Shown: positions 1 through 53,564 of the stretch, piece by piece
Layout: each line of letters opens with the position of its first letter
Numbering within the stretch: position 1 is the stretch's first letter
Assembly (NCBI GenBank): GCA_937929825.1
Contig: CALFUV010000007.1
Span: 1-53,564 of the forward strand
Length of the DNA stretch: 53,564 nucleotides
DNA from: an uncultured Patescibacteria group bacterium
Lineage (GTDB): Bacteria; Patescibacteriota; Patescibacteriia; Veblenbacterales; UBA10138
Direction: 5' to 3'
Translations under genes and position numbers: made by a program
Notes under the pieces: model-generated
The model's database searches: none
Told to the model about the DNA's origin: nothing
What the model saw: the letters and a program-made list of their open reading frames with translations, nothing else

Positions 1-236
1 GATTTTGATTACAATCTGATTATCTAACAAATACCTGAATATGGCCCCGGCTTTATTTCTACTGAAGTAACCCGTAGAGTTGAAGTTGAAAACAGATCTT
101 GGTCTAAATTTCATAATATGGAAGTAAGGGACTTTCAAAAATAAAAATTCCAGCTCGTCTCTCAAAAGACGAATACTTCAAAAATAAAGAAAAATTCCTC
201 GGAATATTAAAAGAAGAAAAGTTCTATATGTGGTGA
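1..236 (+). pseudogene. Degraded or frameshifted 3' end of an unknown protein gene
   Basis: Frame 1 (28-144) reads QIPEYGPGFISTEVTRRVEVENRSWSKFHNMEVRDFQK*. Frame 3 (about 120-236) continues as GSKGLSKIKIPARLSKDEYFKNKEKFLGILKEEKFYMW*. Frame 1 also has a stop at 25-27. A terminator follows at 247-270. Confidence 0.4.
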
Positions 237-246
237 TCTTATTAAT

Positions 247-282
247 AAGGAGTTCCTAATGGAACTCCTTCCTTTTTATCTT
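247..282 (+). terminator. Rho-independent terminator
   Basis: Perfect 10-bp stem AAGGAGTTCC-TAAT-GGAACTCCTT followed by CCTTTTTATCTTTTTTT. Confidence 0.8.
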
Positions 283-758
283 TTTTTCTTACCACTCACA
301 CGTTCTATATAACCTTTTAATAACCAAGAACTAGATTGAACCTTCCCGCCATGACCAACATTATAAACCATCTTAATCCCCAGCTGAAGACATAAACCAA
401 CTTCGGGCACTGGATCGCCATCTGGTTTTCTATCGCCACCATTAGCAAAAATATGCGGCCGTAAACTGGCTAATTCTGCACACACGCTCATATCTTTTGG
501 GTGTCTGTGATGCCTAGTCAAAATAACTTTATCCACCGGTTCCAACGCTTCAATTATTTCCTTACGCTCTTTTTCAGGCATAAAAACATGCTCTTTTTTA
601 GCTCGCAGCCAATTATCATTATTTAAAATCACCACTAACTTATCACCTAATTTTTTAGCGGCCTTAAACATTCGCACATGCCCAACATGCAACGGATCAA
701 AACCTCCGCTGACTGCAACTACTACTGGTTGCCTAGATTTTTTATCATTTTTTGGCAT
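276..758 (-). CDS. Cytidylyltransferase/adenylyltransferase-like nucleotidyltransferase (RfaE C-terminal/TagD type)
   Basis: N-terminal SGGFDPLHVGHVRMFKAAK matches the HxGH nucleotidyltransferase motif. Confidence 0.8.
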   Translation of the reverse strand: MPKNDKKSRQPVVVAVSGGFDPLHVGHVRMFKAAKKLGDKLVVILNNDNWLRAKKEHVFMPEKERKEIIEALEPVDKVILTRHHRHPKDMSVCAELASLRPHIFANGGDRKPDGDPVPEVGLCLQLGIKMVYNVGHGGKVQSSSWLLKGYIERVSGKKKR

Positions 759-944
759 ACCTTTATAATAGGTATTATAGCTTATGTAAATAGAGTTAAC
801 TAGTTTACTTTATAACATTAAGGACTTGTATTAATTTAATCTTTATATTTGACAAAATAAACATTAATATCAGATATTAATTTGGGAAGATTTCCTACTT
901 CTCTGATAACTAAGTCGACTGTGAAGATATAAACTCGCGGTTTC

Positions 945-3665
945 TTATTGTCCATGACACTTTTTATATTTTTTTCCACTGCCGCAAGGACAAGGATCAT
1001 TACGCCCTACTTTCTGCCCAGTCTCATTACGTGGTTTAGCCATTAACGGCGCCCCAGTTGATGAAATAGCTGAAGCAAAAATGCTCCTCGCTTCGGTTTG
1101 AGTTTTAGCCGGCCCCTGTTCATGGATTTGCCGATTTGGGGCAGCTGCTTGCGCCGCCTGTTGAACTACACCAACTTTAAATATATTATAAACTACTTCA
1201 CGTCTAATTGAAGCTAATAAATCTTTATACATACGAAAAGCCTGACGTTTGTATTCCACTAAAGGATCGCGCTGACCATATCCTTGCAAGCCAATACCTC
1301 CACGCAAATAATCCATAGAAGTTAAATGCCTTACCCATAAATTATCAATTGCCCGCAGTAGAAGAGTTTTTTCCGCTTCACGCATTATATTTTCAGCTGT
1401 TGGCATAGCTAGTTGACGAGCTTGATATATTATTTGCTGTTCTGTATTTTCATAAGCTTGTCTGGCTAAATAAATAAGATAATTAATTATTTTATCGCGC
1501 GCCATAGCATCTTCAGCAGCGTCACCGGCTTGAGATTCCAATTCATTAAGTTTTTTTCTAACTTCTTTAGGCACTGGAAACATGGAATTAATAGCCTCAT
1601 AAATTTCATCTAAATTCCATTTACTCTCATCCTCCAGCGCGGTATGAAAAGCTACTAATTGAGATATTTCTTCCTCTACCATTTCAAAGACCTGATTTTT
1701 AAGATCTGATGGATTATTAGTAGCTGCCCTTAACAATGCCCGTCGCCGAAAATAAATAGACTCGCGCTGTTTATTTAAAACATCGTCGTATTCTACTAAA
1801 TTTTTACGAATATCGAAATTATGACCCTCTACTTTTTTCTGCGCCTGCTCAATAGACCGAGATACCATTTTATTTTCAATAGGTATATCTTCTGGTAAAC
1901 CGAGTTTTTCCATTAAATTCTTAACCCGATCGCCGCTAAATATTCTCATCAAATCATCTTCCAGTGAAACATAAAATTGTGATTTACCAGGATCACCCTG
2001 ACGACCAGCACGACCTCTTAACTGATTATCTATACGCCTAGATTCATGCCTTTCTGTGCCTAATACAAATAAGCCGCCTGCTTTTTTAACAAAATCAGCT
2101 TCATCTGTTTCCGGCGGATTGCCGCCCAAAATAATATCCACACCTCTACCCGCCATATTAGTAGCGATAGTTACAGCCCCCCTACGACCGGCTTGAGCTA
2201 TAATTTGCGCTTCACGTGCATGATTCTTGGCATTCAATACTTCATGAGGAATACCTTCCCGTTTTAACATTTCGCTTAGAATCTCATTTTTTTCTATAGA
2301 AATAGTACCAACTAATACTGGTTGTCCAGCTTGATGAAGTTCTTTAACATGATTAACCACGGCTTGAAATTTTCCCATTTCGCTTTTATAAACTTTATCA
2401 GACATATCTTGGCGTATCATCGGTCGATGTGTAGGAATACTAGTAACCTCTAAAGAATAAATTTTACTAAATTCCTCTGCTTCAGTGGCGGCAGTACCAG
2501 TCATACCAGCGAGTTTTTTATAAAGTCGGAAATAATTTTGAAAAGTAATAGTAGCTAAAGTTAATGACTCACGCTGAATTTTTACACCTTCTTTAGCTTC
2601 AATAGCCTGATGCAATCCTTCTGAATACCTGCGACCCGGCATCATACGACCGGTAAATTCATCTACAATAATAACTTCTCCATCGCGCACTACATATTGT
2701 TTATCTTTTAAAAATAATGTTTTTGCCCGTAAAGCTGACTCTAAAATATGTATCATGTTATAACCACCCTCGTCGTATAAATTTTTTATGCCCAAAAACT
2801 TTTCTGCTTTATTTATACCAGCTTCGGTAAAAGTAGCTGCTCGCATTTTTTCATCCACATTATAGTCTTCATTTTCCTTCAAAGTAGCTACAAAGCGAGC
2901 CGCATCATAATAGCGGTCGGTAGCTTCTTCAGCTGGCGCAGAAATAATCAACGGCGTGCGCGCTTCATCTATTAAAATACTATCGACTTCATCCACAATG
3001 GCATAATTGAGCTCGCGCTGTACCATTTGTTCCTCACGCCAAACCATATTATCACGCAAATAATCAAAGCCATACTCGTTATTGGTACCATAAGTAATAT
3101 CCGCCTTATATGCTTCTTGTCGCGTTACAATCTTTAAATTATTTAACGAGGGTTCTTCATTGGTAACTTCGGGATCAAAAATATAAGCCACATCATGATT
3201 TATACAACCGACCGAAAGACCTAAAGCATGATAAATTTTACCCATCCAAATAGTATCGCGCCTCGCCAAATAATCATTAACCGTTACCACATGTACACCC
3301 TTACCGGCAAGCGCATTTAAATAAACCGGGGCAGTAGCGGTTAAGGTTTTTCCTTCCCCTGTTTTCATTTCCGCAATCTGGCCCTGATGCAAAACAATTC
3401 CACCGATTAACTGTTCATCAAAATGTCTTTGATTTAATACACGGCGTGCAGCCTCACGCACACAGGCAAAAGCCTCGGGTAATAAATCATCCAAAGTCTC
3501 CTCTTTATTCAAGCGGTCGCGGAAATATAATGTTTTTATCTTTAGCTCATTATCAGATAATTCTTGTATTTCAGATTCAAGCTGATTAATACGATCAACC
3601 AAGGGCCGAAGTTTAGCTACCGCTCGTTTATTAGGATCCCCAAATAGTTTATCTAAAAATGCCAT
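945..3665 (-). CDS. secA: Preprotein translocase ATPase SecA
   Basis: 906 aa; [50 protein letters not shown] and the C-terminal zinc motif [15 protein letters not shown]. Confidence 0.98.
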
Positions 3666-3710
3666 AAAGCAAACTTAACTGTACTAAATTATAATAACAA
3701 AAGCAAGTAT

Positions 3711-3745
3711 AAAAAGGGCGTATATTAATTACACGCTCTTTTTTT
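3711..3745 (-). terminator. Candidate intrinsic terminator downstream of the PLP decarboxylase gene
   Basis: AAAAAGGGCGT ... ACGCTCTTTTT inverted repeat. Read on the minus strand it ends in CTTTTTATAC. Confidence 0.6.
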
Positions 3746-3801
3746 ATTATCCGGTTACTCAGCTAAGCGATCATTATAAATATACCAAAACAATAAGCAT
3801 C

Positions 3802-5169
3802 TTACCAGCCAAACTGCTTGCCTATTTCTTCAGCTGTTTCTCTTTTACGGGCAATTGTTATAATGCCGTTTTGAATCACTATTTTCATAGGTGATGATAA
3901 TAAACAATGATGTGAAGATAAGGCGTCTTGATATGCCCCGGTATCAAATACAGCTAAGTACTGCTGTTCATTTGGCTCCAGTGTATCTAAAGAAGGCATC
4001 GGCACATAAGTACCACCAGCTGTATACTTATCATCTGAATCGCAAGATAAACCGGCCAGCCATACTCTACTTAATTTCTTAGCCTGTAAACGATTAACGG
4101 GTACAATATGCCATTTTTGATGAATAGCCCAAGTATCTTTAAGATCATTCATAAAACTGCCGTCCACAATATACCATTTGCTCACAGTTGAGCTTTGCGG
4201 CACAATTTTTTCACTCAACACCCGATAAATTGTAACTTGAGCCGGCGCTACTAAATAACTGCCCCATTCTACCAAGATGTCAGGATGAGGAATATTCGCT
4301 ATATCACAAGTTTTTATAATTGTTCGAACTATACGTTTGACTATAGCTTGGGTAGAAAAAAGCGGTTTTTTTTCAAACGGTACTGGCATACCTCCACCTA
4401 AATCTATCATATCCAAATTAGGATTATTTTTTCTCAACTTAATATAAACAGCCATAGCTTTTTTTAACGGTCTTACAATATCCTCCACATATTCTAACTG
4501 CTTAGAAGTATGATAATGAAGAAGTTTGAGATTACGAATCCGGCCAAATGATAAAATTTCCTCAGCTGTTAAACCAAAACGGTTGAATTTATTATCCCAA
4601 TGACCACGAACTTTAACTTGGGTATCCAATCTAATGCCAATATCTCCCCGAAAAGTTGAAAGCGCTGCTAGTTCAAATTTATCCTCAATAATCGGTGTAA
4701 TATTTAAACCTTTTTCCCTTAATTCGGTTATAAGTGATAAATACTGATTAGTCTTGGGGCCATTACAAATAACGCGGATTCGACTAGAAAACTGCTCTTG
4801 CTCCCACATACGTTTAACCAGCCAAAGTTCATTAGAGCTGGTGACTTCTAAATTTCCGCCCTCAGAAAGTATTGGCAGAATGAATTCCTTATTCTGACTG
4901 GCTTTCATGGGATAATGATAAAAAAACTTTCCCCGATAACGGAAAGATTTTATTGTTCTATTAAAAATATCAATCGTCTCCCTCAAACGCCGCTCCACAA
5001 TATAAGGAAAAGCTATCTCTAATGGTGTACCAAATTTACACGCCAGATCATATAGATTATATTGATAATTACCTTCACGTAAAACAAGTTCTCCATCCCG
5101 ACTAATGCCAAAATCAGTCGTATTAAATTGCGGATTGCCTAACTTCCAAAATTTTATAAACCTGTTCAT
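3802..5169 (-). CDS. Fold-III PLP-dependent decarboxylase, arginine decarboxylase (SpeA)-like, short form
   Basis: FFYHYPMKASQN (PLP-lysine region), DLGGGMPVPFE and a C-terminal CDSDD motif; 455 aa. Confidence 0.75.
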   Translation of the reverse strand: MNRFIKFWKLGNPQFNTTDFGISRDGELVLREGNYQYNLYDLACKFGTPLEIAFPYIVERRLRETIDIFNRTIKSFRYRGKFFYHYPMKASQNKEFILPILSEGGNLEVTSSNELWLVKRMWEQEQFSSRIRVICNGPKTNQYLSLITELREKGLNITPIIEDKFELAALSTFRGDIGIRLDTQVKVRGHWDNKFNRFGLTAEEILSFGRIRNLKLLHYHTSKQLEYVEDIVRPLKKAMAVYIKLRKNNPNLDMIDLGGGMPVPFEKKPLFSTQAIVKRIVRTIIKTCDIANIPHPDILVEWGSYLVAPAQVTIYRVLSEKIVPQSSTVSKWYIVDGSFMNDLKDTWAIHQKWHIVPVNRLQAKKLSRVWLAGLSCDSDDKYTAGGTYVPMPSLDTLEPNEQQYLAVFDTGAYQDALSSHHCLLSSPMKIVIQNGIITIARKRETAEEIGKQFGW

Positions 5170-5544
5170 TTATTTATTTTTACCGCGTAGGCTGTCATAC
5201 CAAGCCATAAACTTTTCCTTAGCTCGTCTTATTTGCCGCCAATCATTTTTTTCTTGTCTGGCTTTAGTTTTTTTAATTTGCCTTTCCAATACCGGTATAA
5301 GCAAATCAATGGCGGCGTGCATTTCACTAGACTCTTCCGCTACCCTAATATCTGGTCCGGGAACTTCTAAAGTTACGGTTGCTCGATGCATTAAACCACC
5401 CCGCTTATTTTTATCCACCTCCATATCTACCTTAGCTCTTATAATCCTGTCCCAATAATTTGCCATTTTACCTATTTTTTCCTCAACATAAGCGCGTAAA
5501 GATGGTGTAAGATCAAAATTCTTACAACTAATTATTATGTCCAT
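5170..5544 (-). CDS. hpf: Ribosome hibernation promoting factor / RaiA family
   Basis: MDIIISCKNFDLTPSLRAYVEEKIGKM... with ...EVDKNKRGGLMHRATVTLEVPG...; 124 aa with family-typical architecture. Confidence 0.88.
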   Translation of the reverse strand: MDIIISCKNFDLTPSLRAYVEEKIGKMANYWDRIIRAKVDMEVDKNKRGGLMHRATVTLEVPGPDIRVAEESSEMHAAIDLLIPVLERQIKKTKARQEKNDWRQIRRAKEKFMAWYDSLRGKNK

Positions 5545-5634
5545 TGGTTTTTATTGGTTAAGAATAATGCTTATAAAATATAGAACAATGGCCAGCAAGC
5601 CGCAACCCGCTGGGCTTACATATTAATAAAACTA

Positions 5635-6606
5635 TTAAAAACCTATATATCTAACTTCTTCCTGCAATTGAATACCAAATTGATCACGCACTTGTTGTTT
5701 AATGTATGAAATCATCTGCACTACCTGCTCGGCCTTACCACCGCCAATATTTATTAAATAATTAGCATGATCCTCCGACACCTGAATACCCCCAATAGTT
5801 TTGTTTTTTAGGCCAGCTTTATCTATAAGCCAACTTGCTGGCAACTGACCTTTTTTAATAAAGTCTTCTATTTTTTCCTCTCCTTTAAATTTATGTCTAA
5901 CTTCTTCAATATCTACAATAGGTACATTCATAAAAATACAACCCGATGATGGTTTGTGATACGGCTGACCCCGTCGCGCGGCAATGAATTTTTTTACTAA
6001 TTCTTGACTTGTCTCAAAACTACCTTTATTTAAATTAAACAAAGCACTCAAGATAATATCATTATTTTTTTTAAAAATTGAATTCCGGTAAGTAAACTCA
6101 CATTCCTCTTTGTTTAACAATACCAATTTATCTTCACGGCAAACTGTAACATTTTCTACCCAATCTCCAATAAAACCACGTTCTACCTGCGGCACACCGG
6201 CGTTGCCATAAATCGCCCCGCCCACAGTTCCAGGAACTGCTACCAGCGGTTCAAAACCAGACAGGCTGAAACTAACAGTCTTCTGTACTAAAAATCCTAA
6301 ATTAACTCCGGCTTCAGCTGTAACTTTAGTACCTTCTATTTGCCAATTATTATTTCTTGCCAATACTACCAAACCATTAAAACCCTTATCTGAAACTAAA
6401 ACATTGGATCCACCGCCTAAAACCAAAAATGGGATTTTAAATTCATTAGCTACTTGTGCGGCTTTAATTAAATCAGCGCTTGAGCGTGCCTCAAAGAAAA
6501 ATTTAGCCGGCCCGCCAATTTTAAAATTAGTATAAGGCGCCAGTAGAACCCTGCTTTTAACTTCTTTTCCTAAATTTTCCTTTAATTGTCCTATGGTTAC
6601 TGCCAT
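5635..6606 (-). CDS. murB: UDP-N-acetylenolpyruvoylglucosamine reductase
   Basis: NFKIGGPAKFFFEA, LGGGSNVLVSDKGFNGLVV, AVPGTVGGAIYGNAG, KPSSGCIFMN. The supplied ORF extends to 6645; the internal Met (MAVTIGQLKENLG) at 6606 is an equally plausible start. Confidence 0.95.
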   Translation of the reverse strand: MAVTIGQLKENLGKEVKSRVLLAPYTNFKIGGPAKFFFEARSSADLIKAAQVANEFKIPFLVLGGGSNVLVSDKGFNGLVVLARNNNWQIEGTKVTAEAGVNLGFLVQKTVSFSLSGFEPLVAVPGTVGGAIYGNAGVPQVERGFIGDWVENVTVCREDKLVLLNKEECEFTYRNSIFKKNNDIILSALFNLNKGSFETSQELVKKFIAARRGQPYHKPSSGCIFMNVPIVDIEEVRHKFKGEEKIEDFIKKGQLPASWLIDKAGLKNKTIGGIQVSEDHANYLINIGGGKAEQVVQMISYIKQQVRDQFGIQLQEEVRYIGF

Positions 6607-6751
6607 AGATATCTTAAGACTAAAATAAAAAGCCTTATTTAGCAAACCAAAATCTATGAAACAATGATTATATATTCTGTTTTTTGCCTTAATTTTTACC
6701 CTCTTTAAGCTAAAAATCTTATATTTATTAAGCTAAAATTTTCCACAAGCC

Positions 6752-6780
6752 TTGACAAAATCTTCAACTTGCGCTATATT
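6752..6780 (+). promoter_or_regulatory. Near-consensus sigma70 promoter
   Basis: TTGACA (6752-6757), 17-nt spacer, TATATT (6775-6780). Confidence 0.8.
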
Positions 6781-6785
6781 TATAT

Positions 6786-7115
6786 GTTATTTAAAAATCA
6801 ATCATAGTGTGATCTGCCGGTTAGTGCTTGCTGGTAATTCCTACCAAGAGTATTTATCTAGGTATCAGACTAAAGCACATAAATTCCAGCTGTAGTTGAA
6901 TAAACAGTAATGGATGTGAAGCAAAAATTGGTATCTGGATAAGCACTTTTTCTGTTAGCACATTTACAAACATTTGTATTTACTGACTAGGAGGGAGACA
7001 AACGATTAAGTAATCGCTTCTAACTGGTTCACACTAGTTACTGGCGACATACATAATCGCGGATACAATGGTCTTCGGACAAAGTTGTGCCATGATCTCC
7101 TCCCGATCAGTAAAA
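6786..7115 (+). ncRNA. Candidate structured RNA / long 5' leader, no family recognised
   Basis: Long-range stem 6979-6998 with 7096-7113 closes a region containing four successive local hairpins (7003-7016, 7021-7040, 7044-7060, 7065-7088). The last is capped by GUC-UUCG-GAC. It lies directly downstream of a strong promoter and contains no convincing ORF. Confidence 0.5.
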
Positions 7116-7146
7116 ACAAATTATAAACAAAAAAAGGAAACAAACA

Positions 7147-7503
7147 ATGAATTCGCTTGAAAAAAAACCAGATTATTATTTCTGGATAGGAGTGCTACTA
7201 ATAATTACCGTCGTGTTGGTGGTACTTACAGGCATAATAGGGTTTAATCCGACACCTGATGGGAGCACCCCATTGTTCTTCACAATTTTATCCGTATTGT
7301 TACTAATCTGTATATACTTATGGATATTAATAATACTAGTATATACTAGGAAAGAAATTGTAAGTTGGATTACTACGGAATTTGGGCTGCCAAGGTACGT
7401 CTCAAAATTAATATACCTTAGTATATTAATATTTACCACAATAATTTTCTTTAATCCCATCACAATAAATTTCTTCGTTCGTTTCTCCTTCCTAGCGCTC
7501 TAA
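7147..7503 (+). CDS. Small membrane protein, unknown function
   Basis: 118 aa with about three hydrophobic segments. Purine-rich AAAAAGGAAAC upstream of the ATG. Confidence 0.65.
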   Translation: MNSLEKKPDYYFWIGVLLIITVVLVVLTGIIGFNPTPDGSTPLFFTILSVLLLICIYLWILIILVYTRKEIVSWITTEFGLPRYVSKLIYLSILIFTTIIFFNPITINFFVRFSFLAL

Positions 7504-7620
7504 TCAGCCAAGCCTAACTTCATCAAAAAATTATAAAAAGTTGGGCTCTCTCCTAGGCTCGTGAACTGCTCGCGCTTCTGGGAGATAAATATACAAAAAA
7601 CAAACATAGGAGTTAAAAAA

Positions 7621-8085
7621 ATGAAGATCTTAATATTCGTAACCTTTTTGTTGTTGGTTGGCTGTGCTACTAACTACCAAATAATTCCAGTGGCTACTGA
7701 ACCACCAACAAATGAACTTGAAGGGGTCAGGTACTTGTTGGTGCCTGCTCAAGATACAAAAAAAGGTACATCAATGTTTTTAGATATTAAGAACATTGAA
7801 CAAGGAACGATTAAATCAGTAAGCATCAATGGTATAAAGATAGGTAATTTTGCTGCCGGCGAGGGTTTATATATGAGGTTTACTAATCTCATATATAGTC
7901 TGTCTGAAAAAAAGTGGGACAGACGCTGGGACAGAGTCTATGGCGCTTATCGCACCATATGCTTGATTCATGTGATAATTCACGTCGATTTAATCTCTGG
8001 AAAATCCAGAAATCCTCATTGGAGTAAAGATTTCTGGATAAGCGAGGACAATATTGGCCACGGCACAATTAGAATATCTATTTAA
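7621..8085 (+). CDS. Putative lipoprotein, unknown function
   Basis: Start adjusted from the ORF-track start at 7561. ATG at 7621 has an upstream AGGAG and gives MKILIFVTFLLLVGCATNYQ, a lipobox-type signal peptide (LVGC). Confidence 0.7.
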   Translation: MKILIFVTFLLLVGCATNYQIIPVATEPPTNELEGVRYLLVPAQDTKKGTSMFLDIKNIEQGTIKSVSINGIKIGNFAAGEGLYMRFTNLIYSLSEKKWDRRWDRVYGAYRTICLIHVIIHVDLISGKSRNPHWSKDFWISEDNIGHGTIRISI

Positions 8086-8094
8086 TTTAATTTT

Positions 8095-8130
8095 GCGGTT
8101 AGATTTCTTCCTTAATCTAGCCGCTTTTTT
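8095..8130 (+). terminator. Rho-independent terminator of the small membrane/lipoprotein cassette
   Basis: GCGGTTAGATT-TCTTCCTT-AATCTAGCCGC-TTTTTT; 11-bp stem with one G-U. Confidence 0.9.
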
Positions 8131-8139
8131 ATATAAAAA

Positions 8140-8177
8140 CATTTTACTTTTTGTCTAGGTAGACAAAAAGTAAAATG
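8140..8177 (-). terminator. 38-nt perfect inverted repeat, candidate terminator for murC transcription
   Basis: CATTTTACTTTTTGTCTA-GG-TAGACAAAAAGTAAAATG (18-bp arms). On the minus strand it is followed by TTTTTATAT. Confidence 0.7.
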
Positions 8178-8236
8178 AGTAAAATTTAAAAAATGTTACT
8201 TACACTTATTAATTATTAATTAAAAGTCACTAACCA

Positions 8237-9643
8237 TTAAAACTCACTACCTGTCATCAAACCAAATTGGGAAATTAATTTATCTCCTACCTGCCAAACA
8301 TTACCAGCCCCCATGGTAATCACTAAATCACTGCGATTAGCGGTTTTGGCTAAATAATCAACCGCTTCAGTAATAGTTGGCTTGTAAATAGTTTTGGTAT
8401 GATACTTTATCACCTCGTCTACTAACTTAGCTGATGTTATTTCACCTGTTTTTTCACGGGCTGAAGAATAGGTATCAATAATTATCACCTCATCAGCTTC
8501 CCCAAAACATTGACCAAAATCACTTAATAAAGCTTGAGTACGGCTAAAAGTATGTGGCTGAAACACGACTCTAATATTTTTATAAGGATAAAAAGCCCGT
8601 GCGGCCTTCAGTGTGGCTTTAATTTCTGCCGGGTGATGACCATAATCATCAATCAAAGTTACACCATTAATTAATCTACCCTTCATTTCAAAACGCCTTG
8701 CTGTACCTTCAAAAGAAGCTAAACTTGTTCTAATTACTTCCAAATCAACTCCTAAACGTCTAGCTACAGCAATTACAGCCAAAGCATTAGCTACATTATG
8801 AGAACCTATTAACTTAAGCCAAAACTCACCTAAATACTCCTCCCTTTCCATAACAGAAAAATGCCACCTGCCCTCATCTAACCACATTCTGACCATTTGA
8901 AAATGACCATTAGTTAAACCATAACTGATGATTTGTTCGGGTTGTAAACCAGCCTCAGCAACTGCTTTTTTAACATTGTCTGTATCATAACAAGCCACCA
9001 CAAATCCAGTTGGGGGTATTTTTTTCAAAAAATCTACAAAGGTGGCAAAATAATTTTCAGGCGTAGGAAAAAAATCAGGGTGATCCCATTCTATACTGGT
9101 TAAAACCGCTATCTGGGGCGTAAAATATTTAAATTTATTTTGATATTCATCAGCTTCAAACACAAACAACTCGCCACTACCTAATAAAGCGTTGCCACTA
9201 AACTGCGGAACTGCTGAACCAATAACAGCCGAGGGGGATAAATTAGCATCTTTTAAAACATGAGCCAGCAGGGCCGAAATGGTAGTTTTACCATGAGAAC
9301 CACAAACTGCAATAGATTTATATTGACGAGTTAATTCTCCTAAGGCTTGAGCATAATCAAGTACAGGAATCTTTTTAGCTAAGGCCGCTTTTACTTCCAA
9401 ATGATCATTACCGTAAGCACTAGAGCGAATAACTAAATCAATAGGCTGTTCCAAATGTTGGGCATTAAACTCTTCCCAAAAATTAATACCTGATTGGTTT
9501 AAAACCTGATCTGTAAAAAATTTCTCATCTGTATCGCTACCACACACCTCCCAACCACGGCTTTTTAAAAGTTGAGCCAGGGCAGTCATGCCCACACCTT
9601 TGATGCCAATAAAATATATTTTTTTAGCCTGCTCTAAATTCAT
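8237..9643 (-). CDS. murC: UDP-N-acetylmuramate--L-alanine ligase
   Basis: IYFIGIKGVGMTALAQLLKSRGWEVCGSD, CGSHGKTTISALLAHVL, DDYGHHPAEIKATL. Confidence 0.97.
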   Translation of the reverse strand: MNLEQAKKIYFIGIKGVGMTALAQLLKSRGWEVCGSDTDEKFFTDQVLNQSGINFWEEFNAQHLEQPIDLVIRSSAYGNDHLEVKAALAKKIPVLDYAQALGELTRQYKSIAVCGSHGKTTISALLAHVLKDANLSPSAVIGSAVPQFSGNALLGSGELFVFEADEYQNKFKYFTPQIAVLTSIEWDHPDFFPTPENYFATFVDFLKKIPPTGFVVACYDTDNVKKAVAEAGLQPEQIISYGLTNGHFQMVRMWLDEGRWHFSVMEREEYLGEFWLKLIGSHNVANALAVIAVARRLGVDLEVIRTSLASFEGTARRFEMKGRLINGVTLIDDYGHHPAEIKATLKAARAFYPYKNIRVVFQPHTFSRTQALLSDFGQCFGEADEVIIIDTYSSAREKTGEITSAKLVDEVIKYHTKTIYKPTITEAVDYLAKTANRSDLVITMGAGNVWQVGDKLISQFGLMTGSEF

Positions 9644-9648
9644 AATTA

Positions 9649-10713
9649 TTATTTAATCTTATTTAGTTCCTCAAACACTAAGCTTGCTATTTTACCTGCC
9701 GCCCCTGTAGGTATTATTTTTTTAATATTCTGACTCAAATTATTCAATAAACTTTTATTATTTAGCAACTCGCTTACGTTAGCAATTAATATTTCTGACG
9801 TCAATCCTTGAGCCAATAAAAATTTAACAGCTTTTTGCTCGGCAAAATAAATAGCGTTTTTTTCCTGATGACTATTGGGTAAAGGAATGACTAAAGCGGG
9901 TTTACCTAAAACCGATAATTCTGACAAAGTTCCCATACCAGCTCTGGTAATTACCAAATCAGCGGCTGATAAAAAAAGTTGACTGTTTGTAGTGAATGCT
10001 AATGGTATATAACCTTCACTTGGTTCTGTTTTTATTTTACCACCAGTCAAATGAATTATTTGCGCCAGTTCTAAAAGTTTTTCTTTAGACTGTATTATTA
10101 GTTCATTTAATTGTTGGGCACCAGTACTACCGCCAATAATAAGTACCACTGGTTTAAGGGGGTTAAGATTTAATTTTTTCTTAGCCATTTCCGGAGTCAA
10201 ATGGTTCTCAAATTCTTGTCTAACTGGATTGCCCGTTAAAATTGTTTTAGCGGCTGGAAAATCTTCCACTGAAACTGGTAAAGAAACGGTGATCTTCTTA
10301 GCAATGGGGATTATTAAACGATTAGCTAAGCTGGGCACCACATCCTGTTGATGAAGAAAAACCGGCACACCATAAAAATAAGCTGCCCAAGCCACCGGTA
10401 CAGCCACATAAGAACCAGCTGTTAAAACTGCTTGCGGTTTATTATGACCTAATCGCCATATAGCTTGTAACCACCCACCAAATATCCAAACAATGTCTAT
10501 TAAGTTTTGCCAGCTCCAATAACGCCGAAATTTACCGGCCATAATTGGTTTATAAACCAAACCATAATCTTCTATTATTTTTTTTTCTGGGCCATGTTCA
10601 GTACCCCACCACTCAAATTGAATTTCTTTTTCTTTAACTTGTATTTCCTTAACCACTGCCAGTAATGGTGTTACTGATCCTAAAGTCCCGCCGCCAACAC
10701 AAATGATCTTCAT
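9649..10713 (-). CDS. murG: UDP-N-acetylglucosamine--N-acetylmuramyl-(pentapeptide) pyrophosphoryl-undecaprenol GlcNAc transferase
   Basis: GGGTLGSVTPLLAVV, LTAGSYVAVPVAWAA, ADLVITRAGMGTLSELSVLGKPALVIPLPNSHQEKNA. Confidence 0.96.
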   Translation of the reverse strand: MKIICVGGGTLGSVTPLLAVVKEIQVKEKEIQFEWWGTEHGPEKKIIEDYGLVYKPIMAGKFRRYWSWQNLIDIVWIFGGWLQAIWRLGHNKPQAVLTAGSYVAVPVAWAAYFYGVPVFLHQQDVVPSLANRLIIPIAKKITVSLPVSVEDFPAAKTILTGNPVRQEFENHLTPEMAKKKLNLNPLKPVVLIIGGSTGAQQLNELIIQSKEKLLELAQIIHLTGGKIKTEPSEGYIPLAFTTNSQLFLSAADLVITRAGMGTLSELSVLGKPALVIPLPNSHQEKNAIYFAEQKAVKFLLAQGLTSEILIANVSELLNNKSLLNNLSQNIKKIIPTGAAGKIASLVFEELNKIK

Positions 10714-10718
10714 AAATT

Positions 10719-11858
10719 TTAAGATGTTTTAACTTGCCTAGACATGCTAATTAAAATTCCAGTAGCTGCTAAAACTGTTGTTAGAGCACTTCCACCAGCA
10801 GAAACAAAGGGTAGAGGCACGCCAGTTAAGGGTATAATTACCAGCATAGAAGCAATATTAATACACATTTGCCAACCCAACCAACCAATAATACCTGCTC
10901 CTAAAATTTTACCAAACATATCAGGGACCTGACGAATGATTTGAAAAGCCCTGGCAAACCAAGCAGCAATGATTAATAAAAAAATAGCCGTAAACACAAA
11001 ACCAATTTCCTCGGCAATAATGGCAAAAATAGAATCTCCTGTTATTTCCGGTAAATACAAATGTTTTTGTCGGGAGTAACCTAATCCTAAACCAAACCAA
11101 CCTCCAGAACCAATCGCCAATAAAGCCTGATTTATATGATAACCAATTCCTTGTGGGTCAAGTTCAGGGTGTAAAAAAACTGTTAAACGTGCGGCGCGAT
11201 AGGGAGCAATTTTAACAAGTAGCCATAATACAGACGCACCTAAAAAAGCCAAACCTGAAATATGAATAAAACGCGCTCCAGCCACAAAAAAAGATACCAC
11301 CGAACTTACAATAATCACGGTGGTTGTGCCAACATCTGGCTGTATAACAATTAAACTGGCAATAATGGCCAAAGTAATGGTAAAAGGAATTAAACCAGCT
11401 CTAAAACTTCTTACACCACTTATACCCTTATTTTCCAACCAAGCGGCCAAATAAATCAAGAAAAGTAATTTAACAAATTCACTGGGTTGGATAACAAATG
11501 GGCCAAAATCCAACCAGCGTTTAGCACCCCCAGAACTAACACCTAAATGGGGTAAAAAAACCGCTACTAAAGATAAAATACAAAAAAATAAAGCTGGTAA
11601 GGCTAATTTTTTAAGTTTCTGATAGGGCCAAATACTAAATACAAACATCACTACTAAGCCCGGCAATACACCAAACAAAGTTTGGTGCTTAACAAAATAA
11701 TAACTATCACCAAACTTTTGAAAACCAACTACCGATGAGGCTGAAGAAAGAAATAACAAACCTAACAATACCAAAACAAATGTCAAAACTACAAAAGCAT
11801 AATCGGGTTTAGCGGTACGATAATTATTAGGCGAAGTTAATCTTTTAAATACTCCCAT
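10719..11858 (-). CDS. ftsW: Lipid II polymerase FtsW / SEDS family
   Basis: GGAKRWLDFGPFVIQPSEFVKLLFLIYLA; GIGYHINQALLAIGSGGWFGLGLGYSRQK; PLPFVSAGGSAL. Confidence 0.95.
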   Translation of the reverse strand: MGVFKRLTSPNNYRTAKPDYAFVVLTFVLVLLGLLFLSSASSVVGFQKFGDSYYFVKHQTLFGVLPGLVVMFVFSIWPYQKLKKLALPALFFCILSLVAVFLPHLGVSSGGAKRWLDFGPFVIQPSEFVKLLFLIYLAAWLENKGISGVRSFRAGLIPFTITLAIIASLIVIQPDVGTTTVIIVSSVVSFFVAGARFIHISGLAFLGASVLWLLVKIAPYRAARLTVFLHPELDPQGIGYHINQALLAIGSGGWFGLGLGYSRQKHLYLPEITGDSIFAIIAEEIGFVFTAIFLLIIAAWFARAFQIIRQVPDMFGKILGAGIIGWLGWQMCINIASMLVIIPLTGVPLPFVSAGGSALTTVLAATGILISMSRQVKTS

Positions 11859-11861
11859 CTT

Positions 11862-13253
11862 TTAATTCAAAGCTAATACTGCTTTTTTAAAAGCTTCACC
11901 TCTATCAAACTCGTGTTTAAAAAGACCAAAACTGGCAGAGCCTGGTGATAATAATACAACATCGCCTGCTGCTGCTACTTTTTTAGCCCAATTTACAGCC
12001 TGTGTCATAGTGGTTGCAAGTATTATTTTTTTATAACCAATCAACTCCTTTTGCAGCTTAACTGTAGCTGTGCCGGGCAATAAAATTAACACTTTGACTC
12101 TTTTTTTAATATGTTTAGCCAAATCTCTATAAGACAATTTTTTATCTGTACCCCCGGCTATTAATATTATTTTATGTTTCTTAAAAGTATTCAGTGCGGC
12201 CTTAGTGGCGTCAGGTGAAGTAGAAGTAGTGTCATTATAGTAAAATACTTTATTTATAGTTTTAATATACTCAAGTCTATCATGTAATCCCTTAAACTCT
12301 TTAACTGCTGTTTTAATTTTATCTGCTGTGACACCCAATAATCTTGCCGTAACAACAGCTGCTAATACATTTGACAAATTATGTTTGCCGGGTAAGGATA
12401 TATCGCTAATTCTAAATAAAATTTCATTTATTTTACCTGCTGTAAAATAAACTTTTTTATCCTTTATATAGCATCCTTGACTGACTTGTTTTTTTACAGA
12501 AAACCAATAAACTTTGGCTTTGGCTTGCTTTACCATTTTTCGAGTATTAAGATTATCCCAATTTAAAATCAAGCTATCATCTGCCTCCTGGCCAGTAAAT
12601 ATCATGGTTTTAGCCTGAATATAATCAGTAAAACTTTTATATCTATCCAAATGATCTGGTAAAACATTGGTAATAACTGCATAAGGAATTTTAAGTTTAT
12701 GCACACCAACCACTTCTAATTGCCAGCTGGATAATTCCAAGACAACAAAAGAATCATTTTTCAAACTATCTAACACATCAAATAACAAATTATCGCGAAT
12801 ATTACCAGCCACCACAGTTTTTGGATTTATTTTTTTTAACACAGCACCCAACAAAGAAACTGTAGTCGATTTTCCTCTGGTACCAGTCACTGCTGCTATA
12901 TTTTTTGTAGGACAAAGTTTTAAAAAAAGACTAGCTTCGTTTTCAATCAAAATTCCCTCTTTTCTAGCAACTTTCAATAAATCATGATCTGTCGGCACAC
13001 CCGGATTTTGAATTATCATATCACAATCTTTAAGCAAGCTTAAAGGATGCCTGCCTAAAACTAATTTTATTGATCGACTTTTTAATTTAGCTAAACTCAC
13101 AGCTAATTCCTGTTCTGTTTTAATATCTGTGACAGTAACCTTAGCGCCATGCTTAATTAGCCAGTTGGTAACTGCCACACCACCACCATGCAAACCTAAA
13201 CCAAAAACCAAAACCCTAAGACCTATAAAATCTGAATATTTCATAAAAATCAA
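11862..13253 (-). CDS. murD: UDP-N-acetylmuramoylalanine--D-glutamate ligase
   Basis: AAVTGTRGKSTTVSLLGAVLKK; LELSSWQLEVVG; YNDTTSTSPDATKAAL; order within the mur cluster. Confidence 0.95.
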   Translation of the reverse strand: MIFMKYSDFIGLRVLVFGLGLHGGGVAVTNWLIKHGAKVTVTDIKTEQELAVSLAKLKSRSIKLVLGRHPLSLLKDCDMIIQNPGVPTDHDLLKVARKEGILIENEASLFLKLCPTKNIAAVTGTRGKSTTVSLLGAVLKKINPKTVVAGNIRDNLLFDVLDSLKNDSFVVLELSSWQLEVVGVHKLKIPYAVITNVLPDHLDRYKSFTDYIQAKTMIFTGQEADDSLILNWDNLNTRKMVKQAKAKVYWFSVKKQVSQGCYIKDKKVYFTAGKINEILFRISDISLPGKHNLSNVLAAVVTARLLGVTADKIKTAVKEFKGLHDRLEYIKTINKVFYYNDTTSTSPDATKAALNTFKKHKIILIAGGTDKKLSYRDLAKHIKKRVKVLILLPGTATVKLQKELIGYKKIILATTMTQAVNWAKKVAAAGDVVLLSPGSASFGLFKHEFDRGEAFKKAVLALN

Positions 13254-14281
13254 ATTCCCTTATCAACTAAAGCTAAAATTAAACCGATAACAGCGGTAAC
13301 TGCAGAGATTACCCAAAACCTCATTACTATTTTAGGCTCAGGCCAACCAATAGCTTCTAAATGATGGTGTAATGGTGCTGACAAGAAAACTTTCTTACCT
13401 CTAATTTTTTTAGAAAGCACTTGTATAATAACTGACAAAGATTCCAAAACAAACAACAAACCAATGATTGGCAATAATAAAACACTATTAGTTAACATAG
13501 CAACAATGCCCAGCGTCACACCTAAAGACATAGCTCCGGTATCACCCATGAAAAATCTGGCCGGATTTATATTAAACCACAAAAAAGCCAACAAAGCTCC
13601 TACAATAACACCACAAAAAGTGGCTAAATCATATTTACCTTGTAAAAAAGCAATTGCCCCAAAGGCGGCAAAAGATGTTAACAAAGTTCCGCCAGCTAAA
13701 CCATCAAGGCCGTCAATTAAATTAACTGAATGAGAAGTGGCCACGATTATAAAAATAAAAATAGGAATATACCACCAGCCAATATCAAATAGTCCCCAAA
13801 AAGGTACATGAATTGATGTCCAGCCTAATTTGTAATAAAACCACCAAGCACCAACCATGGCAATAGCAGTGTATATAAATAATTTATGTTTCATGGTTAA
13901 TCCTCCGCCATTAGGTCCGTAACGTTTAATATTAAACCAATCATCTACCAACCCCACCAAAGCCGAAGCGACTAAAGCGCCTAAGGGTAACAGTGTTTCA
14001 CTTCTGGTTAAAAAATTGAAATGTATAATATTTAACTTATCTAAATAAAAAAAAGTTAAGGCTACAACTAGAGTGGTAAACCAAACTAAAATACCGCCCA
14101 TAGTCGGCGTGCCGCTTTTGCCTGCGTGTAAAGAAGACATAATAGGCGCACTGACTGAATCACGAATTTGTTTGCCTAAATGATATTTATATAAAAAATA
14201 AGTAAGTCCAGGCGTAGCCAATAAAGCTAGTAAAAAAGATACTGTGGTAAGAATAAGTATTTGTAATACCGGTAGAATCAT
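13250..14281 (-). CDS. mraY: Phospho-N-acetylmuramoyl-pentapeptide transferase
   Basis: SGTPTMGGILVW; NLIDGLDGLAGG; FMGDTGAMSLG; APLHHHLEAIGWPEPKIVMRFW. Confidence 0.97.
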   Translation of the reverse strand: MILPVLQILILTTVSFLLALLATPGLTYFLYKYHLGKQIRDSVSAPIMSSLHAGKSGTPTMGGILVWFTTLVVALTFFYLDKLNIIHFNFLTRSETLLPLGALVASALVGLVDDWFNIKRYGPNGGGLTMKHKLFIYTAIAMVGAWWFYYKLGWTSIHVPFWGLFDIGWWYIPIFIFIIVATSHSVNLIDGLDGLAGGTLLTSFAAFGAIAFLQGKYDLATFCGVIVGALLAFLWFNINPARFFMGDTGAMSLGVTLGIVAMLTNSVLLLPIIGLLFVLESLSVIIQVLSKKIRGKKVFLSAPLHHHLEAIGWPEPKIVMRFWVISAVTAVIGLILALVDKGI

Positions 14282-14290
14282 ATATAAAAT

Positions 14291-14665
14291 TTAAATATTA
14301 ATGCGTATTAATAACCAACACAACCATATGGCGGAGACCACTATAAATACAGCTGTCCATAACCAAAGATAAACAAGCGCTAAACTGGTACGACTAACAA
14401 AATATGCTAATACTAAATCTATAAGAACCATGATTGTGGCTATTGAAGGCATGATTATAAACCAAAAACCAGATACCAGCCAATTTGCCCCTACATAAAT
14501 AGAATAACGTAAAATAACAGTTTCTAAAGATAATAATTTAATTGATAAATACCATAAAAAAATAAGGGATAAAAATGCTAAAATAGCTGGCACTAAAACA
14601 GCTGGACGACGCCAAAATGCCCGCCAGTTTTCCCTCTGCCAAAATAAAAATGATCGCCAAATCAT
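14291..14665 (-). CDS. Multi-TM membrane protein, unknown function
   Basis: The ORF extends to 14818, but MIWRSFLFWQRENWRAFWRRPAVL at 14665 is the more plausible start: the longer start would overlap the pilB promoter region. Confidence 0.5.
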   Translation of the reverse strand: MIWRSFLFWQRENWRAFWRRPAVLVPAILAFLSLIFLWYLSIKLLSLETVILRYSIYVGANWLVSGFWFIIMPSIATIMVLIDLVLAYFVSRTSLALVYLWLWTAVFIVVSAIWLCWLLIRINI

Positions 14666-14731
14666 AGTAAATATACCTGTGGTTAGTTTAGTATTTAAAA
14701 CCTCATTTTGGCAATGCTTGTTTATTATCAG

Positions 14732-14760
14732 TTGCGATATATCATAAAGTTTAGTATAAT
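14732..14760 (+). promoter_or_regulatory. Candidate sigma70 promoter of the pil operon
   Basis: TTGCGA (14732-14737), 17-nt spacer, TATAAT (14755-14760), 64 nt before the pilB ATG. Confidence 0.6.
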
Positions 14761-14823
14761 AATTACATATTTCCCAATTAAATAAATGGAATACATTTAA
14801 ATAAATAAACAAAAACAATCAAT

Positions 14824-16551
14824 ATGTTGAGCCAGGATTACTTAACACAAGCCTTATTAGCCAACAAAACCTTAACTGCGTCTGAATTAAAAGAAATCAA
14901 GGAAAAAATTAAGGCTGACAATATTGGTTTGGAAGAATATTTGATAAAAAAACGTGTTGTTACTGAGGAAATTTTATATGAAATGGCGGCTAGGCATCTT
15001 CATATTCCCTATATTGATCTAAAAAACCAAACTATTAGAAAAGATATTCTTTTATCAATCCCGGAACCTATTGCTGAGGCTCATGGAGTTATTGCCTTTG
15101 ACCGTGATGAAACCGGAATTAAAATAGCTACTACCGACCCTGATGATTTACAAACTTTTGAATTTTTGGAAAGAAGCTTGCAAACAAAATTACAAATTTA
15201 TTTAACGTCACCCTCATCATTTCGTGAAGCTTTAAAACAATATCATCAAAGCTTGCGTGCTGAATTTGCCAAACTGACTGGCGTTGAAGAAAAAAAAGAT
15301 GATATTAAAGAAGGAAATTTACAGGAATTAGCTGAAGACTTACCTGTAGTAAGGATAGTAGACACTTTGCTCGAATACGCTATTTTCGAGCGTGCTTCTG
15401 ATATTCATATTGAACCAACTGAAACACAAGTATTGGTACGTTATCGGGTGGATGGTATTTTAAAAGATGTTATGACTTTACCGAAAAATATTCAACCCGG
15501 TTTAACAGCTAGAATTAAAATTCTATCTAATCTTAAACTTGACGAACATCGTTTACCCCAAGACGGACGCTTTAAAATAAAAAATAAAGAATATGAGTTT
15601 AGTTTTCGTGTTTCTATCATACCTGTATTTGATGGTGAAAAAATAGTTATGAGGTTATTACAGGAATCAGGTCAAGTATTAACACTCGAACAACTAGGCT
15701 TGCAAAAAAAACCATTTGAAATATTGAAAAGAAATATTGAAAAGCCTCATGGTATGATTTTGGTCACCGGTCCTACCGGCTCAGGTAAAACTACTACCTT
15801 ATACTCAATTATGAATGTTCTAAACACAACTGATGTAAATATTTCCACTATTGAGGATCCTATAGAATACCGCATGCCTCGCATCAATCAAAGTCAAGTT
15901 AATCCACGTATTGGTTTTTCCTTTGCCAGCGGCCTTAGAGCTTTATTAAGACAAGACCCCGATATTATAATGGTTGGCGAAATTCGTGATCTAGAAACAG
16001 CTGAAATTGCTATACACGCCGCCATGACAGGGCATTTAGTACTATCCACTCTACATACTAATGACGCAGTTGGTACCCTGCCTCGTTTACTAGATATGGG
16101 CATTGCGCCTTTTTTGGTGGCTTCAACCACTAACTTAATAATTGCCCAAAGACTTGTCAGAAAAATATGTCAAAATTGTATCACCTCTTATCAATTATCT
16201 TCCAAAAATGTAGATGATCTTGCTAAACAACTTGATCTCCCGGCGCTACTTAAAACCTTTATAAAAGAGGGTGCTATAACAGAAAATCAAAACATGGAAA
16301 ATCTGCTGTTTTTTAGGGGAAAGGGATGTAAACAATGTAACCAAGAAGGTTACAAGGGTAGAATAGGTATTTATGAATTATTTGAGATTACACCAGCTGT
16401 GCAAGAACTAATTTTAAATAGAGCTACTTCTCCTCAATTAAAAAAAGCTGCCTTAGCACAAGGTATGTTAAGTTTACTTGAAGATGGCTTTTTGAAAGCT
16501 AAAAACGGCATCACTACTATTGAAGAAGTATTGAGGGTAACTAAAGATTAA
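14824..16551 (+). CDS. pilB: Type IV pilus assembly ATPase PilB / GspE family
   Basis: ILVTGPTGSGKTTTLYSIMNVLN (Walker A), IMVGEIRDLETAEIAIHAAMTGHLVLSTLHTNDA, CxxC pairs CQNC / CKQCNQEGYKGRIGIYEL. Confidence 0.96.
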   Translation: MLSQDYLTQALLANKTLTASELKEIKEKIKADNIGLEEYLIKKRVVTEEILYEMAARHLHIPYIDLKNQTIRKDILLSIPEPIAEAHGVIAFDRDETGIKIATTDPDDLQTFEFLERSLQTKLQIYLTSPSSFREALKQYHQSLRAEFAKLTGVEEKKDDIKEGNLQELAEDLPVVRIVDTLLEYAIFERASDIHIEPTETQVLVRYRVDGILKDVMTLPKNIQPGLTARIKILSNLKLDEHRLPQDGRFKIKNKEYEFSFRVSIIPVFDGEKIVMRLLQESGQVLTLEQLGLQKKPFEILKRNIEKPHGMILVTGPTGSGKTTTLYSIMNVLNTTDVNISTIEDPIEYRMPRINQSQVNPRIGFSFASGLRALLRQDPDIIMVGEIRDLETAEIAIHAAMTGHLVLSTLHTNDAVGTLPRLLDMGIAPFLVASTTNLIIAQRLVRKICQNCITSYQLSSKNVDDLAKQLDLPALLKTFIKEGAITENQNMENLLFFRGKGCKQCNQEGYKGRIGIYELFEITPAVQELILNRATSPQLKKAALAQGMLSLLEDGFLKAKNGITTIEEVLRVTKD

Positions 16552-16555
16552 TTTT

Positions 16556-17770
16556 ATGAAATACAAATACACAGCGCGTAACAAAAATGGAGAACTAGAA
16601 AATGGAGAATTAGAAATAAATTCAGAACATGAACTAGCTGAATATTTAAGAAACAAGGGATTGTTACTCACTAGTGCTGAAATTATTGGGCAAAAGAAAA
16701 AAAACAAGACTAAATTTAGTTGGCCTTTATTTAATCGTGTAAAAACAGTAGAAAAAGTTTTCTTTACCCAAAACCTGCAAGTGATGGTAAAAGCAGGTTT
16801 ATCTGTTTCTTTGGCTCTTAAAACTCTAGCCCAGCAAACTAATAATAAAAGTTTTCGGGATATTCTAATGGATCTTCACGCAAGAGTAGATAAGGGCAAT
16901 ACCTTGGCTGATTCTATGGCTAATTATCCCAAAGTATTTCCTGAAGTATTTATAAATATGATTAGAGCTGGTGAGAAAAGCGGTAAATTAGAAGAAGTCT
17001 TGCTTCAACTTACAACCCAACTAAGAAAAAGTCACGCCTTAATAGCAAAAGTAAGAGGTGCTCTTACTTACCCTGTTGTAGTTATTACAGCTATGATTGG
17101 CATAGGTATTGCTATGATGGTATTAGTCATACCAAAAATCACTGGTATATTTGAAGAGGTTAATGCTACTCTACCTCTGCCTACCAGAATACTAATGAGT
17201 ACAAGTGATTTTATGATAGCTCACGGACCTATACTTGCTGTAGCCTTTATTGTATTGGCAATAATATTCTGGCGAATAATTCATACTAAAAAAGGAAGTT
17301 TTATTTGGCATGGTTTTTTATTAAAAATGCCTATTATTGCTCCGATACTGCGCAAAATAAATTTAGCAAAATATGCTAGAACTTTTTCCTCATTAATTAA
17401 AACAGATATTCCTGTTGTCCAATCTTTCCAAATTACTGCCAGTACTTTAAGTAACTCTCATTATCGTCAAGTAGTAGAAGAGGCTGCGGAAAAAGTAAAA
17501 AAGGGTATACAAATAGCGGCTATTTTGGGTGAATATCCTAAACTTTTTCCTCCCTTGGTGGTACAAATGATTTCTGTAGGTGAAGAAACAGGTACTATAG
17601 ATACCATCTTAGATGAACTGGCAAATTTTTATGAAGAAGATGTAGATAGAACTATGTCTAATCTTACAACTATACTTGAACCAATTTTAATATTAATTTT
17701 GGGAGCGGGCGTGGGAGGCTTGGCTGTATCCATAATTTTACCTATATATTCACTTACCCAAAATATTTAA
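16556..17770 (+). CDS. pilC: Type IV pilus inner-membrane platform protein PilC / GspF family
   Basis: FTQNLQVMVKAGLSVSLALKTLAQQT; VFPEVFINMIRAGEKSGKLEEVL; PPLVVQMISVGEETGTIDTILDELANFYEEDV. Confidence 0.95.
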   Translation: MKYKYTARNKNGELENGELEINSEHELAEYLRNKGLLLTSAEIIGQKKKNKTKFSWPLFNRVKTVEKVFFTQNLQVMVKAGLSVSLALKTLAQQTNNKSFRDILMDLHARVDKGNTLADSMANYPKVFPEVFINMIRAGEKSGKLEEVLLQLTTQLRKSHALIAKVRGALTYPVVVITAMIGIGIAMMVLVIPKITGIFEEVNATLPLPTRILMSTSDFMIAHGPILAVAFIVLAIIFWRIIHTKKGSFIWHGFLLKMPIIAPILRKINLAKYARTFSSLIKTDIPVVQSFQITASTLSNSHYRQVVEEAAEKVKKGIQIAAILGEYPKLFPPLVVQMISVGEETGTIDTILDELANFYEEDVDRTMSNLTTILEPILILILGAGVGGLAVSIILPIYSLTQNI

Positions 17771-17781
17771 ATTCAAAAGAT

Positions 17782-18231
17782 ATGTCTCGAGCCGGTTTTA
17801 CTGTTTTTGAATCATTAGTTGTGATTGCAATTATTAGCTTAATCATTATTTCTTCACTTCCGGCTATTCGTACATCTCAACAAAATTCATTACTTCAACG
17901 TGAAGCTCGCTCATTACTAAATGATTTAAGACTAGCCCAACAATTAAGTATTAGCAAACAATTTCCTCATCTGATAAAAATTATTAACACCGCTCCCCAT
18001 AAATATCAACTAATTTCCCGTTCAGAAAGTGATACAATAATAAAAGAACATATCCTAAATCCAAAAGTTAGTTGGCAGGATACTGGGGGATTTACAAATA
18101 ACGAAATAATTTTTAATAATATTGGCGCTATTCAAGGTAGCGAAACCGGCATTATTATACTCAAAAATATTGCCAATAATACAGCGTCTTTGGAAATTAA
18201 AACCTCAGGTTATGTTAAAATTTTTCAATAA
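17782..18231 (+). CDS. Type IV pilin-like protein (GspH/FimT-like pseudopilin)
   Basis: Prepilin N-terminus SRAGFTVFESLVVIAIISLIIISSLPAI. Confidence 0.8.
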   Translation: MSRAGFTVFESLVVIAIISLIIISSLPAIRTSQQNSLLQREARSLLNDLRLAQQLSISKQFPHLIKIINTAPHKYQLISRSESDTIIKEHILNPKVSWQDTGGFTNNEIIFNNIGAIQGSETGIIILKNIANNTASLEIKTSGYVKIFQ

Positions 18232-18643
18232 TAAATCAAAAGGTTTTAGTGTAATTGAAGCATTAATAGCTACCAGTATATTAGCAGTGGGACTTATTGC
18301 TATCTTAAGCATTTTTCCTTTTGTCTTAAGAATAAATAAACAAGCTGAAATGACTAGTCTAGCTTCGGCTCTGGCCCGTGCAAAAATGGAACAACTAATA
18401 GTCCTGCCTTATGATCAGCTGACGCCCGGCAACTTTGAAATCAGGGCCCATGTAACTACAGACCCAAATAATCCTCTTTACATTTTTGAAAGATCTTCAA
18501 TCATTACTCTAGTAGACAACAACCTTTCTACTAGCCAAACGGATACTGGTCTTAAAAAAATTCAAGTTATTGTTTATTGGCCAAGAAGTGGCAGTAATGA
18601 TGACAGCTATATTACTTTAACTAGTTTAAAAGCCAGAAAATGA
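18212..18643 (+). CDS. Type IV pilin-like protein (PilV/GspI-like pseudopilin)
   Basis: ORF start trimmed to the ATG at 18212: MLKFFNNKSKGFSVIEALIATSILAVGLIAILSI prepilin motif. Overlaps the previous gene by 20 nt. Confidence 0.8.
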   Translation: MLKFFNNKSKGFSVIEALIATSILAVGLIAILSIFPFVLRINKQAEMTSLASALARAKMEQLIVLPYDQLTPGNFEIRAHVTTDPNNPLYIFERSSIITLVDNNLSTSQTDTGLKKIQVIVYWPRSGSNDDSYITLTSLKARK

Positions 18644-19185
18644 AATTTAGCCGTGGTTTTTCACTATTTGAAGTATTAATTGGTATTCTCATTACTTTAT
18701 TATTGTTATTAGCTACATATTCTGTATTCATTCTTTCACAAAAAACCGAGCGACCTATTGCTAATCGGGCAGAAATCACACAAAACCAACGCGCAATACT
18801 CGATCGCATGACACGCGAATTAAGACAAGCTACAGCTATTGTCACAACATTACCTGCTAATGAAATCAAATTTGAAGATGGTCATGATATAATTAATCAA
18901 AACCCTATCCAATACATAAGATACTATGTTACCAATAATAACCTTTGGCGAGAAGTTTCATATTATTATTTTCCTACCGATCCCTCCACTCATGTCCGCT
19001 ATAATGAATTAGATGAAAATGGTTTACCTCCTCAAATTCAATTGATTGAAACCAAACTTATAGGCGAGTACATAAACTCGCTAACATTCACCGGCGGTGC
19101 TATAATTACTATAAGCCTACAATTTACAAAAAATGATCAAAACTTAATTATTATTACCGATGTTTCTCCACGCAACATCAACTAA
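18640..19185 (+). CDS. Type IV pilin-like protein (PilW/GspJ-like pseudopilin)
   Basis: MKFSRGFSLFEVLIGILITLLLLLATYSVF prepilin motif. Confidence 0.8.
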   Translation: MKFSRGFSLFEVLIGILITLLLLLATYSVFILSQKTERPIANRAEITQNQRAILDRMTRELRQATAIVTTLPANEIKFEDGHDIINQNPIQYIRYYVTNNNLWREVSYYYFPTDPSTHVRYNELDENGLPPQIQLIETKLIGEYINSLTFTGGAIITISLQFTKNDQNLIIITDVSPRNIN

Positions 19186-20377
19186 AAATCCTAAGGGTTT
19201 TATTGTTATTGCGGTTTCTGTAGTAATAACTGCTCTGCTTTTCATATCAGGATATTTGGTAGAACAGTCATTTAGTGAAAGTCGTATAGCTAAAAGCGAA
19301 AACTCTGCTACCAAGGCTTATTATATTGCCGAGTCAGGGGTTAATGAAGCTATTTATTTATTAAAAAATAATCCTACCTGGAGATTAGGTTTTTTATCAG
19401 GCACACTAAACAATGAAATTTATAGTCGTAATAATGTTTTTGATAACAATGGTTCATATTCTATATCAGCCACAAGTATAGCTAGTGGACTAGTTGATAT
19501 TACAGTCACTGGTTATTTTAGCATAGGTAATGAACAATCACAAAGAGTTATCAAAACACGCTTAGCCCGAGCTACTGGCACTGGTCTTAATTGGTCACAA
19601 TCATTTTATGCTGGTGGCCAAGGCGCCCAACAAAACGGTAATCTGACAATAGAACGAAATTGTACTATCAACGGCGGCAAAATTCACGCCAACCAACTGG
19701 TAAAAGTTACCAGTAAATCAACTTTAACAGTCAACAATGCTCAAGTTTCTGCCAGTAATAACATTATTGTCAATAATCAATCTACACTGGTTCTTAATAA
19801 TAGCACCCAAAGTGAAGGTACATCTATAATCGCTCTACCCCAAGTTGATATTGATTCCCCTTCGCCTACATCATTAAAAAACCGTGCCAATCAAACTTAT
19901 ACTTCCACAGCCTTTTCAGCTCTGCCTTCAGGAACAGTTCTAAATGGCATCACTTTTGTAACCGGTAATGCCAATTGGAATAATAAAAATATAACAATTA
20001 ACGGGATTTTGGCAGCTAGTGGAAATATAACTGTTAACTTATCATCGGGTAATTCTTTTTTAATTAATGTTAATGGTGGAACTGGTTCTGGATTAATAAG
20101 TAAAAGTGGAATTTATCTAAATTTAAATAGCGGTAATTTTACAGCTAATGGTTTATTGTATACTCCTGCGGCTATCTCAGTTAATTTTAATGATACAAAC
20201 CCAATATTTGATTTAACTGGCGGTTTAATTGGCTGGCATGTCACCTTTAGCGGTAACGACAATGGTACCTGTGTAATTACCTATAATCAAGATGTATTAT
20301 CCACGCCTCTGGATCCTGTATATAACGGCAATGAAAGCCCTATTATAGAAGTTAATCACTGGGAAGAGCAATATTAA
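19160..20377 (+). CDS. PilX-like minor pilin with a large Asn/Ser/Thr/Gly-rich repetitive C-terminal region
   Basis: NPKGFIVIAVSVVITALLFISGYLVEQSF then NSATKAYYIAESGVNEAIYLL (PilX-N-like); downstream ...LTIERNCTINGGKIHANQLVKVTSKSTLTVNNAQVSASNNIIVNNQSTLVLNN... suggests beta-helical repeats. Confidence 0.7.
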   Translation: MFLHATSTKNPKGFIVIAVSVVITALLFISGYLVEQSFSESRIAKSENSATKAYYIAESGVNEAIYLLKNNPTWRLGFLSGTLNNEIYSRNNVFDNNGSYSISATSIASGLVDITVTGYFSIGNEQSQRVIKTRLARATGTGLNWSQSFYAGGQGAQQNGNLTIERNCTINGGKIHANQLVKVTSKSTLTVNNAQVSASNNIIVNNQSTLVLNNSTQSEGTSIIALPQVDIDSPSPTSLKNRANQTYTSTAFSALPSGTVLNGITFVTGNANWNNKNITINGILAASGNITVNLSSGNSFLINVNGGTGSGLISKSGIYLNLNSGNFTANGLLYTPAAISVNFNDTNPIFDLTGGLIGWHVTFSGNDNGTCVITYNQDVLSTPLDPVYNGNESPIIEVNHWEEQY

Positions 20378-21459
20378 TGTTATTCAGTAATCAACAAATC
20401 AGTTTAGGTCTTGATATTAGTGACCGCTCAATAAAAGCGGTACAGTTGAAGCGAAATATAAAGGGCAAGCTAGAACTTCAAGCCTTATCACAACTGGATT
20501 TACCTCCGACTATCTTTGAGGAGGGAGAAATTAAAGACTCTGATGGACTAACACAATTCATAATCAAACTTATAACCAAACCTCAAATTGGCTCTTTTAA
20601 TACTTCTTATGTCACAGCCTGTTTACCAGAAACAAAAACCTTTATTAAAGTTATAGATATACCTCCCATGCCAGAAAAAGAAATTCATAACGCGGTTAAA
20701 TGGGAAGCTGAACACCATATACCTATTCCCATAGAAGATACTTATTGGGATTGGCAAAAAATTGATACTCCAGCCAAGAATAATGCCAGATTACCAGTAT
20801 TATTAGCGGTTGTCCCTAAAAATATTGTTGATACTTATACCGCCGCTATTAACAACGCTAAGCTCACGCCTTTAGCTCTTGAGGTTGAAGCTGTACCTAT
20901 AGCAAGAAGTCTTTTGCCATATTCAAATTCCAATCCTAAAAATACTGCCACAATGATTATTGACATGGGCGCAACTCGCACCAGTTTAATTGTTGTTGAT
21001 TTAAACTCTATTCAATTTACAGTTTCATTACCTATTTCTGGTAGAAGGGTTACAGAAACTATAGCCAGATCGCTTAAATTATCTGAAGAGCAAGCTGAAA
21101 AAGCTAAAATAATCTGCGGTCTTGATCCTAAAAAAAGTCACGGGGCTATTGGTGAAATATTGCATCAAACCATAGATGATTTGATAAATCGCATCAGGGA
21201 GTCAATAATATTTTACAGAGAACATTTTCCTGAGGGCAATAAAATAGGCGAAATACTTCTTTGTGGTGGCGGTTCAAATTTTAAATTAATTGATAAACAT
21301 TTAAGTTCCAGCTTGGAACTGCCTGTTAAAAAAGGAGATCCTTGGTTAAATCTTAAACCCAGTCCACCTCCTCTGAAAAACAATGAACTTATTTCCTACA
21401 CGACTGCTTTGGGTTTAGCTTTGCGTACATCTTTAAATTCAAGTGACTACAGTCTATGA
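20377..21459 (+). CDS. pilM: Type IV pilus assembly protein PilM (actin-like)
   Basis: SLGLDISDRSIKAVQLKR; IIDMGATRTSLIVVD; ILLCGGGSNFKLIDKHL. Confidence 0.92.
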   Translation: MLFSNQQISLGLDISDRSIKAVQLKRNIKGKLELQALSQLDLPPTIFEEGEIKDSDGLTQFIIKLITKPQIGSFNTSYVTACLPETKTFIKVIDIPPMPEKEIHNAVKWEAEHHIPIPIEDTYWDWQKIDTPAKNNARLPVLLAVVPKNIVDTYTAAINNAKLTPLALEVEAVPIARSLLPYSNSNPKNTATMIIDMGATRTSLIVVDLNSIQFTVSLPISGRRVTETIARSLKLSEEQAEKAKIICGLDPKKSHGAIGEILHQTIDDLINRIRESIIFYREHFPEGNKIGEILLCGGGSNFKLIDKHLSSSLELPVKKGDPWLNLKPSPPPLKNNELISYTTALGLALRTSLNSSDYSL

Positions 21460-22001
21460 TGCGAATAAGTTTAAATTTATTATCACCACAGCAAAAAGAA
21501 TACTTGAAGTACGAACGAGCTTATTTTTATGTTAGAACCGTCATGTGGTTAATGATTATTTTTACTATTACAATATCTTCCCTGTTATTAATAGCCAGAC
21601 TAATGTTACAGGATAATTATGCAACTGTCCTTACTACAACTGCCATGGTAAACAATAAAAATACAGTAATAGATCATGAAATTGCCAATCTAAATAAAAC
21701 TTTAATGGAAATGGAAAAAATCCAATCTGATTTTATAAAGTGGTCTAATATAATCATAGATATTAATTCAGTTATACCAGAAAATATTGAAGTCACCTAT
21801 CTTAATTTAGAACAAAAAAATCGTTTATTTAATTTACACGGTAAAGCCTTACGACGGGAAGACTTTTTAAACTTAAAATCAGCATTGGAAAAATTGCCTT
21901 ATTTAGAGGAACTGTCTTCTCCGCTGACTAATTTATTACTCCGTGAAAATGTGAGTTTTGAATTTTCAGGTAAAATTAATTTCAAAAAGGTTAGTCTTTA
22001 G
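21456..22001 (+). CDS. pilN: PilN-like protein
   Basis: MRISLNLLSPQQKEYLK, a single N-terminal TM, position between pilM and pilO. Confidence 0.75.
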   Translation: MMRISLNLLSPQQKEYLKYERAYFYVRTVMWLMIIFTITISSLLLIARLMLQDNYATVLTTTAMVNNKNTVIDHEIANLNKTLMEMEKIQSDFIKWSNIIIDINSVIPENIEVTYLNLEQKNRLFNLHGKALRREDFLNLKSALEKLPYLEELSSPLTNLLLRENVSFEFSGKINFKKVSL

Positions 22002-22014
22002 AATTATTTAAAAT

Positions 22015-22581
22015 ATGCGCTTTAGTTTTATTCATACGCCTAAACAAAAAATACTTTCTGTTATTGTTTTTACGATACTTTTTACAATAGCTATATTTTC
22101 TCTTATAGCTTACCCTAGTATTAAAATAATAAAACAATTATCTGATCAAATATATGAACAACGTATAGAATTAGAACAAATGTATCAAAAAGGAAAAATA
22201 CTTAAAAAAACATTACATGAATACGAACAAATAAAACCTATCATTCCTTCACTTAGCCGTGTTTACTTAACTCGCGGTAATGAGCTCGAATTTATAACCT
22301 CCCTAGAAGAATTAGCTACAACTAGCGGTGTAATAGAAGATAAAAAATTAGCTGCTCCGGATCCTAAAAAAGTAACTAACCAATTACAATATCAACTACA
22401 AATTAGTGGCGATCTTAAAGGTTTTATACGTTATTTGGCCGCTTTAGAAGCACTTGATTTTTATGTAAATATCAACACCGTAAGATTATCCATTTCAACC
22501 GCACAACAAACTATAAACCAAACAGTAACCAAACCTGCTCTTCAGGCTATTCTTCTAGCTACTTCTTTTTATAAACCATGA
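22015..22581 (+). CDS. pilO: PilO-like protein
   Basis: N-terminal TM and coiled coil, FITSLEELATTSGVIEDKKL, GDLKGFIRYLAALEAL; downstream of pilN. Confidence 0.7.
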   Translation: MRFSFIHTPKQKILSVIVFTILFTIAIFSLIAYPSIKIIKQLSDQIYEQRIELEQMYQKGKILKKTLHEYEQIKPIIPSLSRVYLTRGNELEFITSLEELATTSGVIEDKKLAAPDPKKVTNQLQYQLQISGDLKGFIRYLAALEALDFYVNINTVRLSISTAQQTINQTVTKPALQAILLATSFYKP

Positions 22582-22925
22582 CAATCATAAAAATTAAAAA
22601 ATTAAATTATATTAAGTTATTAAAATTTTTACCAAATATAACACTAGTGCTGTTATTGTTTGGGTTTATATCAACTATATTTTTTCTATATCAATATTTC
22701 TACCAAACTATTGCTCAAGTAAAAGTTGTGAGTATACTTAAAAGTCAGATCTCTTTAAATCAAGTTAATTTACCCTTATACGAAAAAGTAATAAATGATT
22801 GGGAAAATAAAAAAAGATTTGATGAGTCTAGTATAGATAAAATAAAAGATCATTTCCAACCTATAACAACCACCAATCAAACAATAAATAAACCAACTAT
22901 TGAAGAGGTAAACTTAATTGAATAA
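22578..22925 (+). CDS. Single-TM protein of unknown function at the end of the pil operon
   Basis: Overlaps the pilO stop by 4 nt; N-terminal TM segment. Confidence 0.6.
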   Translation: MTIIKIKKLNYIKLLKFLPNITLVLLLFGFISTIFFLYQYFYQTIAQVKVVSILKSQISLNQVNLPLYEKVINDWENKKRFDESSIDKIKDHFQPITTTNQTINKPTIEEVNLIE

Positions 22926-22938
22926 AATAAGTTTTTTC

Positions 22939-23178
22939 TTAAACCGCTATAACCTCTTTGATATCCGGCAAATCTTTTTTTAATGCTTCTTCCAATCCGA
23001 ATTTCAAAGTAATAGCAGATAAAGAACAATTCTCACAAGCACCTTGTAAATTTACGTAAACACGACCACTATCGGCCTCATAATCAACAAAAGATATATG
23101 GCCACCATGCCCAACAACATAAGGTTCAGCTTCTTCTAAAATCTCTTTAATTTTGGCAATCATCTTTTCTTTTTCCAT
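22939..23178 (-). CDS. NifU-like C-terminal domain Fe-S scaffold protein
   Basis: VVGHGGHISFVDYEADSGRVYVNLQGACENCSLSAITLKFGLEEALKKDLPDIKEV; CxxC typical of the NifU domain. Confidence 0.88.
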   Translation of the reverse strand: MEKEKMIAKIKEILEEAEPYVVGHGGHISFVDYEADSGRVYVNLQGACENCSLSAITLKFGLEEALKKDLPDIKEVIAV

Positions 23179-23185
23179 TTTTTAA

Positions 23186-23986
23186 TTATGGTTCATTCTT
23201 TAATACTATCATAATTCGCCGACCATTCATAACATCACTGTTATTCCAGTCTCTAACCGCCCCGGCTAATACTTTTTCAGTATACCTATAACTCTCACCA
23301 CGTTTGGTGCCCGGATCATTAACAATAAATTCTGAACCTTCATATCCTTTAACTACCAACATATGATACAATGGTCCAGGTCGTCTAAAATATGGATTAC
23401 CTAATTGACGGCCGGCGGTTGGAATGATAACAGGCCGACCATTATTTATTTCATTTCTAATTATCTCAGCAGAATATTCTAGCACATCGGCATTTTTATC
23501 ATATTTATCCGCTAATACTTTAACCACTTCAGCGGCGGTTAAATCCACACCATAACCATTATCTTCTTGCCATTTAATAAGTTCTAAAATAAGTTCCTCA
23601 GCTTCTGCTGGTGGTATTTGTAGATTCTTTCTACCAGCTAAATATTCCATAACCATAATAATACTAGCCTCTTCACAAGCTTCCTGATAAGGCATTCCCC
23701 AATTAGCAAAGGGGGCTTGTGTGGTAAACGGTACTGGTAGAACTTTAATTTTAGAAAATGAAACTTCTATATTTTTAGATTGAGTGCTTTCTATAGTATT
23801 TAAATTAACCTGATTATTAAACTCTTCCGTATTCTTATTAACTTCACTACTAACTAATTCTTCTGTGAATAAATTATCTTGCTCTGTATTATTACTATTT
23901 AATAAATCATTATTAACACTACTACACGACGTTCCTAAAAAAACCAGGAAAACTAAAATCAGAAATATGATAAATTTTTTATTCAT
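23186..23986 (-). CDS. C39-like (papain-fold) peptidase lipoprotein
   Basis: Lipobox FLGTSCSS; PFTTQAPFANWGMPYQEACEEASIIMVMEYL (Cys), YHMLVVKGYEGSEFIVNDPGT (His, Asn/Asp). Confidence 0.75.
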   Translation of the reverse strand: MNKKFIIFLILVFLVFLGTSCSSVNNDLLNSNNTEQDNLFTEELVSSEVNKNTEEFNNQVNLNTIESTQSKNIEVSFSKIKVLPVPFTTQAPFANWGMPYQEACEEASIIMVMEYLAGRKNLQIPPAEAEELILELIKWQEDNGYGVDLTAAEVVKVLADKYDKNADVLEYSAEIIRNEINNGRPVIIPTAGRQLGNPYFRRPGPLYHMLVVKGYEGSEFIVNDPGTKRGESYRYTEKVLAGAVRDWNNSDVMNGRRIMIVLKNEP

Positions 23987-24017
23987 AGTTAATTAATTCT
24001 ACATAATATTTATATTC

Positions 24018-24046
24018 TTGACTAGATTTGAATACTACTATATAAT
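24018..24046 (+). promoter_or_regulatory. Near-consensus sigma70 promoter of rpmA
   Basis: TTGACT, 17-nt spacer, TATAAT; 37 nt upstream of the rpmA ATG. Confidence 0.8.
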
Positions 24047-24082
24047 CAATCGCAGATTTAATTAACTATTACTCTTAAAATT

Positions 24083-24367
24083 ATGGCTCATACCAAAGCG
24101 GGTGGCTCAACCAGTCTAGGCCGCGATTCTCAAAGTAAACGCCTTGGGGTAAAATTATTTGCCGGGCAACCAGCTAAAGCGGGGATGGTAATTGTTCGTC
24201 AACGGGGTACTAAATTTTTCCCCGGGCCAGGTGTAAAAAAAGGTAGTGATGACACCTTATTTGCTGCGCGGGCTGGCACTGTTCAATTTCTTAAAAAATG
24301 GCGCCGATCTTACACCGGTAAGCTAAAACTAGCTAAAGTAGTTACAGTGATACCACAAGAAAAGTAA
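24083..24367 (+). CDS. rpmA: 50S ribosomal protein L27
   Basis: [53 protein letters not shown]. Confidence 0.97.
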
Positions 24368-24372
24368 TATTA

Positions 24373-24414
24373 ATTACAAAAAACCCGTTAAATAATAGGG
24401 CTTTTTGTAATTTT
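24373..24414 (+). terminator. Intrinsic terminator after rpmA, potentially bidirectional
   Basis: ATTACAAAAAACCC ... GGGCTTTTTGTAAT followed by TTT; convergent with pyrG. Confidence 0.7.
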
Positions 24415-24432
24415 ACAAGGGTAATAGAAATA

Positions 24433-26091
24433 TTAACCATTAATACAAGACTTGATAAACTCTCGAAATAACGGGTGTGGCTTAAGAGGACGAGATTGAA
24501 ACTCAGGATGAAATTGAGTACCAAGCATAAAAGGATGACCTTTTATTTCAGCTATTTCTACTAAATTCTTTTGTGGATTAATGCCAGAAAAAACAAAACC
24601 GGCTGATTCAAATTGCTGACGGTACTTGTTGTTAAATTCGTAGCGATGGCGATGTCTTTCAAAAATAATAACCCGCCCGGACCTTTGTTCAAGAGGTACA
24701 GCTGAAGAATCCTTTGTTGTATAAGCCCGATAAGCTATAGAATCAGGTTTCAATTCACAAGCATACGCCCCCAAACGCATACTGGCCCCCATATGTTTGG
24801 CGGCTAAATTAACACGTTGTTCCTGCATAATATGAATTACCGGATGTTTAGTATCAATTTGAAATTCAGTTGAATTAACTTCTTTGCTTTTTAAAATTAA
24901 ACGACCGAATTCAATAGACATTATTTGCATACCTAAACATAAACCAAAATAAGGCACATTCTGTTCACGACAATATTGAGCGGCCATAATTTTACCTTCA
25001 ATACCCCTGACACCAAAGCCCCCCGGTACCACTATACCATCTGCTTCTTTAAATTTAGACCATTCACGTTTATCTTTTTTTTCCAGTTTTTCCGAATCAA
25101 TATCAATAATTGATAATCTTACTCTACAAAAAGCAGCTGCTGACTTTAAAGCTTCATGAACGCTTATATAAGCATCTCCATGGGCCGTATATTTCCCTAC
25201 CAAAGCCACTATTACCTTTTTTCGGCCACTTTTTAATGATTTAACCAAATTATACCAAGAAGACAAATTTGGTTTTTGTTTTTTCAAATTAAAATGCCTA
25301 AAAATAAGCACTGATAAGCCATTAGACTCTAAATCTAACGGAACTTCATAAATAGATTTCAATGTTGGACAAGGAATGGCGGCTTTTATTGGTACATCAG
25401 CAAAGAGAGCAATTTTTTCCAATAATTCTTGGGGTATTTTTTTGTCAGCCCGGCAGAAAATTATATCCGGCTGAATACCAACTCGATGTAACTCTCTAAC
25501 TGCCATTTGAGTTGGTTTAGTTTTAAGTTCACCTGAAGTCTCCAAGTAAGGTAATAATGTTACTAACGCAAACATGACATTTTCCGTACCTACCTCACGA
25601 TGCCATTGCCGTGCAGCTTCTAAATATGGTTCACCTTCTATATCTCCCACTGTACCACCAATTTCTATTAATAAAAAATCAGGCGATGTCCTAGAAACCG
25701 CTTCACGAATACGATCCTTAATTACGGTGGTAATATGAGGAATTACCTGAATTGTACGTCCCAAATAACTACCTTGTCTCTCGGCAGATAATACCTGCTG
25801 ATAAACTTGACCAGTGGTAATATTTGACTGACGAGACAACGGTTCATCAATAAATCTTTCATAATGGCCTAAATCCAAATCAGCTTCATAGCCGTCATCT
25901 GTTACAAAAACTTCACCATGCTGATAAGGCGACATTGTTCCTGGATCAATGTTTAAATAAGGATCCATTTTCATAACAGTCACCTTGTAACCTGCTGCTT
26001 TAAGAATAGCGCCTATGGCTGCCATAGCCGTCCCCTTACCCAAACCAGAACAAACACCACCGGTTACAAAAATATATTTTGTTTTGAGCAT
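24433..26091 (-). CDS. pyrG: CTP synthase
   Basis: KYIFVTGGVCSGLGKG; MDPYLNIDPGTMSPYQHGEVFVTDDG; PYFGLCLGMQIM (glutaminase nucleophile). Confidence 0.98.
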   Translation of the reverse strand: MLKTKYIFVTGGVCSGLGKGTAMAAIGAILKAAGYKVTVMKMDPYLNIDPGTMSPYQHGEVFVTDDGYEADLDLGHYERFIDEPLSRQSNITTGQVYQQVLSAERQGSYLGRTIQVIPHITTVIKDRIREAVSRTSPDFLLIEIGGTVGDIEGEPYLEAARQWHREVGTENVMFALVTLLPYLETSGELKTKPTQMAVRELHRVGIQPDIIFCRADKKIPQELLEKIALFADVPIKAAIPCPTLKSIYEVPLDLESNGLSVLIFRHFNLKKQKPNLSSWYNLVKSLKSGRKKVIVALVGKYTAHGDAYISVHEALKSAAAFCRVRLSIIDIDSEKLEKKDKREWSKFKEADGIVVPGGFGVRGIEGKIMAAQYCREQNVPYFGLCLGMQIMSIEFGRLILKSKEVNSTEFQIDTKHPVIHIMQEQRVNLAAKHMGASMRLGAYACELKPDSIAYRAYTTKDSSAVPLEQRSGRVIIFERHRHRYEFNNKYRQQFESAGFVFSGINPQKNLVEIAEIKGHPFMLGTQFHPEFQSRPLKPHPLFREFIKSCING

Positions 26092-26093
26092 AT

Positions 26094-26540
26094 TTATTTA
26101 GACCTTATTATTAAATTAACAGTGGCTTTAATATCATTGGAAAAATTTATCGTAAACTGATGTTGACCAACTGTTTTAATATGTGCAGGTATAAAAATTT
26201 GTTTGGGTAAAACCTCTATTTTTAATTGTTCTTTTATAGCTTGGCTTAATATTTCAGGAGATATTGAGGCGTATAAAGTTCCGGCTGAAGAGGCTGGTTT
26301 TACAATAATTATTTGCTTGTTATTTAAGGCCTCTGCCTTAATTTTACCCTGACTAACTAAATAATCCTCTTTCTTTTGTATAGAGACTTTTTTTTGCAAT
26401 AAGTCTTTTGTTTTATTAGGTGTTGCAGGTACGGCTAACCTGCGAGGAAAAAGATAATTAAGAGCAAAACCATCAGCTACTGTCTTAATTTCATCAATCC
26501 GCGCCACTCCAGCCACATCTTTAATAAAAATCACCTTCAT
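26094..26540 (-). CDS. rplI: 50S ribosomal protein L9
   Basis: MKVIFIKDVAGVARIDEIKTVADGFALNYLFPRRLAVPAT. Supplied ORF extends to 26546 (MIMKV). Confidence 0.93.
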   Translation of the reverse strand: MKVIFIKDVAGVARIDEIKTVADGFALNYLFPRRLAVPATPNKTKDLLQKKVSIQKKEDYLVSQGKIKAEALNNKQIIIVKPASSAGTLYASISPEILSQAIKEQLKIEVLPKQIFIPAHIKTVGQHQFTINFSNDIKATVNLIIRSK

Positions 26541-26564
26541 AATCAACTGATTTAAAAAAGACTA

Positions 26565-27830
26565 TTAATTGTTTTTGTTTAATATTTCCAAAGCTCTCTC
26601 AAGTTGAGGATCTTTTTCTTCTTCAATATCCTGACGCGTTAGCTCCACTTCAATATCAGGTGTAAGTCCAACAATATCTATAGAACGTTCATTAGGTGTA
26701 AACCATTTAGCTATTGTAAGCTTAACTGCGCTGCCATCGGGAAATTCTTGTAAATCCTGAACCGACCCTTTACCAAATGTTTTTTCTCCGACTATAGTTG
26801 CCAACTGCCAATCTTGCAATGCACCAGTAACTATTTCTGAGGCTGAAGCTGAACCACCATTAACCAAAACAATTGTGGGTATATTGGCTAAATTACCCGG
26901 ACCAACACTCTTATAATCATAATAATCTCTTTCAGGTAACTTTTCTTTTACCACAACTCCATTGGCTATCCAATAACTAGCTACAGCAATGGCCTGATCC
27001 AGAAAACCGCCTGGATTATTTCTTAAATCTAAAATAATAGCACTGGCTCCTTGCGCTTTAAGATTTTGCCAAGAGGCATTAAATTTTTTGTCCGTATCTT
27101 GAGAAAAATGAACTATTTTAATATAAGCTATATTTTGACCACTGGTAGTTTTTTTCATTTCACTTCTTACTGTCTGAATGGTAATTTTATCTCTAATAAT
27201 CTTTATTTCCTTAGGTTCGTTTGAGCCTTTAGGTAATATGGTTAAAACTACGGGCGTTCCTCTTTTACCTCTAATCAAAGTGACAGCATAATCTACTGCC
27301 ATGCCAGTAGTATCAATGCCATCAATTAAAATTATGCGATCACCTGATTTAAGTCCTGCTCTTTCTGCTGGTGTAGCTGCCAAGGGGGCTATAATTACTA
27401 AATTATTGTTACGAAGTCCTATTTCAGCGCCAATACCGTCAAAAGTTCCTTCTAATTCATTGTTAAACTCTTGAGCTAATTGAGGATTCATAAAAATAGA
27501 ATATGGATCTTCAAGTCCTGCAACCATACCCGCTAAAGAGCCATAAAAAAGCTTGGTATCAGTTAGAGGGCGACTATAGGCATGACGATGTATATAATCC
27601 CAAACCTGCCAAAACAATTTGAAATCTACATCTTTTGTTAAATAAGGCGGCGGCTCACTATGAGTATTGTAAACTTGTCCGCTCCCTTTTAATGGAACTG
27701 AACTTGGTTGAGCTGTTATGTAACCTAAAACAAAAGACAATATAACAAAAATGACCACTAAACTTAGGGGGGTGGCTCGTTTTTGTTTACGAGATTCTGT
27801 TACTGAATTTGATGACAATATTGAATTCAT
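26565..27830 (-). CDS. Carboxy-terminal processing (S41) peptidase with PDZ domain
   Basis: GIGAEIGLRNNNLVIIAPLAATPAERAGLKSGDRIILIDG (PDZ); NGGSASASEIVTGALQDW and GEKTFGKGSVQ (Ser-Lys dyad). Confidence 0.94.
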   Translation of the reverse strand: MNSILSSNSVTESRKQKRATPLSLVVIFVILSFVLGYITAQPSSVPLKGSGQVYNTHSEPPPYLTKDVDFKLFWQVWDYIHRHAYSRPLTDTKLFYGSLAGMVAGLEDPYSIFMNPQLAQEFNNELEGTFDGIGAEIGLRNNNLVIIAPLAATPAERAGLKSGDRIILIDGIDTTGMAVDYAVTLIRGKRGTPVVLTILPKGSNEPKEIKIIRDKITIQTVRSEMKKTTSGQNIAYIKIVHFSQDTDKKFNASWQNLKAQGASAIILDLRNNPGGFLDQAIAVASYWIANGVVVKEKLPERDYYDYKSVGPGNLANIPTIVLVNGGSASASEIVTGALQDWQLATIVGEKTFGKGSVQDLQEFPDGSAVKLTIAKWFTPNERSIDIVGLTPDIEVELTRQDIEEEKDPQLERALEILNKNN

Positions 27831-27892
27831 TACTTGATTAAATTACTTTCAACTTCAAATGAGTTTATCATAAAATGAGTACTGGGTCAAAA

Positions 27893-29149
27893 CTAAACTC
27901 GCATAATACTCGCGCCAATATTCTTTAATCTTTCTTCCAAAAATTCATAACCTCGATCAATAGGATAAACATTCTTTATAATACTTTTACCCTTCGCAGC
28001 TAAGGCGGCTGTTAATAAAGCCAAACCGGCTCTAGCGTCCGGCGCTTCTATAGTTCTACCTTCAAGCTGCCTAGGCCCTTGTATAATAACTCTATGTGGA
28101 TCACATAAAGTAATGTCCGCGCCCATTTGATTAAGTACATCAGTAAAAAACAGACGACCTTCAAAAATAGTTTCGTGAACTAAACTATGACCAGTAGCTT
28201 GAGTTAAAAGAACTGTCATAGAAGATTGCATATCTGTAACAAAACCGGGGTACTCATGCGTTTTAATATCAACTGCCCGCAAATTTTTCCAATGTTTAAC
28301 AAGTATTTCATTCTGGCTAATATCAAACTCCGCTCCCATATCGCGCCAAACACTCAAAGGAACTTCTAAATGCTCCGGCTGACAATTAGTAACTGTTATT
28401 TGACTGTTGGTGGCTAAAGCCAACATTATAAAAGTACCAGCCTCAATCCTGTCAGGCATCATAATAAATTCTCCAGCTCCAAGTTCTTTTACTCCTTCTA
28501 TATTTATAATTGGTGTCCCTGCCCCGCTTATTCTAGCACCCTGACTATTTAAATAATTAGCCAAAGCAACTATTTCTGGCTCTAAAGCTGCGTTAATTAA
28601 TTTTGTAAACCCATCTGCCAATACCCCAGCCAGCATCATAGTTTCTGTCCCTGTTACGCTAATTTTGGGAAAAACTATTATTCCGCCTTTTAATTTTTTA
28701 GCGCGTAATTTATAAGTCAGATCCTTTGTTTCTGTTACCTCAACACCTAAAGATTGAAAACCTTTCAAAAATAAATCAATCGGGCGTCGTCCTATTTTAC
28801 AGCCTCCCGGATGAGATAATTCAACCTCGCCAAATCTCGCTAAAAGAGGGCCGGTTAAAACCGTTGACGCCCGTAATTTATTAACTAAATCTCGCGGCAT
28901 TAAGCCAGATGAAACTTTGCTCGTATTAACTTTATAAACACCTTTTGCTAATTTGTTCACACTAGCACCTAATCTTTCCAATATTTCAAATTGTCTTTTA
29001 ACATCTTCTATTTCCGGAACATTAACTAAATCCATATCATCTTTAGATAACAAAGAAGCGGCAATAGCCTTTAAAGCCAAATTCTTAGCGCCGGCTACCG
29101 GCAATTTACCTGATAATTGATATCCGCCCTCAATAATAAAATCTGACAT
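27893..29149 (-). CDS. murA: UDP-N-acetylglucosamine 1-carboxyvinyltransferase
   Basis: GAKNLALKAIAASLLS; LSHPGGCKIGRRPIDLFLKGFQSLG; TDMQSSMTVLLTQATGHSLVHETIFEGRLFF. Confidence 0.93.
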   Translation of the reverse strand: MSDFIIEGGYQLSGKLPVAGAKNLALKAIAASLLSKDDMDLVNVPEIEDVKRQFEILERLGASVNKLAKGVYKVNTSKVSSGLMPRDLVNKLRASTVLTGPLLARFGEVELSHPGGCKIGRRPIDLFLKGFQSLGVEVTETKDLTYKLRAKKLKGGIIVFPKISVTGTETMMLAGVLADGFTKLINAALEPEIVALANYLNSQGARISGAGTPIINIEGVKELGAGEFIMMPDRIEAGTFIMLALATNSQITVTNCQPEHLEVPLSVWRDMGAEFDISQNEILVKHWKNLRAVDIKTHEYPGFVTDMQSSMTVLLTQATGHSLVHETIFEGRLFFTDVLNQMGADITLCDPHRVIIQGPRQLEGRTIEAPDARAGLALLTAALAAKGKSIIKNVYPIDRGYEFLEERLKNIGASIMRV

Positions 29150-29271
29150 ATTGATATATTAATTATTTATCTATCTCAGTCTTAAAGACTTTAGCAATTA
29201 ATAAAGCCATGCTAAACTAAAAATGCAGATATATATATTTTAAATCATAAATTGATAAAAAACAAACTTTT

Positions 29272-30693
29272 ATGACATTATTCTCCAGACGCCTGATATA
29301 CCTATCTTTTATATTAGTTTTTATAATTGCTGGTTTTTTAATACTGTTTTATTTACAAGGATACAGATTTGATACAAACGACTGGGAAATTAAAAGAACT
29401 GGGGCTATTCAAGTTGAATCAAGACCAAAAGGAGCTAAAATTAAACTTAACGGCCAAATACTCTCAAATAGTACACCAACTACGATTCTTTCTCTTTCGC
29501 CGGGTGAATATAATTTAGATATTATCATGGAAGGTTTTCAAACTTGGTCCAAAAAAATAAAAGTTCTGCCATCTGAAGTTGTTTTTTCGGGTGATGTTAT
29601 ATTATGGCCAGAACCGAATACCGGGCAACCCTTAGAAATAAACGGGCTACAAAAATCATGGTTATCAAATAATGGAGAAAGCTTATTATACTTAACCAAA
29701 GCAAACAGCGCCTCCGAACTTTGGTTGTTAAATCTTAAAAGCAGTCAAACTAACTTATTAACCAGAACAACTGAATCGGAAATTATTAATGCTGTTTGGA
29801 GTCCTTTAAATAGAGAAATATTAATTCAGGAACGAATTAAAGATAAAAATTTATGGAAAATTTATAATTTAGAAAATGGACTTTGGGAAGAATTACCAAC
29901 TCCCGGTAGTTTAAATTTTAATGTTGTTCAATGGAGCAAAGAAAAAAACTTATTATACGCCTCAACAACAACTGAATTATATGAAATAAACTTAAAAAAC
30001 AATTCCCATAGAATTATCTGGCGTGAAAGACTAGTTGATTTTAGGATACGTCATAATATTGTATTCGGCCTTAACCGAAACGGCGAAGCTCTCAATCTTA
30101 AGCTTTTAAATTTATCAAACTTAAAAACTTTGCCCCTGCCAGAAATGTCAATATTATCATCTAATGTAAATTTTCTTGATAATAGCGGTGATTGGGTACC
30201 TTTATTTGATATTGACAGGCACACTCTTTATTTATTAAATTCGCCTTTAATTGAAGAAAAACCAATTCGGCGATTGCCAGATGTTACGGCTATAAATTGG
30301 CAAAACGAAAACAGTCTTACTATTACTAATAATTTTGAAATATGGCTTTATGATCCTCAAAAGGATTCTTTGGAATTTGTGGAGCGTTTAGGCACAAGCT
30401 TAAATGGGGCTTGGCGTTATGCAGAAGAGCAATACGTTATTTTTTACGGAGCTAATGAGGTTTGGGTAATTGAACTTGATACTAGAGGAAATCGCCAACG
30501 CTGGTTATTAAGTAATTATGAGCAGGATGTTGTAAAAATAATGCTAAGCCCAGACCATAAAACACTCTATGTGCAAACTACAACTGATATATACCGTCTT
30601 AATCTTCAACCAGAAACCCGTTCTTTCTTGCAGCCAACTGATTTGCCCTCAACAATGATTCAAAAGTACCTGCGTCCGTCCAATAACCAGTAA
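29272..30693 (+). CDS. PEGA-domain membrane-anchored protein with beta-propeller-like repeats
   Basis: N-terminal TM; GAIQVESRPKGAKIKLNGQILSNSTPTTILSLSPGEYNLDIIMEGFQTWSKKIKVLPSEV is PEGA-like. Confidence 0.75.
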   Translation: MTLFSRRLIYLSFILVFIIAGFLILFYLQGYRFDTNDWEIKRTGAIQVESRPKGAKIKLNGQILSNSTPTTILSLSPGEYNLDIIMEGFQTWSKKIKVLPSEVVFSGDVILWPEPNTGQPLEINGLQKSWLSNNGESLLYLTKANSASELWLLNLKSSQTNLLTRTTESEIINAVWSPLNREILIQERIKDKNLWKIYNLENGLWEELPTPGSLNFNVVQWSKEKNLLYASTTTELYEINLKNNSHRIIWRERLVDFRIRHNIVFGLNRNGEALNLKLLNLSNLKTLPLPEMSILSSNVNFLDNSGDWVPLFDIDRHTLYLLNSPLIEEKPIRRLPDVTAINWQNENSLTITNNFEIWLYDPQKDSLEFVERLGTSLNGAWRYAEEQYVIFYGANEVWVIELDTRGNRQRWLLSNYEQDVVKIMLSPDHKTLYVQTTTDIYRLNLQPETRSFLQPTDLPSTMIQKYLRPSNNQ

Positions 30694-31330
30694 GTTTAGA
30701 AAATTTCATAGTTCCGGCCTTAATATAATAATTATTAACATCTGTAATTTCCAACTCACCCCGAGAAGATGGTTTTAATTTTTTTATTATTGAAAAAACT
30801 TGAGTGTCATAAAGATAACAGCCGGTTACTACCCAATTAGAAGGCGACTTTTGGGGTTTTTCAATAATTTCAATTATTCTATCACTCTTAACACAAGCTA
30901 CACCAAAACGAGAAGGATTAATTACTTCTTTTAAGAAAACATGAGCGCCTATTGGCTCCGTTGCAAAATTTTTTATACTACCAGATAAATTATCCTCATA
31001 AATATTATCTCCTAAAATAGCCACCACCGGCTTATTATCTGCAAAATCTTCAGCTAATCCCAGGGCTTGGGCAATTCCCCCGGGCTCATCCTGAAGTTCA
31101 TAAGAAAGTTTAACTCCCCACTCCTTGCCTGACCCAAGTAAATGTAAAAAATGACCGGCATGCTCTGGCCCAGAAACGATTAAAATTTCTTTCAAACCAG
31201 CTTGCACCAAAGTTTCTAAAGGATAATAAATCATGGGCTTGTTGTATATAGGCAACAAATGCTTATTGGTTACTTTGGTTAATGGCCTAAGACGAGTACC
31301 TAGACCACCGGCTAAAATCACTCCTTTCAT
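30599..31330 (-). CDS. rmlA: Glucose-1-phosphate thymidylyltransferase-like nucleotidyltransferase
   Basis: MKGVILAGGLGTRLRPLTKVTNKHLLPIYNKPMIYYPLETLVQAG; GDNIYEDNL; GYWTDAGTFESLLRANQ. Confidence 0.92.
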   Translation of the reverse strand: MKGVILAGGLGTRLRPLTKVTNKHLLPIYNKPMIYYPLETLVQAGLKEILIVSGPEHAGHFLHLLGSGKEWGVKLSYELQDEPGGIAQALGLAEDFADNKPVVAILGDNIYEDNLSGSIKNFATEPIGAHVFLKEVINPSRFGVACVKSDRIIEIIEKPQKSPSNWVVTGCYLYDTQVFSIIKKLKPSSRGELEITDVNNYYIKAGTMKFSKLTGYWTDAGTFESLLRANQLAARKNGFLVED

Positions 31331-31723
31331 AATACTATTCTATCACCTTTATCAGTCTAACTCTAGCATAAATTTTAATCTGATCACCAGTTTTGAAATA
31401 TAAAATTATATTTTTAAATCCAAAACCATTCATGATCATAAACTAACACAATAGATCTTTGCCAAATAGTTTTCTAAAATCTATTCTTGGCATTAAACCA
31501 CCCGAACTTAACTCATCTTTATTTGTCATAAAATTAAATTCATTTAAATTATTATAAAAAAATTGTTTTTTATTTGTCAGCCTTTACAAAAAATTTTTAA
31601 TAAACCTCTTATATTTTATACATATTTTAGACTAACTATATGATGAATCAAATAAAGAACAATTATTGAAACAATACCATATACCATTAAACTTATTTAT
31701 TCTATTTAATAAATTTTGTACAT

Positions 31724-32566
31724 TTATAAGCCAATATAATCAACCAAGGCTTTTTGCCAAAAACGCAAAGGTGAAAATTTTCTATTAATAAGTATGCCCC
31801 AACGAGGCCGATTAGCCGCTGAACAATACTCAGTTGAAGCGATTGGTAAAAGTGGGGTCTTTAATTTTTTAATTCGCCAAATTTCTTGGGCTATTTCATA
31901 CCATGAACATACTCCCTCGTTCACTAAATGATAAATTCCAGGATTATAATGTCCCTTTAACAAATTAACAACTGCTTCAGCTAAATCTTTAGTATAAGTA
32001 AGTTTACCATATTGATCATTTACTACTTTAACTTCTGCTCTTTCCTGTGAAAATTTAATAATAGTCTCAATAAAATTCATAGCTCTGGGTTTACCGCGCT
32101 GCGGCGTTTTACCATATAACCACGAAGTTCGTATTAAAAAACCATGTTCGTATTCTATCACATATTTCTCTCCCGCTGCTTTTGATTGACCATAAATATT
32201 AATTGGGTGAGGTAAAGCAGTTTCGTCATAACCTGACTGGTTTTCTCCATCAAAAACCATTTCCGTTGAAAAATGAACTAATTTAGAGCTAATTGCTCTA
32301 GCTCCGTCAACTAAAAATCCAATTGCCTCACTATTTAATTTATATGCTACTTCCCTATTTAATTCAGCGCCATCAACATCAGTAAACCCAGTGGCATTAA
32401 CTATAATATCAGGATTAATTTTCTCAATTATTTCTTTTACCGCTACGCTATTAGTAATATCAACCTCCTCTCTGTCAACTCCTACTACTTTATTTGTCCA
32501 CGCTTTCAATTGTCTTTCTAAATCATTTCCCAGCATACCCCGATTACCAAACAACAAAATAGGCAT
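31724..32566 (-). CDS. rmlD: dTDP-4-dehydrorhamnose reductase-like SDR
   Basis: MPILLFGNRGMLGNDLERQL; INATGFTDVDGAE; YGQSKAAGEKYV; IRTSWLYG. Confidence 0.9.
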   Translation of the reverse strand: MPILLFGNRGMLGNDLERQLKAWTNKVVGVDREEVDITNSVAVKEIIEKINPDIIVNATGFTDVDGAELNREVAYKLNSEAIGFLVDGARAISSKLVHFSTEMVFDGENQSGYDETALPHPINIYGQSKAAGEKYVIEYEHGFLIRTSWLYGKTPQRGKPRAMNFIETIIKFSQERAEVKVVNDQYGKLTYTKDLAEAVVNLLKGHYNPGIYHLVNEGVCSWYEIAQEIWRIKKLKTPLLPIASTEYCSAANRPRWGILINRKFSPLRFWQKALVDYIGL

Positions 32567-32585
32567 AATTTATTTTATTCCAAAA

Positions 32586-32984
32586 TTAATGATTGATAGC
32601 TTGCTTAAATTCATTATAATCTGTAATATAATCTTCCCTTTTAGGGTTATAAGATGTGGAAGATATTGCTATTACTACTGTACCTGCCTGCCAAACTTCA
32701 AAATGATGCCATACATAATTACCTACATATATCGCATCGCCTACTTTCAATTCTATATCCTGACATACTTTACCATCATCAATTTGCATTATTGTCATAC
32801 CGCGAACACAAAAGAAAACTTCTTGTTCAATTTTATGACAATGTGAACCGGATGGCTTTATGCCGTCAACAATAGCATAAACTCTTTTAATCTCAAAAGG
32901 CACATGTTCTATAACCTCCAAAGGTATTAAGGTGAACCTTTCGTCTGTATATACTGGTAATTTGAATTTTTTGAACTTGTCCAT
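32586..32984 (-). CDS. FdtA/QdtA/WxcM-like sugar-nucleotide cupin (3,4-ketoisomerase family)
   Basis: LIPLEVIEHVPFEIKRVYAIVDGIKPSGSHCHKIEQEVFFCVRGMTIMQIDDGKVCQDIELKVGDAIYVGNYVWHHFE. Confidence 0.78.
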   Translation of the reverse strand: MDKFKKFKLPVYTDERFTLIPLEVIEHVPFEIKRVYAIVDGIKPSGSHCHKIEQEVFFCVRGMTIMQIDDGKVCQDIELKVGDAIYVGNYVWHHFEVWQAGTVVIAISSTSYNPKREDYITDYNEFKQAINH

Positions 32985-32987
32985 AAT

Positions 32988-33995
32988 TTATGATAAATGT
33001 GCATTCATATCTATTCGCCTTTTTTCAAGTTTAGCGACCCACTCCGTATTTTCCTGATACCATCTGATAGTATTCTTAATTGCCTGTTCAAATTTATATA
33101 AAGGCCGCCAGTCCAATTCTCTTTCTATTTTAGAAGAATCTATGGCATAACGACGATCATGGCCCGGCCTGTCAGCGACAAATGTAATTAATGATTCCGG
33201 TTTACCTAATTCTTTTAAAATTATCTTGGCTATTTCTAAATTTGAACGCTCATTATGTGCACCAATATTATAAACTTCTCCCGGACTTCCTTTACGCAAT
33301 ACTGCATCTAAAGCGGCACAATGATCCAAAACATAAATCCAATCACGAATATTTTTCCCATCACCATACAAAGGTAGAGGTTCATTACGCATGGCTTTAA
33401 AAATGAAAAAAGGAATCAACTTTTCGGGAAATTGATAAGGGCCATAATTATTAGAACAATGAGTAACACGGACATCAGTACCGTAAGTTTTAAAAGCCGC
33501 CCTCGCCAACATATCGCCACCGGCTTTAGCTGCCGCATAAGGCATATTAGGCGCTAAAGGAGTACTCTCAGAAAAAGTTTCATCTGAATCCAAATTTAAA
33601 CTACCATAAACTTCATCGGTTGAAACCTGCACCATTATTTTGACACTATGCCGTCGCATAGCATCCAATAAAATTTGAACCCCTAAAGTATTTGTTAAAA
33701 CAAATTCACGATTACCCGAATGAATACTTCTATCTACATGGGTTTCAGCTGCAAAATTAACAATTGCTTCAATATTATTATTTTCTAACACTTTACTTAC
33801 TGACGTTTCACTAGTTATATCACCTTGAATAAATTGATAACGCTTGTTATTAGCCACAGCCGCTAAATTATCTAAATTACCAGCATAAGTTAATTTATCA
33901 AAATTAACTATTTCTGAATCAGTATAATTTTCTAACTGATAACGAATAAAATTTGAACCAATAAATCCAGCACCGCCGGTTACAAGTAATTTCAT
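32988..33995 (-). CDS. rmlB: dTDP-glucose 4,6-dehydratase
   Basis: LVTGGAGFIGSNFIRYQL; AAETHVDRSI; VSTDEVYGSL; YAAAKAGGD; THCSNNYGPYQFPEKLIP. Confidence 0.96.
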   Translation of the reverse strand: MKLLVTGGAGFIGSNFIRYQLENYTDSEIVNFDKLTYAGNLDNLAAVANNKRYQFIQGDITSETSVSKVLENNNIEAIVNFAAETHVDRSIHSGNREFVLTNTLGVQILLDAMRRHSVKIMVQVSTDEVYGSLNLDSDETFSESTPLAPNMPYAAAKAGGDMLARAAFKTYGTDVRVTHCSNNYGPYQFPEKLIPFFIFKAMRNEPLPLYGDGKNIRDWIYVLDHCAALDAVLRKGSPGEVYNIGAHNERSNLEIAKIILKELGKPESLITFVADRPGHDRRYAIDSSKIERELDWRPLYKFEQAIKNTIRWYQENTEWVAKLEKRRIDMNAHLS

Positions 33996-34046
33996 ATACT
34001 AAGTATCAATCTGCCTACTTAATAAATATCTTTTTTAGGGCTGAGA

Positions 34047-34244
34047 TTAAACATCTATCTTAACACCTAGGCTTTCTAATTTTTTAAAACTGCCTGCTGA
34101 TCTATTTCTGCTAAAACATATAAACAAACAGATGTTTTTCAGCCTGCTAATAGCTAATATACGACTCTTAGCTAAAGCCGCTGCCAATCCTTTTACCAGC
34201 GGCATATACTGACCAGCCCAATCAATTATTTTTTGTCCTTTCAT
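34047..34244 (-). CDS. Short ORF, unknown
   Basis: 65 aa, no recognised motif; reported only because it fills an otherwise unexplained gap on the operon strand. Confidence 0.2.
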   Translation of the reverse strand: MKGQKIIDWAGQYMPLVKGLAAALAKSRILAISRLKNICLFICFSRNRSAGSFKKLESLGVKIDV

Positions 34245-34274
34245 AATTATTATTTTAACACATAAATAATATTC

Positions 34275-34658
34275 CTAGCGACGCCTTTTAGATTGGGCCT
34301 TCCTTACTCGTTCCTCTGAAGAGCCAAAATGATGCGCCAATTCATGCCAAATGGTTTCTGCAACTTTGTTTTTTACCTCTTCAAAATTAAAACAAGAATT
34401 AACTATTGGTTTTTTGAAAATTGTTATTTTATCAGGCAAAGCGCTGTAACCTACGCCGCGGACAGTTTGCGGTACGCCTTCATACAAACCAAATAAACTC
34501 TGTTTAGGCGGCATATTTAATTTATATAATTGCTGGACTGATGGCTCTTCCTCCCACACCACAACAACATTACTTAACAGTTTTCTAAATTTCTCCGGAA
34601 TCCTTAATAATGAAGCTGTTATCAAATTTTCGAATTCTTCATTGCTAATCTCAACCAT
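34275..34658 (-). CDS. Zincin-like metallopeptidase family protein
   Basis: ETIWHELAHHFG (HExxH); LFGLYEGVPQTVRGVGYSALPDKITIFKKPI is typical of the small bacterial metallopeptidase (DUF1025-like) family. Confidence 0.85.
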   Translation of the reverse strand: MVEISNEEFENLITASLLRIPEKFRKLLSNVVVVWEEEPSVQQLYKLNMPPKQSLFGLYEGVPQTVRGVGYSALPDKITIFKKPIVNSCFNFEEVKNKVAETIWHELAHHFGSSEERVRKAQSKRRR

Positions 34659-35076
34659 GGACTAAGATTTCTTTAATGCTGGCTCTTATTTTTTTGGCTA
34701 TTTCATCCATTTGATTACCTTCATATTCTTGAGCAGGCCATAATTCTAAACCGTCCTTATTCTTCCTGGGAATAACATGAACATGGGTATGAAAAATTAC
34801 CTGTCCTGCTGATGAGCCGTTATTTAAACCTAAATTATAACCATCAGCTGCTACACCTTTCATAATACCCAAAGCTATTTTACGCACTACAGTATAAAGA
34901 CGACCAATAACTTCAGGTGGCGTGAGATCAAATCTGTCAAAATGAGCTTTAGGTATTACTAAAGTATGGCCATAACTTACCGGATGAATATCTAAAAAAG
35001 CTAAAAACTCCTGATCTTCGTATACTTTAGATGATGGTATAATATTATTGACTATTTTACAAAAAACACAATCCAT
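34651..35076 (-). CDS. HIT family protein
   Basis: CVFCKIVNNIIPSSKVYED; GQVIFHTHVHVIPR (HxHxHxx). Confidence 0.95.
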   Translation of the reverse strand: MDCVFCKIVNNIIPSSKVYEDQEFLAFLDIHPVSYGHTLVIPKAHFDRFDLTPPEVIGRLYTVVRKIALGIMKGVAADGYNLGLNNGSSAGQVIFHTHVHVIPRKNKDGLELWPAQEYEGNQMDEIAKKIRASIKEILVHG

Positions 35077-35077
35077 A

Positions 35078-35560
35078 TTAATACAACATTAATTCCTGCC
35101 TTACTCGGGCAATAAAAGCTTGGGCAGCTTCTTTTTCTTCTTCTGCTGGTGCCCAAGTAGGGTATTTTTTATGACTATGATCTTGCCACGGACCCTCTAC
35201 TACCTCATATAAAGCCGTAGCTGGTTCGAGAGCTACTGTCATATGCCAAGCGCCGGGCGGAACTTCAACCCCCCACGGACTTTTGCCAAATTCCAGTACT
35301 ACATGTTCTGATATCCGGCCGTCCTCGGCAAACAATACCACTAATAATTTACCTTGTAAAACTATAAATACCTCCACTTTGTCTGGATTTTCATGCTTAT
35401 GCGGTCGTACATAAGAATCTGTTTCTAAAACCGATACAAGTCGCTGAATTTTCTCATCATTGGAAACATGCATAGCATAAGAACTGCGGCGTCTGGCAGA
35501 ATTTTCTGCTGCTCGCGTTACATCTTTAACAAGGCTATCATCAATTAATTTTAATTGCAT
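35078..35560 (-). CDS. WbuC-family cupin protein
   Basis: MQLKLIDDSLVKDVTRAAENSARRRSSYAMH; RPHKHENPDKVEVFIVLQGKLLVVLF. Confidence 0.8.
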   Translation of the reverse strand: MQLKLIDDSLVKDVTRAAENSARRRSSYAMHVSNDEKIQRLVSVLETDSYVRPHKHENPDKVEVFIVLQGKLLVVLFAEDGRISEHVVLEFGKSPWGVEVPPGAWHMTVALEPATALYEVVEGPWQDHSHKKYPTWAPAEEEKEAAQAFIARVRQELMLY

Positions 35561-35564
35561 AAAT

Positions 35565-35858
35565 TTAATTAACTTTCAAAGCTAGTAATACAATGATTAT
35601 AGCAAAAATTATTAGACTTGTGTACCAAGTTAACTCATATGACTTAACCTTACTACCAGCCAGCCAGCTTGCCAAACCTCCAGCTAAAATAATATTTAAA
35701 TCAAAATACAAACTAACCATCCCCGGCCTAAATAATTCCAAAGAAAAAAGCAATAACCAGCTTATCAACAAACCTACACTCATTTCAGCCAAAAAAATTC
35801 TTACCGCCGCAATCACCCGATTATTTACAAATTTAGCCCATAAATCAATTAAAATCAT
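35565..35858 (-). CDS. Small membrane protein
   Basis: 97 aa, about three hydrophobic segments, contiguous with flanking genes on the same strand. Confidence 0.55.
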   Translation of the reverse strand: MILIDLWAKFVNNRVIAAVRIFLAEMSVGLLISWLLLFSLELFRPGMVSLYFDLNIILAGGLASWLAGSKVKSYELTWYTSLIIFAIIIVLLALKVN

Positions 35859-36379
35859 AATTGTTTAATTATTCTAAACCACCAATCAATGTCAGCTTTT
35901 TTCCGATTTAAACTAACTTTAGCACCTTTAATCACAACATCGCCTGCCTGCAAACCGGGAGAAGAAATTATAAATCTTATCTTATTACCCGGCCGAACAT
36001 ATTTTATTTCCCTAGCCTCATAATTATAATACGCCAAACCATCAGCTGATTTGACAATTTCTTGTTCTTGAAAATCAAAAGAGAATTCTGGTCCTGTTTG
36101 CAAACCAAGTTTAATAGGCGCAGAATCTGCTGTAACTAATAATTCTAAAGATACTCTGCCAGTTCTAATAGGCACCCGAAGATCTATATATACCGGTTCT
36201 TGTTGAATAATTATGCCAGTAGCGCTTCTTTCCACCCGGCCAGCCGGTAGCAAAACATCAAAATAAGCAGTTCGCTGGCTAAAATCAGTAAAAGCGACTA
36301 ATAAACTATTAGCCCAAAATGACTGATAAAATATATAGCCTAATAATATCACTGGTATTAACCAACGAATGTGTCGCAT
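35855..36379 (-). CDS. Membrane-anchored protein, unknown function
   Basis: N-terminal TM, 174 aa; 4-nt overlap with the downstream ORF. Confidence 0.6.
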   Translation of the reverse strand: MRHIRWLIPVILLGYIFYQSFWANSLLVAFTDFSQRTAYFDVLLPAGRVERSATGIIIQQEPVYIDLRVPIRTGRVSLELLVTADSAPIKLGLQTGPEFSFDFQEQEIVKSADGLAYYNYEAREIKYVRPGNKIRFIISSPGLQAGDVVIKGAKVSLNRKKADIDWWFRIIKQL

Positions 36380-36383
36380 ATTA

Positions 36384-37982
36384 TTAGTTTAAAAGATAAA
36401 ACTGATAAAGACTAAAATCCTGCCAACCATACTGCTTAATAGCTAAACCTAAGTTATAATTTTTAAGATTCAAATTAATCCTCTTCAAATCATCAGGTCT
36501 TAATGTTGATCTAAACCAATAAACGGGTATTTGATTTTGTACTAATCTAACTACTGCCTGATAATCAGTTGAAGATGCTAAGTTATAAATAACAGACCTT
36601 TCCGGCCAAAATATTTTATCAGTTAAGCCGGTAACAATGACGCTATTTGGTTCGGTTAAGGCCTGAACCTCTCTGTTCCAATTTTCAAATCTTTTAACAT
36701 TTGCTTTTATTTGGCCCAAACCCTCCAACGGTTCCCACCAAACTAAATTGATTGATAAAATAATATAACCACCAAATAAACCAAAAACTAAGACTCGTCC
36801 CCATTTTTTTTGCCATACCTTACTTATAAAAACAGCGGCAGGCCATAATAAAAGGCTAAAAACAGGCAACCAATAACGAACATAAGAAGTGCCAATAGTA
36901 ATAGCATTGGGATCGGGATTATCGTTAAAAAGCCAACTACCATAAACAACAACCAGCCAAACACTAATTAATAAGACAACTAATAAAAATTTTTGAGCTT
37001 GTTTTGTTTGTTGTCGCCAAGTAAATAAAAAATAAACCAAACCAACCATAACAAAAATTGCCCACCACCAAATTAACTGCCATAAATAATTTTTAGCAGT
37101 AAATAAAATAACGCGTGGATGAAAACCAAAAGGTAATAATAATTGCGGCAATAATCCCAAGGCCTGTGGTATATTAGTTACTTGTTTTAAATCTTGACTA
37201 TAACCAACTGATATAATTGAACCATAAATGCTGTAATTAGTCACAAACACCGGCAAAAAACTAATCAATGCTCCTAAAATTAATAACCACAAATACCTAA
37301 CAACCACCTGATGCCAATTTAAACTTAACCAAATTAGACCACAGGTCACCAACCAAAAAATTTCTGAAGTTCTCATAGCCAAAGCCGCACCTAGAGCCAA
37401 TCCTCCAGCTAAATATGGCCACGGCTTACCATTTTTAATAGCTAACATTAAACAAACTATAGCTAAAAGCAAAAAATCAAAAAACAGGGCATTGTGATAA
37501 AAAGATCGGCTATGGTAATACCAAAAAGCTGGATGAAAAGCCAATAACAAAACAGCTATCAAGGCTGAGCGTTTATCAGATAATTCTCTTACCAACCAAT
37601 AAAAACAGGACAAACCTATAATTGCCGCTAAGGGGGTTATGAGGGGCATAATGGACTGACCAAAAATACGACCCAAAAAACCAATCAACAGTGGTAAACC
37701 TAAAAAGCTGGCTGGCGCTAATTGTCCTTTAATTATATGGGTGCTACGAGGATGAACTATGGGTTCTAAAGTTATTTCATTTAAACCTGCTGGCGCTGTT
37801 AAGCTATAGCCTTGAGCTAGACGATGAGCAAAATAAGCATTAGCTGCTTCGTCTGGAGAATTAAAACGCCGGGGCAGATTAAAATGGAAACTGCCATATA
37901 AAAATAACCCCAGGGGCACTAATAATATAATCAGGTAATAAAATCGAAATTTAAATAATTTTGAAGAAATAACCATATTCAT
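36384..37982 (-). CDS. Multi-TM glycosyltransferase (GT39/ArnT-like)
   Basis: RRFNSPDEAANAYFAHRLAQG; LLLAFHPAFWYYHSRSFYHNALFFDFLLLAIVCLMLA; multiple TMs. Confidence 0.7.
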   Translation of the reverse strand: MNMVISSKLFKFRFYYLIILLVPLGLFLYGSFHFNLPRRFNSPDEAANAYFAHRLAQGYSLTAPAGLNEITLEPIVHPRSTHIIKGQLAPASFLGLPLLIGFLGRIFGQSIMPLITPLAAIIGLSCFYWLVRELSDKRSALIAVLLLAFHPAFWYYHSRSFYHNALFFDFLLLAIVCLMLAIKNGKPWPYLAGGLALGAALAMRTSEIFWLVTCGLIWLSLNWHQVVVRYLWLLILGALISFLPVFVTNYSIYGSIISVGYSQDLKQVTNIPQALGLLPQLLLPFGFHPRVILFTAKNYLWQLIWWWAIFVMVGLVYFLFTWRQQTKQAQKFLLVVLLISVWLVVVYGSWLFNDNPDPNAITIGTSYVRYWLPVFSLLLWPAAVFISKVWQKKWGRVLVFGLFGGYIILSINLVWWEPLEGLGQIKANVKRFENWNREVQALTEPNSVIVTGLTDKIFWPERSVIYNLASSTDYQAVVRLVQNQIPVYWFRSTLRPDDLKRINLNLKNYNLGLAIKQYGWQDFSLYQFYLLN

Positions 37983-38016
37983 ATTATACCAGTAAGAAAT
38001 GCTACAATGATACTAT

Positions 38017-40080
38017 ATGACAATTAAAGCTATAGCTAGTTTTATTGCCCTTCTATTAGCTGTCAATTCATGGGCTTGGCAAGAACAATCATTAGGTTTT
38101 GGCTTGGGAATAACTTGGTTAGTCATAACAGCTTGGTTATTAAGCGGTAGACTGGCCGATATATTAACATATAAAAGCGAAAGGATAGCTTGTGGTTTAG
38201 TGATAATTTTAATACTAGCCAGTTTAGTATCAACTATGGCTTTTTATTTAAACTTGTTTAGAAATTCTTATATTTTTATTCTTATAGCTTTACTGCCGTG
38301 GTTAGGTAAAAACACCAAAGAGTCGCACATAAAAAACGTGGCCAATAAATTGGTGGTAGTAAAATTAATTAACTGGTATTGGAGAATTTTATATATTTTA
38401 ATAGCTAGTAAAACGTGGCTTATTATACTGGCTTCGTCAACTCAAGAAGCTATTCGCTCTCCTTGGCAGGTCATTTCACCAAAAATTTTTTTAATGTTCG
38501 CCATTACAGCTGCCTTAGCTATAATTATAGCTCTTCAAAGCTCTAACTTTTTATGGCTAATACCTTTATATTTAATCTTTTTAGGAGTACTAGGCCTGAT
38601 TTATCCCTTAGGTTACGGGTTTGATCCTTTTATTCACCAAGTTTCAGAAAAAATACTTCTAGAAACAGGTACAATTTTACCTAAGCCATTTTATTATATA
38701 GGACAATACACTATGGTGGTTTTTTTGGCGACGGTTTTAAGATTACCAATTAACTTAATTGACATCTGGCTGGTACCTATAATAGCCAGTTTATTGATTC
38801 CTTTAATGGTTGTACTTTTAACGCGCCGCTTTATTAATTCAGGGTCATGGTCACTAGCTTTAGCATTAGTACCAACTATTTTCTCTTTAACTACTTTTAC
38901 CTATACCACCCCTCAAAGCTTAGCTTATTTATGGGTATTAACTACTATTTTTTTATTGGTAATCCAAATATTGGGAGCTAGAATACCAGTTATATACATG
39001 TGGCTAACCGGCGCAGCAAGTTTAGTTACTCATCCTCTCGCCGGGCTACCTATTATCGGCTTGTTATTTGCTAAAACAATAAAAGATTACGGAAAAAATC
39101 TTAAATATAAGAGATTGTTATACTGGTTAGGGGGAATTTTCTCTGCTTTAATAGTACCCATCTCTTTTGCTATATTCAGCTGGTTAAAACCATCGGCCGC
39201 CAGTATTATATTAACCTCGGATATAATTGGTAATATAAAAAAAATAGGGCTGGATGTATTTAATCAACTGCCTTTTTGGCCCAGATTTATTGATTTACCA
39301 GATATTGTTTATATTTGGGGACGCCCAGCTGGATTATTTTTTATTATATTAGCCCTGATCGGTTACTGGGTGGCTAAAGAAAAAATGGCTGGTTTACGCT
39401 GGCTTGGTTGGGCTGCAATATGGCCAACTGTCGGCTATTTATTGCTATCATTGCTAACAGAGTTTCCAAATCTACCACCAAATGAACAAAATTTTTATTC
39501 CATTAGACTTTGGGATTTAGCTTTATTAATGCTTTGGCCGTTGGCAATTTGGGGTGTCTATCAAATTTTAAAACTCCTACTTATTAAAATTAATCACCCT
39601 AGTAATATTATTTTACTAAGTTCGCTTTTATTAACTGTCAGCTTTTATTTAAATTACCCTCGCTTTGATATTTGGCAAAGACATACTGCTTATAACACTA
39701 CTTATTATGATGTAGCGGCAGTAAAATTAATTGAAAAAATGGCTGAGGGAGCACCTTATGTCGTATTAGCCAATCAGGCTGTATCGGCAGCGGCGATAAG
39801 AGAATTTGGCTTTGCTAAATATTTTGACGGTAACTTTTACTATCCACTACCCACCGGAACTAATCCTTTGTATCAAATTTATTTAAACGCAGCTGAACGT
39901 AACCTGCCTAAACGTGAAATAATTAAACCTGCCGCCCCACCGGGCGTGCCTCAAGTATTTTTAGTTCTCAATCGTTATTGGGCTAATTATGAAAATCTTA
40001 AAAAAATAGCAATGAAAGAAGCGGATGCTTGGTGGGAAATAGGCCAAGGCAGAATTACTGTTTACCGCTACGACTTTTAA
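38017..40080 (+). CDS. Large multi-TM membrane protein, possible glycosyltransferase-like
   Basis: 687 aa, more than 10 hydrophobic segments, soluble C-terminal tail. Confidence 0.65.
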   Translation: MTIKAIASFIALLLAVNSWAWQEQSLGFGLGITWLVITAWLLSGRLADILTYKSERIACGLVIILILASLVSTMAFYLNLFRNSYIFILIALLPWLGKNTKESHIKNVANKLVVVKLINWYWRILYILIASKTWLIILASSTQEAIRSPWQVISPKIFLMFAITAALAIIIALQSSNFLWLIPLYLIFLGVLGLIYPLGYGFDPFIHQVSEKILLETGTILPKPFYYIGQYTMVVFLATVLRLPINLIDIWLVPIIASLLIPLMVVLLTRRFINSGSWSLALALVPTIFSLTTFTYTTPQSLAYLWVLTTIFLLVIQILGARIPVIYMWLTGAASLVTHPLAGLPIIGLLFAKTIKDYGKNLKYKRLLYWLGGIFSALIVPISFAIFSWLKPSAASIILTSDIIGNIKKIGLDVFNQLPFWPRFIDLPDIVYIWGRPAGLFFIILALIGYWVAKEKMAGLRWLGWAAIWPTVGYLLLSLLTEFPNLPPNEQNFYSIRLWDLALLMLWPLAIWGVYQILKLLLIKINHPSNIILLSSLLLTVSFYLNYPRFDIWQRHTAYNTTYYDVAAVKLIEKMAEGAPYVVLANQAVSAAAIREFGFAKYFDGNFYYPLPTGTNPLYQIYLNAAERNLPKREIIKPAAPPGVPQVFLVLNRYWANYENLKKIAMKEADAWWEIGQGRITVYRYDF

Positions 40081-40143
40081 ATAATAAAGCAATGAAAGTA
40101 TTAAAAATATAAACTCCTTATAAAATAACTTTTAAAAATATTT

Positions 40144-41343
40144 TTAATGCTTCACCACTTTAGAAACTACCAGTTGAGAAACATATTTTTCCAACGTTCT
40201 ATCGGCAAAAACTCGACTACCCGTTAACCCGGCTTTTAACAATTCAGCCGGATTTTTAAGACACCAGCTTACTTTTTTAGCAAAATCATCACTATCGCCA
40301 GGCTTGTATAACCAGCCTGTTTTTCCTTCTTCAACAAGCTCCGGAATACCCCCCAAATTCACAGCCAACACCGGAGTACCGGCTAACAAAGATTTGGTAA
40401 TTGAAGTTGGAGAATTTTCATAACATAAACTGGGTATAATTGATAGATGGCTAGATTGATAAAGTGCATCAATTTCAGACTGTGACATAAGATCGTGTAC
40501 AACAAACCTATTATCTTCTCCTATCAAATGTTTTAATTCTGTCACACGTGATTTTTGACCCACCGCCACCAAATGTAATATAAAGTTACGCTGTTTTAAT
40601 CTTTTAATCTGCTCCACTAACCAAAAAACTCCCTTATGAAACTCAAACTGGCCTACATATAATAGACGAAGTGGTTCTGCTGTGGTTTTAATATGTGGAG
40701 TGGCTTGAAAAGGCGGTACTGGATTAGGCAAAACTCGGATGTGACTGTGCTTAAAAAATCCCCGTTGTTGATGTTCTTGAAGTAACCAAATAGAAGGAGA
40801 AATAACAGTTAATACAGGCTCAAAAAGCCAACCTGTTATCTTCTGATAAACTTTCATTGACCAAGAACGATAAATCTGCCCCCAGATAAATAAACCAGTG
40901 GGATGAAGTAGTTGCACATCATGCAAAACATGAGTGTGTGGAATTTTTAGTTTATTTAAAAGACGCGGTACATTAAAACCTAAACCCATTAAATTAAAAC
41001 TTATGGCTTGATCCGGTTTAAATTCATGAATAATTTTTTTAAGCACATAACCGGTATGCCAGTTCCATAAATTAATCAATTGCCATAAAAACCTAAAGGG
41101 ATAAAAAAACTTGGAAGCATTTAAATAATGATAAAAATTTAAAGGATAAAAACGATAAACATCCACCCCTTCCTCTTGGCGTAACTCAGGACTTAATTTT
41201 TTTACACTAGGCCAAGGCACTGTAGTAACCACTGCCACTTTATATCCTTGCCTTACTAACTCCTTAACTACTTCCTCACCTAGATATTCAGCCCCGCCGC
41301 GCACATAAGGCGGATACAAATTTGATAAATACAAAATTCTCAT
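40144..41343 (-). CDS. Glycosyltransferase family 4
   Basis: MRILYLSNLYPPYVRGGAEYLGEEV; RLLYVGQFEFHKGVFWLVEQI; ENSPTSITKSLLAGTPVLAVNLGGIPELV. Confidence 0.9.
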   Translation of the reverse strand: MRILYLSNLYPPYVRGGAEYLGEEVVKELVRQGYKVAVVTTVPWPSVKKLSPELRQEEGVDVYRFYPLNFYHYLNASKFFYPFRFLWQLINLWNWHTGYVLKKIIHEFKPDQAISFNLMGLGFNVPRLLNKLKIPHTHVLHDVQLLHPTGLFIWGQIYRSWSMKVYQKITGWLFEPVLTVISPSIWLLQEHQQRGFFKHSHIRVLPNPVPPFQATPHIKTTAEPLRLLYVGQFEFHKGVFWLVEQIKRLKQRNFILHLVAVGQKSRVTELKHLIGEDNRFVVHDLMSQSEIDALYQSSHLSIIPSLCYENSPTSITKSLLAGTPVLAVNLGGIPELVEEGKTGWLYKPGDSDDFAKKVSWCLKNPAELLKAGLTGSRVFADRTLEKYVSQLVVSKVVKH

Positions 41344-42464
41344 GATAACTGACGATAAATATCAAGCAACCTTTGGCCAACGACTGGCCAACGGTAATTC
41401 TCCTGTACTCTCTTAAAAGCTTTCTGTCCCATTATAGTTCTCTGTTCCGGGGAATTTAATAATCCCTCCAAAGCTGCGGCTAAACCTAACTCGTCTCCCG
41501 GCTCTACCAGTAAACCATTTTCTCCCTGAATAACCAGTTCCCGAACACCAGGTAAACGTGAGGCTATTACCGGCAAACCCGTAGCCATAGCTTCCAAAGC
41601 TACCAGGCCAAAAGCCTCAGCCGAATTAACTGAAGGTAAAACAAAAACCGACGCTAAACGATAATAATCCGGTAATTCGGCTACTGGTACATAACCGGCA
41701 AAAATAGCTTGTTTACCAAGTTTTAAAGCGCGGGCCTGTTGTTGATAACGATTACGCCAAGATCCTCCGCCAACTACTATTAGTTTCCAATTACGATTAT
41801 TTAATCTAGTTAAAGCTCGTAACAAAATTGATAAACCCTTAAAAGCATGAGCTTTATCTAAAGTGGCTACAAATAATATTACTGCTTCGCCGTAACGCAC
41901 ATTGAATTTTCTTACCAATCTCTCTGGCTCGTCTCCCGGAAAAAATCTATCATCAACTCCAAAAGTCACTACTTGCCACTTTTCCGCCTGTCCCATTCTT
42001 GGCAGAGCCACACTTTTAATATAATCTGCAGTGGCCGCAGTTAAAACATCTGCCCGAAGCGCTATTCTTTTATCGGTGTAATTCAAACTTGCCTTCATTA
42101 ACCACCCCCGTCCACCGCTAGTCTGCGGCAACATATGATAAGTAATTATTAATTTTATTCTTGGATTTAAATTAACTAATCTTTCTTGCACACCAAAAAA
42201 AGGATAATGTAGATGAACGGCGTCAAATTTATCTAAAATACTTTTTAACCCAGGTAACCAAGCTGCTTTACCCCAAGCTAACAACGGCTTTTTAGCCACC
42301 ACATTTACCCCCGGCGTATTCATAAATGTCATGGCCGGATGATAACTGGGTGTAATAACTGTAACCTGATGCTCAGCTGTGAGTAACGAAGCATACTGCC
42401 GCGCTACTTCACCTATACCTCCACCATAAGGCGGATAAACGCATGATAAGTGTACTATTCTCAT
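41340..42464 (-). CDS. Glycosyltransferase family 4
   Basis: MRIVHLSCVYPPYGGGIGEVARQYA; EAFGLVALEAMATGLPVIASRLPGVRELV. Confidence 0.92.
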   Translation of the reverse strand: MRIVHLSCVYPPYGGGIGEVARQYASLLTAEHQVTVITPSYHPAMTFMNTPGVNVVAKKPLLAWGKAAWLPGLKSILDKFDAVHLHYPFFGVQERLVNLNPRIKLIITYHMLPQTSGGRGWLMKASLNYTDKRIALRADVLTAATADYIKSVALPRMGQAEKWQVVTFGVDDRFFPGDEPERLVRKFNVRYGEAVILFVATLDKAHAFKGLSILLRALTRLNNRNWKLIVVGGGSWRNRYQQQARALKLGKQAIFAGYVPVAELPDYYRLASVFVLPSVNSAEAFGLVALEAMATGLPVIASRLPGVRELVIQGENGLLVEPGDELGLAAALEGLLNSPEQRTIMGQKAFKRVQENYRWPVVGQRLLDIYRQLS

Positions 42465-42486
42465 AACTTGCTTAATTGTACCATGA

Positions 42487-43536
42487 TTACCAGCGGAAAA
42501 GCGGCTTTAACCAACGCCAAACAAAAGCCGATAAAGGATTAAATAAATATTTAGTCAAAAAACCTGTTTCTTCAGCTTGATAAACTATTTTATCAGCCGC
42601 ATAAGCTAATAAGTCAACATTACGCTTATTACCTAAAGATTTAATTTGCCGTTTAAACTGGAAAATCATAGACCAGCTTCTAGGCTTCATAAAATAACCG
42701 TAAGATTTAAATTTTTCTAAAAACCACCCCTTAAAAATGCTGATTATTAATAACATTATTTCTGAAATAATAAAAAAAGGCCCTAGTAATAATAAAGTTC
42801 GCCAACTAAAAATTTCATTCCAAACAATCAACCGATTACGTTCCATGTAATAATACTTACACCGGCTGCGCGCTGATTCATAATAATGAACTACCCGCGC
42901 CACCGGCAAGACAGCCAAGCGCCAACCGGCTATACGCAAACGCAAACTAAGTTCCAAATCTTCATGATACATAAAGAGCTCTTGATTAAAAAAACCAACC
43001 TGCTGTAAGGCTTTGGTTCTTAACAATACTGCTGCGCCAGATAAATAAGGCGGCTCGGTATTATTTTTAAGCCACAATACTTTTAACTTGGCTTCCTCCA
43101 TAGTTAAACCATTGCCGCCAGACTCGGCAAAACCCAAATAGTGAAAACTGTTGCCTATAGAATTTACTCTGCCGTCCGGCAATAAAATAGCCGGTTGCAC
43201 ACCGCCAACAACCGGATTATTTTTCAAATACTCAACCAATAAGTCTAAACAGCCCGCAGTAATCTCTGTGTCTTGGTTCAGCAAAAAAACTGCTTCAGCA
43301 CCATCATTTATAGCGGTTTTGATTCCAAAATTATTACCGCCGGCAAAACCAAGATTAATTTCTTGTTTGAATAATTTTATTTCAGGAAAACCAGCAACAA
43401 TTACTGCTGAATTATCAGTAGAAGCGTTATCAATCACATAAACCGGCACCTGTGGCGCATAAGTTTGACAAGATTTTAAACATTTCTCCAGCCACTTCTG
43501 TCCGTTATAGCTAACAATAACAATCGCTGTTTGCAT
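42487..43536 (-). CDS. Glycosyltransferase family 2 (rhamnosyltransferase-like)
   Basis: AIVIVSYNGQKWLEKCLKSC; VYVIDNASTDNS; NLGFAGGNNFGIK; LLNQDTEI. Confidence 0.92.
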   Translation of the reverse strand: MQTAIVIVSYNGQKWLEKCLKSCQTYAPQVPVYVIDNASTDNSAVIVAGFPEIKLFKQEINLGFAGGNNFGIKTAINDGAEAVFLLNQDTEITAGCLDLLVEYLKNNPVVGGVQPAILLPDGRVNSIGNSFHYLGFAESGGNGLTMEEAKLKVLWLKNNTEPPYLSGAAVLLRTKALQQVGFFNQELFMYHEDLELSLRLRIAGWRLAVLPVARVVHYYESARSRCKYYYMERNRLIVWNEIFSWRTLLLLGPFFIISEIMLLIISIFKGWFLEKFKSYGYFMKPRSWSMIFQFKRQIKSLGNKRNVDLLAYAADKIVYQAEETGFLTKYLFNPLSAFVWRWLKPLFRW

Positions 43537-43610
43537 AAAAAATATACAATTTCAATTTTACCACAAAAATACCATTCAAAAAAGCGATGCGGTTGTGTAA
43601 TATTATGTAA

Positions 43611-44051
43611 CTAAATATGTTTATTTATTTTTTGTCTCTTAAACAAATTATCCAAACTGAACTTATCTAGCTCGCTAGCCAGCAAAGCTAAAGCCGCACC
43701 AAGTAGCCCGACATTTTTCCAAATTAAAGAAAAATCCAGAATAACAAAAAACAGCACAAATACAATAATTGAAACCAAGGCGGTTAAGGGTACTAAAAAA
43801 CCAACCAATAGTGCGAGTCCTAGAAGCAACTCCAAATACGACTGCACCCAAACAAAACCTTCGGGATCAAACGGCAACCAATAAAGACTGCTCACCAAGT
43901 CAATGGCTTCGCCACGATTAGCACATACGCCAATAGAGCTTTCGGGTGAAATAATTTTAGATAAACCACTCCAGAAAAAAATAAATCCTAAACCAAGGCG
44001 TAAAAACAATGGTAAGTATGGTTTTAACTTTAATGAAAAATTTTCTAACAT
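43611..44051 (-). CDS. DoxX-family membrane protein
   Basis: LRLGLGFIFFWSGLSKIISPE; YLELLLGLALLVGFLVPLTALVSIIVF. Confidence 0.7.
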   Translation of the reverse strand: MLENFSLKLKPYLPLFLRLGLGFIFFWSGLSKIISPESSIGVCANRGEAIDLVSSLYWLPFDPEGFVWVQSYLELLLGLALLVGFLVPLTALVSIIVFVLFFVILDFSLIWKNVGLLGAALALLASELDKFSLDNLFKRQKINKHI

Positions 44052-44054
44052 AAT

Positions 44055-44390
44055 TTACTTATCCTCTTTTTTATTCCTTAGCGCTAGCTCACGTACAATT
44101 CTGGTTAATTCTCGTTCATGGCGCTCCAGACGTACAAATATCTTAAATAATAAATAAAAAGCCAGCACCACGGACAAATAGATTACCAAATCGCTACCAC
44201 GACCTACACCTACCAATTGGGCTAAATAGGAAGCTGTATCGGGCACAATAATCAAAAAAGCCGCCACCAGCCAAAGCAGGAACCATTCCACAAATTCACG
44301 TTTAGTGAGCTCACCGACAGCCAAACGTTTATACAAACGCCAAAAAATTACTAAAACTATTATTAATAAGATAATTTGAATAATGCTCAT
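44055..44390 (-). CDS. DUF2304-like small membrane protein
   Basis: LTKREFVEWFLLWLVAAFLIIVPDTASYLAQLVGVGRGSDLVIYLSVVLAFYLLFKIFVRLERHERELTRIVRELAL. Confidence 0.8.
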   Translation of the reverse strand: MSIIQIILLIIVLVIFWRLYKRLAVGELTKREFVEWFLLWLVAAFLIIVPDTASYLAQLVGVGRGSDLVIYLSVVLAFYLLFKIFVRLERHERELTRIVRELALRNKKEDK

Positions 44391-44399
44391 AAATTTATC

Positions 44400-45074
44400 T
44401 TACCGCAAGAACTTACCTATTAACAAATCCTTTACTATCTTGGCGGCAGGAAAACTACCCTGCTTAGAAGAATGTAAACTGTAATCAGTATAAACAACCG
44501 TTACCGGAACTTCTTGATAAGGTATCTTGTGTTTGGCCAGCTCTTGGATTATCTCGGAACTTATAGCCATTCTGTCCTGTTTTAAATTCATTAATCGCCA
44601 AGCTTCAGCGGTAAAGGCTCGCAAGCCGTTATGCGTATCAGTTAATTTTAAACCACTAGTTACCCAAGTAAATAAAACAGCCAACTTTAAAGTAATTTTT
44701 CTCAAAATTGGTATATTAACCGCTCGCCCCAAAAATCTGGAGCCTAAAGCGGCGCTAGATTGACCTGCTGTAAGCACAGATATCAATTTAGGTACATCAG
44801 TTGCATCAAATTGTCCATCGGCATCAAAATGCACTATCGCCTGTGCCCCTTGCCCCAAGGCGTATTCACTGCCTGTAATCAAGGCTGCGCCATAACCACG
44901 GTTTACTAAATGACGTAAAACTATTGCCCCGGCCTGTTTAGCTACTTCAAAAGTATTATCTGTAGAACCATCGTCTACTACCACCACCTTATTAACATAA
45001 GGTTTAAGACTTAAAATTACCTGACCTACTGAATACTCTGCTTCATAAGCAGGAACAACAGCTGTTACTTTCAT
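44400..45074 (-). CDS. Glycosyltransferase family 2 (DPM1-like)
   Basis: VTAVVPAYEAEYSVGQVI; VVVDDGSTDNTFEVA; VHFDADGQFDATDVPKLI. Confidence 0.92.
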   Translation of the reverse strand: MKVTAVVPAYEAEYSVGQVILSLKPYVNKVVVVDDGSTDNTFEVAKQAGAIVLRHLVNRGYGAALITGSEYALGQGAQAIVHFDADGQFDATDVPKLISVLTAGQSSAALGSRFLGRAVNIPILRKITLKLAVLFTWVTSGLKLTDTHNGLRAFTAEAWRLMNLKQDRMAISSEIIQELAKHKIPYQEVPVTVVYTDYSLHSSKQGSFPAAKIVKDLLIGKFLR

Positions 45075-45988
45075 AATATTTCTTTAAACCACTTTAATGT
45101 TTGCCTTAAGCCATCTGTTAAAGGGGTTTGTGCTTGCCAACCTAAATCACGCTTAGCGCGAATAGGAGATAAAGAACTGCGTTTAACGTCATTTGGCCGC
45201 GCTGGAGCATAAGTAACATTAGGCACAGTTCCGGCAACCTCACCAATTTTAACTGCTAATTCTCTGATAGAAATTTCCTGGCCTGTACTTAAATTGTAAA
45301 TTCCCCGACCCTTTTCCATAGCAATTATCAAACCCTGCACAGCATCAGAAACATAAAGAAAATCGCGTGTTTGCTCGCCTCGCCCCTCAATCACTAATTT
45401 TTTATTACTTAATACAGCCGCCGCAAACTTAGCCGCTACCCCGCCCTCACCCGAATATCTTTGTCTTGGTCCGTAAACATTAGACAAACGAACAATGACT
45501 GCTGGTAACTGGCCATTAGATTCAAATAATGACAAGTATTGCTCGGCTGAGTATTTAGAAACAGCGTAAGGTGAATTTAACTGTAAGTCAGAGTCTTCAG
45601 GAGTAGGTATTTCTCTGGCTTGGCCATAAACAGCGGCAGTAGAAACAAATAAAAATTTTTTTAAGCTACGCCCCGCAGCCGCGGCCAAAGTATTTACGGT
45701 TCCTAAAATATTAACGCTGGCGTCTTTAGTTGGTTCACGAACAGAATCAACTACACTTAATTGGGCAGCCAAATGACAAATATAATCTGGCCGCCAATCA
45801 CGCACCAAAGAACGAAAAGCTTGAGTACGAACATCCAGCTTGCGCCAACTGACTGTTTTAGGAATATTGCTTTTTTGACCGGTAGATAAATCATCAACTA
45901 CTGCCACCTGATAGCCGGCCCTAATTAAGTGTTCTGTTAAATGAGAGCCAATAAATCCTGCTCCACCGGTTACTAAAACCCTGTTCAT
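45071..45988 (-). CDS. NAD-dependent epimerase/dehydratase (GalE-like extended SDR)
   Basis: VLVTGGAGFIGSHLTEHLIRAGYQVAVVDDLSTG; AAVYGQA; SPYAVSKYSAEQYL. Confidence 0.92.
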   Translation of the reverse strand: MNRVLVTGGAGFIGSHLTEHLIRAGYQVAVVDDLSTGQKSNIPKTVSWRKLDVRTQAFRSLVRDWRPDYICHLAAQLSVVDSVREPTKDASVNILGTVNTLAAAAGRSLKKFLFVSTAAVYGQAREIPTPEDSDLQLNSPYAVSKYSAEQYLSLFESNGQLPAVIVRLSNVYGPRQRYSGEGGVAAKFAAAVLSNKKLVIEGRGEQTRDFLYVSDAVQGLIIAMEKGRGIYNLSTGQEISIRELAVKIGEVAGTVPNVTYAPARPNDVKRSSLSPIRAKRDLGWQAQTPLTDGLRQTLKWFKEIL

Positions 45989-46025
45989 TATATTTTCAGC
46001 TTCTTAAACTTAAGTTTTAAGATAA

Positions 46026-47069
46026 TTAAACATTAAAACTTTTGGAAAATGGATCACCGGCCTTCATATCCAGTAAATTTTGATGAGCTTTAAAATAATC
46101 AATAGTTTGACGCAAACCTTCAACTAAAGGAATTAAAGGAAACCAGCCTATTTCTTCTTTAATCTTACTAATATCAGGCACTCCCTGTTTAGATAAATAA
46201 GGAGGCGGTGTTTTATTTTCCACCGGTAATTTTACATCTACTAACTGCATAATTAGTTTAGCTACATCTATTAATTTATATTGTTCCGGCGAACCAAGAT
46301 TATAAATACCGCTACCTGTATGCGACATTAGTTTTATTAATCCTTCCACTACATCGGAAACATAGCAAAAAGTGGAAATATCATCTTCAGCGCCGTAGAT
46401 AACCATCGGCTGTTTAGCAATAGCTTTATTGACTAAATCAGGAATCATGCGTCCATCGTTTAATTTAGTACGAGGACCATAAGTATTAAATATTCTGGCA
46501 ATTATAAAAGGCATTTTTTTGGCAGTAGCATAACTATAAACCAAACTTTCAGCATATCTTTTGCCTTCGTTATAACAACTACGCGGACCAACCGGATCGA
46601 TATAACCCCAATAATTTTCGGTAAAAGGCTGGTTATTATAAGGTTCACCATAAATAGCTGCCGTAGAAGCATGTACTATTTTAGCGTCAGATTTATAAGC
46701 AATTTCTAAAGCGTGTTTGGTGCCTTGTGCATTAGCTTGCAGCGTTTCTAATGGTAATTTTTTGTATTCCAGAGGACTTGTAGGACAGGCTAAATTATAA
46801 ACTTCCTGCACGCCCTGAACTTTAACTTTAAAAATATCCAATTCAGGAAAACTTTCCAAATCAAGCGGCTCGGACATATCGTGGCGAATGAATTTAAAAT
46901 GAGGATTTTGAAGTAATAAATCAATATTTTCTTCCACACCGGTAATAAAATTATCAACACAAATGACATTTCTGCTCTTCACTAACTCATCACACAAATG
47001 AGAGCCAATAAAACCAGCGCCGCCGGTTACCAGGGCTGTTGGCCTATCTAATAATTTTACGGGTGTCAT
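46026..47069 (-). CDS. UDP-glucuronate decarboxylase-like extended SDR
   Basis: ALVTGGAGFIGSHLCDELV; YNLACPTSPLEYKKLPLETLQANAQGTKHALEIA; CYNEGKRYAESL; RIFNTYGPRTKLNDGRMIPDLVNKA. Confidence 0.88.
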   Translation of the reverse strand: MTPVKLLDRPTALVTGGAGFIGSHLCDELVKSRNVICVDNFITGVEENIDLLLQNPHFKFIRHDMSEPLDLESFPELDIFKVKVQGVQEVYNLACPTSPLEYKKLPLETLQANAQGTKHALEIAYKSDAKIVHASTAAIYGEPYNNQPFTENYWGYIDPVGPRSCYNEGKRYAESLVYSYATAKKMPFIIARIFNTYGPRTKLNDGRMIPDLVNKAIAKQPMVIYGAEDDISTFCYVSDVVEGLIKLMSHTGSGIYNLGSPEQYKLIDVAKLIMQLVDVKLPVENKTPPPYLSKQGVPDISKIKEEIGWFPLIPLVEGLRQTIDYFKAHQNLLDMKAGDPFSKSFNV

Positions 47070-47120
47070 AAATTAATTAATTATATATTTATTTTAACTA
47101 AAATAAGTGTTCTTATCAAA

Positions 47121-47558
47121 TTAAAAAACAGAATCTATCCGAGAACAAAAAACGAGCTTCTTTAAAACCCTAAAATAAAGAATCATACCCAAACCAATAA
47201 TTATAATCTTGGCCAAAAGATCATAAACACCTAAATGAGAAACTAACCACCACAACCCCAACTGAATAAAGCCAATATAAACTAAAGAGGTGCTTAAAAA
47301 TTCAAAATACTGCCGCCAAATTTTGCCGTGTTTAACTTTAAAAGTCCAATGCCGGTTCCAATAAAAACTGTTAAAGTTAGCTATTAAAAAAGCCAAAAAG
47401 TTAGCCAGTAAATAATGTTCCTGCCAATAAATAAAACTGCGAGTTAAAAAAATATAAACTATAAAATCAACCAGCGCGTTGCTAACACCCACAGTTAAAA
47501 AGCGGCTAAATTGCCATAGAGTATTCTTGATTCTATTTTCAATAACCGGCACGGTCAT
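47121..47558 (-). CDS. GtrA-family membrane protein
   Basis: QFSRFLTVGVSNALVDFIVYIFLTRS; NFLAFLIANFNSFYWNRHWTFK. Confidence 0.88.
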   Translation of the reverse strand: MTVPVIENRIKNTLWQFSRFLTVGVSNALVDFIVYIFLTRSFIYWQEHYLLANFLAFLIANFNSFYWNRHWTFKVKHGKIWRQYFEFLSTSLVYIGFIQLGLWWLVSHLGVYDLLAKIIIIGLGMILYFRVLKKLVFCSRIDSVF

Positions 47559-47623
47559 ATAAAAATACTTAAAAAAATAAATTTTTTAATTACCTAAACC
47601 TAATAAATATTGGAAACGTAAAT

Positions 47624-49858
47624 TTATTTAAATGTACCAACATTTAAACCGCCTCGGAAACTTTGATCACCTACAAAAAACTGGGATTTAACCTGACCTT
47701 TATTGTTAAAAACCCGTAAATGAGGCCCGCCGCCTAAACCGGGAGTAGTAACAAGCTCAGCCAAACCATCGCCATCCAAATCCCCCACGGCCACATTCAC
47801 TCCACCGCGAAAACGTGAATCATAAGCAAAAAACTGCTGTAATAATTTACCATCGCTATTGAATATTCTAACTTGCGGCCCGCCGCCGCTACCAGCGCCA
47901 ACTACTATTTCAGCTTTACCATCACCATTCATATCCCCCACGGCCACATTCACTCCGCCGCGAAAAGTAAAAGGATAAGCAGAAAACTCGCGACGTAAAT
48001 TACCGACGCGTTCAAAAACACGCAAAGGTAAACGCGCGCCACCAGAAGGTGTTACTATTACTTCATTGTAACCATCGCCATCCAAATCACCCACGGCCAC
48101 ATTTATACCACCGGTATAATTAGCCTCATAAGGTACAAACTGATGTAATCGATGGCCTTCTACATTAAAAACACCTACCATATTAGCACCCCCCGGCCCA
48201 ACACCTAAAACTATATCAGCTAAACCATCGCCTGTTATATCACCAATAGCTAAACTCAATCCGCCGCGGAAGCTTTCTGGGAAAGCCATGAATTGATATT
48301 TTAACTGGCCTTGTAATGTCCAGATTCTTATATGCGGCCCGCCGCCCTGACGTGGCGCTGTTATAATTTCTATTTGTCCATCACCGTCCACATCACCAGC
48401 CGCCACATTTACACCGCGTAAGAATTTAGGATCGTAAGCTAAAAATTTTTGCATTAACTCACCGGAAATATCATAAGTTGAAATATTAGCTGACGCATTG
48501 GAAAAAGGCGCTAGAAGCACCGGGCTTCTACGGGGAAACTTAGTGCTGTTAGCCAATTCAAAGGCTGAACGCAAATTTAAACGCCGGCCAATTTGTCCGC
48601 GATGCTCTGGTAAATTTTTGGCATCAATAAGATCACCGGAAGCTAATAAAATATCGCGTAATTGTGATGGTGATAAAATAGGGTAAGCGGATTTAAGCAG
48701 CGCCAAAGCGCCCGAGACCATCGGCGCGGCTACTGATGTGCCGCTCCAATAACCACCATAAAGCTTATTTAATTTAGGTTCCGATGAGAAAACAAATTGT
48801 GTACTAAAAATACCGGTACCGGGCGCTGAAATATCAATGCAACGTGAACCATAATTGGAAAATTCAGCCAGCTTATCGGCGCTATCCACCGCCGCTACGC
48901 CAATCACAAAATTTTCACCATTAAAACCCTGCTCACAAACAGGATATTGCGGCACACGATTTAAATTAACGGCTAAAGATTCTTCATTACCAGCGGCCGC
49001 CACCACCAAAATACCAGCCGAGTATGCTCGCTTAATTGCATCATCTAACACCGGATCAGATAATGATCCAACAAAGGAAAGATTAATAATATCTGCTCGG
49101 TTACGAATAGCATAATCAATCCCCCGCGCCACAGTAACGGTATCGCCTACACCCTTGCTGTCTAAAACTCGCACCGGCATAATGCGAGCTCGCCAAGAAA
49201 TACCAGCCACACCTTGTCCGTTATTGCCCACAGCCGCCGCCACACCGGCTACAATGGTACCGTGTTGAACAGCCAACTCTGTCCAACCATCTTCCAATTT
49301 AGGCGTACCACCGGGCACGTTGCGCACAAAATCCCAGCCATACTGATCATCTATATAACCATTATCATCATTATCAAGGCCGTCTCCAGGAACTTCCCAA
49401 GGATTAAACCAAATATTAGCCGCTAAATCAGGATGATTAATATCCACTCCTGTATCCAAAACGGCTATCACCGGACGAAGATTACTAGTTATTACCTTAT
49501 CCCAAGCTAATGGCGTTTGAATTTGCTCTAAATACTGTCGCTGTTCAGAATAATACGGATCATTAGGAACTAAAGATAAAGTGTATTCTCTAACAGGTGA
49601 TACCAAGCGTATTCCCGGTTGTAAGTTCAAATATTCAAAAACTTGTCCTGAATTCAGCCGACTACTACAGTTGTAACGGGATATTTCACCGCTCTGCCAT
49701 ACGGCCGCGTAAGAACAATTATTTTCTTTTTCTGTAACCGGCTCTAAAGTTAAGACTGACGCTGTCAACCCGGTAGCAGACGTTAACCATACTAAATAAC
49801 CCGAGATTATTCCCGGGATTAAAACAAGGGTTAACTTAGAAATAATAAATCTTCTCAT
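47624..49858 (-). CDS. Secreted subtilisin-like (S8) serine protease with C-terminal FG-GAP/VCBS-like repeats
   Basis: PVIAVLDTGVDINHPDL (Asp), VQHGTIVAGVAAA (His), YWSGTSVAAPMVSGALALLK (Ser). Then repeated FRGGVNVAVGDLDGDG...GGGPHxRVF units; N-terminal signal/TM. Confidence 0.93.
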   Translation of the reverse strand: MRRFIISKLTLVLIPGIISGYLVWLTSATGLTASVLTLEPVTEKENNCSYAAVWQSGEISRYNCSSRLNSGQVFEYLNLQPGIRLVSPVREYTLSLVPNDPYYSEQRQYLEQIQTPLAWDKVITSNLRPVIAVLDTGVDINHPDLAANIWFNPWEVPGDGLDNDDNGYIDDQYGWDFVRNVPGGTPKLEDGWTELAVQHGTIVAGVAAAVGNNGQGVAGISWRARIMPVRVLDSKGVGDTVTVARGIDYAIRNRADIINLSFVGSLSDPVLDDAIKRAYSAGILVVAAAGNEESLAVNLNRVPQYPVCEQGFNGENFVIGVAAVDSADKLAEFSNYGSRCIDISAPGTGIFSTQFVFSSEPKLNKLYGGYWSGTSVAAPMVSGALALLKSAYPILSPSQLRDILLASGDLIDAKNLPEHRGQIGRRLNLRSAFELANSTKFPRRSPVLLAPFSNASANISTYDISGELMQKFLAYDPKFLRGVNVAAGDVDGDGQIEIITAPRQGGGPHIRIWTLQGQLKYQFMAFPESFRGGLSLAIGDITGDGLADIVLGVGPGGANMVGVFNVEGHRLHQFVPYEANYTGGINVAVGDLDGDGYNEVIVTPSGGARLPLRVFERVGNLRREFSAYPFTFRGGVNVAVGDMNGDGKAEIVVGAGSGGGPQVRIFNSDGKLLQQFFAYDSRFRGGVNVAVGDLDGDGLAELVTTPGLGGGPHLRVFNNKGQVKSQFFVGDQSFRGGLNVGTFK
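47768..48425 (-). repeat. Tandem in-frame repeat of about 150-155 bp encoding FG-GAP-like units
   Basis: Recurring CCATCGCCATCCAAATCMCCCACGGCCACATTCACTCC-type segments near 47768, 47919, 48070, 48222 and 48378. Confidence 0.85.
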
Positions 49859-49967
49859 TGCTAAATTACTATACCAAAAAAGGCTAGTTTTGTGAATTAT
49901 AACTTAAACTATTACTAATATTTATCTTAATACTGCTTCAAGCGGCTTTTATTTGACAATTTTATAT

Positions 49968-51998
49968 TTACGGCGCTAACGTAAACTGATTTACCTTACG
50001 CCAATCAATTTCATTAATGACAACTATTTTATCATCACCAATAATATACATATAGTCATTAAGGTAAAGGGCTCGTTTGGCAATAATATCTGAAACGACC
50101 ATAGTTAATTTAAGATCATCAGACTTATAATTAAAAATATAACCTCCACGGGAACCCGGAACAAAAACAACGCCATGTTTGCTATCATGCAAAAAGGCAT
50201 GATGCGTTTGTGATATTTCAGACCAATAATCATCAAGTAAATATTTAGCTACTTCAAGTGGATTGGCAGAATCTGAAACATCAAACAAAGAAAGTTTAAC
50301 CTGATTACCCTCCTGCCCCACACCCAAGATGCGATTATCGGCTACCTGATGCAAATAAGAAGAAAAGCCCGGAATTTTAAGTTCACCGGTCATTTGGGGA
50401 GCGTACGGATTTGATAAATCCAGCACATAAAAAGGATCAACTTGCCTAAAAGTTACCACATAACCGCGATTACCTATAAAACGCACTGAATAAATGCGTT
50501 CAGTTTTACCCAAATCTTTAACTACGCCAACCTGCACCATATTGGAGTCCAGTACATAAACATCACTGGCACCGAGGTCTTGTGAAAAAAACCAATTATT
50601 GCCAAAAGTAGTAGCTACACGCAAATAACCCTCATATTCATCCAGTGAAAACTGATTTAGTAAAGAGCCCGGCACAACGCCGGTAGCTATTACCGCCAAA
50701 TCACTGACTCTAATTTTTACCAGACCAGTACGCTCAAAATCACGTTGTCTGGTTTCTATATAACCCGATATCTTGTTTTGCATTTCATTTTCAAATTTTA
50801 ATAGTTCATCTTTACTAAGTGAACGTTTATAACGCTCTAATAATTGATAAAATTCGTTAATTTTTGAATCTTGAGAAATATCGTAAGTTCGTAATTTAAT
50901 TAAACTTTCCCTAAGCCAGCTGGGCAGTAAATCAGGTTTTTCAGTAACTGCACCAATTATAAGATCCGCTATATCGCCGGGGTATGAATAACTTATGTAA
51001 ATATTATCCGGAAACATAGCCACTACTGAAGAACCAGCGGACCCTAAAAAGGCTAGGCTTTTTTCAAGCCTGCCATTTTCCGGATTAAAAGACATTACGC
51101 TAAAAGTGCTGTCTGCTGGAATTACCTGTACCGGCCGATAGACTGAAGAACAGGGCACAGATACTGTTTCTTCATTAACTATAAATGGTTTCATAGGACA
51201 GGGTTTTTCTGTATCAGCATAAGCTCGGGTAACCACATAAATTTTTTCATTCATCAGGCGGGCGGCTACCAAACTATTATTGTCGTTATATTTAATTTCC
51301 CAAGCTTTAACCGGTGAGGCTGGTGTATTTATATCGTAAGCGGCAATTTTATCATGAGCAAAAACTACTAAAATTTTATTAACCAATAACATTTCGCCTT
51401 GCGTATCAATTTTGCCAATCTGTGCTAATTGCTCCGGCGGCCAAGCCTTCACTACTTTTAAAGTGCCAGATATAAAAGGAGGTACAATATCAATCTCCGG
51501 CCTTAAAAGACCGCGCCAAGGGTAATAATAATTTGATTGCGACAAGAAAATATTCTTGCCGTCTGTTTTCACAATATCCGGCTCATCTATACCAGCTACC
51601 TGTACATTAGTTTCAGATATTCTTTCTGGTCCAGCTAAACCAATATCCTCAGCTTGTTTAGTATTAAAGGCGTCCAGACCCAAATTACTTAAATCACCTC
51701 TTTCTTGTATAGCTCTGGTGGGCATCATCATACCATAATTAAACGAGCTAAATTTTTGGTTTGATTGGGCTATATAATCTCTGTACTCATCGGGAGAAGA
51801 AAACGCTAATACTTTGGTATCAATACTGCCTAAAGAGATTGGGGATTGTTTTTTAATTATTTTATAAGACTGATAACTGGTTATCTTGCCAGGTGAAGTA
51901 AAATCCATTACGGCAATACCTAATACAACTAACACAAGGCCAATACTAATTAGGCTTACGGTTACCAAAACCGCTCGCGGGTCAAAATATTGTTTCAT
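49968..51998 (-). CDS. Membrane-anchored/secreted beta-propeller domain protein
   Basis: N-terminal TM; VQVAGIDEPDIVKTDGKNIFLSQSNYYY; QFSLDEYEGYLRVATTFG; HQVADNRILGVGQEGNQVKLSLFDVSD; FLHDSKHGVVFVPG, as in secreted beta-propeller (Beta_propel) proteins. Confidence 0.82.
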   Translation of the reverse strand: MKQYFDPRAVLVTVSLISIGLVLVVLGIAVMDFTSPGKITSYQSYKIIKKQSPISLGSIDTKVLAFSSPDEYRDYIAQSNQKFSSFNYGMMMPTRAIQERGDLSNLGLDAFNTKQAEDIGLAGPERISETNVQVAGIDEPDIVKTDGKNIFLSQSNYYYPWRGLLRPEIDIVPPFISGTLKVVKAWPPEQLAQIGKIDTQGEMLLVNKILVVFAHDKIAAYDINTPASPVKAWEIKYNDNNSLVAARLMNEKIYVVTRAYADTEKPCPMKPFIVNEETVSVPCSSVYRPVQVIPADSTFSVMSFNPENGRLEKSLAFLGSAGSSVVAMFPDNIYISYSYPGDIADLIIGAVTEKPDLLPSWLRESLIKLRTYDISQDSKINEFYQLLERYKRSLSKDELLKFENEMQNKISGYIETRQRDFERTGLVKIRVSDLAVIATGVVPGSLLNQFSLDEYEGYLRVATTFGNNWFFSQDLGASDVYVLDSNMVQVGVVKDLGKTERIYSVRFIGNRGYVVTFRQVDPFYVLDLSNPYAPQMTGELKIPGFSSYLHQVADNRILGVGQEGNQVKLSLFDVSDSANPLEVAKYLLDDYWSEISQTHHAFLHDSKHGVVFVPGSRGGYIFNYKSDDLKLTMVVSDIIAKRALYLNDYMYIIGDDKIVVINEIDWRKVNQFTLAP

Positions 51999-52189
51999 AT
52001 AATAAATTTAAATAATAAAATAACTCACCTGTATTATATAACGAATAGACCACTATTGTGTAACCTTGGGGATATTTTCTTACTTTATGTAACTTTTTTA
52101 TTAGCTGGCAAAATTATAAATATTCTACTGCTATAGATAAAAAATTTTTTGATAATTAAATGGTACATCCATAAAATTTCAACGGCCAC

Positions 52190-52266
52190 CAACATTAACC
52201 CGTAAGCGAGATTGGCATCATCATACTCATGACCGGCAAATTTGCGCTGTTCGCTGAAAGTACCTG
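52190..52266 (-). pseudogene. RHS-core remnant, truncated and degraded copy
   Basis: Minus strand reads AGTFSEQRKFAGHEYDDANLAYG..., then loses the YMNARYYDG motif. 52216-52266 is identical to 53464-53514. Confidence 0.75.
52216..52266. repeat. 51-bp perfect direct repeat, copy 1 (RHS-core sequence)
   Basis: CATCATCATACTCATGACCGGCAAATTTGCGCTGTTCGCTGAAAGTACCTG. Confidence 0.97.
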
Positions 52267-52332
52267 TTATTAACTCAAAATGATTTTGGACACAATTTAT
52301 ATATTATATAGTTTAAAAAGCTACACAATACT

Positions 52333-52632
52333 TCATCTTATAAATAATTTATAGATAATAAAAGGTGGAAGCATAAGAAAAATACCAAACATTAGTCCAA
52401 CAAAACCAAAAATCTTACTCAAATTTAAGTTGCTTTTGTAGAATACTTTTATTCCATAAATCACCATTATAATACTCAGAGGTAAACGAATTAATAGATA
52501 CTTTATTATTTCGCCCATTTCAGACCAATACATAAACATATTTACAGTAACAATTATGCCTATCAATACTAAATAGATAAGGCCCATTAAATTTTTATCC
52601 TGTTTAATTGTTTGTAACTTTGCATTTACCAT
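52333..52632 (-). CDS. Small multi-TM membrane protein, candidate immunity protein for the adjacent RHS toxin domain
   Basis: 99 aa, about three hydrophobic segments; starts 7 nt after the RHS stop on the same strand; no motif recognised. Confidence 0.55.
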   Translation of the reverse strand: MVNAKLQTIKQDKNLMGLIYLVLIGIIVTVNMFMYWSEMGEIIKYLLIRLPLSIIMVIYGIKVFYKSNLNLSKIFGFVGLMFGIFLMLPPFIIYKLFIR

Positions 52633-52639
52633 ATAGTTA

Positions 52640-53564
52640 TTACTTTTTAATATTCGGCTGAATATACTTATCCCAAACTTGTGACTTTGACCAAATTTTT
52701 GTATGAGCGCCCCACATAGTACCTATGGTATTACGAGAAGCGTCAATATTCTTTGCACTATTTATCCAAAAACCGGCTAGACCAAATTCCCCAAAACCAA
52801 TAAATTCTCCAACTTTTCTACCCTTCTCGCCAAATATGTTCCCTATCCACTCAGTAACTGACATTTGACCTCCACCAAATACTTGTACGGCATCATAATT
52901 GCTGTAGATATTAATATGATTCTTTATGATGGCCGTATTGGGCTGATAATCATCTCTAACAGGGACAGCTAGCGTTACTAAATTATCAATTGATCTTTCA
53001 ATTTTTTGTGATGCCTCAAATGTTATATTACCTCCATGACTGTGGGTAACAATATTTAACTTCTCGTCATCGGCAAACTTATAATTATTAACAAGATTAA
53101 CTAATCTGCCCGCTGCTTCTGTGCGAGCCCATCTATTATCATTACCTGACCAATTAAATATGAAAGTGTTTTTATCTTGAAATGTATCTTGCAAACTTTG
53201 GCCAAGATGTGAGTTTTGAACAGTATTATAATTATAATTCGTACCGGGAATATACAAGGTCAACATCCCACTCGGATCAATGGCGTTAAGAGGGTTGTTT
53301 AGGGTGTAGGCATAAGTATTCCAGTTTTGGGGATTGCTGATGATTTGCATAAATTTATTAGGATTAGTGGTTTGAAAACCGACTATTTCCAATGGATCTT
53401 GGGAAATGAATCTACCCATAGCTCCATCATAATATCTGGCGTTCATATAAATTAGACTGGTATCATCATCATACTCATGACCGGCAAATTTGCGCTGTTC
53501 GCTGAAAGTACCTGCTTTTTCATCCAGCCTGATAGAGCCAAAAGGGTAATAATCAATTAGTTCT
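52640..53564 (-). CDS. RHS-repeat core protein, C-terminal part, with alpha/beta-hydrolase (lipase-like) C-terminal domain; 5' end outside the window
   Basis: The frame stays open past the supplied ATG (53446) to the window edge: ELIDYYPFGSIRLDEKAGTFSEQRKFAGHEYDDDTSLIYMNARYYDGAMGRFISQDP...NNPLNAIDPSGM. Then a variable domain with VTHSHGGN (Ser nucleophile), NYDAVQ (Asp) and GAHTKIW (His). Confidence 0.85.
   Translation of the reverse strand, partial: ELIDYYPFGSIRLDEKAGTFSEQRKFAGHEYDDDTSLIYMNARYYDGAMGRFISQDPLEIVGFQTTNPNKFMQIISNPQNWNTYAYTLNNPLNAIDPSGMLTLYIPGTNYNYNTVQNSHLGQSLQDTFQDKNTFIFNWSGNDNRWARTEAAGRLVNLVNNYKFADDEKLNIVTHSHGGNITFEASQKIERSIDNLVTLAVPVRDDYQPNTAIIKNHINIYSNYDAVQVFGGGQMSVTEWIGNIFGEKGRKVGEFIGFGEFGLAGFWINSAKNIDASRNTIGTMWGAHTKIWSKSQVWDKYIQPNIKK
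53464..53514. repeat. 51-bp perfect direct repeat, copy 2 (inside intact RHS core)
   Basis: Identical to 52216-52266. Confidence 0.97.

Follow-up and report, generated by a model that had tools for sequence, protein, structure and literature searches.

The segment at 6979-7113 is the core of a larger RNA of ~160 nt, here termed RNA2 (6963-7121, + strand), a three-way junction of a previously undescribed family, new to Rfam. RNA2 is a conserved structured RNA, with compensatory changes in excess of controls. It occurs in multiple copies that share promoters and a boxA-like motif, fold with a bias to the transcribed strand, evolve in concert and in some cases have no gene behind them. The window, that is, the whole stretch of 53,564 nucleotides analysed, is contig C7 of an 801-kb genome. 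In it RNA2, on the + strand, is flanked by murB and murC, which are encoded on the − strand and were named from their sequences. The features of the locus are as follows.

6740-6756, + strand: shared element upstream of the RNA, TTTCCACAAGCCTTGAC here (consensus in the family GTTCCWCAANCCTTGAC), which overlaps the −35 box; from a genome-wide pattern search.
6752-6780, + strand: predicted sigma-70-type promoter, TTGACA-17-TATATT, expected start near 6786; 11/12 consensus matches, and the same layout precedes 24 aligned family loci.
6784-6955, + strand: RNA1, which opens with a hairpin and ends in a terminator-like ~22-bp helix (arms ~6847-6869 and 6928-6949) plus U-run; conserved in relatives.
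6824-6829, + strand: RNA1 loop GTGCTT, with proposed pseudoknot partner AAGCAC at 6873-6878; the relatives inspected retain the complementarity, G007 with G-U pairs, as judged by eye rather than statistics.
6958-6968, + strand: boxA-like element, degenerate in the window copy (GCACATTTACA) and GTACTTTAACA or GTTCTTTAACA in other copies; from leader motif counts.
6963-7121, + strand: RNA2, three-way-junction RNA containing 6979-7113; covariance models R1 and R2, covariation, fold z −5.9.
6973-6986, + strand: P1 outer helix, 5′ strand (3′ strand 7107-7120); compensatory changes in 13/15 pairs, 93.8% of cells paired.
6990-6998, + strand: P1 core GGAGGGAGA, partner TCTCCTCC at 7096-7103, sequence-conserved; 94% of cells paired, no double changes.
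7003-7059, + strand: P2 arm, with apical stem TAACTGGT (7021-7028) / ACTAGTTA (7033-7040); apical helix 91% paired with compensatory changes, basal helix in 20/24 folds.
7061-7091, + strand: P3 arm, UUCG tetraloop and conserved AAA bulge; compensatory changes in 11/11 pairs of two helices.
7147-7503, + strand: small protein of 118 aa with three hydrophobic segments, preceded by AAGGAA (7134-7139); the protein is weakly similar to the same-place proteins of G004 (34%) and G001 (32%).
7621-8085, + strand: predicted lipoprotein of 154 aa, the last gene before a terminator-like hairpin (8095-8124); same-place relatives in G001 (51%) and G004 (34%).

Fold, covariation and strand of RNA2

The original prediction of a structured RNA at 6979-7113 stands up to comparison with shuffled sequence: the 135-nt segment folds at −47.9 kcal/mol (z −6.3), whereas 200 dinucleotide shuffles gave −27.6 ± 3.2 and none was as low. 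The proposed architecture had been a long-range stem (6979-6998/7096-7113) around four consecutive hairpins. The minimum-energy fold contains the closing stem (TTTACTGA..GGAGGGAGA with TCTCCTCC..TCAGTAAA), the TAACTGGT/ACTAGTTA hairpin and the UUCG-tetraloop hairpin, and all three covary in relatives. The local hairpins CGATT-AAGT-AATCG and GCGA-(9 nt)-TCGC are replaced by pairing in the lower part of P2 (CGATTA 7003-7008 with TAATCG 7054-7059; TCGCT with GGCGA), and forcing them costs 7.4 kcal/mol. Rather than five ordered helices, two of whose four inner hairpins are unsupported, the shape is a three-way junction of a closing stem (P1), a long arm (P2) and the UUCG arm (P3). The predicted extent was structured but too short: P1 continues outward to 6973-6986/7107-7120, making a very stable closing stem of >20 bp, and a second structured module (6784-6955) lies directly upstream. 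The ends given for RNA2 are covariance-model boundaries, not mapped transcript ends.

One of the checks proposed with the original prediction was covariation across relatives, and it was found. We aligned 24 RNA2 copies by sequence only (MAFFT) and scored 40 pairs; because the copies were retrieved with a model that embodies this fold, the alignment is somewhat biased towards it. Standard pairs fill 92.5% of cells, compared with 77.7% in shuffles. Compensatory (both-sided) changes occur at 28/40 pairs and the covariation score reaches 0.564, compared with 0.264 for shuffled alignments; for each of the three measures, 0/500 shuffles reached the observed value. Control structures slid by 1-3 columns had only 37-51% paired cells. 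The helices that covary are P1 outer, P2 apical and both P3 helices. By contrast, the P1 core (GGAGGGGAG/UCUCCUCC) remains paired (94% of cells) with no double changes, which indicates an extra constraint on its sequence. The P2 base could not be aligned by sequence; its support comes only from individual folds, in which 20/24 copies form it alike, the other four having a longer region with a different fold.

Fold z-scores of all 25 copies range from −4.5 to −11.8, and the + strand is more stable than the − strand in 25/25, with a margin of only 0.3 kcal/mol in the window copy. Taken over all copies, the z-score range and the strand bias identify the + strand as the functional one.

Comparison with known RNAs

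The original prediction recognised no known family, and Rfam 15 agrees: there was no match at gathering score in the window, and at E ≤ 5 the region gave chance-level matches only. Across 20 loci with RNA2 copies, no match at E ≤ 3 fell on RNA2. A literature search of partial coverage, with preprints excluded, returned no description of the element.

LOOT RNA (RF03000), a metagenome-derived bacterial RNA, resembles RNA2 in having a closing stem and in being present in some of the same genomes, but it differs in sequence and helices and occupies separate loci. The RNA2 copies tested gave no LOOT match, true LOOT hits fell at other loci (one in G004, two in G006), and the single hit in G000 (E 0.53) is at C12, away from RNA2. 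On contig C12 of G006, a LOOT RNA (167164-167281) is located ~1.6 kb from a reverse-transcriptase domain (168926-169549). Bacterial Y RNAs and retron msr-msd RNAs are similar to RNA2 in that their two ends form a stem around a branched structure. We rejected both: Ro60/TROVE (PF05731) was found in 0/8 genomes, and retron or DGR template RNA is contradicted by the RNA2-carrying G003, G004 and G007, which have no PF00078 (RVT_1) match. Phage or plasmid origin was likewise rejected, the 341-bp region having no DNA match in either collection.

OLE RNA is a large structured RNA encoded beside the gene for a small membrane protein (OapA). RNA2 shares this kind of neighbour, but it is much shorter, has another structure, is present in many copies and neighbours proteins that are mostly non-homologous.

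Promoters, leaders and genes around RNA2 copies

RNA2 copies share promoters. A search of the window's whole genome with GTTCCWCAANCCTTGAC, allowing ≤2 mismatches, returned three sites, which are exactly its three RNA2 copies, and none with the reversed pattern as control. Family copies lie behind near-consensus promoters, many of which share GTTCCWCAANCCTTGACA, found in the window's genome only at its three RNA2 copies, and TTGAC plus a TA-box at promoter spacing was present in 24/24 aligned loci. An inverted partner half-site, TGTGGAACA, is clear upstream of the promoter in only 6/24 loci, in which it lies 35-62 bp upstream.

Palindromes were also seen upstream of promoters, of the TTTTGGCTAAAATTAGCCAAAA type at L093 (G005, upstream of RNA1) and at L021 (~620-660), and TTAGCCAAAA at other copies; these could be the operator of a dedicated regulator. 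At L059 (G006:C5, 51931 onward), a divergent RNA2-like transcript, apparently without a gene, sits behind the same GTTCCACAAGCCTTGACA promoter upstream of a murJ/mviN-like gene, its closing stem running into a U-run. At L067 (G003:C43), a site matching the promoter pattern has a long inverted repeat, CATTCTCACATTCTCAAGAATGTGAGAATG, directly behind it; a second promoter and then a small membrane ORF come next.

In the window, RNA1 is present as a single copy between the promoter and RNA2. BLASTN picked out two blocks of conservation, in G001 (a congener) and in G004, with a small gene lying between them there, which indicates that the segment under study is the second of two modules, RNA1 then RNA2. 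A further BLAST match, in G024 (L024), looks like a chance match within coding sequence. RNA1 was detected in five family genomes (including G001, G004, G005 and G007) and weakly in G003, once in each and always at murB-murC.

The boxA-like motif is strongly enriched in RNA2 leaders: CTTTAACAA occurs in 8/25 copy leaders compared with 0.05 expected, and a looser form in 20/25 compared with 1.0 expected. The window copy matches neither form. The published boxA consensus, GYTCTTTAANA (PMC5725501), is matched perfectly in four family leaders, at a genome rate of ~1 per 100 kb, and also in the 16S leader of G006. The leaders of the RNA2 family thus carry the boxA sequence typical of boxA-dependent (Nus factor) transcripts, the window copy being degenerate. 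Coupling of boxA to a long leader-trailer helix is known from rRNA (PMC10250234), and RNA2 similarly has a boxA-like element and then a long helix closing a structured core. This same order of parts is a resemblance, not proof of mechanism; the RNA2 core is ~160 nt and unrelated to rRNA, occurs in several copies and often has a protein gene behind it, and any antitermination is putative. RNA2 loci resemble the boxA-bearing 5′ UTRs of genes such as suhB (PMC5725501), in which an untranslated leader before a protein gene carries a boxA-like element, but they add a large conserved fold and some have no gene. The 16S leaders of G000 and G006 (L125, L126) contain a conserved hairpin around AAAAAACAGTGGTACTT...AGTATCTCTGTTTTTT, and a boxA-like site lies between this hairpin and 16S.

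To describe the distribution of RNA2 in these uncultured, fragmented genomes we used two covariance models, R1 built from four RNA2 sequences and R2 from 24 copies, both with rough E-values. R1 matched 19/383 genomes of the class, with up to five copies each and including 8/8 family genomes, and R2 matched 27/383. Most of the eight family genomes searched (presumed relatives of Ca. Veblenbacteria) have 2-5 copies. Outside the family, where the distribution is drawn from weaker hits, copies are sporadic within the class, and a phylum-wide sample had RNA2 in only 4/382 genomes, one of them outside the class (E 9e-4). In another family, G353 (L127-L129) has four RNA2 copies, two of which precede a small membrane protein and a lipoprotein.

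Copies within a genome can be far more alike than copies at the same site. Paralogue pairs in G000, G006 and G049 match at 98-99% over the RNA, and their flanks are close to background identity, while murB-murC orthologues are only 56-73% identical between genomes. The G007 pair is 88% identical, the G004 paralogues also have their upstream region in common, and in G001 and G006:C15/C4 it is the leader that is shared rather than the core. Paralogue identity in these sequences is most simply read as conversion between copies. At least three sites (murB-murC, rRNA-linked and rel-linked) recur in different genera. At L097 in G049, a distant class member, a near-identical RNA2 pair (C1, 253917-254077 and 255348-255509) lies 1.4 kb apart, and the identity stops at the base of P1.

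In the window and most other copies, RNA2 is 20-130 nt 5′ of a small protein gene, often for a membrane or exported protein. Of the original suggestion (noncoding RNA, or riboswitch-like leader for the membrane gene downstream), the conserved structured RNA and, mostly, its position hold up; the riboswitch part is unsupported. Around 14 of 22 family copies are followed within 130 nt by an ORF with a Shine-Dalgarno-like sequence. The encoded proteins are small and mostly non-homologous to each other, and none of those searched had a Pfam or NCBIfam match above cut-off. This includes the window's 118-aa protein, for which a pattern scan of genome contigs also found no relatives; its 154-aa lipoprotein had no Pfam match, and the structure prediction for the latter (mean pLDDT 48) was not used. 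Hydrophobic segments are enriched downstream (14/20 versus 61/169, p 0.006; size-matched 27/65, p 0.04).

At least four copies have no gene: G000:C14, G000:C22, G007:C6 and the murB-murC copy of G007, the last three being followed by a terminator hairpin. They keep a strong fold, with R2 scores (115-138 bits) as high as those of gene-bearing copies. In G005:C51, a terminator hairpin lies 5′ of the ORF. At the murB-murC site, RNA2 is retained in family genomes (in G005, at a contig end beside murB), and the genes behind it vary or, in G007, are absent.

Possible roles of RNA2

We give somewhat less than an even chance to the reading we prefer, in which RNA2 is stable, structured and functional in its own right and often doubles as the 5′ leader of the mRNA for a small orphan, often envelope, protein. 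Its function, together with processing and stability, we infer: autonomous action from the gene-less copies and the changing genes, and a leader role from the many copies with genes. Transcription would begin at the near-consensus, probably regulated promoter, and the boxA-like sequence of the leader would load NusB/S10, so that Rho could not stop RNA polymerase in the untranslated stretch. A stem of more than 20 bp encloses the two-armed RNA2 core, much like the leader-trailer helix of rRNA, and the RNA would probably be cut out or stabilised via that stem. It would then act as an RNA, presumably in trans; its likeliest partner would be a protein or the ribosome, contacted by the GGAGGGGAG strand, whose sequence is conserved, together with the AAA bulge in P3 and the tip of P2. 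Against this reading, the boxA of the window copy is degenerate, and more copies are gene-linked than a purely autonomous RNA needs. The downstream enrichment in hydrophobic segments also counts against autonomy and points to a role in cis.

A less probable but still substantial alternative is a purely cis-acting 5′ leader, which would control translation, stability or membrane targeting of the mRNA for a small orphan envelope protein, gene-less copies being relics. The ORFs with Shine-Dalgarno-like sequences behind most copies, the enrichment of the encoded proteins in hydrophobic segments, their lack of family matches where searched and the promoters common to the whole set all fit such a leader. 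However, at least four gene-less copies have kept a strong fold (115-138 bits), the downstream genes are mostly non-homologous, and we found no switching partner, or alternative pairing with the ribosome site, conserved across RNA2 copies. An anti-Shine-Dalgarno switch via UCUCCUCC was rejected as not general: the 5′ strand is better conserved, and the 3′ strand of subfamily B is CUCUACCCC. We consider it improbable that RNA2 is part of the sensor of a ligand-binding riboswitch or attenuator, with the terminator-like helix of RNA1 and a two-way loop deciding read-through. The ~22-bp helix of RNA1 followed by U5, and the GTGCTT loop with its two possible partners in the window and G001, would suit such a device, and RNA1 could itself be an attenuator, a lead suggested by the helix, U5 and the loop's potential to pair with AAGCAC. 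But RNA1 is found only at the murB-murC copy, RNA2 mostly occurs without RNA1, and the terminator arm of G004 is AAACAC, which loses the second pairing. A riboswitch is disfavoured because the genes downstream have no function in common and the stability of P1 speaks against easy switching; an aptamer over functionally related genes was rejected, given the mostly non-homologous orphans downstream and the copies without a gene.

The near-identical copies between unrelated flanks (G000, G006, G049) and the passenger genes that vary at fixed sites might instead reflect a mobile or self-copying RNA-coding cassette, of which RNA2 would be the conserved part, copied between sites with its passengers. 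Such a cassette has an equally slim chance, as the sites common to genera indicate vertical inheritance and ordinary gene conversion explains the identity; a non-systematic look noticed no integrase or target duplication, and three genomes lack an RVT_1 match. Long inverted repeats are often intergenic, yet a chance or DNA-level inverted repeat (a terminator or attC-like site) with no RNA function is scarcely credible in view of the compensatory changes, and it is contradicted by the plus-strand bias in all copies and the promoters directly upstream.

A bolder version of the preferred reading, which we regard as rather unlikely, is that RNA2 represents a new class of abundant bacterial noncoding RNA that acts in trans and is made much as rRNA is, from a near-consensus promoter and with a boxA and a long helix around its core. 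Gene conversion would keep the copies uniform in the very small genomes of Patescibacteria, and the RNA would serve as a common platform for expressing fast-changing envelope proteins. To our knowledge, the noncoding RNAs of the candidate phyla radiation have hardly been described. That RNA2 is multi-copy in genomes of ~1 Mb or smaller, with shared promoters and a fold kept whatever the gene, suggests that it matters to the cell. Its covariance model, promoter motif, boxA and fixed sites offer handles on the control of small orphan proteins (often of the envelope) in these presumed episymbionts, and also on whether Nus-factor antitermination may serve non-rRNA RNAs in this group.
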